NCBI RefSeq assembly: GCF_035917575.1 | Contig: NZ_CP109090.1 | Coordinates: 4,588,001 to 4,652,000, forward strand | Source of the DNA: Streptomyces sp. NBC_01788 | Lineage (GTDB): Bacteria > Actinomycetota > Actinomycetes > Streptomycetales > Streptomycetaceae | Direction of reading: 5' to 3' | DNA length: 64,000 nt | Shown: positions 1-64,000 of the stretch, piece after piece | Numbering within the stretch: the first letter of the stretch is position 1 | Layout: each line of letters starts with the position of its first letter | Position numbers and translations under genes: made by a program | The notes under the pieces: model-generated | The model's database searches: none | The model's input: only the letters and a program-made list of their open reading frames with translations | What the model was told of the DNA's origin: nothing

Positions 1-1235
1 GCCGCCGCTGGCGGCCGACACAGGGCTTCTTCGCGCTGATCCTGGCCGTCGAGGCGATGGTGATCATCTCCTTCGAGGCCACCGACGTCTTCCTCTTCTA
101 CATCTTCTTCGAAGCCATGCTGATCCCGATGTACTTCCTCATCGGCGGCTTCGGGGACCGTGCCCACGAGCACGGTGAGGAGACGGCGTCGACCCAGCGG
201 TCGTACGCGGCGGTGAAGTTCCTCCTCTACAACCTCACCGGCGGTCTGATCATGCTGGCCGCGGTGATCGGGCTGTACGCGGTCGCCGGGAGCTTCTCGC
301 TCTCCGAGATCGCGCAGGCGCGCGCCGGCGGCTCGCTGCACATGGCGACGAGCACCGAGCGGTGGCTGTTCCTCGGCTTCTTCTTCGCCTTCGCGGTGAA
401 GGCGCCGCTGTGGCCGCTGCACACCTGGCTGCCCAACGCGATGCAGGAGTCCACCGCGCCGGTCGCCGTCCTCATCACCGCGGTCGTCGACAAGGTAGGC
501 ACCTTCGCGATGCTCCGCTTCTGCCTCCAGCTCTTCCCGGAGGCGAGCAAGTGGGCCACGCCGGCCATCCTCGTCCTCGCCCTGATCAGCATCATCTACG
601 GGGCGCTGCTCGCCGTGGGCCAGCGGGACATCAAGCGCCTGATCGCGTACGCGTCGATCTCGCACTTCGGCTTCATCATCATGGGCATCTTCGCGATGAC
701 CAGCCAGGGCCAGTCCGGAGCGACGCTCTACATGGTCAACCACGGCCTGTCGACGGCCGTGCTGATGCTGATCGCCGGCTTCCTGATCTCCCGGCGCGGC
801 TCCCGGCTCATCTCCGACTACGGCGGTGTGCAGAAGGTCGCCCCGGTGCTCGCAGGCACGTTCCTGATCGGTGGCCTCGCCACCCTGTCCCTGCCGGGAC
901 TCGCGCCCTTCGTGAGTGAGTTCCTCGTCCTGGTCGGCACGTTCACGCGCTACCCGGCGATCGGGATCGTCGCCACCCTCGGCATCGTGCTGGCCGCGCT
1001 GTACACGCTCGTCCTGTACCAGCGGACGATGACCGGTCCCGTGAAGCCGGAGGTCTCGGCGATGCCGGACCTGCGGGTGCGGGAACTGGTGGTCGTGGCC
1101 CCGCTGGTGGTGCTGCTGATCTTCCTGGGCGTCTATCCGAAGCCCGTCACGGACATCGTCAACCCGGCGGTCAAGCAGACCATGTCCGACGTACACAAGA
1201 CCGACCCGAAGCCCGCAGTGGAGGCGGCCAAGTGA
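1..1235 (+). CDS. nuoM: NADH-quinone oxidoreductase subunit M (5' partial)
   Basis: Proton-pumping membrane subunit of complex I (Mrp antiporter-like family). The reading frame is already open at base 3 and the window cuts off the N-terminus; about 410 residues remain. Visible family features are a run of hydrophobic helices, the conserved KAPLWPLHTWLPNA segment with its helix-breaking prolines, DKVGTFAMLRF, and GQRDIKRLIAYASISH with the pumping-channel lysine. The stop codon overlaps the GTG start of nuoN (GTGA), so the two are translationally coupled. This is the end of the main nuo operon; a second, distinct nuoM lies at 35107-36681. Identification is firm. Confidence 0.96.
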   Translation, partial: RRWRPTQGFFALILAVEAMVIISFEATDVFLFYIFFEAMLIPMYFLIGGFGDRAHEHGEETASTQRSYAAVKFLLYNLTGGLIMLAAVIGLYAVAGSFSLSEIAQARAGGSLHMATSTERWLFLGFFFAFAVKAPLWPLHTWLPNAMQESTAPVAVLITAVVDKVGTFAMLRFCLQLFPEASKWATPAILVLALISIIYGALLAVGQRDIKRLIAYASISHFGFIIMGIFAMTSQGQSGATLYMVNHGLSTAVLMLIAGFLISRRGSRLISDYGGVQKVAPVLAGTFLIGGLATLSLPGLAPFVSEFLVLVGTFTRYPAIGIVATLGIVLAALYTLVLYQRTMTGPVKPEVSAMPDLRVRELVVVAPLVVLLIFLGVYPKPVTDIVNPAVKQTMSDVHKTDPKPAVEAAK

Positions 1236-2881
1236 GCGGAGCAGCCGTCCACAGCCTGTGGACAACCGCGGCCGACCCGATCTCGAAGATCGAGGCGCCG
1301 AAGATCGAATACGGGCAGTTGTCGCCCACCCTGATCGTCGTGGGCGCGGCGATCGTCGGAATGCTCGTCGAGGCGTTCGTCCCGCGCAAGTCGCGCTACT
1401 ACGCGCAGGTGTTCGTCTCCGTCGTCGCGTTCGCCGCGGCGTTCGCCGCGGTCGTCGCGCTCGCGGCGGACGGGTACGGCACCACCAAGTCGCACATCGC
1501 GGCCATGGGGGCCATCGCCGTCGACGGGCCCTCGCTCTTCCTCCAGGGCACGATCCTGCTGGCGAGCCTGGTCGCCCTGTTCACCTTCGCCGAACGGCGA
1601 CTGGACCCGGAGGCGCACGGCAACCGCGTCGACTCCTTCGCCGCGCAGGCGTCGGCCGTACCGGGCGGCGAGAGCGAGAAGGCCGCGGTCAAGGCCGGGT
1701 TCACCACCACCGAGGTCTTCCCGCTGCTGCTCTTCGCGGTCGCCGGCATGCTGGTGTTCCCCTCGGCCAACGACCTGCTGACCCTGTTCGTGGCCCTGGA
1801 GGTCTTCTCCCTGCCGCTGTACCTCCTGTGCGCGCTGGCCCGCCGCAAGCGGCTCATGTCGCAGGAGGCCGCGGTCAAGTACTTCCTGCTGGGCGCCTTC
1901 GCCTCCGCGTTCACCCTGTTCGGCATCGCGCTGCTGTACGGGTACGCGGGCTCGGTGTCCTACGCCAGCATCGCGCAGGTCGTCGAGGGCAACGTGCCGA
2001 ACCTCGACCCGGCGCTCGCGGGCACCATGGGCAACGACGTGCTGCTGCTCATCGGCGCCGCGATGGTCGTGATGGGCCTGCTGTTCAAGGTGGGCGCCGT
2101 CCCGTTCCACATGTGGACGCCGGACGTCTACCAGGGCGCTCCGACCCCGGTCACCGGGTTCATGGCGGCGGCGACCAAGGTGGCGGCCTTCGGCGCGCTG
2201 CTGCGGCTGCTGTACGTCGTCCTGCCGGGGATGCGCTGGGACTGGCGGCCGGTCATGTGGGGGGTCGCGATCATCACCATGCTGGGCGGTGCGATCGTCG
2301 CGATCACGCAGACCGACATCAAGCGGCTGCTCGCGTACTCGTCGATCGCCCACGCGGGCTTCATCCTCGCCGGTGTCATCGCGACCTCGAAGGACGGCGT
2401 CTCGTCCGTCCTCTTCTACCTGGCCGCCTACTCCTTCGTGACGATCGGCGCGTTCGCCGTGGTCACGCTGGTGCGCGACGCGGGCGGCGAGGCGACCCAC
2501 CTGTCCAAGTGGGCGGGTCTCGGCCGGCGTTCCCCGCTGGTGGCGGCCGTGTTCGCGGTGTTCCTGCTGGCCTTCGCGGGCATTCCGCTGACCTCCGGCT
2601 TCGCCGGGAAGTTCGCGGTGTTCAAGGCGGCGGCCGAGGGCGGCGCGGTGCCGCTGGTCGTGATCGGTGTGATCTCGTCGGCGATCGCGGCCTTCTTCTA
2701 CATCCGCGTCATCGTGCTGATGTTCTTCAGCGACCCCCACCCGGAGGGCCCGACGGTGGCGGTTCCGTCCCCGCTCACGATGACCGCGATCGGCGTGGGC
2801 GTGGCGGTCACGGTGGTCCTGGGCGTGGCCCCCCAGTACTTCCTGGACCTGGCGAACCAGGCGGGAGTGTTCGCACGCTGA
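1232..2881 (+). CDS. nuoN: NADH-quinone oxidoreductase subunit N
   Basis: Last gene of the main complex I operon, encoding the third antiporter-like proton-translocating subunit (549 aa, about 14 membrane helices). The start is GTG at 1232, overlapping the nuoM stop by 4 bases. Family signatures visible are LFVALEVFSLPLYLLCAL, the glutamate of the first channel, EAAVKYFLLGAFASAF, KVGAVPFHMWTPDVYQGAP around residue 290 and TDIKRLLAYSSIAHAGF around residue 365. An extra hydrophilic loop (about residues 125-150) is common in actinobacterial NuoN. A strong terminator follows directly. Firm identification. Confidence 0.96.
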   Translation: MSGAAVHSLWTTAADPISKIEAPKIEYGQLSPTLIVVGAAIVGMLVEAFVPRKSRYYAQVFVSVVAFAAAFAAVVALAADGYGTTKSHIAAMGAIAVDGPSLFLQGTILLASLVALFTFAERRLDPEAHGNRVDSFAAQASAVPGGESEKAAVKAGFTTTEVFPLLLFAVAGMLVFPSANDLLTLFVALEVFSLPLYLLCALARRKRLMSQEAAVKYFLLGAFASAFTLFGIALLYGYAGSVSYASIAQVVEGNVPNLDPALAGTMGNDVLLLIGAAMVVMGLLFKVGAVPFHMWTPDVYQGAPTPVTGFMAAATKVAAFGALLRLLYVVLPGMRWDWRPVMWGVAIITMLGGAIVAITQTDIKRLLAYSSIAHAGFILAGVIATSKDGVSSVLFYLAAYSFVTIGAFAVVTLVRDAGGEATHLSKWAGLGRRSPLVAAVFAVFLLAFAGIPLTSGFAGKFAVFKAAAEGGAVPLVVIGVISSAIAAFFYIRVIVLMFFSDPHPEGPTVAVPSPLTMTAIGVGVAVTVVLGVAPQYFLDLANQAGVFAR

Positions 2882-2889
2882 GGCGGCTC

Positions 2890-2939
2890 CGGAACGCGGT
2901 GGCCCGGTCCCCTGGTGGGGGCCGGGCCACCGCGTTCCG
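2890..2939 (+). terminator. Intrinsic terminator of the main nuo operon
   Basis: An 18-bp perfect inverted repeat (2890-2907 with 2922-2939) with a short loop begins nine bases after the nuoN stop. It probably also ends transcription of the convergent gene at 2952-3566. There is no clear T-tract, which is usual in Streptomyces. Confidence 0.88.
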
Positions 2940-2951
2940 CTGCGTGCGGAC

Positions 2952-3566
2952 CTACCGGCCCCCGCCGTGGCGCGTCCTGATCCTTGTGAGGTCCAGGTCC
3001 ACGGAGAACGGGGTGTCCACCTTCATCCGCTCCCTGAAGATGCCCACGCTGGTGTAGGCGCCGGTCGTCGGTTCCAGCTCGAAGGCATGCACAGCGGCGC
3101 GGCCGTTCTCGTTCTCGACCCGCCAGTAGTAAGGGATCTTCGCCCGCGCGTACTTCAGCGGCTTGGTCTCGCGGTCCCGGGAGACGGAGTCCGGATCGAC
3201 GACCTCGACGGCCAGTACGACAGCCATCGCGGGAACGCGGGTCTGATCGTCACTGCTCAGAGCGTCGCTCCGGACAACGGCCACGTCCGTTTCTGGTCTG
3301 TTCTGCCGGTCGATGTCGACAGTGAACCTGCAGAGCGCCTCGAGCTCGGGCGGCGCGGCGCTGCCGAGCTCCCGGCCGAAGAAGCTCATCGTGCGCTCGT
3401 GAAAGACCGACTGCGGGCACGGAAGGACCAGACTCGCGTCGATCAACTGCGTGTGTGCCGGCAGGTTCGGGAGGCGGTCCAGGTCGTCAGCGGTCCATCC
3501 GCCCTCGGGGGGCACCGGCCAGGCGAGCTGGGCGGCCTTCGGCGCGGTGTTCGTCGGGGCTTCCAC
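2952..3566 (-). CDS. Uma2-family (DUF820) putative restriction-like protein
   Basis: A 204-residue protein of the Uma2/DUF820 family, which has a PD-(D/E)XK nuclease-like fold and is abundant in actinomycetes and cyanobacteria; its cellular role is unknown. The putative metal-binding set is present: Asp in RPETDVAVV, Glu in VLAVEVVDP, and Lys in ETKPLKYARAKIPYYW, the family's hallmark tail. The start is a GTG at 3566 with a weak ribosome-binding site, so the exact N-terminus is uncertain. It stands alone, convergent with nuoN. Function cannot be taken further than family membership. Confidence 0.85.
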   Translation of the reverse strand: MEAPTNTAPKAAQLAWPVPPEGGWTADDLDRLPNLPAHTQLIDASLVLPCPQSVFHERTMSFFGRELGSAAPPELEALCRFTVDIDRQNRPETDVAVVRSDALSSDDQTRVPAMAVVLAVEVVDPDSVSRDRETKPLKYARAKIPYYWRVENENGRAAVHAFELEPTTGAYTSVGIFRERMKVDTPFSVDLDLTRIRTRHGGGR

Positions 3567-3755
3567 GGGAGGCAGTCTCGTGAGTGCGTTTCATGCTGTC
3601 GGCCGGCAATGGGCGAGGTTCCCTCCCACGTGTGAACGACTGCCTGTCGTTGATCTGGTGCGTCCGGGGGGAACCTGTGGACAACTCCGGGGCTGTCGGT
3701 TCGGGGCTCTATCGTGGAGGCAGTGGTTGAAGGACGGTGTGCGGGGGGCGGAGCG

Positions 3756-5744
<1,989 letters not shown>

Positions 5745-5788
5745 CCGGCTGGAGACCGCCGCGCCGGACACGGCAACGGGCCCGCCGC

Positions 5789-6727
5789 TCAGCCCAGTGC
5801 CGTCAGGCCCGGGGCGAACGTGATCAGGAGCGGGAGCAGGGGCACCAGGGCCGCCACCGCCGTGGTCAGTGCCCGGCGCCTGCGGTCCAGCCGCGGCGGA
5901 GGCTGCAGCAGGCGGTCCACCCGCTCGCTCAGCAGCCGGTTGCTGGACGCGCAGGACAGCACCCCGCGGTGCTGGTTGAGCTCGATCAGCGCGAGGGCCG
6001 TGGTGAGGTGGCCGTGGCGGCGGGAGGCCGTGTCGTCGGCGGCCAGTTCGACCAGGCGGTGGTTCTGCTCGCAGAAGTGCGTGAACAGCGGGATGTGCGG
6101 GAAGCCGGCCGCCAGCGCGGTCGACAGATGCAGCAGCCAGTCGTGGTGGGCGCGGGCATGGCCCCGCTCATGAGCGAGGACGGCGTCGAGCTGGTGGCCG
6201 GTGAGCCGGTGCAGGGCGCCGGTGGTGACGACGAGCTGGGGCGGGTGACCGGGCATCCACCAGGCGTCGGGGTACTCGTCCTCCAGCACCAGCAGCGGTC
6301 CGCGGGCCGCCGGGAGGCCCGCGGGCAGATCGGGGGCGCGTTCGCGCAGGTGCGCGCGGGCGAGGCCGCGCCGGCGGCGGGCCTCGACGAACTCGCGGGC
6401 GAGCATCGCGGTGGTCCAGGCGGCGCCGCCCGCCAGCAGCAGGGTGAGGCCGGCGGCCCAGACCGGCGCCACCGACAGGTCGTAGGCGGCCGTCACGGCC
6501 GGCGGCGCGGGGGCGAAGACCTGGTCGTGAACGGTGCCGAAGACGGCCGCGGTGCCCAGCACCAGCCCCGCGAGGCAGCACAGCAGGACGGTGGCGACCA
6601 GGCACTGCCACACCCACAGCGCGACGACGGGCTCCCGTTCGGGCCATCCCGCCCGGGCCAGTGTGCGGGGGACCGGCACGGCGAGCGTCAGGGCGACGGC
6701 GCTCAGCAGGAGCAGGCAGGCAGTCAT
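5789..6727 (-). CDS. M56-family membrane metallopeptidase
   Basis: Integral-membrane zinc peptidase of the BlaR1/MecR1-like M56 family (312 aa). Four hydrophobic segments are visible: N-terminal, two near residues 40-110, and C-terminal. Between the last two lies the catalytic motif LAHERGHARAHH (HExxH, near residue 185) and a downstream ELAADDTA, supplying the third zinc ligand. There is no penicillin-binding sensor domain. In actinomycetes such genes usually follow a BlaI/MecI-type repressor; none is adjacent here (the next 184 bases upstream are non-coding and the neighbour is fumarylacetoacetase), so the partner, if any, is elsewhere. It is convergent with recQ. Confidence 0.88.
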   Translation of the reverse strand: MTACLLLLSAVALTLAVPVPRTLARAGWPEREPVVALWVWQCLVATVLLCCLAGLVLGTAAVFGTVHDQVFAPAPPAVTAAYDLSVAPVWAAGLTLLLAGGAAWTTAMLAREFVEARRRRGLARAHLRERAPDLPAGLPAARGPLLVLEDEYPDAWWMPGHPPQLVVTTGALHRLTGHQLDAVLAHERGHARAHHDWLLHLSTALAAGFPHIPLFTHFCEQNHRLVELAADDTASRRHGHLTTALALIELNQHRGVLSCASSNRLLSERVDRLLQPPPRLDRRRRALTTAVAALVPLLPLLITFAPGLTALG

Positions 6728-6911
6728 GCCTCGGACTCCGGATCCTCGTGGGAGGTGGGCGGGTGTCGGGGTCGTGCGGTGAAGCGTGCTGTGCGGCCGG
6801 CCGGCGCGCCGGGCGCGCGCGGCCTGCCGCCAGTATGACGGCCGCGGGTACCGGGAGTCAGGGGTCCGCGACCATCAAATCCCCGCGGGGCAAGGGCCGC
6901 AGGGCCCTGGT

Positions 6912-8123
6912 TCAGCCCGATACGATCCGGCCCGTCACCTCTCCGAGCCCCACCCGTGCGCCGTCCGCGCCCGGCGCCCAGGCCGAGAGCGTCACCACGT
7001 CGCCCTCCTCCAGGAACGCCCGCTTGCCGTCCGGGAGCTCCAGCGGCTCGCGGCCGTTCCAGGTCAGTTCGAGGAGCGAGCCGCGCTCGCGCTCGGACGG
7101 TCCGCTCACCGTGCCCGAGCCGTACAGGTCGCCCGTGCGCAGGGAGGCGCCGTTGACCGTCATGTGGGCGAGCTGCTGGGCGGCCGTCCAGTACATGGTG
7201 GAGAAGGGCGGCTCGGACACCACGTGGCCGTTGATCGCGACGGAGATCCGCAGGTCGTAGCCGCCGGGCTCCTCCGCCGAGTCGTCGAGGTAGGGCAGCA
7301 GCGGGTGCGTCCGCCGCGGCGGGGCCACCCGTGCCTCCTGCAGCGCGTCCAGCGGAGTGATCCACGCCGACACCGACGTGGCGAAGGACTTGCCGAGGAA
7401 GGGCCCGAGCGGGACGTACTCCCAGGCCTGGATGTCGCGCGCCGACCAGTCGTTCAGCAGGCACAGCCCGAAGACGTGCTCGCGGAAGTCGCCGAGCGCG
7501 ACCGGCTGCCCCATCCGCGAGGGAGCGCCCACCACGAAGCCGACCTCCGCCTCGATGTCCAGCCGGACCGAGGGGCCGAACACCGGCGCGGGGTCCGTGG
7601 GCGCCTTCCGCTGGCCCGACGGGCGCACCACGTCCGTGCCGGAGACCACCACCGTGCCGGAGCGGCCGTGGTAACCGATGGGCAGGTGCTTCCAGTTGGG
7701 GGTCAGCGAGTCCTCGGCGTCCGGGCGGAAGATCTGCCCCACGTTCCGGGCGTGGTTCTCCGAGGCGTAGAAGTCGACGTAGTCCGCCACCTCGAAGGGG
7801 AGGTGCAGGGTCACCGAGGGCAGCGGGTGCAGGAAGGGCGCGACGGTCTCCCGGTGGGCCGGCACGGTCACCCACGACGTCAGCGCGCGCCGCACGTCGG
7901 ACCACGCGGTGCGGCCCGCGGCCAGCAGCGGGTTGAGGTTCGGCCGCGCGAGCAGGTCGGCGTACGGCGAACCGAGCGCCCGCGCCGCAGCCCCCGCGTC
8001 GAGCACGTGGTCGCCGAGCCGGACGCCCACGGTCCTCTCCGGCGACCCGGCGCGGGAGAAGACGCCGTAGGGAAGGTTGTGCGGACCGAAGGGGTCGCCC
8101 TCGGGGACCTCGAAGGGGGGCAT
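6912..8123 (-). CDS. fahA: Fumarylacetoacetase
   Basis: Hydrolyses fumarylacetoacetate to fumarate and acetoacetate, the last step of tyrosine/homogentisate degradation. The 403-residue protein has the N-terminal FAH domain (LPYGVFSRAG) and the catalytic FAH fold with metal ligands in DFYASENHARNVG, the E-x-E pair in DIEAEVGFVVG and the downstream Asp in LLNDWSARDIQAWEYVPLGPF. The ATG at 8123 has an AAGGAAGG ribosome-binding site 8 bases away and gives the family N-terminus MPPFEVPEGDPFGP; longer upstream starts lack one. It is divergent from the ATP-grasp gene. No homogentisate dioxygenase gene is next to it. Confidence 0.95.
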   Translation of the reverse strand: MPPFEVPEGDPFGPHNLPYGVFSRAGSPERTVGVRLGDHVLDAGAAARALGSPYADLLARPNLNPLLAAGRTAWSDVRRALTSWVTVPAHRETVAPFLHPLPSVTLHLPFEVADYVDFYASENHARNVGQIFRPDAEDSLTPNWKHLPIGYHGRSGTVVVSGTDVVRPSGQRKAPTDPAPVFGPSVRLDIEAEVGFVVGAPSRMGQPVALGDFREHVFGLCLLNDWSARDIQAWEYVPLGPFLGKSFATSVSAWITPLDALQEARVAPPRRTHPLLPYLDDSAEEPGGYDLRISVAINGHVVSEPPFSTMYWTAAQQLAHMTVNGASLRTGDLYGSGTVSGPSERERGSLLELTWNGREPLELPDGKRAFLEEGDVVTLSAWAPGADGARVGLGEVTGRIVSG

Positions 8124-8228
8124 GGGGTGCTGCCTTCCTTTCCGGAATGCCATGTGGTCGGGCCACACGTTACGGGGGCATCGCATGTCTTGGGCAGTGC
8201 CTAAAGAGTTTGCAATGTCCGAATTGGC

Positions 8229-8260
8229 CTTGTGGGAGGGGGCAATTCCGGCTTAGCGTC
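8229..8260 (+). promoter_or_regulatory. Possible promoter of the ATP-grasp gene
   Basis: TTGTGG (8229-8234), an 18-20-base spacer and TAGCGT (8255-8260) loosely fit a sigma-70-type promoter. A short inverted repeat, CGTCC-TCTG-GGACG, follows at 8259-8272. Seen by eye only. Confidence 0.35.
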
Positions 8261-8315
8261 CTCTGGGGACGCGGACGGGGTGGGTCCGCTCAATGGGGGA
8301 CACGTGGGGGGACCC

Positions 8316-9575
8316 GTGGCCAGGAATGCCGTCAGTGTGCCTTTCCGGGCCGACCGCGAGGTGCCGGGCCTGATCGTGAAGTTCGGCGACTACCCGCTGC
8401 ACCACGGCGGGGTGGGCGCGATCCGCAGCCTGGGCCGTCTGGGTGTGCCCATGTACGCGATCACCGAGGACGCCTACACACCGGCGGCGTCCTCCCGTTA
8501 TCTCAAACGCGCGTTCGTCTGGCCGACCAGGGGCACGGAGGGCGCGGACCGTCTGGTGGAGGGTCTGCTGCGGATCGGCCGCCGCATCGGCCGTCCCGCC
8601 GTCCTGGTGCCCACCGACGAGGAGGCGGCGGTCCTGATCGCCGAGCACCAGGAGGAACTCAAGGGCCCCTTCCTCTTCCCGCCCGTCGCCGCCGGCCTGC
8701 CGCGTCGCCTGGCCAGCAAGCAGGGCCTGCACGAACTGTGCGTGGAACACGGCATCCCGAGCCCCAGGGCCGCGTTCCCGGAGTCGTACGAGGACATCGT
8801 GGCGTTCGCCGAGAAGACCCGCTTCCCGGTGGTGGCCAAGAACCGCGAGGCGTTCGTGCGGCGCAGCAGCCCCGCGGTGAACGGCACCACCAGGATCAAC
8901 AGCCGGGAGGGCCTGCTGGCCCTGGCCCGCGACTGGGGCGAGCGGCCCGGCGTGATCCTCCAGGAGTACCTGCCGCGGGAGGAGGCCGAGGACTGGATCG
9001 TGCACGCCTACTTCGACCGGAGCTCGACCCCGCTCGCGATGTTCACCGGCGTCAAGGTCCGCTCCTGGCCGCCGCACGCGGGCATGACGGCGAACGCGTA
9101 CGTCGTCGACAACCCTGAACTCGCCGACCTCGCCGCCCGGTTCATCAAGCAGATCGGCTTCACCGGCATCGTCGACCTCGACCTGCGTTTCGACCGGCGC
9201 GACGGGCAGTACAAGCTCCTCGACTTCAATCCGCGCATGGGCGCGCAGTTCCGGCTCTTCGAGAGCGATTCGGGTGTGGACGTCGTCCGTGCCATGCACC
9301 TCGACCTGACCGGGCGCCCCGTCCCGGAGGGCGAGCAGCGCACCGGCCACCGCTACGTCGTGGAGAACATCGACCTGCCCGCCCTCCTCGCCTACCGCCG
9401 CAGCGGCTACACCACACCGCACGCGCCGGCGAGGGCGAGCGGTACGGAGCTGGCCTGGCTCGCGGGTGACGATCCGCTGCCGTTCGTGACGATGCTCGCG
9501 CGCTTCGTGCGGCCGGGTGCCCGGCACCTCTATCAGCTGTGGCGGACCAACCGCCGGGGTGGCACGACCGGTTGA
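8316..9575 (+). CDS. ATP-grasp domain carboxylate-amine ligase
   Basis: An ATP-grasp enzyme of about 419 residues, a class that joins a carboxylate to an amine or thiol through an acyl-phosphate. The GTG at 8316 after a G-rich ribosome-binding site gives a start MARNAVSVPFRADREVPG. Visible parts are an N-terminal pre-ATP-grasp segment (VKFGDYPLHHGGVGAIRSLGRLG), ATP-binding lysines in FPVVAKNREAF, the adenine-loop ILQEYLP and the metal-binding IVDLDLRFDRRDGQYKLLDFNPRMGAQFRLF with Asp/Glu/Asn. It resembles the D-aspartate/carboxylate ligase group common in Streptomyces. It has no amino-acid or biosynthetic neighbour that would reveal the substrate. Confidence 0.85.
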   Translation: MARNAVSVPFRADREVPGLIVKFGDYPLHHGGVGAIRSLGRLGVPMYAITEDAYTPAASSRYLKRAFVWPTRGTEGADRLVEGLLRIGRRIGRPAVLVPTDEEAAVLIAEHQEELKGPFLFPPVAAGLPRRLASKQGLHELCVEHGIPSPRAAFPESYEDIVAFAEKTRFPVVAKNREAFVRRSSPAVNGTTRINSREGLLALARDWGERPGVILQEYLPREEAEDWIVHAYFDRSSTPLAMFTGVKVRSWPPHAGMTANAYVVDNPELADLAARFIKQIGFTGIVDLDLRFDRRDGQYKLLDFNPRMGAQFRLFESDSGVDVVRAMHLDLTGRPVPEGEQRTGHRYVVENIDLPALLAYRRSGYTTPHAPARASGTELAWLAGDDPLPFVTMLARFVRPGARHLYQLWRTNRRGGTTG

Positions 9576-9757
9576 GGCAGACCACGACGGTATGCGGGCG
9601 GCCCGTTCCGCGGCCGGCCGGCCACCTCGCGGTGGCGCACGGTTGAGCACCCTCTCGCGCGGCACCCAAGGGCTTTCACTCGCAGCGCAGTTGGGGGAAA
9701 CGACGGCTCGGAGCGCAGTCGTCCGGCTCCGGTCGAGTCGGCGGGTCGTGACATCCG

Positions 9758-9769
9758 TATTCTCTGATC
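9758..9769 (+). promoter_or_regulatory. -10 element of a likely leaderless transcript (HAD gene)
   Basis: TATTCT at 9758-9763 lies 6 bases before the ATG at 9770, the spacing expected if transcription begins at the start codon itself. There is no ribosome-binding site before this ATG. Confidence 0.5.
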
Positions 9770-10573
9770 ATGGCCGCCCTCGCATACACCCTCATCGCCA
9801 CCGACCTGGACGGAACGCTGCTGCGCGGCGACGACACCGTGTCCGAACGGTCCCTCGCCGCGCTCGCGAGGGCGGCGGCCGCCGGTGCCCGGCACCTCGT
9901 GGTGACCGGACGGCCGGCGCCGAGGGTGCGGGAACTGCTCGGCGTCCTCGGCACCAAGGGGCTCGCGGTGTGCGGTCAGGGCGCCCAGCTCTACGACGCC
10001 GGCGGCGACCGTCTGCTGTGGTCGGTCACCCTGGACCGGGAGCTGGCCGAGACCGCGCTCGGCAAGATCGAGGCCGAGGTGGGGGAGGTGTACGCCGCGG
10101 TCGACCAGGACGGGACCGAGGGGCTCACGCTCATCGAGCCGGGGTACCGCATGCCGCACCCGGCGCTGCCCGCCGTACGGGTCGAACGGCGCGACGAGCT
10201 GTGGCACGCGCCCATCAGCAAGGTGCTGCTGCGTCACCCGGTGCTGTCCGACGACGAGCTGGCGGCGGCGGCCCGCGGTGTGGTGGGGTCCCTCGCCACG
10301 GTCACCATGTCGGGCCCCGGGACCGTGGAGCTCCAGCCGTGCGGCATCACCAAGGCGACCGGACTGGCGCTCGCCGCCGAACACCTGGGCCTCGGCCGTG
10401 AGCGCGCCCTCGCCTTCGGCGACATGCCCAACGACATCCCTATGTTCCAGTGGGCCGCCCGGGGGGTCGCCATGGCCAACGCCCACCCCGAGCTGAAGGC
10501 GGTGGCCGACGAGGTCACGACGTCGAACGAGGACGACGGCATCGCCGTCGTCCTCGAACGACTGTTTGTCTAG
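9770..10573 (+). CDS. Cof-type HAD-IIB family phosphatase
   Basis: Haloacid-dehalogenase superfamily hydrolase of the Cof/IIB subfamily (267 aa), typically acting on small phosphorylated metabolites in the cytosol. Motif I DLDGTLLRGDD carries the nucleophile Asp12 and acid Asp14. Motif II is LVVTGR, the C2B cap is in the middle, motif III is the Lys in ITKATGLALAAEHLG, and motif IV is AFGDMPNDIPMF. The C-terminus VTTSNEDDGIAVVLERLF is typical of the subfamily. Substrate cannot be read from sequence. The gene has no Shine-Dalgarno and is probably leaderless. Confidence 0.93.
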   Translation: MAALAYTLIATDLDGTLLRGDDTVSERSLAALARAAAAGARHLVVTGRPAPRVRELLGVLGTKGLAVCGQGAQLYDAGGDRLLWSVTLDRELAETALGKIEAEVGEVYAAVDQDGTEGLTLIEPGYRMPHPALPAVRVERRDELWHAPISKVLLRHPVLSDDELAAAARGVVGSLATVTMSGPGTVELQPCGITKATGLALAAEHLGLGRERALAFGDMPNDIPMFQWAARGVAMANAHPELKAVADEVTTSNEDDGIAVVLERLFV

Positions 10574-10612
10574 TGCCGGGGCACCAGCCGGCGTGGGCCG
10601 GCCGTGGTCCGG

Positions 10613-11098
10613 TCAGTAGGCGCCGTGAACGTTGTCGATGGTGCCGTACCGCTTGGCCGCGTAGTTGCAGGCGGCCGTGATGTTGGCGATCGGGTCGTAG
10701 ATGTCCCAGGACGTCCCGTTCACGTGGTAGGCCCGGAAGGTCGGGTCGATGACCTGGAGCAGGCCCTTGGAGGGTATGCCCTTCTTGGCGTTGGAGTCCC
10801 AGAGGTTGATGGCGCGCGGGTTGCCGGAGGACTCGCGGATGATGTTGCGGTGGATCCCGTTGTAGGAGCCCGGGATGCCCTTCTGCGCCATGACCGCCAG
10901 GGAGGCCCGGATCCAGCCGTCGAGGTTGTTCGGGTAGCCGAAGCTCGAGGCCGTGTGGACCCTGGCCGGGGTCGCCGCGGACGCGGTCGTCGCGCCGAGC
11001 AGCGGCACGGCGAGGACGGCTGCGCCCGTGCCGGTGACGGCGAGGGTGCGGACGAGGCGGGCGGTGCGGGAAGAGCGGCGCTGACCGTTTGCAGGCAT
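10613..11098 (-). CDS. Secreted transglycosylase SLT-domain protein
   Basis: Secreted muralytic enzyme (161 aa) that cleaves the glycan strand of peptidoglycan. A Sec signal peptide (basic start, hydrophobic core, cleavage near TTASAA-TP) precedes a minimal SLT domain. The catalytic Glu is in IIRESSGNP, followed by the family's GLLQVIDPTFRAYHVNG (substrate groove) and ANITAACNYAAKRYG. The ATG at 11098 has an AGAGGAA ribosome-binding site. It is preceded by a long leader containing a ydaO-type c-di-AMP riboswitch, placing it in the group of Streptomyces cell-wall lytic genes (with resuscitation-promoting factors) controlled by this nucleotide. Confidence 0.93.
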   Translation of the reverse strand: MPANGQRRSSRTARLVRTLAVTGTGAAVLAVPLLGATTASAATPARVHTASSFGYPNNLDGWIRASLAVMAQKGIPGSYNGIHRNIIRESSGNPRAINLWDSNAKKGIPSKGLLQVIDPTFRAYHVNGTSWDIYDPIANITAACNYAAKRYGTIDNVHGAY

Positions 11099-11114
11099 GG
11101 GGGAATTCCTCTCC

Positions 11115-11320
11115 GTCGCCTGCGAGGTGAGCTGTCGGGTTCGGGCGGGGAGGTGCCCGGCCGCGCCCCGAAGGGCACGGCTTCACCCCGAGCCGTTCCG
11201 GCGCTGCGTACGACGTAGGACGTACGAGCCCGGCCCGGCGGCTTACCTGGGTCCCCCGCTCCTGCCGTGGTTCATTCGGTCGTTGGGATTACGGGCGGCG
11301 GCAGGATTCGGCGTCCGCCC
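11115..11320 (-). promoter_or_regulatory. ydaO/yuaA-type c-di-AMP riboswitch
   Basis: The transcribed strand contains, in order, the conserved blocks of the ydaO-yuaA leader: GCCGAATCC near its 5' end, CCGAATGAACCACGG, CGGGGGACCCAGGT, GGGGTGAAGCCG and, at the 3' end, CCCGAACCCGACAGCT then CGCAGGCG. Outer blocks can pair to close the element. The class binds cyclic di-AMP and usually turns expression off; in Streptomyces it is known upstream of cell-wall hydrolase genes. It ends about 17 bases before the start codon, so control may be by termination or by occluding the ribosome site. Secondary structure was judged by eye. Confidence 0.9.
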
Positions 11321-11330
11321 GATGGCCGGG

Positions 11331-11360
11331 AACGTATGCGAGGGCACATGTCCCGAACAA
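11331..11360 (-). promoter_or_regulatory. Probable promoter of the riboswitch-transglycosylase transcript
   Basis: On the minus strand, TTGTTC (11355-11360) and TACGTT (11331-11336) are 18 bases apart, a reasonable HrdB-type promoter. The predicted start lies just upstream of the riboswitch. Confidence 0.55.
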
Positions 11361-11773
11361 GTGGCGGAATCACACATCGTCCTATTTGACCTTGGTCGGG
11401 GCGTATGTGGTGCTTGATCCTTTGCGTCCGCCGCAGGTCAACTCCGTTGGCCGTAAAGGGAATGTGAAGGAGTGCGAGAGGTGGTGCGAAGGGAGGGTGG
11501 AGTGACCCAACTCACGGTTCGGGTGCCCGAAGGGCAATTACCACTAAAGAGAATTGAAACCCCAATAGGGGCGAATCGGACTTCGGGTGTGAGTGTGGAT
11601 GGGCCATGTGGCCGACGCGTGACGGTGGTCACGTCGGGTGATGTGGCCTGGCCCGTATAGGTGGGCGATATCGGTGATCGAAACGTGACCGGATACGCTG
11701 ACTTGAGTGAGGGCAGCGACCTATCGACAAACCGTGTAAATCCCAGCAGACACCAGCAGACAGGAGACCCCTC
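11361..11773. other. Intergenic region before the polyprenyl synthase
   Basis: A 413-base divergent intergenic stretch with lower G+C than its surroundings. No convincing gene was found. It ends with a perfect 9-base tandem repeat (CAGCAGACA twice, about 11743-11761) that runs into the ribosome-binding site CAGGAGAC of the next gene. Confidence 0.6.
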
Positions 11774-12784
11774 GTGACCGTCGTCGGGCCATTCGGGCTG
11801 AGCGTGCGGGACCAGGCTCTCGAAGCCGATGTCCAGGCCGGATTGGCGGCTGTCGAGGAAGGGCTGCTCGAAGCCACCAAGAGCGAGGTCCCGTTCATCA
11901 CGGGGGCCGCGCAGCACCTCGTCAGGGCGGGCGGGAAGCGGTTCCGGCCGCTGCTCGTGATGCTCGCGTCCCAGTTCGGTGACCCGTACGCGCCGGGGGT
12001 CGTGCCGTCGGCCGTGGTGGTGGAGCTGACCCATCTGGCCACGCTGTACCACGACGACGTGATGGACGAGGCCGCCGTGCGCCGCGGGGTCGCCAGCGCC
12101 AACACACGCTGGGGCAACTCGGTCGCGGTCCTGACCGGCGACTTCCTGTTCGCCCGGGCCTCGCAGATCCTCGCCGACCTCGGCCCGGAGGCCGTGCGGG
12201 TGCAGGCCTTGGCGTTCGAACGGCTGGTCACCGGTCAGATCCTGGAGACGGCGGGCCCGCAGGACGGCCGGGACCCGGTCGACCACTACCTGGACGTGCT
12301 GGGCGGCAAGACCGGGTCGCTGGTGGCGGTGTCGTGCCGGTTCGGCGCGATGATGTCCGGCGCCGACGAGACCGTCGTGGACGTGCTGACGCAGTACGGC
12401 GAGCGGCTGGGCGTCGCCTTCCAGCTCGCGGACGACGTCCTGGACATCGCCTCCGACTCGCACGAGTCGGGCAAGACCCCCGGCACCGATCTGCGCGAGG
12501 GCATCGCCACGCTGCCGGTGCTGAGGCTGCGCGAGCGCGCGGCCCGGCTGGGGCTGCCCGAGGACATCGCGCTGTGCGAGCTGCTGGACTCCGACCTGAC
12601 CGACGACGCGCGGCACGCGGAGGCGCTGGCGGCGCTGCGCGCGCACCCGGCGCTGGAGCAGGCCCGCCGGGACACCGTGCGCTACGCCAAGGAGGCGCGG
12701 GCCGCGCTGGCGCCGCTGCGGGAGTGCGAGGCGAAGGCCGCGCTGCTGCAGATGTGCGACGCGGTGGTGCACCGGGCCGGCTGA
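11774..12784 (+). CDS. Polyprenyl diphosphate synthase (long-chain, trans)
   Basis: Class I trans-prenyltransferase (336 aa) that condenses isopentenyl diphosphate units onto an allylic primer. It has both aspartate-rich motifs: HDDVMDEA (first, about residues 95-102) and LADDVLDIASD (second, about 217-227), plus the IPP-binding GGKRFRPLL near residue 55. This gene family in Streptomyces core genomes is thought to make the heptaprenyl/octa-nonaprenyl side chain of menaquinone, consistent with two nuo loci nearby, although chain length cannot be read directly. The GTG at 11774 follows AGGAGA by 7 bases. Confidence 0.92.
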   Translation: MTVVGPFGLSVRDQALEADVQAGLAAVEEGLLEATKSEVPFITGAAQHLVRAGGKRFRPLLVMLASQFGDPYAPGVVPSAVVVELTHLATLYHDDVMDEAAVRRGVASANTRWGNSVAVLTGDFLFARASQILADLGPEAVRVQALAFERLVTGQILETAGPQDGRDPVDHYLDVLGGKTGSLVAVSCRFGAMMSGADETVVDVLTQYGERLGVAFQLADDVLDIASDSHESGKTPGTDLREGIATLPVLRLRERAARLGLPEDIALCELLDSDLTDDARHAEALAALRAHPALEQARRDTVRYAKEARAALAPLRECEAKAALLQMCDAVVHRAG

Positions 12785-13070
12785 CGCCCGTCCGGTACCG
12801 CGACCTGCCCGGACGACCCGCCGGGCGGCCCCTTCCGAGCGGCGCTCTCCAGGTCTACCCCTACGGGGTGGGGGAGGCGTCGCCCTTTGTGTGTCATACC
12901 GCAGGCGTACACGGAGTTGGCTCCGGGGTCTGACGCTTCCGCCCGGCCGATTTGGTCAGATGGACACTACGGACCACACCACTCCTCACCGATCTGGGTG
13001 AGAATGGCGGCTGAGGGTGACACCCGAGCGCAGCAGGACAGCCGCCGCCGATGACGGAGGTAGGGCACAC

Positions 13071-14285
13071 ATGGCACCGAACGGATCCGAAGCCGACGAC
13101 CTGCGCGCGGGGCGCCGCAAGGCCGCGCGCTACGTCGTCCCGGTCACGGTGGTGGGGGTGGCCGCGGCGACCATCGGGCTCGTCCCGGCACTCGCCGCGT
13201 CCGGCGACCCCGACCTGCCGAAGATCACCGCACAGCAACTCATAGAGAAAATCGCCAAGTCGGACGTCGAGCAGCTGTCCGGCACGGTCAAGATCAGCAC
13301 CGATCTCGGTCTGCCGAACCTCGGCGGCCTGGAGAGCGGCCTGGCCTCCGGCGCCATGGGGGGCGGTGACGGTTCGTCGGCCGACCCGGCGTCAAAGCTG
13401 CCCGAGCTGGCGTCCGGCACCCACACCCTGCGCGTCGCCGCCGACGGTGAGGACCGGCAGAAGGTCTCCCTGATCGAGAGCGCCGCCGAGTACAGCCTCA
13501 TCCACAACGGCAAGGACGTCTGGGGCTACGACAGCAAGTCGAACGAGGTCTTCCACGGCACGGCCGCCGACAGCGGCAGGAAGCACCGGGACGAGGTCCC
13601 CGCCACACCCAAGGACTTCGCCGACGAGGCCCTGAAGTCGGTCGACGACACCACCTCGGTGAAGGTCGACGGCACCGCGCAGGTCGCCGGACGCGACGCC
13701 TACAGGCTGGTCATCGAGCCGAAGCACGCCTCCGGCACCACTGTCGGCGCGATCAGCATCGCGGTGGACGCCAAGACCGGGCTGCCGCTGAAGTTCACGC
13801 TCACCCCGGCGAGCGGCGGCGCCGCCGTGGTGGACGCGGGCTTCACCCGGATCGACTTCGCCAGGCCCGCCGCCTCGACCTTCGACTTCACCCCGCCCAA
13901 GGGCGCGAAGGTCACCGAGGAGAAGGACGCCGCGACCCACGCCGGGCAGGGCGCCGAGCGGAAGGCCGGCCCGGGCCGGCAGTTCCACGAGCCCGGCGCC
14001 CAGGAGAAGGGCCTGGCCGAGAAGGGCCCGGAGATCATCGGCAAGGGCTGGAACTCCATCGCCGTGTTCGACACCGGCACCAAGGGCGGCATCCCGTCGT
14101 CCGCCGGCAAGGGCGAGCTCGGCGGCTTCCTCGACTCGCTCGGCGACCAGGTCAGCGGCACGTTCGGCAAGGGCACGGTGTTCTCCACCCGCCTGGTCAA
14201 CGCGCTGATCACGGACAACGGCAAGGTGTACGTCGGCGCGGTCACCAAGGACACGCTGGTGAAGGCGGCCGGCGCCGGGAAGTGA
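13071..14285 (+). CDS. LolA/RseB-like secreted or membrane-anchored protein
   Basis: A 404-residue exported protein resembling actinobacterial DUF2092/LolA-RseB-like proteins, which fold as half-open beta barrels and may bind lipids or sense envelope state. An N-terminal basic stretch (RRKAARYVV) and one hydrophobic segment (residues 23-44, ending PALAASGDP) look like a signal peptide or anchor. The barrel region follows: SGTVKISTDLGLP, HTLRVAADGEDRQKVSL, VWGYDSKSNEVFHG, and YRLVIEPK. The ATG at 13071 has GGAGG 10 bases upstream. It is followed at 34 bases by an ABC transporter pair, probably in one operon. Confidence 0.82.
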   Translation: MAPNGSEADDLRAGRRKAARYVVPVTVVGVAAATIGLVPALAASGDPDLPKITAQQLIEKIAKSDVEQLSGTVKISTDLGLPNLGGLESGLASGAMGGGDGSSADPASKLPELASGTHTLRVAADGEDRQKVSLIESAAEYSLIHNGKDVWGYDSKSNEVFHGTAADSGRKHRDEVPATPKDFADEALKSVDDTTSVKVDGTAQVAGRDAYRLVIEPKHASGTTVGAISIAVDAKTGLPLKFTLTPASGGAAVVDAGFTRIDFARPAASTFDFTPPKGAKVTEEKDAATHAGQGAERKAGPGRQFHEPGAQEKGLAEKGPEIIGKGWNSIAVFDTGTKGGIPSSAGKGELGGFLDSLGDQVSGTFGKGTVFSTRLVNALITDNGKVYVGAVTKDTLVKAAGAGK

Positions 14286-14319
14286 GCACGCGCCGGGGCA
14301 CGAGGGATCGAGGGAGCCG

Positions 14320-15264
14320 ATGGACGAAACGGATGACGGCGTCATCCACACGCGCGGGCTCACCAAGCGGTACCGCGGCGGACAGCTCGCCGTCGACGGT
14401 CTCGACCTGACCGTCCCGGCGGGCAGCGTCTTCGGCTTCCTCGGCCCCAACGGCTCCGGCAAGACCACCACCATCCGCATGCTGATGGGGCTCATCGAGC
14501 CCACCTCCGGCACGGCGCGGGTACTGGGGCGCCCCATGCCCCGGTCCTCGCGCACCGTGCTCCCGCAGGTCGGCGCCCTCATCGAGGGCCCCGCCCTGTA
14601 CGGCTTCCTCTCCGGCCGGGACAACCTGCTGCGCTACGACGCCGCCGACCCGACCGCCGACCCCCGCACCCGGCGCGCGCGGGTCGCGGCCGCCCTGGAC
14701 CGGGTGGGCCTGACGGCCGCGGCGGGCAAGAAGGCCAATGCCTACTCCCTGGGCATGAAACAGCGCCTGGGGCTGGCCGCCGCGCTGCTCCAGCCGCGCA
14801 GACTGCTCGTCCTGGACGAGCCGACCAACGGCCTCGACCCGCAGGGCATGCGCGAGATCCGCTCGCTGGTCCGGGAGCTGGCCTCCGACGGCACGACCGT
14901 CTTCCTCTCCTCCCATCTGCTGGACGAGATCGAGCAGGTGTGCACCCACGCGGCGGTCATGGCACAGGGCCGGCTGATCACCCAGGGCGCCGTGGCGGAA
15001 CTGGCCGCCGGAGCACGCGGCCGGCTGGCGGTGACCACGCCCGACACGGGGGAGGCGGCCCGGGTGCTGAAGGAACAGGGCGTCGCCGACATCACCGTGG
15101 GCGAGGACCGGGTGACCGGCGACCCGCCGGAGCGGGACCTCGCCGACGTGAACGCCGCGCTGGTGACGGCGGGCGTGCGCGTACGCGGCTTCGGCGTCGA
15201 ACGGGCCTCGCTGGAGGACGCGTTCGTCGCCCTCACAGGGGAGGGCTTCGATGTCGCGGGCTGA
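14320..15264 (+). CDS. ABC transporter ATP-binding protein
   Basis: Nucleotide-binding subunit (314 aa) of an ABC-2-type exporter. Walker A is GPNGSGKTTT (about residues 46-55), the signature is YSLGMKQRLGLA, Walker B is LLVLDEPTNGLDP, and the switch His is in LSSHLLDEIEQVC. The C-terminal 80 residues form the extension often seen in bacitracin/lantibiotic-type and CcmA-like exporters. The last 14 bases overlap the permease gene, so the two are one functional unit. The substrate is unknown; the upstream LolA/RseB-like gene suggests an envelope role (inference). Confidence 0.93.
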   Translation: MDETDDGVIHTRGLTKRYRGGQLAVDGLDLTVPAGSVFGFLGPNGSGKTTTIRMLMGLIEPTSGTARVLGRPMPRSSRTVLPQVGALIEGPALYGFLSGRDNLLRYDAADPTADPRTRRARVAAALDRVGLTAAAGKKANAYSLGMKQRLGLAAALLQPRRLLVLDEPTNGLDPQGMREIRSLVRELASDGTTVFLSSHLLDEIEQVCTHAAVMAQGRLITQGAVAELAAGARGRLAVTTPDTGEAARVLKEQGVADITVGEDRVTGDPPERDLADVNAALVTAGVRVRGFGVERASLEDAFVALTGEGFDVAG

Positions 15265-16153
15265 GGTCTCACCGGAACGCGCCGCGGACACGGCCGTCCG
15301 CGCCCCCGGTCCGCTGTGGACCTTCGGGCTGCTGCGCAGCGAGCTGGTGACCACCTTCCGGCGCTGGCGCACCCTCGCGCTGCTGGGCGTGCTGGCCGGG
15401 GTACCGGTCCTGGTCGGGGTGGCCGTCAGGATCGAGACGAGGGACGGCAGGTCCGTCGGTGGTGGCGGTGGGGGCGGCGAGGGACCCGCGTTCATCGCGC
15501 AGGTCACCAACAACGGACTGTTCCTGGTCTTCACCGCACTGGCCGCCACCCTGCCGTTCTTCCTGCCGATGGCCGTGGGCGTGATCGCGGGTGACGCCGT
15601 CGCCGGGGAGGCGAACGCGGGCACGTTGCGCTATCTGCTGGTCGCCCCCGCCGGCCGCACCCGCCTGCTCCTCGCCAAGTACGCCACCACGATGGCCTTC
15701 TGCCTGGTCGCCACCCTGGTGGTCGCCGTCTCGGCGCTCCTCGTGGGCGCGCTGCTGTTCCCGCTCGGCGATCTGACGACCATCTCCGGCACGCGGATCA
15801 GCTTCGCCGACGGACTGGGCCGGGCCCTGCTGATCGCCCTCGTCGTCGCCGCGTCCCTGGTCGGGCTGGCCGCCCTCGGGCTCTTCGTGTCGACGCTGAC
15901 CAACAGCGGGATCGCGGCGATGGCCACGACCGTGGGCCTGCTGATCACCGTTCAGATCCTCGACCAGATACCCCAGCTGCACGCGATCCAGCCGTACCTC
16001 TTCCCGCACTACTGGCTGTCCTTCGCCGACCTCATGCGCGAGCCGGTCTACTGGGACGGCCTGGTGAAGAACCTGGAGTTGCAGGCCCTGTACGCGGCGG
16101 TGTTCGGCTCGGCGGCCTGGGCGCGGTTCACGGCGAAGGACATCACGGCGTAG
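15251..16153 (+). CDS. ABC-2 type transporter permease
   Basis: Membrane subunit (300 aa) of the exporter encoded with 14320-15264. It has a soluble N-terminal segment with the elbow-helix LRSELVTTFRRWRTLALLG, a first membrane helix, an extracellular loop with a glycine run (GGGGGGE), and then five hydrophobic segments, with GDAVAGEANAGTLRYLLVAPAGRTRLLLAKY typical of the ABC-2 coupling region. Translation begins inside the ATPase gene. The organisation is one NBD plus one TMD, probably acting as a homodimer of each. Confidence 0.92.
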   Translation: MSRAEVSPERAADTAVRAPGPLWTFGLLRSELVTTFRRWRTLALLGVLAGVPVLVGVAVRIETRDGRSVGGGGGGGEGPAFIAQVTNNGLFLVFTALAATLPFFLPMAVGVIAGDAVAGEANAGTLRYLLVAPAGRTRLLLAKYATTMAFCLVATLVVAVSALLVGALLFPLGDLTTISGTRISFADGLGRALLIALVVAASLVGLAALGLFVSTLTNSGIAAMATTVGLLITVQILDQIPQLHAIQPYLFPHYWLSFADLMREPVYWDGLVKNLELQALYAAVFGSAAWARFTAKDITA

Positions 16154-16706
16154 CCGCCGCCCCCACGGTCCCCGCCCGCGCGGTTCCCGCCCCGGTGAGC
16201 CGGGCCAGCGGCTCGCTCTCGCGCGGCGGCGCTCCGCCCAGGTCGCCCAGCCGCCAGGCCTCCACCCACGGGACGCGGTAGACGTCGATCACGGACTCGA
16301 TCGGCTTCACCCGCTGGGCGAGCCGTCGCGGCAGCCGTCCCGGCGCGTCGGCGACGAGCACCACGGCGTCCAGGTCGAGCCCGGCGGGTGCCTCGCCCCT
16401 GCGGAAGACCTCCAGGGCCCGGACGACGGCGTCCAGTCCGGCCGCGTGGGTCCTGGCGACCAGCAGCACCGACTCCGGTTCCCCCGGCCCAGGCCAGCCG
16501 CGTCCGCAGTCGTGACCGCCGTAGACCGCCGCGAGCGTGGTCGTGCCCGCGCCGCCATGGGTGGCCAGCCAGGAGAAGCGGCGGAGCGTGACGAGCCGGC
16601 CGACGGGCCGCTCGGGTCCGCCCTCCCACCCGCCGGGCTTGGCGGTGGCGTCGGTCACCGGTCCGCGAATCCAGATCTCCGGCCCCTGTCGCACGCCTGG
16701 CCGCAT
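16143..16706 (-). CDS. Small P-loop protein (ParA-like/DUF6668-like)
   Basis: A 187-residue protein with a deviant Walker A in SWLATHGGAGTTTLAAVYGG (residues about 40-55), as in MinD/ParA-like and DUF6668-like actinobacterial proteins. A Walker B-like DAVVLVADAPGRLPRRLAQR follows around residue 125, and VIDVYRVPWVEAWRLGD near the end resembles the late region of chromosome-partition-type ATPases. The ATG at 16706 follows GAGGGACGGGC. It overlaps the convergent ABC permease stop by 11 bases and is divergent from the gene at 16885, with which it may share regulation. Its true role is unknown. Confidence 0.75.
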   Translation of the reverse strand: MRPGVRQGPEIWIRGPVTDATAKPGGWEGGPERPVGRLVTLRRFSWLATHGGAGTTTLAAVYGGHDCGRGWPGPGEPESVLLVARTHAAGLDAVVRALEVFRRGEAPAGLDLDAVVLVADAPGRLPRRLAQRVKPIESVIDVYRVPWVEAWRLGDLGGAPPRESEPLARLTGAGTARAGTVGAAATP

Positions 16707-16854
16707 GCCCGTCCCTCTTCCGTGTCGTTCCGACGATCGTCGCCCGCGGAACGTTACCCGCGTCACAGGAGTGCGGTTCCTGGTGCGAGTCTGTGACGTC
16801 GCGGTGACGCGGGGAGGGCAGGCGGGCGGAGAGACTCGAACGTAAGCGAACGAC

Positions 16855-16871
16855 CGGATGGCACTCATCCG
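16855..16871 (+). promoter_or_regulatory. Hairpin or operator before 16885
   Basis: Perfect inverted repeat CGGATG-GCACT-CATCCG immediately upstream of the GAGGGA ribosome-binding site of the next gene. It could be an operator or a 5'-UTR stem. Confidence 0.4.
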
Positions 16872-16884
16872 AGTGAGGGAACCG

Positions 16885-18186
16885 ATGTCTCGACTGAGCC
16901 GCGGGAAGAAGCGGGAACACGAGCGCGCCGTGCGGCCGGCGGCTCCCGTGGCGACGCCGGTCGCCGTCCATGTGCCGGCGGACGGCCCCGGGGCCTCGGT
17001 CGGCGGTGTACCGGTCCGTCCGGCTCCCGGCGAGGTGATCCAGCGGGCCGTCCTGAACCACCTCCACCGCATCGCCCTCGCCCGCGGCCACGCCGTCCTC
17101 GCCACGGTCGCCGACGAGCGCATCGGCTACGTCGTTCACCTCCAGGTCCACCCCGACGGCTCCAGCACGTTCACGGCGGAACCTCAGCACACGGCACCGC
17201 CGGACCCGCCGGCCGACGCGCCCGGTGAGAGTGCGCCCGCTCTCCCACCGCGGGCGGTGCCCGAGTCACCCGCGGCACCCACGTTCGTGCTGCGGACCGT
17301 GCCGGAACCGGCGGGTGACACGCCCTTCGGTACGGCCGCCGTCCCCACGGGGGTGTTCGGCCCACCCCCGGTGATGGACGCGCCCCCGGCCGACGAGAAC
17401 GCACAACCGGAACCGCCCACGCCTGCCGACGGGGCTCCGGCACCCGCCGACGCGGCCCCCGCCGCCCTCGGCGCGCCTGCGCCCGTCGGCGGGGCTTCGG
17501 TGCCTGTCGATCAAGCCCTTGCCCCCGCCGCCCCCGAGGCCCCCGCGCCTTCCCGCCGGCAGCACCAGCACCCGGCCCCGGACCCGGCCGAACCCCACCC
17601 GGCCGAATTCCGTCCGGACGACCTCGGGCCCACCCCCACCCCCGCCCGCGGGTTCGACGCCGTGGCCGAGGCGGTGCTCGGGGAGGATCCCAGGACCGCG
17701 GCCGGTGAGGCGGGCGTCGTCCTGCTCGCCGAACCCCTGGCGCGGGTCAACGAGGCCGTGAAGGAGGGCCGGATCGAGGAGGCGGCGGCCCTGGCCGGAC
17801 GCACCGTCGCGGAGGCGTCCGGCACGCTCGGCCCGGAGCACCCCGAGGTGCTGCGGCTGCGCGAACTCACCGCCTACATCGCCTACCTGGCGGGCGACCC
17901 GCTTCGCTCCTTCGGCATCTCCCTCGGCCTCGCCCGCATCCGTCACCACGCCGGGGACACGGAGGCGGCCTACGGCGACGTGCAGAGCGCGAGCGCCGCC
18001 TGGCGCGCGGTACGCGACCCCGAGCAGGGCCTGCGGCTCGGCCGCGACCTGATCGGCCTGTGGACCGAACTCACCGCCGAGGACGGTCCCGCCGCCGACG
18101 ACATCGAACAACTGGAGTCCGCCCGCGTCCGCATGGGCCGCCTGGCCGAACGGGCCCGCACCGCGTCCCGGCCGTCCACCGGCTGA
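16885..18186 (+). CDS. Tetratricopeptide-like protein with Pro/Ala-rich linker
   Basis: A 433-residue cytosolic protein of unknown function. The ATG at 16885 has GAGGGA 5 bases upstream. Residues about 1-30 are basic, 50-100 form a folded module (VIQRAVLNHLHRIALARGHAVLATV, then VVHLQVHPDGSSTF), 105-265 are low-complexity Pro/Ala/Asp, and the C-terminal 165 residues are helical pairs resembling TPR repeats (EAAALAGRTVAEASGTLGPEHPEVLRLREL; GDTEAAYGDVQSASAAW). It is divergent from the P-loop gene at 16143-16706, a pair suggesting a shared system, possibly linked to secretion or differentiation. No named family was recognised for the whole protein. Confidence 0.75.
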   Translation: MSRLSRGKKREHERAVRPAAPVATPVAVHVPADGPGASVGGVPVRPAPGEVIQRAVLNHLHRIALARGHAVLATVADERIGYVVHLQVHPDGSSTFTAEPQHTAPPDPPADAPGESAPALPPRAVPESPAAPTFVLRTVPEPAGDTPFGTAAVPTGVFGPPPVMDAPPADENAQPEPPTPADGAPAPADAAPAALGAPAPVGGASVPVDQALAPAAPEAPAPSRRQHQHPAPDPAEPHPAEFRPDDLGPTPTPARGFDAVAEAVLGEDPRTAAGEAGVVLLAEPLARVNEAVKEGRIEEAAALAGRTVAEASGTLGPEHPEVLRLRELTAYIAYLAGDPLRSFGISLGLARIRHHAGDTEAAYGDVQSASAAWRAVRDPEQGLRLGRDLIGLWTELTAEDGPAADDIEQLESARVRMGRLAERARTASRPSTG

Positions 18187-18195
18187 TCCGGCGTC

Positions 18196-18675
18196 CTACG
18201 CCACGCAGAAGACGTTGCCCTCCGGATCCTCCATGACCACCCACTCCCCGGCGGGCTCCCGGACGTGCCGCAGCACGCGCGCGCCGAGCTCCGTCAGCCG
18301 TTCCACCTCGTCCGTGCGCCGGTCCTCGCCGGGGTGCAGGTCGAGGTGGAGCCGGTTCTTGCCGGCCTTGGTCTCCGGCACCCGCTGGAACAGCAGCCGC
18401 CTCCCCAGACCGGTGCCGCGTTCCTTGTCGTACGGGTCGTCGGGGTGCCGTACGCCGATCAGGTCCCGGAAGGCCGGGCGGCCGTGGAACTCGACGGTGG
18501 CCCCGCCCGGCAGCGCCCCGAGCTCCACCAGCCGTTCGACCAGTGCGCTGTTGTCCTCCACCTCGTAGTGCAGCGCGGCGGCCCAGAAGTCGGCCTGCGC
18601 GTGCGGGTCGGTGGCGTCGATGACGAGCTTCCAGTGCAGCGGGGCGGGCGCGTCGTCCGTGGGTGTCCGAGTCAT
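18196..18675 (-). CDS. VOC (glyoxalase/bleomycin-resistance fold) protein
   Basis: Small metalloenzyme-fold protein (159 aa) with two beta-alpha-beta-beta-beta repeats. The recognisable C-terminal half is NRLHLDLHPGEDR and the closing WVVMEDPEGNVFCVA; HLDLH and the late Glu-Asp fit VOC metal positions, while the first-half ligand (HWKLVIDATDPHAQADFWAAAL) is also present. The reaction is unknown. It has no ribosome-binding site, and TATAAC lies 7 bases before the ATG, so it is likely leaderless. It is convergent with the TPR-like gene, nine bases away. Confidence 0.86.
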   Translation of the reverse strand: MTRTPTDDAPAPLHWKLVIDATDPHAQADFWAAALHYEVEDNSALVERLVELGALPGGATVEFHGRPAFRDLIGVRHPDDPYDKERGTGLGRRLLFQRVPETKAGKNRLHLDLHPGEDRRTDEVERLTELGARVLRHVREPAGEWVVMEDPEGNVFCVA

Positions 18676-18688
18676 GCGACCAGTTATA
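18676..18688 (-). promoter_or_regulatory. -10 element of a leaderless VOC transcript
   Basis: On the minus strand TATAAC (18683-18688) sits seven bases before the ATG at 18675. This places the transcription start at the initiation codon. Confidence 0.55.
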
Positions 18689-18778
18689 TGCGCGGGCCCG
18701 TCCGGGCGCTGGAACTCACCGGATTCGAGGGCGGGATGGAATGCGATCCCGTTCCTCGGCCGGCGTCCGCGGCAGCGG

Positions 18779-19747
18779 CTACGCGTCCACCGGGTCGGCC
18801 GTCGCCGTCGCCGTCGGCGCGGTCCTGGGGGCGGCTAGCCGGGCCCTGTCCCGCGCCGCCCGCCGGGCCGTGCGCAGGCCGTCCCAGGTCAGCATGGTCA
18901 GGGCCAGCCAGACCAGGGCGAAGCCGGCCCAGCGCTCGGCCGGCATGGACTCGTGGAAGTAGGCGACGCCGAGCAGGAACTGGAAGACCGGGGCCATGTA
19001 CTGGAGCAGGCCGAGCGTGGACAGCGGCACTCGTATCGCCGCCGCGCCGAAGCAGACCAGCGGCAGCGCGGTCACGATGCCGGTGGAGGCGAGCAGGGCG
19101 GCGTGCCCGGCGCCCTCCGCGGCGAATGTCGAGGTGCCGTGGGCGCCCAGCCACAGCAGATAGGCCAGAGCGGGCAGGAACTGGACCGCGGTCTCGGCGG
19201 TCAGCGACTCGATGCCGCCCAGGTTGACCTTCTTCTTCACCAGGCCGTAGGTGGCGAAGGAGAAGGCGAGGCAGAGGGAGATCCACGGCGGGCGGCCGTA
19301 GCCGATGGTGAGCACGACGACGGAGGCGGCGCCGGTGCCGACCGCCGCCCACTGCACGGGCCGCAGCCGCTCCTTGAGGAGCAGCACGCCCATCGCGATG
19401 GTGACCAGCGGGTTGATGAAGTAGCCGAGGGAGGCCTCCACCACGTGCCCGCTGTTGACGGACCAGATGTAGACGCCCCAGTTGACGGTGATCACCGCGG
19501 CGGCGATCACGACGAGGGCCAGCCTGCGCGGCTGGCGCAGCAGTTCGCCGGCCCAGGCCCAGCGGCGTACGACGAGCAGGGCGACGGCGACGAAGGCGAG
19601 GGACCACACCATGCGGTGCGCGAGGATCTCGATCGCCCCGGCGGGTTTGAGCAGCGGCCAGAAGATGGGGACGAGGCCCCACATCCCGTAGGCGGCGATG
19701 CCGTTCAGCAGTCCTGTGCGCCGCTCGCCACTCGGCTGCTCGCTCAC
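18779..19747 (-). CDS. rarD: RarD-like EamA-family transporter
   Basis: Ten-helix membrane protein of the drug/metabolite transporter superfamily (322 aa), RarD subfamily. Visible signatures are GLLNGIAAYGMWGLVPIFWPLL, EILAHRMVWSLAF, TVNWGVYIWSVNSGHVVEASLGYFINPLV and LGLLQYMAPVFQFLLGVAYFHE. The start is the GTG at 19747: the codons AAG-GAG-GAA that a GTG at 19762 would translate are in fact the Shine-Dalgarno AAGGAGGAACCA. The substrate of RarD proteins is not settled; they are named after chloramphenicol sensitivity in Pseudomonas. Confidence 0.92.
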   Translation of the reverse strand: MSEQPSGERRTGLLNGIAAYGMWGLVPIFWPLLKPAGAIEILAHRMVWSLAFVAVALLVVRRWAWAGELLRQPRRLALVVIAAAVITVNWGVYIWSVNSGHVVEASLGYFINPLVTIAMGVLLLKERLRPVQWAAVGTGAASVVVLTIGYGRPPWISLCLAFSFATYGLVKKKVNLGGIESLTAETAVQFLPALAYLLWLGAHGTSTFAAEGAGHAALLASTGIVTALPLVCFGAAAIRVPLSTLGLLQYMAPVFQFLLGVAYFHESMPAERWAGFALVWLALTMLTWDGLRTARRAARDRARLAAPRTAPTATATADPVDA

Positions 19748-19878
19748 TGGTTCCTCCTTCACGCCCGGCCGCGTACCGTGCGGCGGGCATCAAAGAAGGT
19801 AGCGCCACGCGCCCCCGCCTGTCATGTCCGTCTTGCTGAACGGTCATGACGGGCGGGTTACGGTTTCTCCCGCGTCGC

Positions 19879-20733
19879 TCAGTCCTCCAGCGCCGCGGTG
19901 ATCGCCTCCGAGACCGGGCTGGTGTGGCGGCCGATCAGACGGGAGAGGTCGCCGGAGGTGACCACCAGCTCGCCCTTCTCGATGGAGGCGTCCACGCCCG
20001 CCAGGATCGCGGCGATCGGCCCGGGCAGCCCCGCGCCGGCCAGGACGCCCGCGAACTCCTCGACGGTGACCGGGTTGGACGTGATCGTCCTGCCGGTCTG
20101 CCGGCTCAGCTCGGCGGCGTACTCGGCGAGGCTCCACGCCTCGTCCCCGCCCAGCTCGTACGTCCGGTTCTCGTGGCCCTCCCCGGTCAGGACGGCGACG
20201 GCGGCGGCCGCGTACTCGGCGCGCGAAGCGGAGGAGATGCGACCCTCGCCGGCGGCGTGCACGACGGCGCCGTGCTCCAGGACGGGGGCGAGCTGCTCGG
20301 TGTAGTTCTCGTGGTACCAGCCGTTGCGCAGCAGCACGTAGGGCACCCCGGAGGCCAGCAGCGCCTCCTCGGTGCCGCGGTGGTCGTCGGCGAGGGAGGC
20401 CTTCAGGGAGCCGGGGGCGCTGGTGTAGGCGAGCAGCGCCACACCGGCGGCCCGGGCCGCGTCGATGACGACCCGGTGCTGCCGGACCCGGCCCTTGTCG
20501 AACTCGTTGCCGGAGATCAGCAGGACCTTGTCGCCGGCCGAGAACAGGCCCTCGAAGGTCTCGGGCGCGTTGTAGTCGGCGACCGCGATCCGCGCGCCGC
20601 GCTCGGCGAGGTCCGCGGCCTTCTCGGGGCTGCGTACGACAGCGACGACCTGGTCGGCCGGAACCTTCTCCAGCAGTTGTTCCACGACGTGGCGGCCGAG
20701 GTGCCCGGTGGCTCCGGTGACGACGATGCTCAT
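19879..20733 (-). CDS. qorB: NAD(P)H-binding quinone oxidoreductase-like SDR
   Basis: Atypical short-chain dehydrogenase of the NmrA/QorB type (284 aa). It starts with the Rossmann motif VVTGATGHLGRHVVEQL, binds NAD(P)H, and in the characterised family reduces quinones. Other markers are LLISGNEFDKGRVRQHRVVIDAARAAGV, YTSAPGSLKASLADDHRGTEEALLASG and the YVLLRNGWYHENYTEQLA active-site region. It is divergently transcribed from an HxlR-type regulator with one conserved cysteine, the classic qor-regulator layout; substrate in vivo is not shown by sequence. Confidence 0.9.
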   Translation of the reverse strand: MSIVVTGATGHLGRHVVEQLLEKVPADQVVAVVRSPEKAADLAERGARIAVADYNAPETFEGLFSAGDKVLLISGNEFDKGRVRQHRVVIDAARAAGVALLAYTSAPGSLKASLADDHRGTEEALLASGVPYVLLRNGWYHENYTEQLAPVLEHGAVVHAAGEGRISSASRAEYAAAAVAVLTGEGHENRTYELGGDEAWSLAEYAAELSRQTGRTITSNPVTVEEFAGVLAGAGLPGPIAAILAGVDASIEKGELVVTSGDLSRLIGRHTSPVSEAITAALED

Positions 20734-20797
20734 GACGGAAGTCTCCTTGTGGGGGTGCCTGTGCCCCCCACGCTAGGAGAAGCGCTATCTCTTCGAA

Positions 20798-20822
20798 AGT
20801 ACCCACTTTGAAGTAAGGTACT
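20798..20822. promoter_or_regulatory. Palindromic operator between qorB and its HxlR regulator
   Basis: An imperfect inverted repeat, AGTACC at 20798-20803 and GGTACT at 20817-20822, encloses a perfect ACTT-TG-AAGT core at 20805-20814. The layout matches two half-sites for a winged-helix dimer. It covers the expected -10 position (TAAGGT, 20814-20819) of the regulator, whose ATG at 20826 has no ribosome-binding site. The regulator is therefore probably leaderless and autoregulated. Confidence 0.6.
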
Positions 20823-20825
20823 GGC

Positions 20826-21272
20826 ATGGCGGTAAGTGCGGTAAGTGCAGGAGTGGATGCGAGAGGTGCGGCGAGGGGCGACGTCGCCGACGCGGCGATG
20901 TGCCCGTACCGGCTGGTCCTGGAGCACGTCACCAGCCGGTGGGGCGTCCTCGTGCTGATCGAGCTGCTGGAGCGGCCCCACCGCTTCAGCGAGCTGCGTC
21001 GCGCCGTGGGCCGGGTCAGCGGGGCGGGCGTCAGCGAGAAGATGCTCACCCAGACGCTGAAGACCCTGGAGCGCGACGGGCTCGTCCACCGCGACGCCAA
21101 GCCGGTGATCCCGCCCCGGGTCGACTACTCCCTCACCGGCCTCGGCCGGGAGGCCGCCGAGCAGGTTCGGACGCTCGCGCTGTGGACCCAGGAGCGCATG
21201 GCGGACGTCGAGCAGGCCCGGCGGACGTACGACGAGGCCCGGCGGGCACAGGACAGGGCCCGCCGGGCATGA
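20826..21272 (+). CDS. HxlR/DUF24-family transcriptional regulator
   Basis: Winged-helix DNA-binding protein (148 aa) of the HxlR family. The domain core is CPYRLVLEHVTSRWGVLVLIELLERPHRFSELRRAV, a recognition-helix region SEKMLTQTLKTLERDGLVHR and the wing PPRVDYSLTGLGREA. A single cysteine stands just before the first helix (residue 26 from ATG 20826), the position used as redox switch in family members such as QorR. The C-terminus is a charged, Arg/Ala-rich coiled coil. It is divergent from qorB and probably controls it. The start is uncertain because no ribosome-binding site exists; 20898 (MCPYRL) would be a shorter alternative. Confidence 0.88.
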   Translation: MAVSAVSAGVDARGAARGDVADAAMCPYRLVLEHVTSRWGVLVLIELLERPHRFSELRRAVGRVSGAGVSEKMLTQTLKTLERDGLVHRDAKPVIPPRVDYSLTGLGREAAEQVRTLALWTQERMADVEQARRTYDEARRAQDRARRA

Positions 21273-21275
21273 GGC

Positions 21276-21304
21276 GAGGCCCGGGTCGCGCGGACCCGGG
21301 CCTC
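21276..21304 (+). terminator. Bidirectional terminator between hxlR and korB
   Basis: A 12-bp perfect inverted repeat (GAGGCCCGGGTC with GACCCGGGCCTC, loop GCGCG) lies directly after the regulator stop and about 55 bases past the convergent korB stop. It can serve both directions. Confidence 0.85.
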
Positions 21305-21359
21305 GTGAGCCGGAACAGCCGGAACAGCCTGAGCAGTCCGAGCAGTCGGAAGGGGCAGC

Positions 21360-22467
<1,108 letters not shown>

Positions 22468-22475
<8 letters not shown>

Positions 22476-24396
22476 CGATGGCCTCCTTGAGAGCCGTGGC
22501 GAGCTGTTCCGCCTTGAACGGCATACCGTTGACCTGGTTGTACGAGTGCGCGTCCACCAGGTACTTCGCCCGGACCAGGGTGGCGAGCTGACCGAGGTTC
22601 ATCTCGGGGATCACCACCTTGTCGTAGCCCGTCAGGACCGCGCCGAGGTTCTTCGGGAAGGGGTTGAGATGGCGCAGGTGGGCCTGCGCGATGGACTCCC
22701 CGGCCGCGCGCAGCCGGCGCACCGCCGCCGTGATGGGCCCGTAGGTGGAGCCCCAGCCCAGGACGAGGGTGTGCGCGCCGTCCGGGTCGTCGACCTCGAT
22801 GTCCGGGACCTCGATGCCGTCGATCTTGGCCTGCCGGGTGCGGACCATGAAGTCGTGGTTGGCGGGGTCGTAGGAGATGTTGCCGGTGCCGTCCTGCTTC
22901 TCGATGCCGCCGATGCGGTGCTCCAGGCCCGGCGTGCCCGGGACCGCCCACGGGCGGGCCAGGGTCTTGGGGTCGCGCTTGTAGGGCCAGAACACCTCGG
23001 TGCCGTCGGCCGTGGTGTGGTTGGGGCCCTGCGCGAACTGCACGCGCAGGTCGGGCAGTTCGTCCGGCTCGGGGATGCGCCAGGGTTCGGAGCCGTTGGC
23101 GAGGTAGCCGTCGGAGAGCAGGAAGACCGGGGTGCGGTAGGTCAGCGCGATCCGGGCCGCCTCCAGGGCGGCGTCGAAGCAGTCCGCCGGGGTGCACGGG
23201 GCGACGACCGGGACCGGCGCCTCGCCGTTGCGGCCGTACATCGCCTGCAGCAGGTCCGCCTGCTCGGTCTTGGTGGGCAGGCCGGTGGACGGCCCGCCGC
23301 GCTGGATGTCCACCACCAGCAGCGGCAGCTCCAGCGACACCGCGAGGCCGATCGTCTCGCTCTTGAGCGCCACGCCGGGGCCGGAGGTGGTGGTCACCGC
23401 GAGGGACCCGCCGAAGGCGGCCCCGAGGGCGGCGCCGATGCCCGCGATCTCGTCCTCGGCCTGGAAGGTCCGCACACCGAAGTTCTTGTGCTTGGACAGC
23501 TCGTGCAGGATGTCCGAGGCCGGGGTGATCGGGTAGGAGCCCAGGTACAGCGGCAGGTCCGCCTGGCGGGAGGCCGCCACCAGGCCGTACGCCAGGGCCA
23601 GGTTCCCGGAGATGTTGCGGTACGTGCCGACGGGGAAGGCCTTGGAGGCCGGGGCGACCTCGTAGGAGACCGCGAAGTCCTCCGTCGTCTCACCGAAGTT
23701 CCAGCCCGCGCGGAACGCGGCGATGTTCGCCGCCGCGATGTCCGGCTTCCGGGCGAACTTCGTCCGCAGGAACTTCTCCGTGCCCTCCGTGGGCCGGTGG
23801 TACATCCAGCTCAGCAGGCCCAGCGCGAACATGTTCTTGCTGCGCTCGGCCTCCTTGCGGGACAGGTCGAACTCCTTGAGGGCCTCGACCGTCAGGGTGG
23901 TCAGCGGCACCGGGTGCAGGTGGTAGCCGTCCAGCGAGCCGTCCTCCAGCGGAGAGGCGTCGTAGCCGACCTTCTGCATCGCGCGCTTGGTGAACTCGTC
24001 GGTGTTGACGATGATCTCCGCGCCGCGCGGCAGGTCGCCGACGTTGGCCTTCAGCGCGGCCGGGTTCATCGCGACCAGCACGTTCGGCGCGTCCCCGGGG
24101 GTCAGGATGTCGTGGTCGGCGAAGTGCAGCTGGAAGGAGGACACACCCGGCAGGGTTCCTGCGGGGGCCCGGATCTCGGCCGGGAAGTTCGGCAGCGTCG
24201 ACAGATCGTTCCCGAACGTCGCCGTCTCCGAGGTGAAGCGGTCACCGGTGAGCTGCATACCGTCACCCGAGTCACCGGCGAACCGGATGATCACCCGGTC
24301 CAGGCGGCGGACGTCCTTCGTCCCGGCCGCCCTGCGCTGCTCTCCTACGACGGCACCATCGGCCTGCTCCGCTGGACTGCTGACCTGGCTGGTCAC
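22468..24396 (-). CDS. korA: 2-oxoglutarate:ferredoxin oxidoreductase subunit alpha (gamma-alpha fusion)
   Basis: Large subunit (642 aa) of the KorAB enzyme. The N-terminal third is a gamma domain (VIIRFAGDSGDGMQLTGDRF, FPAEIRAPAGTLPGVSSFQLHF), fused to the alpha/pyrimidine-binding domain (GNLALAYGLVAASRQADLPLYLGSYPITPASDILHELSK, residues about 215-255), then TTSGPGVALKSETIGLAV and the C-terminal transketolase-like VLGWGSTYGPITAAV. This is the actinobacterial oxygen-tolerant arrangement. Together with KorB it supplies a ferredoxin-linked TCA step. It overlaps korB by 8 bases, so translation is coupled. A response regulator is encoded upstream on the same strand. Confidence 0.95.
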
Positions 24397-24553
24397 TGAA
24401 CTGGACCTCCTTCGAGGCTGCTGTGTGGGAGCGGCCTTCCCGAAGACCTTCCCGGCTTCAACCCTACGACCGCGAGGGTCGCCTTCCTGGCATCGTTCGC
24501 ATGCTGGACGTGCCGATGAGACGGCTCGCAGACTTCGAGACAGTGTCGGACGA

Positions 24554-25225
24554 TCACGAGTTCAGATAGGTGAGCACGGCCAGAACACGCCGGTGATCCC
24601 CATCACTTTGGGACAGTCCGAGCTTGAGGAAGATGTTGCTGACGTGCTTCTCGACCGCGCCGTCGCTCACCACGAGCTGCCGGGCGATCGCCGAGTTCGT
24701 CCGCCCCTCGGCCATCAGCCCCAGCACCTCCCGCTCCCGCGGGGTGAGCCCGGCCAGCACGTCCTGCTTGCGGCTGCGGCCGAGCAACTGGGCGACGACC
24801 TCCGGGTCCAGGGCCGTACCGCCCTCGGCCACCCGGACCACCGCGTCCACGAACTCGCGCACCTCGGCCACACGGTCCTTGAGCAGATAGCCGACCCCAC
24901 GGCTGGAGCCTGCCAGCAGCTCGGTGGCGTACCGCTCCTCCACGTACTGCGAGAACACGAGCACGCCCAGCTCGGGGTGCGCCTTGCGCAGCTGCACCGC
25001 GGCCCTGACCCCCTCGTCGGTGTGCGTCGGCGGCATGCGCACGTCCGCCACGACGACATCCGGCAGCGCCTGCTGGTCGTGCAGCTCCGCGATGGTCTTG
25101 ATCAGCGCCTGGGCGTCCCCGACGCCCGCCACGACCTCGTGTCCGCGGTCGGTCAGCAGCCGGGTCAGGCCCTCCCTGAGCAGCACTGAATCCTCGGCGA
25201 TGACCACCCGCACCCTGTCCTCCAT
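24554..25225 (-). CDS. LuxR-family two-component response regulator
   Basis: NarL/LuxR-type response regulator (223 aa). The receiver domain has the acidic pocket VVIAEDSVLLREGL, the phosphoacceptor Asp in VVVADVRMPPTHTDEG (near residue 54), SQYVEERYATELL and the conserved Lys in GYLLKDRVAEV. The C-terminal LuxR HTH is LTPREREVLGLMAEGRTNSAIARQL with VEKHVSNIFLKLGL. The ATG at 25225 follows a G-rich ribosome site; longer starts have none. It sits directly before two sister histidine kinases and after korAB, so it is the likely common output of both kinases. Confidence 0.94.
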   Translation of the reverse strand: MEDRVRVVIAEDSVLLREGLTRLLTDRGHEVVAGVGDAQALIKTIAELHDQQALPDVVVADVRMPPTHTDEGVRAAVQLRKAHPELGVLVFSQYVEERYATELLAGSSRGVGYLLKDRVAEVREFVDAVVRVAEGGTALDPEVVAQLLGRSRKQDVLAGLTPREREVLGLMAEGRTNSAIARQLVVSDGAVEKHVSNIFLKLGLSQSDGDHRRVLAVLTYLNS

Positions 25226-25406
25226 GATCCTCGGCCCCCCAGCCTCGCCCCACGGCCTTCCGTGCGACACGGTCCAGCATTCCAGTATTCGGAACGCGCC
25301 GCGCCCGGGCCAGGGGAAGTGTAGGGAGGCGACCAAATGTTTCGGCCTGCCGCCGCGACCGGAGTGGACGCGACGGCAGGCCGTCATCGGAGGACTTCGT
25401 GGGTGC

Positions 25407-26774
25407 TCAGCGCCGCCAGGGCAGCTCCGCCGTCACCCGGGTGGGGCCCCCGGACGGCGAGTCCACGACGAGGATCCCGTCCACCGCGTCCAGCCGCTCG
25501 GCCAGTCCGGCGAGGCCGGACCCCTTGGACACGTCCGCGTTCCCGACCCCGTCGTCCTCGACCTGGAGCATCAGCCGGTCCTCCGCCCGCCAGACGTCCA
25601 CCGAGGCGGACCGCGCCCCGCTGTGCTTGCTCACGTTCTGGAGCAGCTCGGAGACCGTGAAGTACGCGATGCCCTCGATGGCCGCCGCCGGCCGCTCGTC
25701 CAGATCGACCTCCACCCGCACCGGCACCGTGCAGCGCGAGGCCACCGCCGACAGGGCCGCGTCCAGGCCCCGGTCGGTGAGCACGGCCGGGTGGATGCCC
25801 CGCGCCAGGTCCCGCAGCTCCTGCAACGCGGTCTTCACCTCGCCGTGCGCCTCGTCCACCATCCGCGCCGCCGCCTGCGGATCCTCCGTCAGCTTCTCCT
25901 TGGCCAGCCCCAGGTCCATCGCCAGCGCCACCAGCCGGGCCTGCGCCCCGTCGTGCAGGTCCCGCTCGATGCGCCGCAGGTCCGCGGCGGCCGTGTCCAC
26001 CACGACCCCACGGTCCGACTCCAGCTCGACCACGCGCGCCGACAGCCGCGACGGCCCCAGCAGCCCGTGCACCAGCACCCGGTCCACCATCGTCAGCGCC
26101 CGCACGATCCACGGCGTGGCCAGCGTGAACAGCAGCCCCACCAGCGCGGTCACCGTGATCTCGAACGGGTTGTCCAGATAGATGCCGTGCCGGCCGTCGC
26201 CGTAGAGCTGGAGCCCGCCCTGACCGGCCCACATCGGGAACACCCAGAACCACAGCGGATACGTCAGCAGGCTCCAGCCCAGCGTCCAGAAGACCAGCGA
26301 CACCGTGAAGGAGAACACCGCCCACGGAAAGTGCAGGATCGCGTAGAGCAGGGCCCGCCAGGAGCCGCCGCTCTTCAGCAGGGCTCCCGTCCAGGCCAGG
26401 ACGCCCGGCTTCGCCGCCCGCAGCGGCTGCGGCTCGGCCACCTCCAGGCCGAGCAGCCGGCGCGCCCGCGCCCGCTCCAGCACACCGAACAGGCGGCAGC
26501 CGGCGAGCGTCGCCGCCAGCACCGGGACACCCAGGAACGTCACCAGCAGGCCCGCGCCCAGCGACACCATCGTCACCGCGTAGGTGAACAGCATGATGCC
26601 GATCGGCAGGTTCAGCAGCACGTACCCGAACTCGCGCCAGCTGCGCGCCTCGAACGGCGCCCGCAGCCCGGCCGGCAGCAGGTGCCGTTCCCGGCGGGTG
26701 TCACCGTCGTGGAACCCGCCCGCGCTGTAGGGCCCGTACCCCGGTGCGTGCTGCGATCGGTACTGGGTGGCCAT
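25407..26774 (-). CDS. Sensor histidine kinase 1 (HisKA_3)
   Basis: Membrane histidine kinase of about 455 residues. Four to six hydrophobic segments form an N-terminal sensor (LLNLPIGIMLFTYAVTMVSLGAGLLVTFLG, AVFSFTVSLVFWTLG, TLATPWIVRALTMVD) without a large extracytoplasmic domain. The HisKA_3 phosphoacceptor His is in RIERDLHDGAQARLVALAMDLGLAKEKL, and the HATPase has VSELLQNVSKHSGA (N box), VEDDGVG and GSGLAGLAERLDAV (G box). The second kinase, at 26895-28148, is a close paralogue with blocks of identical DNA. The ATG at 26774 is chosen on the ribosome-binding region GAGGGGACGGGACG. Confidence 0.93.
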   Translation of the reverse strand: MATQYRSQHAPGYGPYSAGGFHDGDTRRERHLLPAGLRAPFEARSWREFGYVLLNLPIGIMLFTYAVTMVSLGAGLLVTFLGVPVLAATLAGCRLFGVLERARARRLLGLEVAEPQPLRAAKPGVLAWTGALLKSGGSWRALLYAILHFPWAVFSFTVSLVFWTLGWSLLTYPLWFWVFPMWAGQGGLQLYGDGRHGIYLDNPFEITVTALVGLLFTLATPWIVRALTMVDRVLVHGLLGPSRLSARVVELESDRGVVVDTAAADLRRIERDLHDGAQARLVALAMDLGLAKEKLTEDPQAAARMVDEAHGEVKTALQELRDLARGIHPAVLTDRGLDAALSAVASRCTVPVRVEVDLDERPAAAIEGIAYFTVSELLQNVSKHSGARSASVDVWRAEDRLMLQVEDDGVGNADVSKGSGLAGLAERLDAVDGILVVDSPSGGPTRVTAELPWRR

Positions 26775-26894
26775 CGGCGTCGTCCCGTCCCCTCGTTCCG
26801 TGTCTCCTGCGGCTGTCCCGCCGTACTCCCAGGGTGCTCGGGCCCGCCCGGCGGGACCATGGAGCACGTCGGCGTCTTGGGCGGGGGGTTTTCC

Positions 26895-28148
26895 CTACCT
26901 CCGGCCGGGGGCGCCCCTGCCGGAGGCGGCCACGCCGGACCCGGCCGGGTCCGCCCCGTCCGTGCGGTCCCGCCACGGCAGCTCCGCCGTGACCGTCGTC
27001 GGACCGCCCGGCGGCGACTCGACGACGAACAGGCCGTCCACCGCGTCCAGCCGCTCGGCCAGACCGCGCATGCCCGTCCCACCGTCCAGCCGGGCGCCGC
27101 CGCGGCCGTCGTCCCCGACCTGGATCAGCAGTCGGTCGTCGGTCCGCCAGACGTCGACGGAGGCGGATCGTGCCCCGCTGTGCTTGCTGACGTTCTGGAG
27201 CAGCTCGGAGACCGTGAAGTAGGCGATCCCCTCGATGGCCGCGGCCGGACGCGCCTCCAGCTCGACCGTCACCTGCACCGGCACCGTGCAGCGCGAGGCC
27301 ACCGCCGACAGGGCCGCGTCCAGGCCCCGGTCGGTGAGCACGGCGGGATGGATGCCCCGGGCCAGGTCGCGCAGCTCCTGGAGCGCGAGCTTCACCTCGC
27401 CGTGCGCCTCCTCGACCATCGCGGCGACATGCTCGTCCGACTGGCCTTCCAGCAGTTTCTCCTTGGCCAGGCCCAGACCCATGGCCAGATTGACCAGCCG
27501 GGCCTGCGCCCCGTCGTGCAGGTCCCGCTCGATGCGCCGCAGGTCCGCGGCGGCCGTGTCCACCACGACACCGCGGTCCGACTCCAGCTCGGCGATCCGC
27601 CGCTCCAGCTCGTCGGACGGCGACAGCAGGCCGCGCACCATCGCCCGGTCCACGTTCGCCAGGCCCCGCGCGAGGAAGGGCAGCACCGGCCAGAGCACGA
27701 AGAGCGAGACCATCGTCACCGCGAAGGTGAGCACCCCCCAGGGCATCCGCATGAAGTGGTAGAGCGACGAACGCCAGCCCACCGGGTCCTTCAGCGCCGT
27801 CCAGATCCGCCCGACCAGTCCCTCCGCGCCGTGCTGCGACAGCGGGCTAGGCTCGTCGATCCGCACCCCGAGCAGCGCACGCGCACGCGCCCGCTCCAGC
27901 CGGCCCAGCAACCGCGAGCCCATCAGCCCGAGCGCCAGCAGCGGGAAACCGATCACGGTGAGTGTCAGCGCGCTGCCGGTCGACAGCACCGTCACCACAT
28001 AGACGAAGCCGCACAGCGACACTGGCAGATTCACCAGCAGATGCGTGATCTCCTTCCAGGTGGGCAGGTCGTAGGCGAAACGGGCCGGCGGCAGCCGGTC
28101 CTCGGCGCCGTCTGCCGCGGGATCGGCGGCGGGAATGCGAGCGGTCAT
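26895..28148 (-). CDS. Sensor histidine kinase 2 (HisKA_3)
   Basis: Sister of the kinase at 25407 (417 aa) with the same plan: a short cytosolic N-terminus, four membrane helices (LLVNLPVSLCGFVYVVTVLSTGSALTLTVIG, MPWGVLTFAVTMVSLFVLWPVLPFLA), His in RIERDLHDGAQARLVNLAMGLGLAKEKL, N box VSELLQNVSKHSGA, GDDGRGG and TGMRGLAERLDAVDGLFVVESP. It lacks the longer sensor insert of kinase 1. The 120-base gap between the two genes holds no obvious terminator. It is divergent from nuoA2, so its promoter region abuts that of the second nuo operon, with which a regulatory link is possible. Confidence 0.93.
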   Translation of the reverse strand: MTARIPAADPAADGAEDRLPPARFAYDLPTWKEITHLLVNLPVSLCGFVYVVTVLSTGSALTLTVIGFPLLALGLMGSRLLGRLERARARALLGVRIDEPSPLSQHGAEGLVGRIWTALKDPVGWRSSLYHFMRMPWGVLTFAVTMVSLFVLWPVLPFLARGLANVDRAMVRGLLSPSDELERRIAELESDRGVVVDTAAADLRRIERDLHDGAQARLVNLAMGLGLAKEKLLEGQSDEHVAAMVEEAHGEVKLALQELRDLARGIHPAVLTDRGLDAALSAVASRCTVPVQVTVELEARPAAAIEGIAYFTVSELLQNVSKHSGARSASVDVWRTDDRLLIQVGDDGRGGARLDGGTGMRGLAERLDAVDGLFVVESPPGGPTTVTAELPWRDRTDGADPAGSGVAASGRGAPGRR

Positions 28149-28240
28149 AGGGGCCAGCGTGCCGTGCGGCGGCCGACGGCGCCATGAGGTGGGCCGCCCT
28201 CACCCACTGGGGAAAACCCCACCTCCGCGTCCCACGGTGT

Positions 28241-28259
28241 GACGGGTTGCTTACCCGTC
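28241..28259. promoter_or_regulatory. Palindrome in the promoter region of the second nuo operon
   Basis: GACGGGT-TGCTT-ACCCGTC, a perfect 7-bp inverted repeat overlapping the TTGCTT (28247-28252) that precedes TAGACT (28273-28278). It could be an operator, for instance for the adjacent response regulator. The -35/-10 gap of 20 bases is long, so promoter activity is uncertain. Confidence 0.5.
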
Positions 28260-28363
28260 CTTTATCAGGGCCTAGACTCCCGTGCGTACAGGTCGTCGAA
28301 CAGGCGAACACCACGGGGCAGGGGAAACGGGCCCGACAGGGCCAGGGAGTGAGGGAACGGACG

Positions 28364-28771
28364 GTGCGGGAGACGTTGCGGGGGTCGACCGCCGTCGTCG
28401 CGGCGGACTACTTCCAGTCCTACTCGGTCGTCGGACTGCTCGCCCTCGTCGGCGTGCTGTTCGTCGCCGTAGCCTTCGGTGCGGGACGCCTGCTGCGCCC
28501 GGTGGTCCCCACCCCGGAGAAACTGCTGACGTACGAGTGCGGCGTCGACCCCGTCGGCGAGGGCTGGGCGCACACCCAGGTCCGCTACTACGTCTACGCG
28601 TTCCTGTACGTGATCTTCGCCGTCGACTCGATCTTCCTGTTCCCCTGGGCGACGGTCTTCGCCGCCCCCGGCTACGGTGCGACGACGCTCGTGGAGATGT
28701 TCATCTTCCTCGGCTTCCTGGCCGTGGGCCTGCTGTACGCATACAAGAAGGGCGTCCTGGCATGGACGTGA
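28364..28771 (+). CDS. nuoA: NADH-quinone oxidoreductase subunit A (second cluster)
   Basis: Membrane subunit with three helices (135 aa) that borders the quinone channel. Conserved features are [17 protein letters not shown], the Cys-Gly turn, [24 protein letters not shown] and [24 protein letters not shown]. The start is the GTG at 28364, seven bases after GAGGGA; the earlier in-frame GTG at 28349 has no usable site. It is the first gene of a second nuo cluster, distinct from the main operon that ends at 2881. Its stop overlaps nuoB by 10 bases. Confidence 0.93.
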
Positions 28772-29379
28772 CCCCCCGCACCCCCGAACCGGTGCCGCTG
28801 CCGGAGCCGAAGCGGCTGGGCGCGCTCGCCCGGCTCGCCCCGGAGCCGATGAAGGTCGTCCTGAACTGGGGCCGGCGCTACTCGCTCTGGGTCTTCAACT
28901 TCGGCCTCGCCTGCTGCGCGATCGAGTTCATCGCCGCGTCGATGGCCCGGCACGACTTCATCCGCCTCGGCGTGATCCCGTTCGCGCCCGGGCCGCGCCA
29001 GGCCGACCTGATGGTGGTGTCCGGCACGGTCACGGACAAGATGGCCCCGGCGGTCAAGCGGCTGTACGAGCAGATGCCGGAGCCCAAGTACGTCATCTCC
29101 TTCGGCGCCTGCTCCAACTGCGGCGGCCCCTACTGGGACTCGTACTCCGTCACCAAGGGCGTCGACCAGATCATCCCGGTGGACGTCTACGTCCCCGGCT
29201 GCCCGCCGCGCCCCGAGGCGCTGCTCCAGGGGATCCTGAAACTCCAGGAGAAGATCGCGCGCGAGTCGCTGGGGGAGCGGTACGCGACCGGGGCGGCCCG
29301 CCCTTCGACGGCCGCGCTGCAGAGCGGGCTCGTACGGCCGCCGGCCACCGCGGCCACCGGCGAGGGGGACCCGCGATGA
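28762..29379 (+). CDS. nuoB: NADH-quinone oxidoreductase subunit B (second cluster)
   Basis: Peripheral iron-sulfur subunit (205 aa) that carries the terminal [4Fe-4S] cluster N2 next to the quinone. All four ligand cysteines are present: the CC pair in [13 protein letters not shown], one in [12 protein letters not shown] and one in [34 protein letters not shown] is also family-typical. The C-terminal 35 residues are variable. It overlaps nuoA and, by ATGA, nuoC. Because no nuoD gene follows, the usual NuoB-NuoD quinone pocket would need a NuoD from the main operon. Confidence 0.95.
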
Positions 29380-30578
29380 GTGGGGCCGGCTGGCTGCCCG
29401 CGCCCGTCGAGGAACTCTTCGGGACCGGCGCCACGGCGGAGGAGTCCTACGAGGTTCTGACGGTGGACGTGCCGCCGGACACGTGGATCTCCGCGCTGCT
29501 GACCGCCCGCGACGAGCTGGGCTGCACGTACTTCGACTGGCTGAGCGCCGTCGACGAGCCGGGCACGGGCTTCCGCGTCTCGGCCCACGTCGTCGCCCTC
29601 GCCCCGGTACGGCGCCTGCTGGTGCGTACGACGGTCGCGCACGAGGCGCCCGTCCTGCCCACCGCGGTGGACGTCTACGCGGGCGCGGCCTGGCACGAAC
29701 GGGAGACGCACGAGATGTTCGGCGTCTCCTTCCGGGACCATCCCGGCCTGGACCACCTCCTCCTGCCGGAGACCTTCGAGGGCCACCCGCTCCGCAAGGA
29801 CTTCGTCCTCGCGGCCCGCGTCGCCAAGGCCTGGCCGGGCGCCAAGGAACCCGGGGAGCCTGCGGCGGGTGCCGCCCACGGCGGCCCCAAGCGCCGCCAG
29901 ATGCTGCCGCCGGGCGTGCCCGACCCCAACGAGTGGGGCCCCCAGAAGGGCCAGCTCCCGCCGGCCCCGTCCCGCCCGGCGCGGGGCGCGGCCCGAGCGG
30001 CGGGCGACGGCCCGGTCCGACGCACCCGCACGGCGGCGGAGGGCTCGACCGGCCAGACGGAGACGGCACCACCCGCCACGAGGCCCCGCCGTATGCGCAG
30101 CGCCGGCGAGGGCTCGGCAAGCCAGACGGCTCGCGGCGACGAGACGGTGACGGGACCCACGGCTGCGCCCGGGTCCGCTGCGGCGGCGGAAGCCGGAACG
30201 GCACCCGAGCGCGCCGCGACCCCGCCAGGGGCGACGCCGCCGAAGGCCGAGCCGCCCGCCGAGAACACACGGGAGGACGGCGACCGCCGCCCGGCGGCCG
30301 ACGGGCCGGCGCCTCAGCGGGCCGGGGCCGCGGGGGTTCGGCGGGCGCGGAGTGCGAGCGAGGGCTCGGCGTCCCAGCGCGGGCAGGAGGCGGCTCCCAA
30401 GCCGTCCACGGAACCGCGCGGTTCGGACGCCCCCTGGCACCACGCCCGCCCGGCGTTCGACGAACCCGAACCGAAACCGGGACCGGCCCCCGAGGACGAC
30501 GGCCCCGACGCCACTGAACCCCCCACCACGCCTGAAACCCCCACCACGCCCGACGAACCGGAAGGAGGCCCGCGGTGA
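29376..30578 (+). CDS. nuoC: NADH-quinone oxidoreductase subunit C with long disordered tail (second cluster)
   Basis: 400 residues, of which only the first 190 are the NuoC (30-kDa) fold: [18 protein letters not shown], then the signature [38 protein letters not shown]. After [22 protein letters not shown] comes a Pro/Ala/Glu-rich tail of about 200 residues with three copies of a degenerate 13-residue motif, RRxR(S/T)AxEGS(A/T)xQ, near residues 214, 237 and 320. Ordinary NuoC is about 200-250 aa, so the tail is unusual. It is normally a partner of NuoD, which is absent here. Confidence 0.9.
30017..30380 (+). repeat. Three degenerate repeats in the nuoC tail
   Basis: DNA copies begin near 30017, 30086 and 30337, each about 43 bases, encoding [26 protein letters not shown] and [13 protein letters not shown]. 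The first two are 69 bases apart; the third is 251 bases further on. Confidence 0.75.
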
Positions 30579-31543
30579 ACGACGCCGTCGACGTCGCCCT
30601 GCGACTGGTCATCGTCTTCGCGGTGTTCCTGACCTTCCCCCTGATCGTGGGGCAGACCGAGCACAAGGTGATGGCGCACATGCAGGGCCGCCTCGGCCCC
30701 ATGTACGCCGGCGGCTTCCACGGCTGGGCCCAACTCGTCGCGGACGGCGTGAAGTTCGCACAGAAGGAGGATGTGGTCCCGGCCGACGCCGACCGCCGCG
30801 TCTTCCAGCTCGCCCCCGCCGTGGCCCTGCTGCCCTACCTCCTCGTGCTGCTCGCCATCCCGATCGGCCCCGGCGAGGGCGCCGTCGGCCAGGTCGTCGA
30901 CGCGGGCATCTTCTTCGTGCTCGCGGTCATGGCCGTCGGAGTCCTCGGCTCGCTCATGGCCGGCTGGGCCTCCGCCAACAAGTTCTCCCTCCTCGGCGGC
31001 CTGCGCACCGCCGCCCAGCTCCTCGCCTACGAACTGCCGATGCTGCTCGCCGCCGCCTCCGTGGCGATGGCGGCAGGCACGGTCTCCCTGCCCGGCATCG
31101 TCCACGCCTTCCACTGGTGGTGGCTGCCCTGGCAGATCGTCGGCGCGATCGTCTTCTTCGTCGCGGGCCTCGCCGAACTGCAACGCCCGCCGTTCGACAT
31201 GCCCGTCGCCGACTCGGAGATCATCTTCGGCGCGTACACCGAGTACACCGGTCTGCGCTTCGCCCTGTTCCTGCTCGCCGAGTACGCCGGGATCGTCGTC
31301 CTGTGCGGCCTGACCACCGTCCTCTTCCTGGGCGGCTGGCACGGCCCCTGGGGCGACGCCGGCCTCGGCTGGGTCTGGACCCTGCTGAAGACGGCGGTCC
31401 TCGCCTTCGTGGTCATCTGGCTCCGCGTCACCTATCCGCGGCTGCGCGAGGACCAGCTCCAGAAGTTCTCCTGGACTCTCCTCGTCCCCCTTTCCCTCGC
31501 CCAGATCGCCCTCACCGGCATCGTCAAGGTGGTGATCCAGTAG
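30575..31543 (+). CDS. nuoH: NADH-quinone oxidoreductase subunit H (second cluster)
   Basis: Quinone-channel membrane subunit (322 aa, eight helices), related to the ND1/FpoH group. The family features are [38 protein letters not shown] near the N-terminus, [39 protein letters not shown] and [38 protein letters not shown]. The GTG start overlaps the nuoC stop by 4 bases and follows GAAGGAGG. NuoH normally docks NuoD and NuoB; a missing NuoD is the puzzle of this cluster. Confidence 0.95.
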
Positions 31544-31545
31544 CC

Positions 31546-32097
31546 ATGGCCCCCATCCCCGGCAGCGGCCTGGCCAAGGGCCTGGCCGTCACCCTCCGCA
31601 CGATGACGAAGAAGACCGTCACCGCGCAGTACCCCGACGTCCAGCCCGATCTCCCGCCGCGCACCCGCGGCGTCATCGGCCTGTTCGAGGAGAACTGCAC
31701 CGTCTGCATGCTGTGCGCCCGCGAGTGCCCGGACTGGTGCATCTACATCGACTCCCACAAGGAGACGGTCCCCGCGGCGACCCCCGGCGGCCGCGAACGC
31801 AGCCGCAACGTCCTCGACCGCTTCGCCATCGACTTCTCCCTGTGCATGTACTGCGGTATCTGCATCGAGGTCTGTCCTTTCGACGCCCTGTTCTGGTCCC
31901 CGGAGTTCGAGTACGCCGAGACCGACATCCGCGACCTCACCCACGAGCGCGACAAGCTGCGCGAGTGGATGTGGACCGTGCCCGCGCCACCCGCCCTCGA
32001 CCCCGGCGCCGAGGAGCCCAAGGAGATCGCCGCCGCCCGCAAGACCGCCGAGAAGCTGGCGGCCGCGCAGGCCGAACCGCGGGAGGGGGACGCGTGA
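31546..32097 (+). CDS. nuoI: NADH-quinone oxidoreductase subunit I (second cluster)
   Basis: Peripheral two-cluster ferredoxin-like subunit (183 aa). Two [4Fe-4S] motifs, [15 protein letters not shown] and [12 protein letters not shown], are intact (clusters N6a and N6b), preceded by [23 protein letters not shown]. The acidic and Lys/Ala-rich C-terminal 35 residues are non-conserved. The ATG at 31546 comes only three bases after the nuoH stop. In an enzyme without NuoEFG it could accept electrons from ferredoxin, as in the Fpo/Ndh-1 type complexes (inference). Confidence 0.95.
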
Positions 32098-32714
32098 GCC
32101 TCGCCGCCGCAAGCCACGGCTTCCTCTCGCCGACCGGCGTCGAGATCGCCTTCCTCCTCGTCGGCCTGGTCACCTTCGGCGCCGCCCTCGTCACCGTCAC
32201 CACCCGGCAGCTCGTGCACGCCGCCCTGTGGCTGGTGGTCACCCTCGGCGGCCTCGCCGTGGAGTACCTGCTGCTCACCGCCGAGTTCATCGCCTGGGTG
32301 CAGGTCCTCATCTACGTGGGTTCCGTCGTCGTCCTCCTCCTGTTCGGCCTGATGCTCACCAAGGCGCCCATCGGCCGCTCCCCGGACGCCGACTCCGGCA
32401 ACCGCTGGGCCGCCCTGACCGTGGCCGTCGCCGCCGCGGCCGCCCTGGTCTGGGTGGTCGTCGACGCCTTCCGCGCCACCTGGATCGACCTGGACGGCGC
32501 CGCCGCCGGATCGACGAGGGTCACCGGCGAGAGCCTGTTCCAGAACTGGGTCCTGCCCTTCGAGGCTCTCTCCGTCCTCCTCCTGGCCGCGCTGGTCGGT
32601 GCGATCGTCCTGTCCCGCAAGGCGAAGGCGGCCGATGCCGCCGCCCAAGCCGCTGCCGCCACCCCGGCAGCGGGAGCCGACGGCGACCCGGGCGCGAAGG
32701 AAGGTGTCCGCTGA
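32094..32714 (+). CDS. nuoJ: NADH-quinone oxidoreductase subunit J (second cluster)
   Basis: Membrane subunit (206 aa) with five helices; [47 protein letters not shown] is the diagnostic stretch. The GTG start overlaps the nuoI stop (GTGA). The C-terminus is Ala-rich ([18 protein letters not shown]) and highly charged, like several other tails in this cluster. The stop overlaps the nuoK ATG by one base. Confidence 0.93.
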
Positions 32715-33109
32715 TGCACCTCGCCTATCCCGCCGTGCTCTCCGCCCTCCTGTTCTGCACCGGCCTGTACGGCGTCCTCGCCCGCCGCAACGCGATCCTG
32801 GTCCTGATGTCCGTCGAGCTCATGCTCAACGCCGTCAACCTCAACCTGGTCGCCTTCGACGTCTGGCTCAGCAGGGCCGCGATCGAGACCCTGCACTCCG
32901 GGCAGGCCCTGACCCTGTTCACCATCGCCATCGCCGCCGCCGAGATCGGCATCGGCCTGGCGATCGTCCTCGCCGTCCATCGCAACCGCGGCACCTCGGA
33001 CATCGACCGGCTCCGTGACTCCGCCGAGGGCCCCGACGACTCCGACGACGGCTCCCACGGCGCCGCCGCGACCGCAGAGGCCGTTGAGAAGGCTGAGGCC
33101 ACCGCGTGA
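32714..33109 (+). CDS. nuoK: NADH-quinone oxidoreductase subunit K (second cluster)
   Basis: Three-helix membrane subunit (131 aa) that carries two conserved glutamates: [17 protein letters not shown] and [20 protein letters not shown]. The family core is about 100 residues; the last 35 are an acidic tail ([15 protein letters not shown]). Translation begins one base inside the nuoJ stop codon, and the stop overlaps the GTG of nuoL. Confidence 0.94.
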
Positions 33110-35100
33110 CCACGACCACCCTCGCCGTCCTCGTTCCGCTCCTTCCGTTCCTCGGCGCCGTGGCCGGCCTGCTGCTCGGCCGCACCGCGCCCGGCTTCGT
33201 CCGCCCGCTCGCCGTCCTGCCGGCCCTCGCCTCCCTGGTCCTGGCCGTGCTGGTCGCCGCGGACCAGGGCGGCGGCCGGGCCGTCGACGCAGCCACCGAA
33301 CTCACCCCCACCGGCTCGGTGCCCATCGAACTCGCCCTGCACATCGACGGCTTCGCCGCGCTCGTCGCCGTGCTGGTCACCGTCGTCGCCACCTGCGTGC
33401 AGATCTACTCCACGGGCTACCTGCGCGACGACCCGCGCTACCCCTCGTACGCCGCGCTCGTCTCCCTGTTCACCTCCGCGATGCTGCTCGTCGTCTACTC
33501 CGGCGACCTGATCGTGCTGCTGGTCGGCTGGGAGGTCATGGGCATCTGCTCCTACTTCCTGGTCGGTCACTACTGGGAGACCCCCGAGGCCCGCGCCGCC
33601 TCCATCAAGGCCTTCCTGGTCACCAAGCTCGGCGACGTGCCCTTCCTGATCGGCCTGTTCGCGCTCGGCACCGACGCGGGATCCTTCCGGATCACCAAGG
33701 TCCTCGGCGCCGTCGCGAGCGGCGGACTGCACCACCCGACCCTGATCGCCCTGCTGCTCCTCGCCGGCGTGGCGGGCAAGTCGGCGCAGTTCCCGCTGCA
33801 CACCTGGCTCCCCGATGCCATGGCGGGCCCGACGCCCGTCTCCGCGCTGATCCACGCCGCGACGATGGTCGCCGCTGGTGTCTACTTCGTCGCCCGGCTC
33901 CTTCCCGTCTTCCAGGCCTCCTCGGCCGCGATGGTCGTCCTCGCCGTCATGGCCGCCATGACGATGGCCGGCTCGGCGCTCGCCGCGCTCGCCCAGGACG
34001 ACATCAAACGCGTCCTCGCCTACTCGACGATCGGCCAGCTCGGCTACATGACCGGCGCGCTCGCCGTCGGCGACCGCGGCGCGGCCGTCTTCCACCTCCT
34101 GTCGCACGGCGCCTTCAAGGCGCTGCTGTTCCTCGCGGCCGGCGTGATCATCCACGCGTCCGGCACCAACTCGCTGGCCGTCATGTCCCGCATGAGCAAC
34201 CTGCGCGCCCGCGTCCAGGACGCCTACTGGACGATGACCGTGGCGCTCCTCGCCCTCGCCGCGATCCCTCCCTTCAGCGGCTTCTTCTCCAAGGAGTCCG
34301 TCCTCGGCGCCGCCGAACACGCGGCCACCGGCCACACCGGCCACGCCCCCGCGGCGGCGGGCTGGACCGTCCTCGTGGCCGGTCTCCTCACCGCCCTGCT
34401 CACCGGCGCCTACGCCATGCGCCTGTGGCTGCTGGCCTTCCGCGGCCGGGGCGCCGAGGCCCCCGACCACGGCAAGCAGCCCCTCGCCATGAACGCCGTG
34501 CTCTGGGTGCTCGCCCTCCCGTCCCTCGCCTTCGGCGGCCTCGCCTTCCGGCTCCTGCCCGGATGGTTCGACGGCCGGGACCTGACCCCCACGCTCGTCA
34601 CCTCCGTCCTCGGCACCGGCGTGGCCCTGGTCGGCGGCATCGTCACCTACGGCGCCTGGCAGCACACCACCGCGCTCGCCGCCCGGACCCCCCTCGGTGC
34701 CGTCGCCGCCCACCCCGAGGGCGACGCCGGACTCGTCGAGGCCGAGGCCATCGCCACCCACCGGCCCGCGTACGGGGACATCGCCCACGCGCCCGACCCC
34801 GCCGACCCCGGACGGCTGCTGCTCGGACCGCTGCACCGGCACGCGGCCGCCGGCTTCCACCTCGACGCCGCGTACACGGCCCTCTTCGTCCGCCCGGTGC
34901 TGGCCGGAGCGAACCTCGTCCGGTTCCTCGACCGGGAGGTCGTCGAGACCTATGTACGCGGCGCCGGAGCCGCACCCCGCCTGCTCGGGGCCGCCGTACG
35001 GCGCGCCCAGACCGGCAATGTCCAGACCTATGTGAGCGCGCTGCTCGCCGGCACCGTCGTCCTGGCGGTCGCCGCCGTCCTTCTGGCCACGGGAGCGTGA
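33106..35100 (+). CDS. nuoL: NADH-quinone oxidoreductase subunit L (second cluster)
   Basis: Antiporter-like proton-pumping subunit (664 aa, about 16 helices including the lateral piston helix). Markers are [17 protein letters not shown] (Glu in the channel), [61 protein letters not shown] and [15 protein letters not shown]. It ends with the long C-terminal helix region ([23 protein letters not shown]) that spans other subunits. The GTG start overlaps nuoK by 4 bases. Full length, no sign of decay. Confidence 0.95.
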
Positions 35101-35106
35101 GCAGGC

Positions 35107-36681
35107 GTGATCGATATCAACGAGTCCGTGATGCAGTTCCTTCTGGCATTCCTCGTCGCCGGCCCGCTCCTCGGAGCGCTCGCCGTCCTCCTGCCCGCGC
35201 CGCCCGGACTGAAGGGGAAGTCACCCGAGCAGGCCGTGCTCCGGCACGGCGTGACCGTGACCGGCGCGATCCTCGCCGCCGCGATCGTCCTCGCCGCCGG
35301 CTTCGACCACGCCCACCCGTCGAAGATGCAGGCCACGACCGACATCAGCTGGATCCCCGCGCTCCATGTGCGCATCCACCTCGGCGTCGACGGCATTTCC
35401 CTCCCCCTCGTCGTACTGACCGCGCTGCTGACCTTCCTCTGCGCGCTGTACTCCTACTTCAAGCCGCCCACGGGCCCCACCCCTAAGGCGTTCGTCGCGC
35501 TGCTGCTCCTGCTCGAGTCCGGCACCCTCGCGACCTTCGCCGTCCTCGACCTGCTGCTGTTCTTCCTCGCGTTCGAGATGGTCCTCATCCCGATGTACTT
35601 CCTCATCGCCCGCTGGGGCGGCGAGGGCCGTCAGGCCGCCGCCTGGCGGTTCATCCTCTACACCCTGCTCGGCTCGGTCGTCATGCTGCTCGGCCTGCTC
35701 CTCGTCGGGCTCAAGACCGGCACCTTCGACATGGTGGCACTCGCCACTGACAACGGCCGGTCACTGACCGCGTCTGTGCAGGTCATCGCCGTTCTGGCGA
35801 TCGGTCTCGGACTCGCGGTCAAGACGCCGATGTGGCCGCTGCACAGCTGGCTGCCGGACGCCCACACCGCCGCCCCGACCGTCGGCTCGGTGCTGCTGGC
35901 CGGCGTCCTGCTGAAGATGGGCACGTACGGCTTCGTCCGCATCCTGCTGCCGATCGCGCCCGACGGCTTCCGCACCCTCGCGCCCTACCTCGCCGCCCTC
36001 GCCGTCGTCGGGATCATCTACGGATCCCTGGCCTGCCTCGCCCTCGCCAGGCGGGGCGCGAAGGGCGACCTCAAGCGGCTCATCGCCTACTCCTCCGTCG
36101 GCCACATGGGCTTCGTCCTGCTCGGCATCGCCACGATGACCCCCACCGGCGTGAACGGCGCCCTGTTCGCCAACATCGCCCACGGCCTCATCACCGGCCT
36201 GCTGTTCTTCCTCGTCGGCGCGCTCAAGGACCGCACCGGCACCACCGACCTCGACGCCCTCGCCGACAAGTCGGGCGCCGCGCTGTACGGAAAGGCACCG
36301 CACCTCGGCGCGCTCCTCGCCTTCGGCGCCGTCGCCTCGCTCGGACTGCCGGGCCTCGCCGGGTTCTGGGGCGAGATGCTCGCCCTGTTCGGCTCGTTCC
36401 GGCCCGCCGCCGACCTCAGCCGGCCCGCCTTCCTCACCTTCATGGCGATCGGCGCCTTCGGCACCCTGCTCACCGCCGCGTACATGCTCGTCGTGGTCCG
36501 CCGCGTCTGCATGGGCGACGTACCGCGGCAGGCACCGCAGCTCGCCGACGTACGGGGCTACGAGTTCGCGGCCTGGACCCCGCTCGTCGCCCTCACCGTC
36601 CTCGCCGGACTCTGGCCGAAGGCCCTGCTCGGGCTCACCGACCCGGCCGTGCAGCAGCTCCTCGCAGGAGGCACCCGATGA
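35107..36681 (+). CDS. nuoM: NADH-quinone oxidoreductase subunit M (second cluster)
   Basis: Proton-pumping membrane subunit (524 aa). Conserved blocks are MVLIPMYFLIARWGGEGRQAAAWRFILYTLLGS, AVKTPMWPLHSWLPDAHTAAPTVGSVLLAGVLLKMGTYGF, GDLKRLIAYSSVGHMGFVLLG and NIAHGLITGLLFFLVG. Its sequence clearly differs from nuoM at the start of the window (for example HSWLPDAHTAAPT instead of HTWLPNAMQEST), so the clusters are old paralogues rather than a recent duplication. The GTG at 35107 is 6 bases after the nuoL stop; the stop overlaps nuoN. Confidence 0.95.
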   Translation: MIDINESVMQFLLAFLVAGPLLGALAVLLPAPPGLKGKSPEQAVLRHGVTVTGAILAAAIVLAAGFDHAHPSKMQATTDISWIPALHVRIHLGVDGISLPLVVLTALLTFLCALYSYFKPPTGPTPKAFVALLLLLESGTLATFAVLDLLLFFLAFEMVLIPMYFLIARWGGEGRQAAAWRFILYTLLGSVVMLLGLLLVGLKTGTFDMVALATDNGRSLTASVQVIAVLAIGLGLAVKTPMWPLHSWLPDAHTAAPTVGSVLLAGVLLKMGTYGFVRILLPIAPDGFRTLAPYLAALAVVGIIYGSLACLALARRGAKGDLKRLIAYSSVGHMGFVLLGIATMTPTGVNGALFANIAHGLITGLLFFLVGALKDRTGTTDLDALADKSGAALYGKAPHLGALLAFGAVASLGLPGLAGFWGEMLALFGSFRPAADLSRPAFLTFMAIGAFGTLLTAAYMLVVVRRVCMGDVPRQAPQLADVRGYEFAAWTPLVALTVLAGLWPKALLGLTDPAVQQLLAGGTR

Positions 36682-38201
36682 GCGCCCTGGCCCAGACGGC
36701 GGCCCCGTCGGTGGTCCAGTCCGTCGACTGGCTCGCCGTCGCGCCGCCCACCCTCACCGCGGTGATCGCCCTCGTGGTCCTCGTCGCCGACCTCTTCCTG
36801 CCACAAGCGCGCAAGCCCCTCCTCGGCTGGCTCTCCGTCGCGGGACTCGCCGCCGCCGCGCTGCTGCTCCTGCCGCTCCTCGACGGCGACCGCGCCACGT
36901 TCTGCCAGACCGGCCTGCCCGACGCGTGCAGCTACACCGCCGACCGCTTCACCCTCGTCATCCAGTTCCTCGTGCTCGGCGGGGCCCTCCTGACCGCGCT
37001 GCTGTCGGTCACCGCGCTGAAGGACGCGCGCAGGGCACTGCCCGAAGGGGAGTTCTGGTTCCTGCTGCTGGCCTCCGCCGCCGGTGCCGCGCTCCTGCCT
37101 GCCGCCCGCGACCTGGCGACCCTCGTCGTCGCCCTGGAGGTCGCCTCCCTGCCCGCCTTCGCCCTCGTCGGCCTCCGCAACGGCGACCGCAGGTCCTCCG
37201 ACGCGGCCCTGAAGTTCTTCCTGTCCTCGGTGACCGCGACCGCCGTCACCCTGCTCGGCGTCAGCTTCGTCTACGCCACCACCGGCACCCTCTACCTCAC
37301 CCAAATCGCCGAACGCATCCAGCACGTCGACGGACAGTTCCACACACTCGCCCAGACCGGCGTCGTCCTCACCCTCGTCGGCTTCGCCTTCAAGACCGCC
37401 GCCGTCCCCTTCCACTTCTGGGTGCCCGACACGTACGTGGGAGCCCCCCTGCCGATCGCCGCCTACCTGTCGGTCGTCGGCAAGGCCGTCGGCTTCACCG
37501 GACTGATCCTCGTCACCGTCGTCGCCTTCCCGTCGTACTCCGGCGCCTGGGGTCCCGCGATGGCCGTGCTCGCCGCGCTCACCATGACCGTCGGCAACGT
37601 CGGCGCCCTGCGCCAGCAGGCCACACGCGCGTACAGCGCGGTACGGCTGCTCGCCTGGTCCTCCGTCGGCCAGGCCGGCTACCTCCTGGTGCCGATCGCC
37701 GCCGCCGGCTACTCCGGGGATCCGCAGAAGTCGATCGGCTCCACGGTCGCCTACGCGCTCATGTACGCCGCCGTGAACATCGGCGCCTTCGCCGTGGCCG
37801 CGCTCGTGGGCCGTACGAGGGAACGCAACCGCGTCAGCGACTACCGCGGCCTGTACGCCACCAACCCGCTGACCGCCCTGCTGCTGGCCTTCTTCCTGCT
37901 CTGCCTGGCCGGCCTTCCGCCGGGCGTCATCGGGCTGTTCGCCAAGGTCACCGTGTTCTCCGCGGCCGTCGACGCCGGACTCGGCTGGCTCGCCGTCGTC
38001 ATGGCCGTCAACGTCGTCATCGCGCTGTACTACTACCTCCAGTGGACGGCCCTGCTGTTCCGCGCCCCCGACGGCGAACCCGTCCGGCACCGCGTCCCGG
38101 CCCCTCTCACCGCCGCCCTCGTCTTGACGGGCGTCCTCGGCGTGGCCCTCTCCGGCGCCCCCCAGCTGGTGCTCCGCTTCGCAGGCACCGGCCTGTTCTG
38201 A
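36678..38201 (+). CDS. nuoN: NADH-quinone oxidoreductase subunit N (second cluster)
   Basis: Last gene of the cluster (507 aa, about 14 helices). Recognisable blocks are TLVVALEVASLPAFALVGL, SSDAALKFFLSSVTATAVTLLG, KTAAVPFHFWVPDTYVGAPLPIAAYLSVVGKAVGF and YSAVRLLAWSSVGQAGYLLV. It differs from the nuoN at 1232 in that the mid-sequence lysine-bearing TDIKRLLAYSS block is replaced by RQQATRAYSAVRLLAWSS. The ATG overlaps the nuoM stop. A short repeat array and an 18-bp palindrome follow the stop. Confidence 0.94.
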   Translation: MSALAQTAAPSVVQSVDWLAVAPPTLTAVIALVVLVADLFLPQARKPLLGWLSVAGLAAAALLLLPLLDGDRATFCQTGLPDACSYTADRFTLVIQFLVLGGALLTALLSVTALKDARRALPEGEFWFLLLASAAGAALLPAARDLATLVVALEVASLPAFALVGLRNGDRRSSDAALKFFLSSVTATAVTLLGVSFVYATTGTLYLTQIAERIQHVDGQFHTLAQTGVVLTLVGFAFKTAAVPFHFWVPDTYVGAPLPIAAYLSVVGKAVGFTGLILVTVVAFPSYSGAWGPAMAVLAALTMTVGNVGALRQQATRAYSAVRLLAWSSVGQAGYLLVPIAAAGYSGDPQKSIGSTVAYALMYAAVNIGAFAVAALVGRTRERNRVSDYRGLYATNPLTALLLAFFLLCLAGLPPGVIGLFAKVTVFSAAVDAGLGWLAVVMAVNVVIALYYYLQWTALLFRAPDGEPVRHRVPAPLTAALVLTGVLGVALSGAPQLVLRFAGTGLF

Positions 38202-38215
38202 GCGCCCGGTCCTGG

Positions 38216-38305
38216 CCACGCGCGCGTAGGAGCCACCCGGGCCTCGCCGCACGCCTGTAGGAGCCACCCCGGCCTGCCCCACGCGCGCGTGGGGCACCCG
38301 GCCCT
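38216..38305 (+). repeat. Three ~30-bp direct repeats after nuoN
   Basis: Units start near 38216, 38249 and 38279 with the theme CACGC(G/C)...GTAGGAGCCACCC(G)GGCCT; the third is diverged. A perfect 18-bp palindrome, CCCCACGCGCGCGTGGGG (38277-38294), is contained in the array and may terminate the nuo transcript. Confidence 0.7.
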
Positions 38306-38499
38306 CACGCGCGCGTGCCGCCCGGAGCCCCGCTCACCCGGACGGCCCGCGCGCCGACGCACCCACCAGGGAACCCGTGGCCGCCGCCTGGCGTTGACCA
38401 GTTCGGAAGGGTCCACTGGACGTGACACCACACGGCACCGGTGGAGTCGAAACGCAGCAAGCGAAGGGTTCCCCTGCCGCACCACTTGGAGGGCGTACC

Positions 38500-39366
38500 G
38501 TGCACCGCCGGCACAACGGGCTCAGGACCGCAGTCCTCCTCGGGGGACTGTCCGCACTCATCATCCTCATCGGCAGTTTCTTCGGCCGCACCGGCCTGGT
38601 CGTCGCGGTCCTCATCGCCCTCGGCACCAACGCGTACGCGTACTGGAACAGCGACAAGCTGGCGCTGCGTGCCATGCGGGCCCGCCCGGTGAGCGAGTTC
38701 GAGGCCCCGGCCCTGTACCGGATGGTCCGCGACCTCTCCACCCAGGCCCGCCAGCCCATGCCCCGCCTGTACATCTCCCCGACCGAAGCACCCAACGCCT
38801 TCGCGACCGGACGCAACCCGCGCAACGCCGCCGTGTGCTGCACGGAAGGCATCCTGCGCATCCTGGACGAGCGGGAGCTGCGCGGCGTCATCGGCCACGA
38901 GCTCAGCCACGTCTACAACCGCGACATCCTCATCTCCTCCGTCGCCGGCGCACTGGCCTCCGTGATCATGTTCCTGGTCAACTTCGCCTGGCTGATCCCG
39001 ATCGGGCGCTCCGACGACGACGACGAGGGCCCCGGTCTGATCGGCATGCTCCTGATCATGATCCTGGGCCCGCTCGCCGCGTCCCTCATCCAACTGGCCA
39101 TCAGCCGTTCCAGGGAGTACGAGGCGGACGCGTCCGGCGCCCGGCTCACCGGCGACCCGCTCGCCCTCGCCGGCGCCCTGCGCAAGCTGGAGACGGGCAC
39201 CCAGCAGCTTCCGCTGCCCCCCGAGCCGCGCATCGAGACCGCGAGTCACATGATGATCGCGAACCCGTTCCGCCCCGGTCAGGGACTGTCGAAGATGTTC
39301 TCCACGCACCCGCCGATGGCGGAGCGCATCGCCCGCCTCGAGCAGATGGCCGGCCGCCGGCTCTGA
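38500..39366 (+). CDS. htpX: Membrane zinc metalloprotease HtpX
   Basis: M48B peptidase (288 aa) for quality control of membrane proteins. Two N-terminal helices ([37 protein letters not shown]) are followed by the active site [15 protein letters not shown] (HExxH near residue 143), two more hydrophobic segments, and [19 protein letters not shown] with the third zinc ligand Glu. The GTG at 38500 is six bases after TGGAGGG and yields the typical HtpX start; an upstream ATG at 38422 would add 26 atypical residues without a ribosome site. It stands alone. Confidence 0.95.
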
Positions 39367-39379
39367 GCCGGTCGCGGCA

Positions 39380-39781
39380 CTAGCGTCCGCCGAATCCGTT
39401 GTCCGTCCGCACCACTTCACGCCCCAGGGGCATGAGCGAGGCCGGGATGAGCTTCAGGTTGGCCCACCCGAAGGGGATGCCGATGATCGACAGGAACAGC
39501 GGGATGCTGGTGATCAGGTGTCCCAGCGCCAGCCACCAGCCCGCGAAGACCAGCCAGATCACGTTGCCGATGAACGACCCGGCGCCGGCACCCGGTCGCT
39601 CCACGGCGTCGCGGCCGAACGGCCACAGGACGAATCCCGCGAGGCGCAGCGACGCGATGCCGAACGGGATGGTGATGATCAGGACGAAGCAGATCAGCGC
39701 GGCGATGAGGTAGCCGATCGCCATCCAGATGCCGCAGAAGACCAGCCACACGAGGTTGAGCAGCAGGTTGATCACCTTCAT
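39380..39781 (-). CDS. YccF-domain membrane protein
   Basis: Small membrane protein (133 aa) with two tandem YccF (DUF307) units: NLVWLVFCGIWMAIGYLIAALICFVLIITIPFGIASLRLAGFVLWPFGR and NVIWLVFAGWWLALGHLITSIPLFLSIIGIPFGWANLKLIPASLMPLGR. The duplicated VWLVF...IPFG...PFGR pattern shows the internal repeat. The ATG at 39781 is nine bases after TGGAGG. Function is unknown. It is convergent with htpX. Confidence 0.9.
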   Translation of the reverse strand: MKVINLLLNLVWLVFCGIWMAIGYLIAALICFVLIITIPFGIASLRLAGFVLWPFGRDAVERPGAGAGSFIGNVIWLVFAGWWLALGHLITSIPLFLSIIGIPFGWANLKLIPASLMPLGREVVRTDNGFGGR

Positions 39782-39944
39782 GATCGGCATCCTCCAAGGT
39801 CGTTCGATGTCGTTTCCGCCGGTACTGCCCGCTGGCCCAAGTATCGGCGCTGTCAGGGGGATCAGGGGCGGCCGCGGCCCCTTGTAGCGCGATCGGGAAC
39901 GTTCGGAGACGATCCCGCGGCGCACCGGCCCCGTAGGTCGTGCC

Positions 39945-41201
39945 CTACCGCGCCGCCCACCACCGCCGTACGCCGTACGAGGCCATGCCCGCCGCCAGCA
40001 CCCCGCTGCCCACGGCCACCGAGAGCCAGGGCAGGGCGAACGCCAGCGTCATGCATCCGACGAGGCCCAGCGCCGGCACCACGCGCCGGGTGGGAGCGGG
40101 ATCGAGGGTCCAGGCGGCGGCGTTGGCGATCGCGTAGTACGCCAGGACGCCGAACGAGGAGAAGCCGATCGCGCCCCGGACGTCGACCGTCGCGGCCAGC
40201 ACCGCGACCACGGCGCCCACGGACAGCTCCGCCCGGTGCGGCACCTGGAAACGGGGATGCACGGCCGCCAGCACTCCGGGAAGATGCCGGTCCCGGGCCA
40301 TGGCCAGCGTGGTCCGCGAGACGCCCAGGACCAGGGCGAGCAGCGACCCCAGCGCGGCCACGGCGGCCCCCGCCCGCACCACCGGGACCAGCCCCGGCAC
40401 CCCGGCCGCCCGCACCGCGTCGGCCAGCGGTGCCGCCGAGCGGCCCAGCCCGTCCGCCCCCAGCACGGAGAGCGCGGCCACCGCCACGAACACGTACACG
40501 GCCAGCGTGATGCCGAGGGCGAGCGGGATCGCGCGCCGGATGGTGCGCGCGGGATCCCGTACCTCCTCGCCGAGGGTGGCGATCCGCGCGTACCCGGCGA
40601 AGGCGAAGAACAGCAGCCCGGCCGCCTGAAGCACGCCGCCGGCGCCGACGGAGCCGGCAATGGCCGCCCGGTCGGCGGTGGAGGCGCCGGAGCCCAGGCA
40701 CACCGCGACCACGGCGGCGAGCACCGCCAGCACGACCGCCACGATCACCCGCGTCAGCCAGGCGGACTTCTGGACGCCGCCGTAGTTCACGGCGGTCAGC
40801 GCCACCACGGCCGCGACCGCCACCGCGTGTTCCTGCCCCGGCCAGACGTACGCGCCCACGGTGAGGGCCATCGCCGCACAGGAGGCCGTCTTGCCGACGA
40901 CGAACGCCCAGCCCGCCAGGTGGCCCCAGAACATGCCGAGCCGTTCGCGCCCGTACACGTACGTGCCGCCGGAGGCCGGATACCGGGCGGCCAGCCGTGC
41001 CGAGGAGCCGGCGTTGCAGTAGGCCACCACGGCGGCGACCGCGAGCCCGAGGAGCAGACCGGAGCCCGCCGCGCGGGCCGCCGGCCCCAGGGCGGCGAAG
41101 ATCCCGGCCCCGATCATCGAGCCGAGCCCGACGACCACGGCGTCGCCGACCCCGAGGGTGCGCCGCAGCTCGGGCGAGGACGGGGCAGCGGACCGGGTCA
41201 T
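39945..41201 (-). CDS. APC-family amino acid permease
   Basis: Twelve-helix secondary transporter (418 aa) of the amino acid-polyamine-organocation superfamily. The N-terminal consensus is LGVGDAVVVGLGSMIGAGIFAALGPAARAAG (helix 1 with GxG substrate motif), ARYPASGGTYVYGRERLGMFWGHLAGW, and LLFFAFAGYARIATLGEEVRDPARTIRRAIPLALGIT (helix 6-7 with the conserved Glu). The substrate, probably a neutral or cationic amino acid, cannot be assigned. The ATG at 41201 gives the usual start; it has only a weak ribosome-binding site. Confidence 0.92.
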   Translation of the reverse strand: MTRSAAPSSPELRRTLGVGDAVVVGLGSMIGAGIFAALGPAARAAGSGLLLGLAVAAVVAYCNAGSSARLAARYPASGGTYVYGRERLGMFWGHLAGWAFVVGKTASCAAMALTVGAYVWPGQEHAVAVAAVVALTAVNYGGVQKSAWLTRVIVAVVLAVLAAVVAVCLGSGASTADRAAIAGSVGAGGVLQAAGLLFFAFAGYARIATLGEEVRDPARTIRRAIPLALGITLAVYVFVAVAALSVLGADGLGRSAAPLADAVRAAGVPGLVPVVRAGAAVAALGSLLALVLGVSRTTLAMARDRHLPGVLAAVHPRFQVPHRAELSVGAVVAVLAATVDVRGAIGFSSFGVLAYYAIANAAAWTLDPAPTRRVVPALGLVGCMTLAFALPWLSVAVGSGVLAAGMASYGVRRWWAAR

Positions 41202-41447
41202 GGCCCGAACCCTACTGACCTGTGCGGCCGCGGCCGACCGGTGCAACCGGGGGACGCCGTCGGGGCGTCCTCCTCCACGACGCGCTCCTGGCGCGGGACG
41301 CACACGCGTGTGGTAGGCACGATCACAACACGTGACAAGCACGAGGAGAACGACGCGCGGCCTGCTGGTGCAGCAGCACAGCCTGTCCGAACCGAGCGTG
41401 AGGCACCGGGACAGTGCAGGCACGGCGTGGAAGGGCAGGTTCAGAGC

Positions 41448-41714
41448 ATGGGCATCATCAGCTGGATCATCCTGGGGCTCCTGGCCGGCGCCATCGCGAA
41501 GCTCCTGCTGCCGGGGCGCGACCCGGGCGGCTTCATCGTCACGACCCTCATCGGCGTCGCCGGGGCGTTCCTTGGCGGCTGGATCTCCGCCCGCTGGCTG
41601 CACCACCCGATCAGCCGGCAACTCTACGACGGCGCCACCTGGGCCGCCGCGATCGGCGGCTCGCTCGTGCTGCTGATCGGCTACCGCATCTTCTTCGGCA
41701 ACTCGCGCGACTGA
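41448..41714 (+). CDS. GlsB/YeaQ/YmgE-family membrane protein
   Basis: An 88-residue protein with three hydrophobic segments and glycine-rich helices (ILGLLAGAIAKLLLPGRDPGGFIVTTLIGVAGAFLGGW, AIGGSLVLLIGYRIFFG). The family is stress-associated (transglycosylase-associated in older naming) with no known reaction. A strong terminator follows six bases after the stop. Confidence 0.9.
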   Translation: MGIISWIILGLLAGAIAKLLLPGRDPGGFIVTTLIGVAGAFLGGWISARWLHHPISRQLYDGATWAAAIGGSLVLLIGYRIFFGNSRD

Positions 41715-41720
41715 GCGGGA

Positions 41721-41753
41721 AAAGGGCGGGCACCGCGCAGGTGCCCGCCCTTT
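41721..41753 (+). terminator. Intrinsic terminator between YeaQ-like gene and yajQ
   Basis: Perfect 14-bp stem (AAAGGGCGGGCACC / GGTGCCCGCCCTTT, loop GCGCA). It is symmetric enough to act in both directions; the convergent yajQ ends 20 bases further on. Confidence 0.92.
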
Positions 41754-41772
41754 GCTCTGTCCTCTGCTCCGC

Positions 41773-42261
41773 CTACCGGTAGTTCACGAACTGGAGGGCG
41801 AAGTCGAAGTCCTGGCCCTTCAACAGCGCGATCACGGTCTGGAGGTCGTCGCGGCTCTTGGAGCTGACGCGCAGCTCCTCACCCTGGACCTGGGCCTTCA
41901 CGCCCTTGGGACCCTCGTCACGGATGAGCTTCGCGACCTTCTTCGCGTTGTCCTGGGAGATGCCCTCCTGGATCGACGCGAAGAGCTTGTACTCCTTGCC
42001 GGACAGCTGCGGCTCGCCCGCGTCCAGGGCCTTCAGGGAGATGCCGCGCTTGATCAGCTTGGACTGGAAGACGTCGAGGACTGCCTTCACCCGGTCCTCG
42101 GAGTTGGCCTCCAGAAGGATCTTCTCACCGGACCACGAGATCGAGGCGCCCACGCCCTTGAAGTCGTAGCGCTGGGAGATCTCCTTGGCGGTCTGGTTGA
42201 GGGCGTTGTCGACCTCCTGCCGCTCGACCTTCGAGACGATGTCGAAACTGGAGTCGGCCAT
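41773..42261 (-). CDS. yajQ: YajQ-family nucleotide/c-di-GMP-binding protein
   Basis: DUF520 protein (162 aa) with two ferredoxin-like domains. The starting [36 protein letters not shown] is diagnostic; [13 protein letters not shown] [32 protein letters not shown] and the end [23 protein letters not shown] complete it. Members bind nucleic acids or cyclic di-GMP (shown in Xanthomonas); in Streptomyces the role is open. It is transcribed toward the YeaQ-like gene and away from tRNA-Tyr. Confidence 0.94.
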
Positions 42262-42502
42262 GTCCTGTGGCTCCTTGCATCGAGGTGTGTCGGGGTGCGT
42301 GTCATGCCGGATGCGTCCGGCGGGCGCGGGGGAACCGCCGATCCCGGCCTGCGGGTCGCGGGTCGCATCCGCACCAGCCTAGCCATCCCGGACGGTCACG
42401 GCCGCCGATCAATGGGGTGGCGGAGCACCCCTCGGCATCGGGTATTGTTTACGTCGTTGCCGGGAAGCCCGCCGAAAGGCGGTTCGAACGACAGCATCCC
42501 AA

Positions 42503-42584
42503 GGCGGTGTGCCCGAGCGGCCAAAGGGAGCAGACTGTAAATCTGCCGGCTCAGCCTTCCCAGGTTCGAATCCTGGCGCCGCCA
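42503..42584 (+). tRNA. tRNA-Tyr (GTA)
   Basis: 82-nt class II tRNA. The acceptor stem GGCGGTG pairs with CGCCGCC (42577-42583), the anticodon GTA is at 42537-42539 in loop CTGTAAA, a long variable arm is present, and the T arm is CAGG-TTCGAAT-CCTG. CCA is not encoded. Integrase remnants and accessory genes follow immediately, so this is the likely attachment site of an old integrative element. No second copy of its 3' end was found in the window. Confidence 0.97.
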
Positions 42585-42589
42585 CAGGA

Positions 42590-42637
42590 CCCAAAGGGTC
42601 TGTGACCAGCAGCAATGCTGATCGCAGACCCTTTGGG
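42590..42637 (+). terminator. Terminator after tRNA-Tyr
   Basis: CCCAAAGGGTCTG (42590-42602) pairs with CAGACCCTTTGGG (42625-42637). It starts five bases after the tRNA. Confidence 0.8.
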
Positions 42638-42686
42638 CGTTCACGGGCCTGATCTGATCGTTATGGGCGCTTTTTCCCAGTGTGTC

Positions 42687-42990
42687 TCACCCCGATTCGG
42701 GGGCTGACCAGTCCGTGTGGGGTGGGTGTGGGGCAGCCTCCGGGCCACGCGCGGCAACCTCCTGCGGCTCCACCCCGGAACTGAGCCAGGTGGACACGGC
42801 CGCGTGGCGAAGATCATATGGACGCTTCGCCGGCAGTGACGCGCACTGAGCGGACGTGAGAGCACGCGCGGGCTCTGCGTACGCACGGCATCGAGCAGCG
42901 CGAGAGCCTGCCTGGGGTCCGGCACTGAGGTGGGGTCCAGTTCCTCCGCCACCTGCTCCGGAGACTTCCACTGCACCCGTGGCAGGGGGT
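42687..42990 (-). pseudogene. int: Tyrosine integrase remnant (collapsed, frameshifted)
   Basis: Two pieces of a tyrosine recombinase survive in different frames. The upstream piece (about 42862-42990) encodes WKSPEQVAEELDPTSVP then DPRQALALLDAVRTQSP, the start of the catalytic domain. The downstream piece (about 42687-42861) encodes ALTSAQCASLPAKRPYDLRHAAVSTWLSSGVEP, with the RHxxR-box LRH. The catalytic middle is missing, the frame changes at the junction, and the nucleophile-tyrosine end is lost. It lies 100 bases from tRNA-Tyr with the orientation expected of an integrase of a tRNA-targeting (pSAM2-like) element. Non-functional. Confidence 0.8.
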
Positions 42991-43145
42991 TGCGAGCTGC
43001 TGTCGTTCGACAGTGGCTGGGCACGTTCTGGTGTGTGTGAGTGAGCGTCGCAGCTGCGGTGCGCGGTGTGGGACGGCAGTGCGTGGCAGGGCGAGCAGGA
43101 GTTCTGGTTTCGAGTGCGTGACCTTCGGCCGGGGGTGGTCGTTGG

Positions 43146-44810
43146 GTGCGGTGGGGGCTTCTTCGATATCGGGCCGGGGGTGTGGGCGGGTTGCGCGAGG
43201 TGGCAGCGCCATTCGTGGTGCCCGGTCCGTCCGGGGTGGCGATCCGCTCCAGTCTCAAGGGCCTCACCGGGCAGGACGAGAAGGTGCTGCGCCTGGCCGG
43301 AAGTCTGCTCGGCTCGCTGGCCTCCCGTGATCTGGGGGTGCGCTGTGCGGCGGGGCTGGGCCATGACAGTGAGCAGTGGGCGCGGCGCAAGCGGGCGCTG
43401 ACCGGCGAGTCGTCGTCGCGGTGGGCGGGCAGTATCACCAAGGCCACGCATGATCAGTGGGCACTGGCCCGGCGCGGGCAGCTCGCCCACATCCAGGGTC
43501 TGCGGGCGGGCGTCGAGACGATCACGTACCGGCTCGCACAGCCCGTCGGGGCCAAGGGCGCCAAGGGGGCGCCGGGCGGTTACCGCTCCGAGCGGGAGTG
43601 GTTTGCCAAGTCCCGGCGGCTGCACGTGCTTGAGGACCGGCTGGAGCAGGCACGGACTGACTGGGAGGCCGGGCGGGTGCGGGTGGTGCGCGGCGGCAGG
43701 AAGCTGCTCCGGGCCCGGCACCACCTGAAGGCCGCCGGGCTTTCGGAGGCGCAGTGGCGGTCGCGGTGGGAGGCCGAGAGGTGGTTCCTGCAGGCCGACG
43801 GCGAGTCCGGCAAGCGGTACGGCAACGAGACGATCCGCATCACTCCCGGCGGTGAGGTGAGCATCCGGCTTCCGGCGCCACTGGCCGGCCTGGCCAACGC
43901 GCCCCACGGCCGGTACGTACTCGCCTGCCGGGTCGCATTCCGGCACCGGGGCGGGCAGTGGGCCGACCGTGTCGCCGTGAACCGAGCGGTGGCCTACCGC
44001 ATCCACTACGACGTAGACCGGGGCCGCTGGTATGTGACCGCCTCCTGGCAGAACCCGCAAGTGCGGACCGTGCCGTTGGAGACTGCTCGTGCGGGTGGAC
44101 TGGTCGGGGTGGACATGAACGCCGACCACCTGGCCGCCTGGCGCCTGGACGCACACGGCAACCCCGTCGGCACGCCCCGCAGATTCGACTACCAGCTGGA
44201 CGGCACCGCACAGCACCGCGACGCACAACTGCGCCACGCCCTGATCCGCCTGCTGCACTGGACGGCGCGGCACGGCCTGGCCCTCGCGATCGAGGACCTC
44301 GACTTCGCCGCCGAGAAGACCCGGGAGAATCACGGCCGCCGCAAACGATTCCGCAAACTGATCTCCGGGATGCCCACCGCCCGCCTGCGGGCACGGCTGG
44401 TGTCGATGGCCGCCGAGCTCGGCGTCCCCGTCGTCGCGGTCGACCCGGCCTACACCAGCCGCTGGGGCGCCCAGCACTGGCAGAAATCCCTCACCACCAA
44501 GAACAGGAAGCCCACGCGGCACGACGCTGCCGCCGTGGCGATCGGAAGGCGCGCCCTGGGATGCCCGATCCGGCGTCGGACGGCACCGCCCCCACCGCAC
44601 CGGAGTGATGCGGTGGGGCATCGGACCGTCCAGGCCCGACCGGGCAACCCGGGACGTGAGGGACCCCGCCCCCGCATTCCCGGACCACGGACACGATCCG
44701 TGCCGCCCGGACGCGGAGCGAAAGCGGGCGACCAGTGTGTCCACAACCGTTCGGGACACACGGCTGAGCACGAGCCCTGGACCCAGGACTCACTCCCGCT
44801 CAGTCCATAG
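43146..44810 (+). CDS. TnpB-related protein (RuvC nuclease fold, no zinc ribbon)
   Basis: A 554-residue protein related to IS200/IS605 accessory TnpB. The RuvC catalytic set is present: Asp323 in GLVGVDMNADHLAAWRL, Glu383 in LALAIEDLDFAAEKTREN, and Asp460 in TRHDAAAVAIGRRALG. Helical N-terminal RNA-binding-like region and the wedge come before. Where TnpB carries a CxxC...CxxC zinc ribbon, this protein has VVAVDPAYTSRWGAQHWQ with no cysteine. The last 90 residues are Arg/Pro/Gly-rich. The only possible start is the GTG at 43146, because the frame is closed just upstream. No TnpA or serine recombinase lies next to it. It sits directly beside the integrase remnant. Confidence 0.85.
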   Translation: MRWGLLRYRAGGVGGLREVAAPFVVPGPSGVAIRSSLKGLTGQDEKVLRLAGSLLGSLASRDLGVRCAAGLGHDSEQWARRKRALTGESSSRWAGSITKATHDQWALARRGQLAHIQGLRAGVETITYRLAQPVGAKGAKGAPGGYRSEREWFAKSRRLHVLEDRLEQARTDWEAGRVRVVRGGRKLLRARHHLKAAGLSEAQWRSRWEAERWFLQADGESGKRYGNETIRITPGGEVSIRLPAPLAGLANAPHGRYVLACRVAFRHRGGQWADRVAVNRAVAYRIHYDVDRGRWYVTASWQNPQVRTVPLETARAGGLVGVDMNADHLAAWRLDAHGNPVGTPRRFDYQLDGTAQHRDAQLRHALIRLLHWTARHGLALAIEDLDFAAEKTRENHGRRKRFRKLISGMPTARLRARLVSMAAELGVPVVAVDPAYTSRWGAQHWQKSLTTKNRKPTRHDAAAVAIGRRALGCPIRRRTAPPPPHRSDAVGHRTVQARPGNPGREGPRPRIPGPRTRSVPPGRGAKAGDQCVHNRSGHTAEHEPWTQDSLPLSP

Positions 44811-44812
44811 GA

Positions 44813-44831
44813 ACGGTTGTCCGTCAACCGT
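44813..44831 (+). terminator. Hairpin after the TnpB-related gene
   Basis: ACGGTTG-TCCGT-CAACCGT, two bases past the stop codon. It may be a terminator, or the right-end/guide-RNA scaffold structure typical of TnpB elements. Confidence 0.55.
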
Positions 44832-44871
44832 CCGGCGTCAACGGCGTAGCCGAGTGCGTTGTGAAAGATGG

Positions 44872-45447
44872 TCACTCCACGTCCGCTGCCCGACCGGACA
44901 GCAGGGCGTGCAGATAACGTCGCCGGAAGACCCGCTGCGCGACCAGCAGCACCGGGAACACCGGGCGCCACCACCCGTGTGGGGCGGCACCGGTCAGGGA
45001 GCGGATCGTCAGCGCGACCGTGCCGTCGGGGGACCGGTGGACGATGAAGGCCTCCTCACCGCTGACGGGATGACCGGGCAGGGTGCCGTAGGCGAAGCCG
45101 CAGCGGTCCGGGGTGTCGACGACGGCGACGACCCGGACCGGCTCCCGTACCACGCACGGACCGAATGCCGCGGTGACCTGGTAATCCGCCCCCTCGACGA
45201 CCCGCTCCCCCGCACCGTCGCGGCCACTGACTGTGAAGCCGCTGCGCCGCTTGACGCCCCAGCGCAGCACCGCGTCCGCCGCTGCTTGCCAGTCCGCCTC
45301 CCCGCGACCGATGACGACGGTACGGGCATAGCGGCGCAGACCTGTGTTCCCCGACGGCCACGGCTCGTCGGCGGGTCGGGTCGCCCCGGCCGGGCCGTAG
45401 GTGAGTGCGCCGGCTGACGGGCCGCGTCTCGTACGGCTGTGGGGCAT
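44872..45447 (-). CDS. DUF1990-family protein
   Basis: Protein of 191 residues with the DUF1990 fold: the N-terminal YARTVVIGRGEADWQAAADAVLRWGVKRRSGFTV, the middle FGPCVVREPVRVVAVVDTPDRCGFAYGTLPGHPVSGEEAF and the C-terminal LTIRSLTGAAP...RPVFPVLLVAQRVFRRRYLHAL. The reaction is unknown. The ATG at 45447 is six bases after AGGAG. It lies convergent with the TnpB-like gene, inside the tRNA-Tyr island. Confidence 0.88.
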   Translation of the reverse strand: MPHSRTRRGPSAGALTYGPAGATRPADEPWPSGNTGLRRYARTVVIGRGEADWQAAADAVLRWGVKRRSGFTVSGRDGAGERVVEGADYQVTAAFGPCVVREPVRVVAVVDTPDRCGFAYGTLPGHPVSGEEAFIVHRSPDGTVALTIRSLTGAAPHGWWRPVFPVLLVAQRVFRRRYLHALLSGRAADVE

Positions 45448-45634
45448 GACGCTCCTGTGGGGCGTGCGGGCGGGCCGTGATCGTAACGCGGCGGTGCCCC
45501 TCCGCCTGGTCGACGGTCGGCCAGAGGGTCGTTGCACGGCGGAGTGCCGGGAACTGTTGCTTTAAGGGCCGAAGGAATCCGCCTTGGGCAAGCTCCAGTT
45601 GATCTGGCGTGTCCCTGTCGACGGAGGGGCGGCT

Positions 45635-46378
45635 GTGGCTCAATTGCCGTCGGTGTGAGTCCGTCGGCACGATGGGCGTGGAGGGGGAGGGTGGAAAGTG
45701 TCGTGGTGGGCGGGGATCGGCCGGTGACGTGGGCTGAGGCGGCCAGGGTGGCGGCGGGGTGTGGGGTGGTGCTCGCCCTCACGTGGGCCGCTTTGGAGTT
45801 TTTCGACGAGCGGCAGTTTCCGGTTGCCGCACCAGTGGTGATGGTGCTGGGCCGGTGGTTCTACAACAGGCACCGTCACTGGGGCGCCGGTCTGGTGGCC
45901 GCGGTCGTCGGCTCGATCGTGGTGGGCACCTTGGCCGACAGGCTGCGACCTGATGTGGACCGGCTGCTCGCCGACACCACGGCTTCCGCGGCGGGGCTGG
46001 TGGTCGCGATGGCCGTGTTCACTGTCTGCTCCCGCGTGCGGCGGGGTTCCTGACATGGCGTACGCGGGGGACGACCGATGTGGTGCCAGGCGTGGTCTGC
46101 GCCTGCGTATCCTCTGGCACCGTTGCTCGGGCGCCGTCGCCGTACTGGCTCGGCCTCGCTGCGCTCCTCTTGGCCGGCATCAGGCTGAGCACCGTGTCCG
46201 ACGCCAAGGCCGAGGAGCGCGCCTACCGGGCTGCCCGCCCCTGTGGCACGGCAGTAACCGTGGACTGCCTGCGCTCCGTACAGGCCACCGTGCACGGCAC
46301 GGAGATCGGACACGCGGTCGCGCGCACTCTCGGGTACGCCGCGACGGGGCTGCTCGCACGCCTCAAGAAGCGCGGCCA
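45635..46378 (+). repeat. Duplicated two-gene membrane module, copy 1
   Basis: The block begins with GTGGCTCAATTGCCGTCGG (45635) and contains gene A (intact, 45691-46053) and gene B (broken, from 46055). It is paralogous to 48870-49580, where A is broken and B intact. Both copies share the same 4-base TGAC junction between A and B and the same A C-terminus (MAVFTV(C/Y)SRVRR). Confidence 0.85.
45691..46053 (+). CDS. Small membrane protein (gene A of the duplicated module)
   Basis: 120-residue protein with about four hydrophobic segments: ARVAAGCGVVLALTWAALEFF, FPVAAPVVMVLGRWFY, HWGAGLVAAVVGSIVVG and SAAGLVVAMAVFTVCSRV. The GTG at 45691 comes right after GGAGGGGGAGG. No family is recognised. 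A shortened fossil of a second copy, reduced to the 5' leader and the last 15 codons, lies at 48870-48982. Gene B starts two bases after its stop, so the pair is normally an operon. Confidence 0.7.
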   Translation: MESVVVGGDRPVTWAEAARVAAGCGVVLALTWAALEFFDERQFPVAAPVVMVLGRWFYNRHRHWGAGLVAAVVGSIVVGTLADRLRPDVDRLLADTTASAAGLVVAMAVFTVCSRVRRGS

Positions 46379-46463
46379 GGTGGCTCCGACCGGCTGGGGC
46401 CGTGAAAGACCCCCCGCTGGTCAGCGGGGGGGGGGTCTCGTTGCTGGCCCCCGTCTGATCTGA
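46055..46463 (+). pseudogene. Broken copy of the membrane protein at 48984 (gene B, copy 1)
   Basis: The start MAYAGDDRCGARRGLRLRILWHRCSGAVAVL matches MPYEGDDRGGVRRDLRLRTLWHRCWGAIAVL of the intact gene B. An extra G near 46147 shifts the frame. The +1 frame then reads RAYRAARPCGTAVTVDCLRSVQATVHGTEI, again matching gene B, and jumps straight to GHAVARTLGYAATGLLARLKKRG: a 273-base (91-codon) segment present in the intact copy (49236-49508) is missing. The last part runs into a terminator. Two independent lesions show it is not expressed as a whole. Confidence 0.85.
46408..46437 (+). terminator. Terminator of the broken module copy
   Basis: GACCCCCCGCTG pairs with CAGCGGGGGGGGTC around a GT loop, with TCTCGTT following. 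Confidence 0.8.
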
Positions 46464-46560
46464 CGGGGAGGGCGTGGGTGCACATGATCACTCTGGTGCC
46501 ACGAGTTGGGCCGGTACCGCCGACGCCGAGAGGCGACGCCGGCCTGGCCGGAGCGCGCAC

Positions 46561-47812
46561 TCAGGCCGCGGAGCCGCCCGTCCACGTCTCCCAGTTCATG
46601 TTCCAGCCGTTGAGGCCGTTGTCCGGCTGGATGCTCTTCTCCGAGTCGGGAGAGTTCTTGACGATGATCACATCACCGACGAGAGAGTGATCGTAGAACC
46701 ACTTGGCAGGAGTGTCCGAGCCTCCGCCCTGGACGTCGCGCAGACCGATGCAACCGTGGCTGGTGCCGATGCTGCCGAACGACGAAGGATCACCCCAGTA
46801 GTTGCCGTGCACGAAGGTCCCGGACGTGGACAGACGCATGGCATGCGGAACATCTGTCCAGGTTGTAGTCGCCCCCGAAGCCGACTGTAGAACTGTCCAT
46901 GTGCGTCTTCTTGAATTTCTCAGAGATTACCATCTGGCCGTTATAGGTGGGATTCTGAGGGCTGCCGCCGGATATGGGGATCTTTCTGAAGACCTTTCCG
47001 TCGCGCATGACCGTCATGGTCTGGGTGTTCATGTCCACCAAGGACACCTGCGAACGGCCGACGGTGAATTTCACCGTCTTGGACTGAACTCCATGGATGC
47101 CCGAAGCGCCCTCCACCCCATCGAGGTCGAGCTTCATCGTCACCGTGGATCCCGGCTCCCAGTATTCCTTCGGGCGAAAGTCCAGACGCCTTTCACCGAA
47201 CCAGTGACCGCTGACCTCCTGGCCGCTGCTGGAGGTCACGGTGATGTGCGACAGGACGGCTTCCTTGTCCGTTATCGCCTTGTCGAAGTTGAAGGAGACG
47301 GGCATGCCCACGCCGACAGTGGCGCCTCCGTCCGGAGTGAAGGTGCCTATGAAACTGTCCTTGGTCGTCACGGTGGTGAAAGCGGAGTGCTCGACCACCG
47401 TGTTTCCCGTAGAACTCTTGCCCTCTGCGGTGATCTCGTATCTCGCTCCCCGTTCGAGTTGCGCCGAAGGCTTCCAGGTCTTTCCGTCCGATGACATTTC
47501 CCCTTCGACAGCATCTCCCGTGTCGGCCCGAGTCATCGACACCTTGGTCAGGGTGGCATTCCGGGAGACGACGCGCGTCGCATTGATACTGGCTCCGGTG
47601 GAACCGTTCTTGGCTGAGATCTCGACCTCGGCGCGGGCAGGAACGGCTGCGGGAGAAGCGTGGGCCGGATTCTTCGCGTGGTTCTCCGAGGCATCACTGC
47701 ACGAGGTCAGGGCCAAGGCGCCCACGAGTAGTGCGACCGAGACGGAAGCCGGGTGTGCCGCGCGCCGCGCATGGCCGGGCCGGGTGGACGCCGTACTGGT
47801 CGGCGATTTCAT
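46561..47812 (-). pseudogene. L,D-transpeptidase lipoprotein with a frameshift
   Basis: Cell-wall cross-linking enzyme (3-3 links) of the YkuD family, broken by a +1 frameshift near 46851-46856. Frame 1 (from the ATG at 47812, ribosome site AAGGAA) encodes a lipoprotein signal with lipobox LTSC (residue about 38), two Ig-like domains (SAKNGSTGASINATRVV; IGTFTPDGGATVGVGMPVSFNFDKAITDKEAV) and the first part of the catalytic domain to TVGFGGDYNLD. Frame 2 resumes at VPHAMRLSTSGTFVHGNYWGD and holds the active site SHGCIGLRD. Removing one base in GACAGATGTT restores the whole enzyme. It may be a real lesion or a sequencing error. G+C is visibly below that of neighbours. Confidence 0.85.
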
Positions 47813-47911
47813 TTGTATTCCTTGTGGCTAGATGGTTCAGGCCAGACTTGAGAATGCGAAGTTTCCGAGTCCGACGGCTTTGGCGGAAGACCGCCGCGGG
47901 CGCGGCGGTGG

Positions 47912-48589
47912 TCAGCGCCAGTTGGTGTCGTGGCTGAGGCGGTGGTGGTGGGTGTCGTACTGGTCGACCGTGGTGATGGTCTGTCCGTTCGGGATGGGTG
48001 CGGCCCAGGCGCGGTAGGTGGTGCCGGGGACGGTGGCTGTGGTGGCCTTCACCTGGGTGCCGTCGGAGAGGGAGACCACGCCGTAGGCGACGTCGGCTTC
48101 GGGGTTGGACACCATCAGTCGGGTGCCGCCGAGGCCCTTGTCGTGCGAGCCCCACAGCCCCATTCCGCCGGCGGCTTGGGGGTCGTCCGTGCCGGTGACG
48201 GGCTGGCAGCCGGCCCAGGGGCCGCCCTGGTGGTCGATGCGTACGCCGCCGATGAACATGCGCTGGCACAGCAGGGAAGTGCCCGGTGCCGTGGTTCCGC
48301 CGGGCAGTTTGGGCAGGGTGTAGCCCTTGGGCAGCGTGCGGTGGAACTCCAACGCCACCGACCAACGGTGCCCGTCCACCCGGCCCTTGCCGATCACCTG
48401 CGTGACCACCTGGGGCACCTGCTGGTGAGCGGGAGTGGACCGCTCGGCGACGACGGAGACGGGTGCGGATGCCGGCTGGACGGCCGGGCCCGACGTCGCC
48501 GCGATCGCGGAGGCACCGAACGAGATCCCTCCGAACGCGGCGACTGCGACGGCCGCTATGGCTGCCTTTCTGGCAAAACTGAGAGCCAC
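47912..48589 (-). CDS. Secreted protein of unknown function
   Basis: 225-residue exported protein. The GTG at 48589 is nine bases after AAGGAG. The signal peptide is FARKAAIAAVAVAAFGGISFGASAIAA, with cleavage near IAA-TS. The mature part contains HQQVPQVVTQVIGKGRVDGHRWSVALEFHRTLPKG, two cysteines that could form a disulfide (LLCQRMFIGG, WAGCQPVTG), and a C-terminal HHHRLSHDTNWR. Beta-strand-rich. No family was recognised. Located inside the accessory island, next to the broken L,D-transpeptidase. Confidence 0.75.
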   Translation of the reverse strand: MALSFARKAAIAAVAVAAFGGISFGASAIAATSGPAVQPASAPVSVVAERSTPAHQQVPQVVTQVIGKGRVDGHRWSVALEFHRTLPKGYTLPKLPGGTTAPGTSLLCQRMFIGGVRIDHQGGPWAGCQPVTGTDDPQAAGGMGLWGSHDKGLGGTRLMVSNPEADVAYGVVSLSDGTQVKATTATVPGTTYRAWAAPIPNGQTITTVDQYDTHHHRLSHDTNWR

Positions 48590-48869
48590 GGAGCATTTCT
48601 CCTTCAGAGCTGCCGCCCGACACCACGCCGGGCGGTCCTCGACGGCCGGCGTGCTGGGTTCGCGTGCCGGCCTGCAGCGGCCACCAGGAGTGGTGGCCGC
48701 TGCTTGGACGTCCGCCCGTAGGTACTCCCAAACGCTCACGGCGGGTTGCACGCCCGCCGACATCGAAATCTGCCGGCTCAGCGCGACGCGGCTTCCGTCC
48801 GGCTGTTGGCCCGCTCGCGGGTCTGGTCCTGCCAGGCCGGAAGGAGTCCAATGGCGGCGCAGGGACGGG
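48590..48869. other. Intergenic region upstream of the secreted protein
   Basis: No gene with support on either strand in these 280 bases; apparent frames here are antisense or compositional. It separates the secreted-protein gene from copy 2 of the duplicated module. Confidence 0.6.
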
Positions 48870-49580
48870 TGTGGCTCAATTGCCGTCGGTGTGACGGCGT
48901 CGGCACGATGGCGCGGACGGGGAGGGCGGAAGGCGACATGGCCGTGTTCACGGTGTACTCCCGCGTGCGGCGGAGGGCCTGACATGCCGTACGAGGGCGA
49001 CGACCGAGGTGGTGTCCGGCGAGATCTGCGCCTGCGTACCCTCTGGCACCGCTGCTGGGGAGCCATCGCCGTACTGCTCGGCGTCGCTCTGATCTTCTTC
49101 GCCGGCGCCGGACTGACCGTCGTGCCCGACGACACGGCCGAGGAGCACGCGTATCGGGCCGCCCGCCCCTGTGGCGCGGCGGTCACCGAGGACTGCCTGC
49201 GCCTCGTCCGGGCCACCGTGCGCGGCACGGAGATCCGGGAGCGGGCCAGGAGCCGGCGGTACGACCTCCGGCTCACCGGACCCGGCCCCGTGCCCCGGGA
49301 AGTGGCCATGGGCGGGGCCGAGCCGCTGCTCAGGCACCTGCGTGCCGGAGATGTGGTCACCGTCACCATGTGGCGGGGCTACGCGACCGCCGTGAGCAAG
49401 GACGACGTGACGCAGTACTCCGACGACAACCCCGAGGGACTGTCCCTGTGGGCCACGGCCATCGCCCTGGCCCTGCTCGCCATCGGCCTCTTCGCCGCGT
49501 ACGCGGGAGGACACGCGGTCGCGCGCGCTTCCATCCATGCCGCGACGGGGCTGCCCACACGCCTCCGGAAGCGTGGGGTG
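48870..49580 (+). repeat. Duplicated two-gene membrane module, copy 2
   Basis: It starts with the same 24 bases, GTGGCTCAATTGCCGTCGG then TGTGA, as copy 1. Gene A is reduced to an upstream leader joined to its last codons (MAVFTVYSRVRR, 48935-48982), with roughly 310 bases deleted; gene B (48984) is intact. It is the mirror image of the decay in copy 1. Confidence 0.85.
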
Positions 49581-49763
49581 CAGACGATCGGTGCCGTGTG
49601 CTGCGCTGTTCCGGCTGGGATGTTCGGCCTATGGACCGGGCCTGTCGGGGTGATCGTCCTGTGGCCGGCCCTTGTCGGGGTACTTCTCGTGGCGACCCGG
49701 CGCCTCGACGCGCCGAAGTGGGGCCGGGGCCGGCACGCGCGCGCGGTCACGCACCCGGAGTGA
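48984..49763 (+). CDS. Membrane protein of unknown function (gene B of the duplicated module)
   Basis: 259-residue protein with four hydrophobic segments: AIAVLLGVALIFFAGAGLTVV, SLWATAIALALLAIGLFAAYAGG, and two near the C-terminus (TIGAVCCAVPAGMFGLWTG, VGVIVLWPALVGVLLVATR). Between the first two lies an extracytoplasmic-like domain with a cysteine pair (RPCGAAVTEDCLRLVRATVRGTEI) and a beta-rich stretch (YDLRLTGPGPVPREVAM, LRAGDVVTVTMWRG). The ATG follows the gene A stop by one base. A damaged paralogue is at 46055. It is the only complete gene B here. Confidence 0.8.
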   Translation: MPYEGDDRGGVRRDLRLRTLWHRCWGAIAVLLGVALIFFAGAGLTVVPDDTAEEHAYRAARPCGAAVTEDCLRLVRATVRGTEIRERARSRRYDLRLTGPGPVPREVAMGGAEPLLRHLRAGDVVTVTMWRGYATAVSKDDVTQYSDDNPEGLSLWATAIALALLAIGLFAAYAGGHAVARASIHAATGLPTRLRKRGVQTIGAVCCAVPAGMFGLWTGPVGVIVLWPALVGVLLVATRRLDAPKWGRGRHARAVTHPE

Positions 49764-49820
49764 CATCACAGGGCCGGCCAGGATCCCAACAGTGTCGGTG
49801 GGGCCGTGCACACTGGGGCC

Positions 49821-50033
49821 ATGTCCTCGCGTCGCAGACTCTGCCCCGTGTGCCGTCGGGAGATCGCCGTGGTCGCCGGGCGGTTCGCGCGGCACGATGC
49901 GCCCGGGACGCGGGCGAGCGGCGGGCTGACCTCCTGCGACGGATCGCGTCGGATGGCGCAACTCGGCGCTGTGCAGCCATCGTTGGACGGTTACGCCGTT
50001 CCGGAGTGTCCCGGGCAATTGCCGTTGTTCTGA
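49821..50033 (+). CDS. Small cysteine-containing protein
   Basis: 70-residue protein beginning MSSRRRLCPVCRREIAVVAGRFARHDAPG, with a CPVC knuckle and a later Cys (LTSCDGSR) that could bind zinc, and the C-terminus VPECPGQLPLF. It resembles small zinc-knuckle proteins widespread in Streptomyces, by recollection only. The ATG at 49821 follows GGGGCC, a weak site. Function is unknown. It ends 3 bases before the stop of the convergent NAD(P)-binding gene. Confidence 0.6.
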   Translation: MSSRRRLCPVCRREIAVVAGRFARHDAPGTRASGGLTSCDGSRRMAQLGAVQPSLDGYAVPECPGQLPLF

Positions 50034-50036
50034 TGG

Positions 50037-50693
50037 TCAGTTGCCCGCCACCGACTTCACCGCCACCGACACCGGTGCCGAGCCGCTGACGAGTTCCAGG
50101 GTCAGTCCGGCCGTCGCCGGGGTCTCCACCAGTTCGGCCAGTACGGCGGCCACGTCGTCGCGCGGGATCATGCCGCGGCCCGTGTGGGCCTCCAGACGCA
50201 CCTGGCCGGTGCCGGCGTCGTTCGTCAGCGAGCCGGGGCGCAGGATCGTCCAGTCCAGGGCCTCCTGGCGGCGGACGTGGTCGTCCGCCTCGCCCTTGGC
50301 GCGCAGGTAGACGTCGAAGACCTCGCCGCCCTTGTGCGCCGCGTCCGCGCGCATCGAGGACACCACCAGGTGCCGACGCACGCCCGCGCGTACCGCCGCG
50401 TCCGCGAACAGGACCGCGGCGCCCTTGTCCACCGTCTCCTTGCGCGCCACGCCGCTGCCCGGACCCGCGCCCGCCGCGAACACCGCCGCGTCGGCACCCC
50501 GCAGCAGCCGCGCGACCTCGTCGACCGACGCCGACTCCAGGTCCAGCACGACCGGTTCGGCGCCGGCCTTCCGCAGGTCCTCGCTCTGCTCGGCACTGCG
50601 GATGATGCCCGCCACCTCGTCCCCGCGCGCGGCGAGCAGCCGCTCCAGCCGCAGCGCGATCTGACCATGACCACCAGCGATGACAATGCGCAT
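50037..50693 (-). CDS. NAD(P)H-binding atypical SDR
   Basis: 218-residue Rossmann protein of the NmrA-like/SDR_a5-like group. It begins MRIVIAGGHGQIALRLERLL (glycine-rich dinucleotide motif). Other features are VVLDLESASVDEVARLL, VFAAGAGPGSGVARKETVDKGAAVLFADAA and the LDWTILRPGSLTNDAGTG region. No Tyr-Lys catalytic pair is obvious, as in many NmrA-like regulators or reductases. The ATG at 50693 lies in a poor ribosome context but corresponds to the family N-terminus. Confidence 0.88.
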   Translation of the reverse strand: MRIVIAGGHGQIALRLERLLAARGDEVAGIIRSAEQSEDLRKAGAEPVVLDLESASVDEVARLLRGADAAVFAAGAGPGSGVARKETVDKGAAVLFADAAVRAGVRRHLVVSSMRADAAHKGGEVFDVYLRAKGEADDHVRRQEALDWTILRPGSLTNDAGTGQVRLEAHTGRGMIPRDDVAAVLAELVETPATAGLTLELVSGSAPVSVAVKSVAGN

Positions 50694-50931
50694 GCTTCCG
50701 ACCGTACGCCCGGACGGGCGCATCTGCCGCACGACTTCGGCCATGCCCAGGGGCCCTCCGTCGTGTTCCGCGGGTCCGCGCAGACCGGCTACCAGCGGCC
50801 CCCGGCAACACCCGGGTGGGCCCCCGGCCGCACCTCTCGCGCGGTGCTGCCGCCACCGCGCAGCGCGACTTCGGCGGGGCCCGGAAACCCTCCGCCGAGC
50901 CACGCACGTCCCGGACGCCGCCCCCGCACCC

Positions 50932-52191
50932 TCAGGACAGCTCCCCCCGCCCCTGCCGTGGCAGTCCCAGTTCCGCCGTGGCCGCGGAGTCGGAGAATTC
51001 GCGTACCGCGCTGGTGCGGGACACCACGCGGCCCCGGTGCACCACGATCCGGCTGTACGCCAGCGACAGCGCCCCCGCGAGCCGGTCGCCGCGTACCGCG
51101 AGCAGTTCGGCGGGGAAACCCGCCTCCACCCGTACCTCGGGCAGGCCGAGCACCGCGCGGGCGGACGCGCTCACCGTGTCGTAGGCCTCCTCGGGGCGCA
51201 GTCCGTGCCGTGAGGCCAGCAGATACGCGGCCTCCAGCGGGTCGCCGCGCCCCACCGGGTTCGACACGTCCCGCAGGGCGCCGCTGCCCGCGGCCACCCG
51301 GACCCCGGCCGCCCGCAGCAGCCTCACCGGCGCCGTCCCGTGGCCCTCGACGCCGCCGCAGTAGCCCTGGGGCAGGCACACCACCCTCACCCCCGCCGCG
51401 GCCAGCTGGTCCGCGGCCCGGCCGGCCGCCCCCGCGGGCAGCCCGGCCAGGCCGCCGCACGGGCCCAGCGTCACTCCCGGACGCAGCCCGCCCGCCATCG
51501 CCGCGATGCGCGCCAGCCGGGCCGGGTCGGCGCCGTCGGTGTGCAGGTCCACGGGGCAGCCGTGCTCGGAGGCGACCTCCAGGACCGCCTCGACATAGCC
51601 CGTCGGGTCCGGATCCACGTCCGGGCAGCCGCCCACGACGCACGCGCCCATCTTCACCGCGTCCCGCAGTATCGCCAGGCCGTCCGCGCCGGCCGCCCCG
51701 GTCAGCACGCGCGGCACCGCCACCGTCGTCAGCTCGGTGAGCCCGCGCAGCGACCGCCGGGCCCGCAGGGCCGCCGTGAGCACGCCGAGCCCCTGGACGT
51801 CACCCACGCGTACGTGTGCGCGCACGGTCGTCGCGCCGTGACCCAGTTGCAGCAGCGCGGCCTCGGTGGTGCGGCGCTGGACGTCGTCCGGCTCGTACGA
51901 CACCGGCCCGCCGCTGTCGGCGGTCAGGGCCGTGTCGGCGTGGGCGTGGGGTTCGGCCGGGGCCGGCAGGAGCAGGTAGCCGCCGAGGTCGACGCGCGGC
52001 GTGTCGCCCCGAGTGCCGCCTGCGCCGAGGCTGCCGGCGGTGCCGACCGCCTCGATGCGCTCACCGGCCAGCCGTACGTCCACGGTCCGCCCGTCGGTCA
52101 GCCGGGCCCCGCAGAGCAGCAGCCCGTCCGGGTCCGTCCGTCCGGACGGACCCGGCGAGGAGGAGGGGGGCGGTGGCTGTCCGGGGGGCAT
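50932..52191 (-). CDS. Amidohydrolase-family protein (cytosine deaminase-like)
   Basis: 419-residue metal-dependent hydrolase of the amidohydrolase superfamily. It has the N-terminal beta-sandwich (VDVRLAGERIEAVG), the first metal motif LPAPAEPHAHADTAL (HxH), a second His in GCPVDLHTDGADP, a third in the region QGYCGGVEGHG, and the active-site Asp in VAAGSGALRDVSNPVGRGDPLEAAYLL. The layout matches cytosine/N-isopropylammelide deaminase-like enzymes; the substrate is unresolved. The ATG at 52191 begins MPPGQPPPPSSSPGPSG, a low-complexity stretch, so the true start may be downstream. Confidence 0.87.
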   Translation of the reverse strand: MPPGQPPPPSSSPGPSGRTDPDGLLLCGARLTDGRTVDVRLAGERIEAVGTAGSLGAGGTRGDTPRVDLGGYLLLPAPAEPHAHADTALTADSGGPVSYEPDDVQRRTTEAALLQLGHGATTVRAHVRVGDVQGLGVLTAALRARRSLRGLTELTTVAVPRVLTGAAGADGLAILRDAVKMGACVVGGCPDVDPDPTGYVEAVLEVASEHGCPVDLHTDGADPARLARIAAMAGGLRPGVTLGPCGGLAGLPAGAAGRAADQLAAAGVRVVCLPQGYCGGVEGHGTAPVRLLRAAGVRVAAGSGALRDVSNPVGRGDPLEAAYLLASRHGLRPEEAYDTVSASARAVLGLPEVRVEAGFPAELLAVRGDRLAGALSLAYSRIVVHRGRVVSRTSAVREFSDSAATAELGLPRQGRGELS

Positions 52192-52409
52192 CGCACTCCA
52201 GATACGAAAGGCGACTGGGGCTCGGGGGCACGGACCGCGGGGCCGCGCGGGCCACGCAAGATCACGCAGAGTGAGTCGAGCCTAGGGCGGCCGCCGGGCT
52301 CGACGAGGGAGGAGCGCAATAGTCGTACCGGCGTGGCCGCGGGGCCGGAGCGACGCCGGGAAACGGATTTGGGTGAACGGCCGCAGAGCGTGTAATGTCT
52401 TCCTCGCTC

Positions 52410-52482
52410 GCCCCAATAGCTCAGTCGGCAGAGCGTCTCCATGGTAAGGAGAAGGTCAACGGTTCGATTCCGTTTTGGGGCT
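52410..52482 (+). tRNA. tRNA-Thr (GGT)
   Basis: 73 nt. GCCCCAA pairs with TTGGGGC; D arm GCTC...GAGC, anticodon GGT at 52443-52445 in loop ATGGTAA closed by TCTCC/GGAGA, and T arm AACGG-TTCGATT-CCGTT. CCA is not encoded. Confidence 0.97.
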
Positions 52483-52528
52483 CTGATGTGAGAGGTACCC
52501 GCCGCAAGGCGGGGCCCGATCGCATCGC

Positions 52529-52601
52529 AGCGGTGTAGCTCAGTCGGTAGAGCAAGCGGCTCATAATCGCTGTGTCACCGGTTCAAGTCCGGTCACCGCT
52601 A
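52529..52601 (+). tRNA. tRNA-Met (CAT)
   Basis: 73 nt. AGCGGTG pairs with CACCGCT, anticodon CAT at 52562-52564 in loop CTCATAA, and T arm ACCGG-TTCAAGT-CCGGT. The paired first base of the acceptor stem fits an elongator rather than initiator tRNA. It is 46 bases after tRNA-Thr, probably one transcript. Confidence 0.95.
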
Positions 52602-52690
52602 CTCACAGTAGCCGATTGCGGGGTCGGTCCTTCGATCGGCTACTCTTTCTTGCGTTGAACTAGCCTACCCGTTCGTCAAGGAGCACTCAC

Positions 52691-52855
52691 GTGGCTGCCA
52701 CCGACGTCCGCCCGAAGATCACGCTGGCCTGCGTGGAGTGCAAGGAGCGGAACTACATCACCAAGAAGAACCGGCGGAACAACCCCGACCGGCTCGAGAT
52801 GAAGAAGCACTGCCCGCGTTGCAAGGCGCACACCGCGCACCGCGAGACGCGCTGA
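52691..52855 (+). CDS. rpmG: 50S ribosomal protein L33
   Basis: 54-residue ribosomal protein of the large subunit, with KPKITL-like [48 protein letters not shown] as its complete core. Two CxxC pairs, CVEC and CPRC, make it the zinc-containing (C+) form; many Streptomyces carry a second, C-minus paralogue elsewhere. The GTG at 52691 follows AAGGAGCACTCAC. It is downstream of two tRNA genes and before a terminator, a standard actinobacterial arrangement. Confidence 0.96.
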
Positions 52856-52866
52856 TCAAACTCAGA

Positions 52867-52903
52867 CATGAGGCCGCCCCCGCACCATGGGGGCGGCCTC
52901 ATG
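52867..52903 (+). terminator. Terminator after rpmG
   Basis: 15-bp perfect stem (CATGAGGCCGCCCCC / GGGGGCGGCCTCATG) with loop GCACCAT, 12 bases after the stop. Confidence 0.9.
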
Positions 52904-52964
52904 GTGTTTCATGTGCGAAAACCGCGAAGAACAGCGACACAGCGACACCAGGAGGTGCCGAGCC

Positions 52965-53417
52965 ATGGCGCTCGACCAGTCCTTCGTGGGGCGGTCCTAC
53001 CCGCCCACCGACCCCTACGAGGTGGGCCGGGAGAAGATCCGTGAGTTCGCGGAGGCGGTGGGCGACGCCAACGCGGCGTACACGGACCCGGAAGCCGCCA
53101 AGGAGCTCGGCCACCCCGATGTGATCGCCCCGCCGACCTTCGTCTTCGCGATCACCTTCAAGGCCGCCGGACAGGTCGTCCAGGACCCGCAGCTCGGCCT
53201 GGACTACAGCCGTGTGGTGCACGGCGACCAGAAGTTCGCCTACACCCGGCCCGTGCGCGCCGGCGACCGGCTCACCGTCACCTCCACCATCGAGTCGATC
53301 AAGTCCCTGGCCGGCAACGACGTCCTGGACATCCGCGGCGAGGTGCACGACGAGACGGGCGAGCACGTGGTGACCGCCTGGACCAAGCTCGTGGCCCGCG
53401 CGGCCGAGGAGGCGTGA
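52965..53417 (+). CDS. MaoC-like dehydratase, HadA-type
   Basis: 150-residue hot-dog-fold protein. It starts MALDQSFVGRSYPPTDPYEVGREKIREFAEAVGD, followed by PPTFVFAITFKAAGQVV, a short HGDQKFAYTRPVRAGDRL strand and DETGEHVVTAWTKLVAR. It matches the actinobacterial FAS1-type dehydratase-domain protein (HadA/HadC-like), which lacks the hydratase motif itself and pairs with a HadB-like partner. The ATG at 52965 is nine bases after AGGAGGT. It lies 9 bases before the partner gene, so the pair is an operon and probably one heterodimer. Confidence 0.92.
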   Translation: MALDQSFVGRSYPPTDPYEVGREKIREFAEAVGDANAAYTDPEAAKELGHPDVIAPPTFVFAITFKAAGQVVQDPQLGLDYSRVVHGDQKFAYTRPVRAGDRLTVTSTIESIKSLAGNDVLDIRGEVHDETGEHVVTAWTKLVARAAEEA

Positions 53418-53425
53418 GGAATCCG

Positions 53426-53854
53426 ATGACGGCGAAGATCGCCTACGGCGACGTCGAGGTCGGCACCGAGCTGCCGGCGCAGACCTTCCCCGTGACCCGG
53501 GCCACCCTCGTGCAGTACGCGGGTGCCTCCGGGGACTTCAACCCGATCCACTGGAACGAGAAGTTCGCCAAGGAGGTCGGGCTTCCGGACGTGATCGCGC
53601 ACGGCATGTTCACCATGGCCGAGGCGGTCCGTGTGGTCACCGACTGGACGGGCGACCCCGGTGCGGTCGTCGAGTACGGCGTCCGCTTCACCAAGCCCGT
53701 CGTCGTCCCGAACGACGACGAGGGGGCCGTGATCGAGGTCTCCGGCAAGGTCGCGGCCAAGCTCGACGAGAACACCGTGCGGGTCGACCTGACCGCCATG
53801 TGCAACGGGCAGAAGGTCCTCGGGATGTCCCGGGCCGTCGTACGCCTGGCCTGA
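53426..53854 (+). CDS. MaoC-like dehydratase, HadB-type
   Basis: 142-residue hot-dog-fold (3R)-hydroxyacyl-thioester dehydratase. The hydratase-2 motif with catalytic Asp and His is present: YAGASGDFNPIHWNEKFAKEVGLPDVIAHGMFTMAEA. In mycobacteria HadAB/BC dehydrates hydroxyacyl-ACP in long-chain fatty acid synthesis; in Streptomyces a homologous pair sits next to murB, and its substrate is not established. The ATG at 53426 follows TGAGGA; the GTG at 53414 that overlaps the previous stop is a less likely start. Confidence 0.93.
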   Translation: MTAKIAYGDVEVGTELPAQTFPVTRATLVQYAGASGDFNPIHWNEKFAKEVGLPDVIAHGMFTMAEAVRVVTDWTGDPGAVVEYGVRFTKPVVVPNDDEGAVIEVSGKVAAKLDENTVRVDLTAMCNGQKVLGMSRAVVRLA

Positions 53855-53907
53855 CGGCCACCCCGGTCCCGCACTCGCCGAGGTGCGGGACCGCCAGCGG
53901 GGTCTCG

Positions 53908-53920
53908 TAGTCTTGGGCGC
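53908..53920 (+). promoter_or_regulatory. -10 element of a possible leaderless murB transcript
   Basis: TAGTCT at 53908-53913, seven bases before the GTG of murB, with no ribosome-binding site. A clear -35 was not seen. Confidence 0.4.
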
Positions 53921-54976
53921 GTGCAGGAACTCCACGACGCGCCCCTCGCCCCGCTGACCACGTTCCGGCTGGGCGGCCCCGCGACCCGGCTGATCACCGC
54001 GACCACCGACGCCGAGGTGATCGACGCCGTCCGCGAGGCCGACGCCCACGGCACACCGCTGCTGGTCGTCGGCGGCGGCTCCAACCTGGTCATCGGCGAC
54101 AAGGGCTTCGACGGCACCGCGCTGCGCATCGCCACCCGCGGCTTCGAACTCACCGGCACGATGCTGGAGCTGGCCGCAGGCGAGGTCTGGACGGACGCGG
54201 TCGCGCGCACCGTCGAGGCCGGACTCGCCGGCATCGAGTGCCTGTCCGGCATCCCCGGCTCCGCGGGCGCCACCCCGATCCAGAACGTCGGGGCGTACGG
54301 CCAGGAGGTCTCCTCGACGATCACCGAGGTCGTCGCCTACGACCGCCGTGACGGCCGCACGGTGACCCTGGCCAACGAGGAGTGCGCGTTCTCCTACCGG
54401 CACAGCCGCTTCAAGTCCGACCCCGAGCGGTACGTCGTCCTGCGCGTCCGCTTCCGGTTGGAGGACGCCGACGGGATGTCGGCGCCGGTCAAGTACGCCG
54501 AGACCGCCCGCGTCCTGGGCGTCGGGGCGGGCGACCGGGTACCGCTCGCCACCGCCCGCGAGACCGTGCTGAAGCTGCGGGCCGGGAAGGGCATGGTGCT
54601 GGACCCCGAGGACCACGACACCTGGTCCGCCGGTTCCTTCTTCACCAACCCGATTCTCACGGACACCGACTTCGCCACCTTCCGCGCACGCGTGCGGGAA
54701 CGGCTCGGCGACGGCGTCGAGCCCCCCGCCTACCCGGCGGGGCAGGGGCACACCAAGACCTCCGCGGCCTGGCTGATCGACAAGGCGGGCTTCACCAAGG
54801 GATACGGCACCGGACCGGCCCGGATCTCCACCAAGCACACCCTGGCCCTGACCAACCGCGGCGGCGCGACCACCGAGGATCTGCTGGCCCTGGCCCGCGA
54901 GGTGGTGGCCGGGGTCCGTGAGGCCTTCGGCATCACTCTGGTCAACGAGCCGGTGACGGTCGGCGTGAGCCTGTAG
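53921..54976 (+). CDS. murB: UDP-N-acetylenolpyruvoylglucosamine reductase
   Basis: Cytosolic FAD enzyme that reduces UDP-GlcNAc-enolpyruvate with NADPH, the second committed step of peptidoglycan synthesis (351 aa). Markers are the N-terminal LAPLTTFRLGGPA, FAD-binding LLVVGGGSNLVIGDKGFDG, GIECLSGIPGSAGATPIQNVGAYGQEV and the catalytic SAGSFFTNPIL (Ser). The C-terminal half, YRHSRFKSDPERYVVL then KTSAAWLIDKAGFTKGYG, marks the type I enzyme. The GTG at 53921 appears to be leaderless. Confidence 0.95.
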   Translation: MQELHDAPLAPLTTFRLGGPATRLITATTDAEVIDAVREADAHGTPLLVVGGGSNLVIGDKGFDGTALRIATRGFELTGTMLELAAGEVWTDAVARTVEAGLAGIECLSGIPGSAGATPIQNVGAYGQEVSSTITEVVAYDRRDGRTVTLANEECAFSYRHSRFKSDPERYVVLRVRFRLEDADGMSAPVKYAETARVLGVGAGDRVPLATARETVLKLRAGKGMVLDPEDHDTWSAGSFFTNPILTDTDFATFRARVRERLGDGVEPPAYPAGQGHTKTSAAWLIDKAGFTKGYGTGPARISTKHTLALTNRGGATTEDLLALAREVVAGVREAFGITLVNEPVTVGVSL

Positions 54977-55015
54977 ACGCCTAAGACGCGACAGCACACA
55001 AGGGGAGGGGAAACC

Positions 55016-55738
55016 ATGGGGAAGCAACACGGCAGACGTGCCGCCGCGGCCGTGGCCGCGGCCGTCCTGGCGGGCGTGCTCGCCACGGGATGCGGCAAGG
55101 GCGGCACACCGGCCGGGGGCGGGGAGCCGGAAGCGGCGGCGGCGTACACGAGCGTGTCGGAGATCGACGAGAGGCTCGCACCGGACGGCACCACCGTCCG
55201 CGTCGGATCCCCCCACGCCAAGACCGTCGTCCACCTGTACGAGGACCTGCGCTGCCCGGTCTGCGCGGAGTTCGAGACCGAGGGCGGCGGCGAGGGCCTG
55301 CGCGAGCTGGTCCTGGCCGGCGAGGTCCGGGCCGACTACACGCTGGCCTCCTTCCTCGACGACCGGCTCGGCGGCGAGGGCTCCAAGAAGGCCGCCAACG
55401 CCCTGCGGGCCGCCCTGGACGCGGGCAAGTTCGCCGAGTACCACGAGGTGCTCTTCGCGCACCAGCCCGAGGAGGAGGTCGACGGCTACACCGACGCCTT
55501 CCTGCTGGACATGGCCTCCAAGGTCCCGGGCCTGCGCGGGGCGGAGTTCGACGCGGCGGTCAAGGGCATGAAGCACCGCGACTTCGTGACCTCCTCCGAG
55601 AAGGCGTTCGACACGTCGGGCGTGTCCGGCACGCCCACCATGAAGGTCGACGGCAGGACCGTCGACGCGGCGCTGGCCGGCGGCATCTTCGACAAGGAGA
55701 CGCTGCCCCTGGTGATCGGCGCCTTGGCCCGGTCCTGA
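55016..55738 (+). CDS. DsbA-like thioredoxin-fold lipoprotein
   Basis: 240-residue exported thiol-disulfide protein. The signal peptide ends with lipobox LATGC (Cys near 26), so it is likely anchored to the outer face of the membrane. The thioredoxin fold is DsbA/DsbG-like: VVHLYEDLRCPVCAEFE (CPVC active site), a helical insert with KKAANALRAALDAGKFAEYHEVLFAHQ, and the cis-Pro region GVSGTPTMKVDG. It resembles the actinobacterial disulfide-forming DSBA-like proteins. It is 36 bases after murB, but has its own GGGGAGGGG ribosome-binding site. Confidence 0.92.
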   Translation: MGKQHGRRAAAAVAAAVLAGVLATGCGKGGTPAGGGEPEAAAAYTSVSEIDERLAPDGTTVRVGSPHAKTVVHLYEDLRCPVCAEFETEGGGEGLRELVLAGEVRADYTLASFLDDRLGGEGSKKAANALRAALDAGKFAEYHEVLFAHQPEEEVDGYTDAFLLDMASKVPGLRGAEFDAAVKGMKHRDFVTSSEKAFDTSGVSGTPTMKVDGRTVDAALAGGIFDKETLPLVIGALARS

Positions 55739-55772
55739 CCGCCGCGCCCCCGGAACAGGCCCTGGCCCGCCG

Positions 55773-56837
55773 TCAGCCCGCCAGCCAGTCGTCCACCCCC
55801 GACAGCAGCTTCTCCCGCATGTCCGAGGGGGCCGCCGACGCGCGGATCGACTGGCGGGCCAGCTCCGCCAGTTCGGCGTCCGTGAAGGCGTGGTGGCGGC
55901 GGGCGATGTCGTACTGCGCCGCCAGCCGGGAGCCGAACAGCAGGGGGTCGTCGGCGCCCAGGGCCATCGGGACGCCCGCCTCGAACAGCCGGCGCAGGGG
56001 GACGTCCTCGGGCTTGTCGTACACGCCGAGGGCCACGTTCGACGCCGGGCACACCTCGCAGGTCACACCACGGTCGGCCAGCCGGCTCAGCAGCCGCGGG
56101 TCCTCGGCCGCGCGCACCCCGTGGCCGACCCGGTGGGCCTGGAGGTCGTCCAGGCAGTCGCTCACCGAGGAGGGGCCGGTCAGCTCGCCGCCGTGCGGGG
56201 CCGCGAACAGGCCGCCGTCCCGTGCGATCGCGAACGCCCGGTCGAAGTCCCGTGCCATGCCCCTGCGTTCGTCGTTCGACAGGCCGAAGCCGACGACGCC
56301 GCGGTCCCGGTAGCGCACCGCGAGGCGGGCCAGCGTACGGGCGTCCAGGGGGTGCTTCATACGGTTCGCGGCGACCAGGACCCGCATCCCGAGGCCCGTC
56401 TCGCGCGACGCCGTCTCCACCGCGTCGAGGATGATCTCCAGCGCCGGGATCAGCCCGCCCAGGCGCGGCGCGTACGAGGTCGGGTCGACCTGGATCTCCA
56501 GCCACCCCGAGCCGTCCTTGACGTCCTCCTCGGCGGCCTCCCGCACCAGCCGCCGGATGTCGTCCGGTTCCCGCAGGCAGGAGCGTGCCGCGTCGTACAG
56601 CCGCTGGAAGCGGAACCAGCCCCGTTCGTCCGTCGCCCGCAGCCGCGGCGGCTCCCCGCTGATCAGGGCCGCCGTCAGCGCCTCGGGCAGCCGCACGCCG
56701 TACTTGTCGGCGAGTTCCAGCAGGGTGGTGGGCCGCATCGACCCGGTGAAGTGCAGGTGCAGATGGGCTTTCGGCAGTTCAGAGAGATCACGTACACCCG
56801 GGGGGTTCGGGGGGAGTCCCCCTGAAGAGCACAACAT
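55773..56837 (-). CDS. add: Adenosine deaminase
   Basis: Zinc-dependent purine salvage enzyme (about 354 aa). The TIM-barrel metal ligands and catalytic residues are visible: LPKAHLHLHFTGSM (HxH), GLFAAPHGGEL, the Glu/His region AHRVGHGVRAAEDP, and CEVCPASNVALGVYDKPEDVPLRRLFEAGVPMALGADDPLLFG (Asp-Asp). The start is unclear: no in-frame start codon with a good ribosome site exists. The ATG at 56837 has AGGA immediately before it; the GTG at 56933 lies inside a terminator hairpin. Before the conserved part (DLSELPKAHLHLH) the frame crosses GC-rich repeat-like DNA. Confidence 0.88.
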   Translation of the reverse strand: MLCSSGGLPPNPPGVRDLSELPKAHLHLHFTGSMRPTTLLELADKYGVRLPEALTAALISGEPPRLRATDERGWFRFQRLYDAARSCLREPDDIRRLVREAAEEDVKDGSGWLEIQVDPTSYAPRLGGLIPALEIILDAVETASRETGLGMRVLVAANRMKHPLDARTLARLAVRYRDRGVVGFGLSNDERRGMARDFDRAFAIARDGGLFAAPHGGELTGPSSVSDCLDDLQAHRVGHGVRAAEDPRLLSRLADRGVTCEVCPASNVALGVYDKPEDVPLRRLFEAGVPMALGADDPLLFGSRLAAQYDIARRHHAFTDAELAELARQSIRASAAPSDMREKLLSGVDDWLAG

Positions 56838-56912
56838 TCCTGGATGGTGCCGCAGGTTCCCCGTGCCCCGGTAGTCGTTTCCCCATTCGTGGTCTTGCTC
56901 GCACAAATGAAG

Positions 56913-56954
56913 GGGCGCCCGCAGGCTACTCACGTGAGTGGCCTGCGGGCGCCC
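56913..56954 (-). terminator. Terminator after the aminotransferase gene
   Basis: GGGCGCCCGCAGGC (56913-56926) pairs with GCCTGCGGGCGCCC (56941-56954), and the loop itself contains the palindrome ACTCACGTGAGT. It lies just downstream of the aminotransferase stop codon. Confidence 0.9.
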
Positions 56955-56971
56955 GCAAACGGAAGCGGAAC

Positions 56972-58198
<1,227 letters not shown>

Positions 58199-58458
58199 AC
58201 CGTCCATCGTTTCAGACCGGAAACACCCGGGGCACGCCGTTCCACAGGGTGAACAAGGCCGGTCTAACCTCCGGACATCCGTCCGGATCCGGTCCTCGGC
58301 CAGGCGATCTTCCAGTGATCGGGGCCGGTTGGGCACTTTCTGTTCGACGACCGGCGCCGGAACACGTACACTCTCACCTCGTTGGTCTTCAGCAGCCGCT
58401 GTCGCACCTGGTGCACACCGAGCACCCGGTCGTATGCGGTACGTTGGGGGACACACAA

Positions 58459-58531
58459 AGGGTCGTAGCTCAATTGGTAGAGCACTGGTCTCCAAAACCA
58501 GCGGTTGGGGGTTCGAGTCCCTCCGGCCCTG
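58459..58531 (+). tRNA. tRNA-Trp (CCA)
   Basis: 73 nt. AGGGTCG pairs with CGGCCCT (one G-T), anticodon CCA at 58492-58494 in loop CTCCAAA closed by CTGGT/ACCAG, T arm TTGGGG-GTTCGAGTCCCTC. It comes just before secE, as in other Streptomyces. Confidence 0.97.
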
Positions 58532-58638
58532 CTACACACACCATCGCCAGGATGTGTGCGCATGTACGTACAGCAATGCACCGCCGTGCGGCTCGACCGG
58601 GCGCGGCACGGCCACGACCCGGAATCAGGTGAGGACGA

Positions 58639-58923
58639 ATGACGGACGCCGTGGGCTCCCTCGACACGCCTGATGCCCAGGACGAGGTGACGGACTCCAA
58701 GAAGGCCCGCAAGGGTGGCAAGCGTGGCAAGAAGGGCCCGCTGAAGCGCCTTGCTCTCTTCTACCGTCAGATCATCGCGGAACTCCGCAAGGTCGTCTGG
58801 CCGACTCGCAATCAGCTGACGACGTACACCACCGTGGTGATTGTCTTCGTCGTCATCATGATCGGCCTGGTGACCGTGATTGACTATGGGCTCAACCACG
58901 CGGCCAAGTACGTCTTTGGCTGA
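58639..58923 (+). CDS. secE: Preprotein translocase subunit SecE
   Basis: 94-residue tail-anchored membrane protein, the small essential subunit of SecYEG. The basic N-terminus (SKKARKGGKRGKKGPLKRL) is longer than average; the conserved amphipathic and membrane parts are LALFYRQIIAELRKVVWPTRNQLTTYTTVVIVFVVIMIGLVTVIDYGLNHAAKYVFG. The ATG at 58639 follows GAGGACGA. It is followed by nusG with a terminator-like hairpin in between. Confidence 0.95.
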   Translation: MTDAVGSLDTPDAQDEVTDSKKARKGGKRGKKGPLKRLALFYRQIIAELRKVVWPTRNQLTTYTTVVIVFVVIMIGLVTVIDYGLNHAAKYVFG

Positions 58924-58935
58924 GCCAAGAGCGAA

Positions 58936-58962
58936 GGGCGCCGCGGTTACCGGCGCCCCTTT
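58936..58962 (+). terminator. Terminator-like hairpin between secE and nusG
   Basis: GGGCGCCG pairs with CGGCGCCC (loop CGGTTAC) and is followed by CTTTTC. The pair may partially attenuate the transcript before nusG, or nusG has its own promoter. Confidence 0.7.
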
Positions 58963-59004
58963 TCGCATGTTCCACCCCTATGTATCCAGGAAGAAGCAGC
59001 CACC

Positions 59005-59823
59005 GTGTCTGACCCGAACCTGAACGACGCCATCGAGCCGACCGAGTCCGTGGATGACGAGCTCGACATCGTCGAGGGTGCGGACGAGGTCGACGAGGCC
59101 GAGGCTGCCGAAGCCGCCGCGGGCGAGTCGGCCGAGGAGGCCGCCGTCCACGTCGTGGACGAGGCGGCCGAGGGTGAGGCCGAGGAAGAGGAGCCGGAGC
59201 CCGAGGTCGACCCGGTCACCAAGCTCCGCGAGGAACTGCGCACGCTGCCCGGCGAGTGGTACGTCATCCACACCTACGCCGGCTACGAGAAGCGCGTGAA
59301 GGCCAACCTGGAGCAGCGCGCCGTCTCGCTGAACGTCGAGGACTTCATCTACCAGGCCGAGGTGCCCGAGGAAGAGATCGTCCAGATCAAGAACGGCGAG
59401 CGCAAGACCGTCCGGCAGAACAAGCTGCCCGGCTACGTCCTGGTCCGCATGGACCTGACGAACGAGTCCTGGGGCGTCGTCCGTAACACCCCGGGCGTCA
59501 CCGGATTCGTCGGCAACGCCTACGACCCGTACCCGCTGTCCCTGGACGAGATCGTGAAGATGCTCGCCCCGGAGGCGGAGGAGAAGGCCGCCCGCGAGGC
59601 CGCCGAGGCCGAGGGCAAGCCGGCCCCGCAGCGCAAGGTCGAGGTCCAGGTGCTGGACTTCGAGGTCGGCGACTCGGTCACCGTCACCGACGGCCCGTTC
59701 GCCACGCTGCAGGCCACGATCAACGAGATCAACCCGGACTCCAAGAAGGTCAAGGGCCTCGTCGAGATCTTCGGCCGCGAGACCCCGGTCGAGCTGAGCT
59801 TCGACCAGATCCAGAAGAACTAG
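59005..59823 (+). CDS. nusG: Transcription termination/antitermination factor NusG
   Basis: RNA polymerase-binding factor (272 aa). The N-terminal 75 residues are an acidic Ala/Glu-rich extension typical of Streptomyces. Then the NGN domain [86 protein letters not shown], and the KOW domain [54 protein letters not shown]. The GTG at 59005 is after AGGAAGAAGCAGCCACC. A strong terminator separates it from rplK. Confidence 0.96.
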
Positions 59824-59858
59824 CTCGCCGCGGTTCTTTCTGGACCCACCGCTTCCGC

Positions 59859-59896
59859 GCAGGTCAGGCGATCGCTCGAGCGGTCGCCTGACCTGC
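59859..59896 (+). terminator. Terminator between nusG and rplK
   Basis: 16-bp stem with one G-T pair: GCAGGTCAGGCGATCG and CGGTCGCCTGACCTGC around loop CTCGAG, followed by TCGGTTTTC. Confidence 0.9.
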
Positions 59897-59940
59897 TCGG
59901 TTTTCAGCCGCACAGTCATACCCGTTATCGTTGTGCGGTA

Positions 59941-59973
59941 TGCCTGCGTTCGGGTGGTACCCGAGCGCAGGCA
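59941..59973 (+). promoter_or_regulatory. Leader hairpin of the rplK-rplA transcript
   Basis: TGCCTGCG (59941-59948) pairs with CGCAGGCA (59966-59973), and inside it TCGGGT (59950-59955) pairs with ACCCGA (59959-59964), with loop GGT: a 15-bp leader stem. It lies 30 bases before the rplK start. Possibly a target of autogenous control by L1 or L11, or a transcript stability element. Confidence 0.55.
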
Positions 59974-60002
59974 GGACCCGAATCGAAAGGACCCGGAGAG
60001 CA

Positions 60003-60437
60003 ATGCCTCCCAAGAAGAAGAAGGTCACGGGGCTCATCAAGCTCCAGATCCAGGCCGGCGCAGCCAACCCGGCTCCGCCGGTCGGCCCGGCGCTGGGTCA
60101 GCACGGCGTCAACATCATGGAGTTCTGCAAGGCCTACAACGCCGCGACCGAGTCGCAGCGCGGCTGGGTCATCCCGGTGGAGATCACGGTCTACGAGGAC
60201 CGTTCCTTCACCTTCATCACCAAGACGCCGCCGGCCGCCAAGATGATCCTCAAGGCCGCGGGCGTGGAGAAGGGCTCCGGCGAGCCGCACAAGACCAAGG
60301 TCGCCAAGATCACCGAGGCGCAGGTCCGCGAGATCGCCCAGACCAAGCTGCCCGACCTCAACGCCAACGACCTGGACGCCGCCGCGAAGATCATCGCCGG
60401 CACCGCGCGTTCCATGGGCGTCACGGTCGAGGGCTGA
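60003..60437 (+). CDS. rplK: 50S ribosomal protein L11
   Basis: 144-residue large-subunit protein at the GTPase-associated centre. Core features: [42 protein letters not shown] (N-terminal domain, thiopeptide-binding prolines), [21 protein letters not shown], and the RNA-binding C-terminal domain with [37 protein letters not shown]. The ATG at 60003 has GGAG 8 bases upstream. Operon with rplA, 95 bases later. Confidence 0.97.
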
Positions 60438-60532
60438 ACCCCACCTTCGTAGCACCATGCGGCCGAAGGCCGCACGTGGCAGGGCCGGCTCGGCCCGTAC
60501 CACGACTCCTTACAGAACACACAGGAGCAGTT

Positions 60533-61258
60533 GTGAGCAAGCGCAGCAAGGCTCTCCGCGCTGCGGACGCCAAGATCGACCGGGAGAAGCAGTACGCCCC
60601 GCTCGAGGCCGTCCGTCTCGCCAAGGAGACCTCCACGACCAAGTTCGACGGCACCGTCGAGGTCGCCTTCCGCCTGGGTGTCGACCCGCGCAAGGCCGAC
60701 CAGATGGTCCGTGGCACCGTGAACCTTCCGCACGGCACCGGTAAGACCGCCCGGGTCCTGGTCTTCGCGACCGGTGACCGTGCCGAGGCCGCACGTGCCG
60801 CCGGCGCCGACATCGTCGGCGCGGACGAGCTGATCGACGAGGTGGCGAAGGGCCGTCTGGACTTCGACGCCGTCGTCGCCACCCCGGACCTCATGGGCAA
60901 GGTCGGCCGCCTCGGCCGCGTCCTCGGCCCGCGTGGTCTGATGCCGAACCCCAAGACCGGCACCGTCACCCCCGACGTGACCAAGGCCGTCACGGACATC
61001 AAGGGCGGCAAGATCGAGTTCCGCGTCGACAAGCACTCGAACCTGCACTTCATCATCGGCAAGACGTCGTTCGACGACACCAAGCTGGTGGAGAACTACG
61101 GCGCGGCCCTGGAGGAGATCCTCCGTCTGAAGCCGTCCGCCGCCAAGGGTCGCTACATCAAGAAGGCCGCCATCACCACCACGATGGGCCCCGGCATTCC
61201 GGTCGACCCGAACCGCACCCGCAACCTCCTCGTCGAGGAGGACCCGGCCGCGGTCTGA
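60533..61258 (+). CDS. rplA: 50S ribosomal protein L1
   Basis: 241-residue protein of the L1 stalk. Conserved parts: [114 protein letters not shown] and [21 protein letters not shown]. The GTG at 60533 follows CAGGAG. Strong terminator downstream. Confidence 0.97.
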
Positions 61259-61279
61259 GCCAACGGCTCGCACAGCTGA

Positions 61280-61324
61280 GGGACGAGTCCCGCAACCTTT
61301 TCGGGTGCGGGGCTCGTCCCTTTT
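61280..61324 (+). terminator. Terminator of the rplK-rplA operon
   Basis: GGGACGAG (61280-61287) pairs with CTCGTCCC (61313-61320), with further internal pairing of CCCGCA and TGCGGG, then TTTTC. Confidence 0.92.
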
Positions 61325-61446
61325 CTGTGGGACTCCTGTACGGCGTATTCCGTACGCCCGTGCACGACGTCCTGTGCGACTTTCGTACGCCTGTCACAGG
61401 GCTGCGTTAGCGTGAAGATCACAGCAACCGCACAGGGGTGGGACGA

Positions 61447-62382
61447 ATGAAGAGCACGACCGCGCGCCGTATCACGCTCTCCGTCGTGGCGGTGACCTGT
61501 CTGACGGCACTGACCGCCTGCGGCTCCTCGGGCGGCTCGTCCGGTTCCTCCAAAGGCTCGGGCAAGGACGACGGCACGGCCGGCCAGGGCCCCGCCAAGG
61601 TGAGCCCCGTCGCGGCCCTGCGCTCCGCCGACACCTCCACCGCCGAGGCCGACTCGGCCCGGGTGTCGACGACGACCAGCCTCGGCACCCTGATGTCGAT
61701 GAAGGGCAGCGGCACCCTCGACTGGGCCGACGGTCTCACCGGCCGGCTCACGCTCACCTACACCGGCGGCACGGTCGCCGAGACGATGCGCCAGATCGGC
61801 GCCACGACGATGGAGGCGCGGTACCTGCCCGACGCCTACTACGCGCACATGAGCGACGCCTACGCGCGGCAGGTGGGCGGCAAGCACTGGATCCGGTACC
61901 GCTACGAGGACCTCGGGGCCCTCGCCGGCGGCTCCGGCGCGTACATGCAGGAGCAGTTGAAGAGCGCCACGCCGAACCAGTCGGTGAAGCTGCTGCTGGT
62001 CTCCGGCGACGTCAGGAAGGTCGGCGAGGCGACGGTGCGCGGCGAGCACACCACGCACTACGCGGGCACGGTGAACGTCGCCGACTTCGCCGGCAAGAAC
62101 TCGAACCTGCCCAAGCGCCAGATGGACGACCTGAAGAAGCAGCTCAGCAAGGCGGGGGTCACCACGGAGACCATCGACATCTGGGTCAACGACCAGGACC
62201 TGCTGGTCAAGAAGGTGGAGAAGGCCGAGACGGCGACCGGCACGATGACCACCACCGCCTACTTCAGCGACTACGGAGTGAAGACCGCCGTCCAGGCGCC
62301 CCCGGCCGGCGACACCAGCGACTTCAAGGACCTGATCGCGTCGCAGGGCACCGCCGCGGGCGGCAGCGGCATCAGTTCCTGA
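61447..62382 (+). CDS. LppX/LprAFG-like lipoprotein
   Basis: 311-residue exported lipoprotein. The signal peptide ends in lipobox LTAC (Cys near 25), followed by a Ser/Gly-rich linker (GSSGGSSGSSKGSGKDD). The rest resembles LolA/LppX-type half-barrel proteins: SARVSTTTSLGTLMSMKGSGTLDW, TLTYTGGTVAETMRQIG, ARYLPDAYYAHMSDAYARQVGGKHWIRYRYEDL, TTHYAGTVNVADFAGK and IDIWVNDQDLLVKKVEK. Probably lipid-binding at the cell envelope (inference). The ATG at 61447 follows GGGGTGGGACGA. It lies between rplA and rplJ, a position conserved in Streptomyces, but has its own promoter region. Confidence 0.9.
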   Translation: MKSTTARRITLSVVAVTCLTALTACGSSGGSSGSSKGSGKDDGTAGQGPAKVSPVAALRSADTSTAEADSARVSTTTSLGTLMSMKGSGTLDWADGLTGRLTLTYTGGTVAETMRQIGATTMEARYLPDAYYAHMSDAYARQVGGKHWIRYRYEDLGALAGGSGAYMQEQLKSATPNQSVKLLLVSGDVRKVGEATVRGEHTTHYAGTVNVADFAGKNSNLPKRQMDDLKKQLSKAGVTTETIDIWVNDQDLLVKKVEKAETATGTMTTTAYFSDYGVKTAVQAPPAGDTSDFKDLIASQGTAAGGSGISS

Positions 62383-62401
62383 GCCGCCTCCCGGGGCGGA
62401 T

Positions 62402-62431
62402 TTGCTTTGCGATGACGCCTTCCCGTACGCT
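62402..62431 (+). promoter_or_regulatory. Promoter of the rplJ-rplL leader
   Basis: TTGCTT (62402-62407), 18-base spacer, TACGCT (62426-62431). It fits the principal sigma factor consensus, with a start near 62438. Confidence 0.6.
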
Positions 62432-62437
62432 CCCACA

Positions 62438-62676
62438 GAAGCCAAAGACCGCTGGTCGTTGCCGTGCACTCGAACGAGGGTGCGGTGGCCGAAGGATCCG
62501 CTGAACTGCGGACGACCCGCGCAGGTGACTGTGGAAGAACTCCCGGAGCACACGTCGATCCCCGTGTGTGCGCCCGGTCGAGTCCGCCCCGTGCGCCTGC
62601 GCCGGGGCGTTTCGTTTTCCCCAGTCCTCCTTCGGGTCCGCGCGGTCCGAATCACCCGGAAGGAGGCCGAGGCTCT
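62438..62676 (+). promoter_or_regulatory. L10 leader with attenuator (rplJ 5' UTR)
   Basis: About 240-base leader of the rplJL transcript. It contains an early conserved region AGAAGCCAAAGACCGCTGG, the kind of site bound by L10(L12)4 for feedback. Further on, CGCCCCG (62585-62591) pairs with CGGGGCG (62603-62609) and is followed by TTTCGTTTT, which is a terminator. The arrangement suggests that bound L10 promotes termination before rplJ, as in Bacillus. Pairing judged by eye. Confidence 0.65.
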
Positions 62677-63207
62677 ATGGCGAGGCCCGACAAGGCTGCC
62701 GCGGTTGCGGAGCTGACGGACAAGTTCCGCAGCTCCAACGCCGCCGTGCTGACCGAGTACCGCGGTCTCACCGTGGCGCAGCTCAAGACGCTGCGCCGGT
62801 CGCTCGGTGAGAACGCCCAGTACGCCGTGGTGAAGAACACGCTGACCAAGATTGCGGCCAACGAGGCCGGGATCACGCTGGACGACCAGCTCTTCGCTGG
62901 TCCGACGGCCGTCGCCTTCGTCACCGGTGACCCGGTGGAGTCGGCGAAGGGTCTCCGTGACTTCGCCAAGGACAACCCGAATCTCGTCATCAAGGGCGGT
63001 GTCCTTGACGGCAAGGCGCTGTCCGCCGACGAGATCAAGAAGCTTGCGGACCTCGAGTCCCGTGAGGTTCTGCTCTCCAAGCTGGCCGGTGCGTTCAAGG
63101 GCAAGCAGTCCCAGGCTGCCTCTGTCTTCCAGGCGCTCCCGTCGAAGCTCGTCCGCACCGTGGACGCGCTTCGTGCCAAGCAGGACGAGCAGGGCGGTGC
63201 CGAGTAA
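62677..63207 (+). CDS. rplJ: 50S ribosomal protein L10
   Basis: 176-residue stalk base protein and autogenous repressor of its operon. Features: [90 protein letters not shown] and the C-terminal L12-binding helix. AAGGAGG lies 10 bases before the ATG. Followed by rplL. Confidence 0.97.
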
Positions 63208-63324
63208 CTCGGCTCGCTTTCTGATCCTCGCCGCCTGACGCGGCGAGGGTCTCAGCGGGCCGACGTACGCCCGCCACACCCAGTACATCCGGCACCCGCC
63301 GAATTAGTGGAAGGATCGCCCATC

Positions 63325-63711
63325 ATGGCGAAGCTCAGCCAGGAAGACCTGCTCGCGCAGTTCGAGGAGATGACCCTCATCGAGCTCTCCGAGTTCGTTA
63401 AGGCCTTCGAGGAGAAGTTCGACGTCACCGCCGCCGCTGCCGCGCCGGTCATGATCGCCGGTGCCGCCGGTGGCGCTGCCGCCGAGGCCGTCGAGGAGCA
63501 GGACGAGTTCGACGTCGTCCTCACCGGTGCCGGCGACAAGAAGATCCAGGTCATCAAGGTCGTGCGCGAGCTGACCTCCCTCGGCCTGAAGGAGGCCAAG
63601 GACCTGGTCGACGGTGCGCCGAAGCCCGTCCTCGAGAAGGTCAACAAGGAGGCCGCGGAGAAGGCCGCCGAGTCCCTCAAGGGCGCCGGCGCCTCCGTCG
63701 AGGTCAAGTAA
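63325..63711 (+). CDS. rplL: 50S ribosomal protein L7/L12
   Basis: 128-residue stalk protein binding translation factors. The N-terminal dimerisation domain [35 protein letters not shown] is followed by an Ala-rich hinge ([23 protein letters not shown]) and the C-terminal factor-binding domain with [47 protein letters not shown] precedes the ATG at 63325. Confidence 0.97.
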
Positions 63712-63784
63712 GACCTCACGGGTCCGCCAAGGACTCCTGCGCGCTGAACACGGCCCCGTAGGGCTGTAACGCGAACGCACCGAG

Positions 63785-63812
63785 GAGCGATCATCCATCC
63801 GGGTGGTCGCTC
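63785..63812 (+). terminator. Partial terminator between rplL and the rpoB leader
   Basis: GAGCGATCATCC (63785-63796) pairs with GGGTGGTCGCTC (63801-63812), loop ATCC, with two G-T pairs, followed by TTCGGCGTT. In Streptomyces some transcription continues into rpoBC. Confidence 0.75.
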
Positions 63813-63844
63813 TTCGGCGTTCGAGGGGGCCGGTGCAGGCTGCC

Positions 63845-63872
63845 TTGCACCCGCGGCAGGGAGGGGTATGGT
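63845..63872 (+). promoter_or_regulatory. Candidate rpoB promoter
   Basis: TTGCAC (63845-63850), a 16-base spacer and TATGGT (63867-63872). No coding sequence begins before the window end; the last 128 bases would be the rpoB leader, a guess from the conserved gene order. Confidence 0.5.
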
Positions 63873-64000
63873 GATCTTCGTCGTGCCTCCAGAGCTTCCG
63901 GCGGCGGGCTGCACGTGACGATGGCAGCATCCGGTTTGGCCATGGGAGGCCTTGACGAACCGCACGCAGCGCGCAATTCTCAGGGACGCGTCGTCACAAG

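What the first reader, a model, noticed from the sequence alone, without database searches (positions are those of the whole stretch)
28364..38201. Second complex I cluster lacking nuoD, E, F and G, next to korAB and a two-component system
Ten intact, translationally coupled genes A-B-C-H-I-J-K-L-M-N encode the membrane arm plus NuoB, C and I, but no 49-kDa NuoD and no NADH module. Ferredoxin-using relatives (Fpo, cyanobacterial NDH-1) also lack EFG but keep NuoD. The neighbouring korAB produces reduced ferredoxin, and NuoI has two intact [4Fe-4S] motifs. One hypothesis is a ferredoxin-linked respiratory complex that borrows NuoD from the main operon, whose end is 25 kb away. The missing NuoD could equally mean a different quinone or ion function. 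All ten genes are intact, so selection has kept them. Gene content is seen; the ferredoxin link is inference. Similar partial clusters may be known in other Streptomyces.
Basis: partly seen in the sequence, partly recalled or inferred. Interest (0 to 1): 0.75.

Follow-up and report, generated by a model that had tools for sequence, protein, structure and literature searches.

The report
Actinobacterial complex I with remodelled quinone site
Streptomyces carries a second version of the respiratory proton pump complex I without its NADH part; its seemingly missing subunit sits far away beside a probable methylating enzyme for that subunit, and has a tryptophan where the essential quinone-holding tyrosine is expected.

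Summary
The cluster is real: nuoA2-B2-C2-H2-I2-J2-K2-L2-M2-N2, 28364-38201. NuoD is not missing: a lone nuoD2 lies 217 kb upstream. In deep actinobacterial lineages its relatives sit between C2 and H2 of an 11-gene operon (26 of 37 stretches), so this is an 11-subunit complex I with a relocated subunit, not one borrowing NuoD1. Lone nuoD2 in Streptomyces was already in print (PMC3765725). Three things appear new. (1) Trp stands at the quinone-ligand Tyr87 position in 87 distinct NuoDs of this clade; the 72 others compared, including 11-subunit ones of Bacillota and Chloroflexi, have Tyr. (2) nuoD2 is linked to a MidA/NDUFAF7-family (PF02636) methyltransferase: of 276 class genomes 95 have D2, 98 PF02636, 86 both; 80 of the 86 pairs share a contig within 12 kb. 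NuoD2 keeps the Arg that NDUFAF7 dimethylates in human complex I; 31 of 33 Tyr-type actinobacterial NuoDs have Thr. (3) Some relatives lost the membrane arm but keep B2-C2-I2 plus D2, with Trp and Arg. Ferredoxin input is likely; the KOR link is only moderately supported.

The parts
28364..28771 (+). nuoA2
   Evidence: NCBIfam PRK07756, 1.8e-34, below that model's curated cutoff
28762..29379 (+). nuoB2, four N2-cluster Cys kept
   Evidence: PRK06411 and TIGR01957 over cutoff (scanned from 28840); the four Cys in 55 of 55 relatives
29376..30578 (+). nuoC2 with a long disordered-looking tail; not listed as nuoC2 in the paper passages seen
   Evidence: TIGR01961 NuoC_fam 2.3e-25, below cutoff
30575..31543 (+). 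nuoH2
   Evidence: NuoH models, best 6.8e-89, just below cutoff; orthologues at 62% or more identity in 69 of 276 class genomes, one of them in pieces
31540..32097 (+). nuoI2, two [4Fe-4S] motifs, N-terminal membrane-docking-type helix
   Evidence: NuoI models, 8e-29, below cutoff; Cys invariant in 54 of 54 relatives; helix compared
32094..32714 (+). nuoJ2
   Evidence: NuoJ models, 3e-33, below cutoff
32711..33109 (+). nuoK2 (ATG at 32714)
   Evidence: NuoK models, one over cutoff; two conserved Glu
33106..35100 (+). nuoL2
   Evidence: TIGR01974 over cutoff; charged channel residues kept
35107..36681 (+). nuoM2
   Evidence: TIGR01972 over cutoff
36678..38201 (+). nuoN2
   Evidence: TIGR01770, 1.4e-91, slightly below cutoff
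22468..24396 (-). korA, 2-oxoacid:acceptor (ferredoxin-type) oxidoreductase alpha
   Evidence: TIGR03710 over cutoff
21360..22475 (-). korB
   Evidence: TIGR02177 PorB_KorB 3.6e-74, slightly below cutoff
24554..28148 (-). response regulator and two histidine kinases (AbrC3/AbrC2/AbrC1 by position)
   Evidence: naming from a PMC9739823 passage
38422..39366 (+). htpX, neighbour of nuo2 in many relatives
   Evidence: PRK03072 over cutoff

Best explanation
The cluster encodes ten of the eleven subunits of a proton-pumping, N-module-less complex I (Nuo2). The eleventh, NuoD2, is encoded 217 kb away beside midA, a probable arginine methylase. Electrons from a low-potential iron-sulfur donor, most likely ferredoxin reduced by KOR or other oxidoreductases, enter at NuoI2, pass to cluster N2 in NuoB2 and reduce an acceptor at the NuoB2/NuoD2 site, most likely menaquinone, driving the membrane arm. 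The acceptor site is rebuilt: Trp replaces the ligand Tyr, and a nearby Arg, probably dimethylated by MidA, sits close to N2. Shown here by sequence: composition, NuoD2 type, Trp, Arg, midA linkage, intact cluster ligands and pump residues. Inferred: ferredoxin donor, menaquinone acceptor, methylation, direction of flow.
For: nuoD2 and the PF02636 gene beside it; of 37 stretches around D2, 26 have it between C and H genes of an 11-gene operon, 9 alone (own included), 2 in another operon type; midA follows nuoN2 on the same strand in 16 of 52 mostly deep-lineage stretches; D2 and PF02636 both in 86 of 276 class genomes (D2 95, PF02636 98), Fisher p 4e-47, and 10 of the 12 apparent PF02636-only genomes have a more divergent D2 or a D2 piece beside it; Trp 87 vs Tyr 72 with no third residue; Arg in 87 of 87, 39 of 39 and 11 of 11 Trp-type rows; pump residues conserved in 27-29 full-type relatives; a ferredoxin model for the 11-subunit enzyme of Desulfitobacterium (PMC11238625, abstract and introduction).
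Against: No donor or acceptor has been measured. Nuo1 in the same genome has Tyr, so if both use the same quinone Trp is not needed for it. The membrane arm is dispensable in some lineages, which a pure quinone-linked pump would not predict. Two full-type genomes (G516, G399) have no korA at the cutoff. PF02636 was not found in 9 of 95 D2 genomes, and the seven of these D2s that could be read keep the Arg.
Confidence: 0.6

Rival explanations
1. Nuo2 runs in reverse: menaquinol plus proton-motive force drives ferredoxin reduction, for KOR carboxylation or other low-potential needs.
For: Complex I-type enzymes are reversible and aerobic cells have little surplus reduced ferredoxin (both general knowledge); korAB is next door.
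Against: Nothing in the sequence sets direction; lineages that lost the membrane arm could not do this.
Confidence: 0.15
2. The conserved function is that of the B2-C2-D2-I2 module itself: a ferredoxin/KOR-linked electron-transfer complex with a non-quinone or altered acceptor, the pump being an optional attachment.
For: At least two losses of the membrane arm on the tree; 17 of 20 fetched stretches with B2-C2-I2 and no nuo2-type A, H or J-N gene; reduced NuoI2 lacks the N-terminal helix in 14 of 14 readable cases; N2 and N6 Cys, His, Arg and Trp kept; five still more divergent D2s align another residue at His38 yet keep Arg and Trp.
Against: Full-type genomes keep the pump residues; of the 25 H2-less genomes followed, 24 have a nuo1-like NuoM hit and the other (G384) a NuoN1 piece, so docking on the Nuo1 membrane arm is not excluded.
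Confidence: 0.2
3. Hybrid machinery: Nuo2 subunits swap into the canonical complex or borrow NuoD1 (first reader; a hybrid idea is also in PMC9239103).
For: Shared genome and opposite expression changes reported in PMC9239103 (passage).
Against: Dedicated nuoD2; 29-51% identity between paralogues; complete nuo2 in four genomes with no NuoD1-like PF00346 match.
Confidence: 0.05

Closest known systems
[quoted passage not shown] Desulfitobacterium, PMC11238625)
   Same: ABCDHIJKLMN, no EFG, short NuoD, proposed ferredoxin donor
   Different: Tyr in NuoD there: all 39 readable non-Trp named loci have it, some of them E/F/G-bearing; here Trp, remote nuoD2 and a midA partner
Streptomyces nuo2 (nuoA2, B2, D2, H2-N2; SCO4599-4608) as described in PMC3765725 and PMC9239103
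   Same: The same locus by content and neighbours; the separate nuoD2 is already stated in PMC3765725
   Different: The passages seen do not list NuoC2 and mention neither Trp, midA nor reduced relatives; PMC9239103 calls the function unclear
NDUFAF7/MidA methylation of NDUFS2 Arg85 (PMC3829151, PMC3750175)
   Same: A PF02636 enzyme, and the target Arg in the same HRGxEK motif
   Different: Linked to a complex I paralogue; methylation not shown here
Fpo and cyanobacterial NDH-1
   Same: No NuoEFG; FeS-only input
   Different: NuoD2 scores far below the FpoD (312 vs 600 bits) and NdhH (288 vs 583) cutoffs

Membership tests
11-subunit (N-module-less) complex I | All of A,B,C,D,H,I,J,K,L,M,N encoded | tested here: met
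   Cluster plus lone nuoD2
11-subunit (N-module-less) complex I | No dedicated NuoE, F, G | tested here: met
   None in the cluster or beside nuoD2; PF01512 in own genome: NuoF1 and one far ORF. E and G not searched genome-wide
11-subunit (N-module-less) complex I | N2 ligands in NuoB and two [4Fe-4S] motifs in NuoI | tested here: met
11-subunit (N-module-less) complex I | Short NuoD lacking the SMEALIHHF helix region | tested here: met
11-subunit (N-module-less) complex I | Quinone-head Tyr (T. thermophilus Tyr87) in NuoD | tested here: not met
   Trp81 in NuoD2
11-subunit (N-module-less) complex I | Quinone reductase activity | not testable with these tools
   needs an enzyme assay
14-subunit NADH:quinone oxidoreductase | NADH module EFG | tested here: not met
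Fpo (F420H2 dehydrogenase) | FpoD model over cutoff | tested here: not met
   312 vs 600 bits
Membrane-bound [NiFe] hydrogenase | NiFe-binding CxxC motifs in the large subunit | tested here: not met
   NuoD2 sequence has no CxxC (read from the query)
NDUFAF7/MidA methylase acting on NuoD | PF02636 over cutoff | tested here: met
   72.9 vs 23.3 bits
NDUFAF7/MidA methylase acting on NuoD | Target Arg present in NuoD2 | tested here: met
   Arg58
NDUFAF7/MidA methylase acting on NuoD | Dimethyl-Arg in the protein | not testable with these tools
   needs mass spectrometry

The most novel reading that the evidence does not exclude
The B2-C2-D2-I2 module with Trp and (methyl-)Arg beside N2 is an electron-transfer machine in its own right, fed by KOR or ferredoxin, that does not use quinone in the canonical way. 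The proton pump is an attachment that actinobacteria discarded at least twice, leaving what looks like a soluble 'complex I without a membrane arm', matured by a bacterial NDUFAF7 tied to this paralogue.
Probability: 0.3. Interest if true: 0.92.

Novelty: new variant of a known kind. Interest (0 to 1): 0.74.

Why it matters
[quoted passage not shown] passages of both seen). An actinobacterial paralogue found across the phylum with Trp there is a natural experiment on the coupling mechanism. A linked methylase ties a bacterial locus to a human complex I assembly factor. The reduced relatives offer a small complex for asking which donor feeds N-module-less complex I, a question that PMC11238625 (introduction) describes as open.

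Tried and rejected
Borrowed NuoD1: rejected, since a dedicated nuoD2 exists. A lone ion-antiporter role: unlikely, since FeS ligands are invariant and the membrane arm, not the redox module, is what gets lost. korAB adjacency as proof of partnership: downgraded. korA occurs in 88 of 95 D2 genomes against 125 of 181 others (from; Fisher p 4e-6), far weaker than PF02636; kor lies about 11 kb from nuo1 in three D2-less genomes compared; and 7 of the 20 fetched reduced-type stretches show no kor gene (L282, L284-L288, L296, some of them short contigs). Trp as a mark of all 11-subunit enzymes: rejected. Loss of midA going with loss of Arg58: tested, not seen; the seven readable D2s from PF02636-negative class genomes all keep Arg. 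T. thermophilus position 62 (Met vs Leu) first looked diagnostic but varies in reduced types. Structure prediction was not used: no coordinates would have come back. Data on mutants of the equivalent Tyr (Tocilescu 2010, seen only in a reference list) could not be read; nothing is claimed from them.

Limits of the counts. 28 D2 genomes of the class sample have no H2 at the cutoff; I followed 25 of them, plus G307 and G383 (H2 without D2), left out G351, G374 and G431, and fetched 20 B2 regions. Of these 20, 17 show B2-C2-I2 alone, G062 has remnants of A2 and H2, and two are cut by contig ends (L283, L301). G354, among the 25, is full-type by its M2. In one search the NuoI motif was not found in L291, L299 and L300 (3 of 17). 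The midA recheck was made only for the 12 PF02636-only genomes, not for the 169 double negatives, so the corrected table 96-9-2-169 is one-sided. Genomes are mostly unnamed, unevenly complete and related to each other; the Fisher tests ignore that. In the tree (quick method) several reduced rows are long branches, so 'two losses' is a minimum-change count. In one search some L and C genes of relatives scored best against the nuo1 query, and L077 and L094 show no complete L-N end.

Full report
What is there. The window holds a ten-gene cluster encoding NuoA, B, C, H, I, J, K, L, M and N. It is a deep paralogue of the main 14-gene operon, 29-51% identical gene by gene, not a recent copy. The own genome is one 8.27-Mb contig; its NuoD2 is 89-95% identical to that of named Streptomyces records.

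NuoD is not missing. PF00346 finds NuoD1 in the main operon and one other NuoD, at G000:C1:4398059-4399207, 217 kb before the cluster. No other nuo gene lies within about 9 kb of it. A D2 search at 1e-90 rings in 110 of 296 phylum genomes. Of 37 stretches around such hits, 26 show D2 between C and H genes of an A-to-N operon without E, F, G, often right after the 14-gene operon; 9 show D2 alone (own genome, five other class members, three from other lineages); 2 (L087, L088) are another operon type with F and G genes and a Tyr-type NuoD. So the ancestral operon most likely had eleven subunits and nuoD2 moved out. That Streptomyces nuoD2 is apart from the cluster was already printed (PMC3765725, passage); I claim no priority for that. 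NuoC2 is not in that list, and PMC9239103 (passage) says the cluster lacks C, D and L; NuoC2 and NuoL2 are present.

The quinone site. In Thermus thermophilus the quinone head is held by Tyr87 and His38 of the NuoD subunit; Tyr87 is described as conserved and essential (PMC7434922, passages), and the equivalent Tyr as strictly conserved (PMC8119997, passages). NuoD2 has Trp81 there, 49 residues after the His, as in Thermus. Among distinct sequences compared, 87 have Trp and 72 Tyr, none anything else. Of 80 named loci from one scan, 38 have Trp, 39 Tyr, 3 could not be read. The Trp records are titled as Actinobacteria groups except L108, titled Acidobacteria, whose gene order matches the Acidimicrobiia-type loci (possibly a label error). 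Tyr is found in 11-subunit operons of Bacillus, Paenibacillus, SAR202 Chloroflexi, Ignavibacteria and Bacteroidetes, and in a Desulfosporosinus stretch cut after I. So Trp marks this paralogue, not N-module-less enzymes in general. The scan listed only its best 80 of more matches.

The methylase. The ORF overlapping the 3' end of nuoD2 tail to tail (L004:10176-11297, -) is PF02636, Methyltransf_28, the family of MidA/NDUFAF7 (family membership of those two recalled; function from PMC3829151). NDUFAF7 dimethylates Arg85 of human NDUFS2 (PMC3829151, abstract in listing and passages). The bovine peptide is KCDPHIGLLHRGTEK; the Arg lies about 7 A from N2, is modified in Paracoccus, unmodified in E. 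coli and replaced by Thr in Thermus (PMC3750175, passages). NuoD2 has this Arg (GYMHRGAEK): 87 of 87 Trp-type rows, 39 of 39 readable class D2s, 11 of 11 further Trp rows. Tyr-type rows from actinobacterial genomes have Thr in 31 of 33; the 39 Tyr-type rows from the named scan have Arg, so Arg alone does not mark the paralogue. In 276 class genomes, D2 (1e-95) occurs in 95, PF02636 in 98, both in 86; 80 of these 86 pairs share a contig and all 80 lie within 12 kb; the other 6 are on different contigs. Of the 12 PF02636-only genomes, 8 have a more divergent D2 beside the methylase and 2 a D2 piece; G307 and G353 have none. In 16 of 52 mostly deep-lineage stretches the methylase gene follows nuoN2 on the same strand, 48-949 bases after the NuoN match (many of the other stretches end near there). 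A relative of it also lies in the stretch of 13 of 15 lone D2s from outside the class (exceptions L367 and L372). I read this as nuoD2 and midA having left the operon together, perhaps once; that is an inference.

Reduced relatives. In the class sample H2 orthologues (62% or more identity) occur in 69 genomes, one in pieces, and then identity drops to 44%. 28 D2 genomes have no H2 at the cutoff; 25 were followed. Twenty B2 regions were fetched: 17 hold B2-C2-I2 with no nuo2-type A, H, J, K, L, M or N gene, one (G062) has an A2 remnant and a 123-residue NuoH2 remnant, two are cut by contig ends. On a tree of joined B2, C2, D2 and I2, 17 reduced rows form one starred group and G062 lies among full types, so at least two losses. 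Reduced NuoI2 lacks the GLxKGLAVT...QYP helix in the 14 readable cases of 17. N2 Cys: 20 of 20; NuoI2 Cys: 18 of 18. NuoD2 His and Trp: 23 of 23 D2s from genomes without detected H2. By contrast, 30 NuoB2 positions that are at least 95% conserved in full types, many in the stretch after the tandem Cys, fall to 60% or less, while 28 are kept. Five more divergent D2s align Gln or Thr at His38 but keep Arg and Trp (the alignment there is less sure). The natural reading is that the redox module outlives the pump and that Trp and Arg matter for something beyond the membrane quinone tunnel. Of the 25 genomes followed, 24 have a nuo1-like NuoM hit and G384 a NuoN1 piece, so docking on the Nuo1 membrane arm is not excluded.

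Donor. NuoI2 has two [4Fe-4S] motifs, as expected for ferredoxin input. korA/korB lie divergently near nuo2 or the reduced cluster in many class members (in L291 the called korA and nuoB2 starts leave 47 bases between); 13 of 20 fetched reduced-type stretches show a kor gene. But kor also sits near nuo1 in D2-less genomes compared, and 7 of 95 D2 genomes lack korA at 1e-120 (G308, G322, G345, G398, G399, G460, G516; G308 and G345 have a korA piece at a contig end). I put the KOR link at about even odds and the broader ferredoxin link somewhat higher. The divergent two-component genes match the AbrC1-C3 position in S. coelicolor, a system with a positive effect on antibiotic production (PMC9739823, passage); PMC9239103 (passage) instead calls it a suppressor.

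Verdict. The listings of searches (open-access library; most listed papers not opened) showed none of these three, which is weak evidence of novelty.

Noticed in passing
G000:C1:5839909-5841765 (+): A second korA, 88% identical to the one in the window; G539 also lists two.
   Followed up: no
L404 (G000:C1:2773962-2774447): ORF with a NuoF-like domain and a ferredoxin-like C-terminus, downstream of an ORF that looks like a membrane protein; not part of nuo2 (domain reading by eye).
   Followed up: partly
L087, L088: Another actinobacterial Nuo operon type: A-B-C-D-H-I followed by F and G genes, with a Tyr-type NuoD.
   Followed up: no
L302: In G204 the nuo2 cluster is interrupted by unassigned stretches (B2 to C2 about 5 kb, H2 to I2 about 6 kb).
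   Followed up: no
window 38422-39366 and 41773-42261: htpX and a YajQ-like gene (name recalled) stay beside nuo2 or its reduced form in several relatives.
   Followed up: partly
window 29376-30578: NuoC2 has a roughly 240-residue repetitive, probably disordered tail; function unknown.
   Followed up: no
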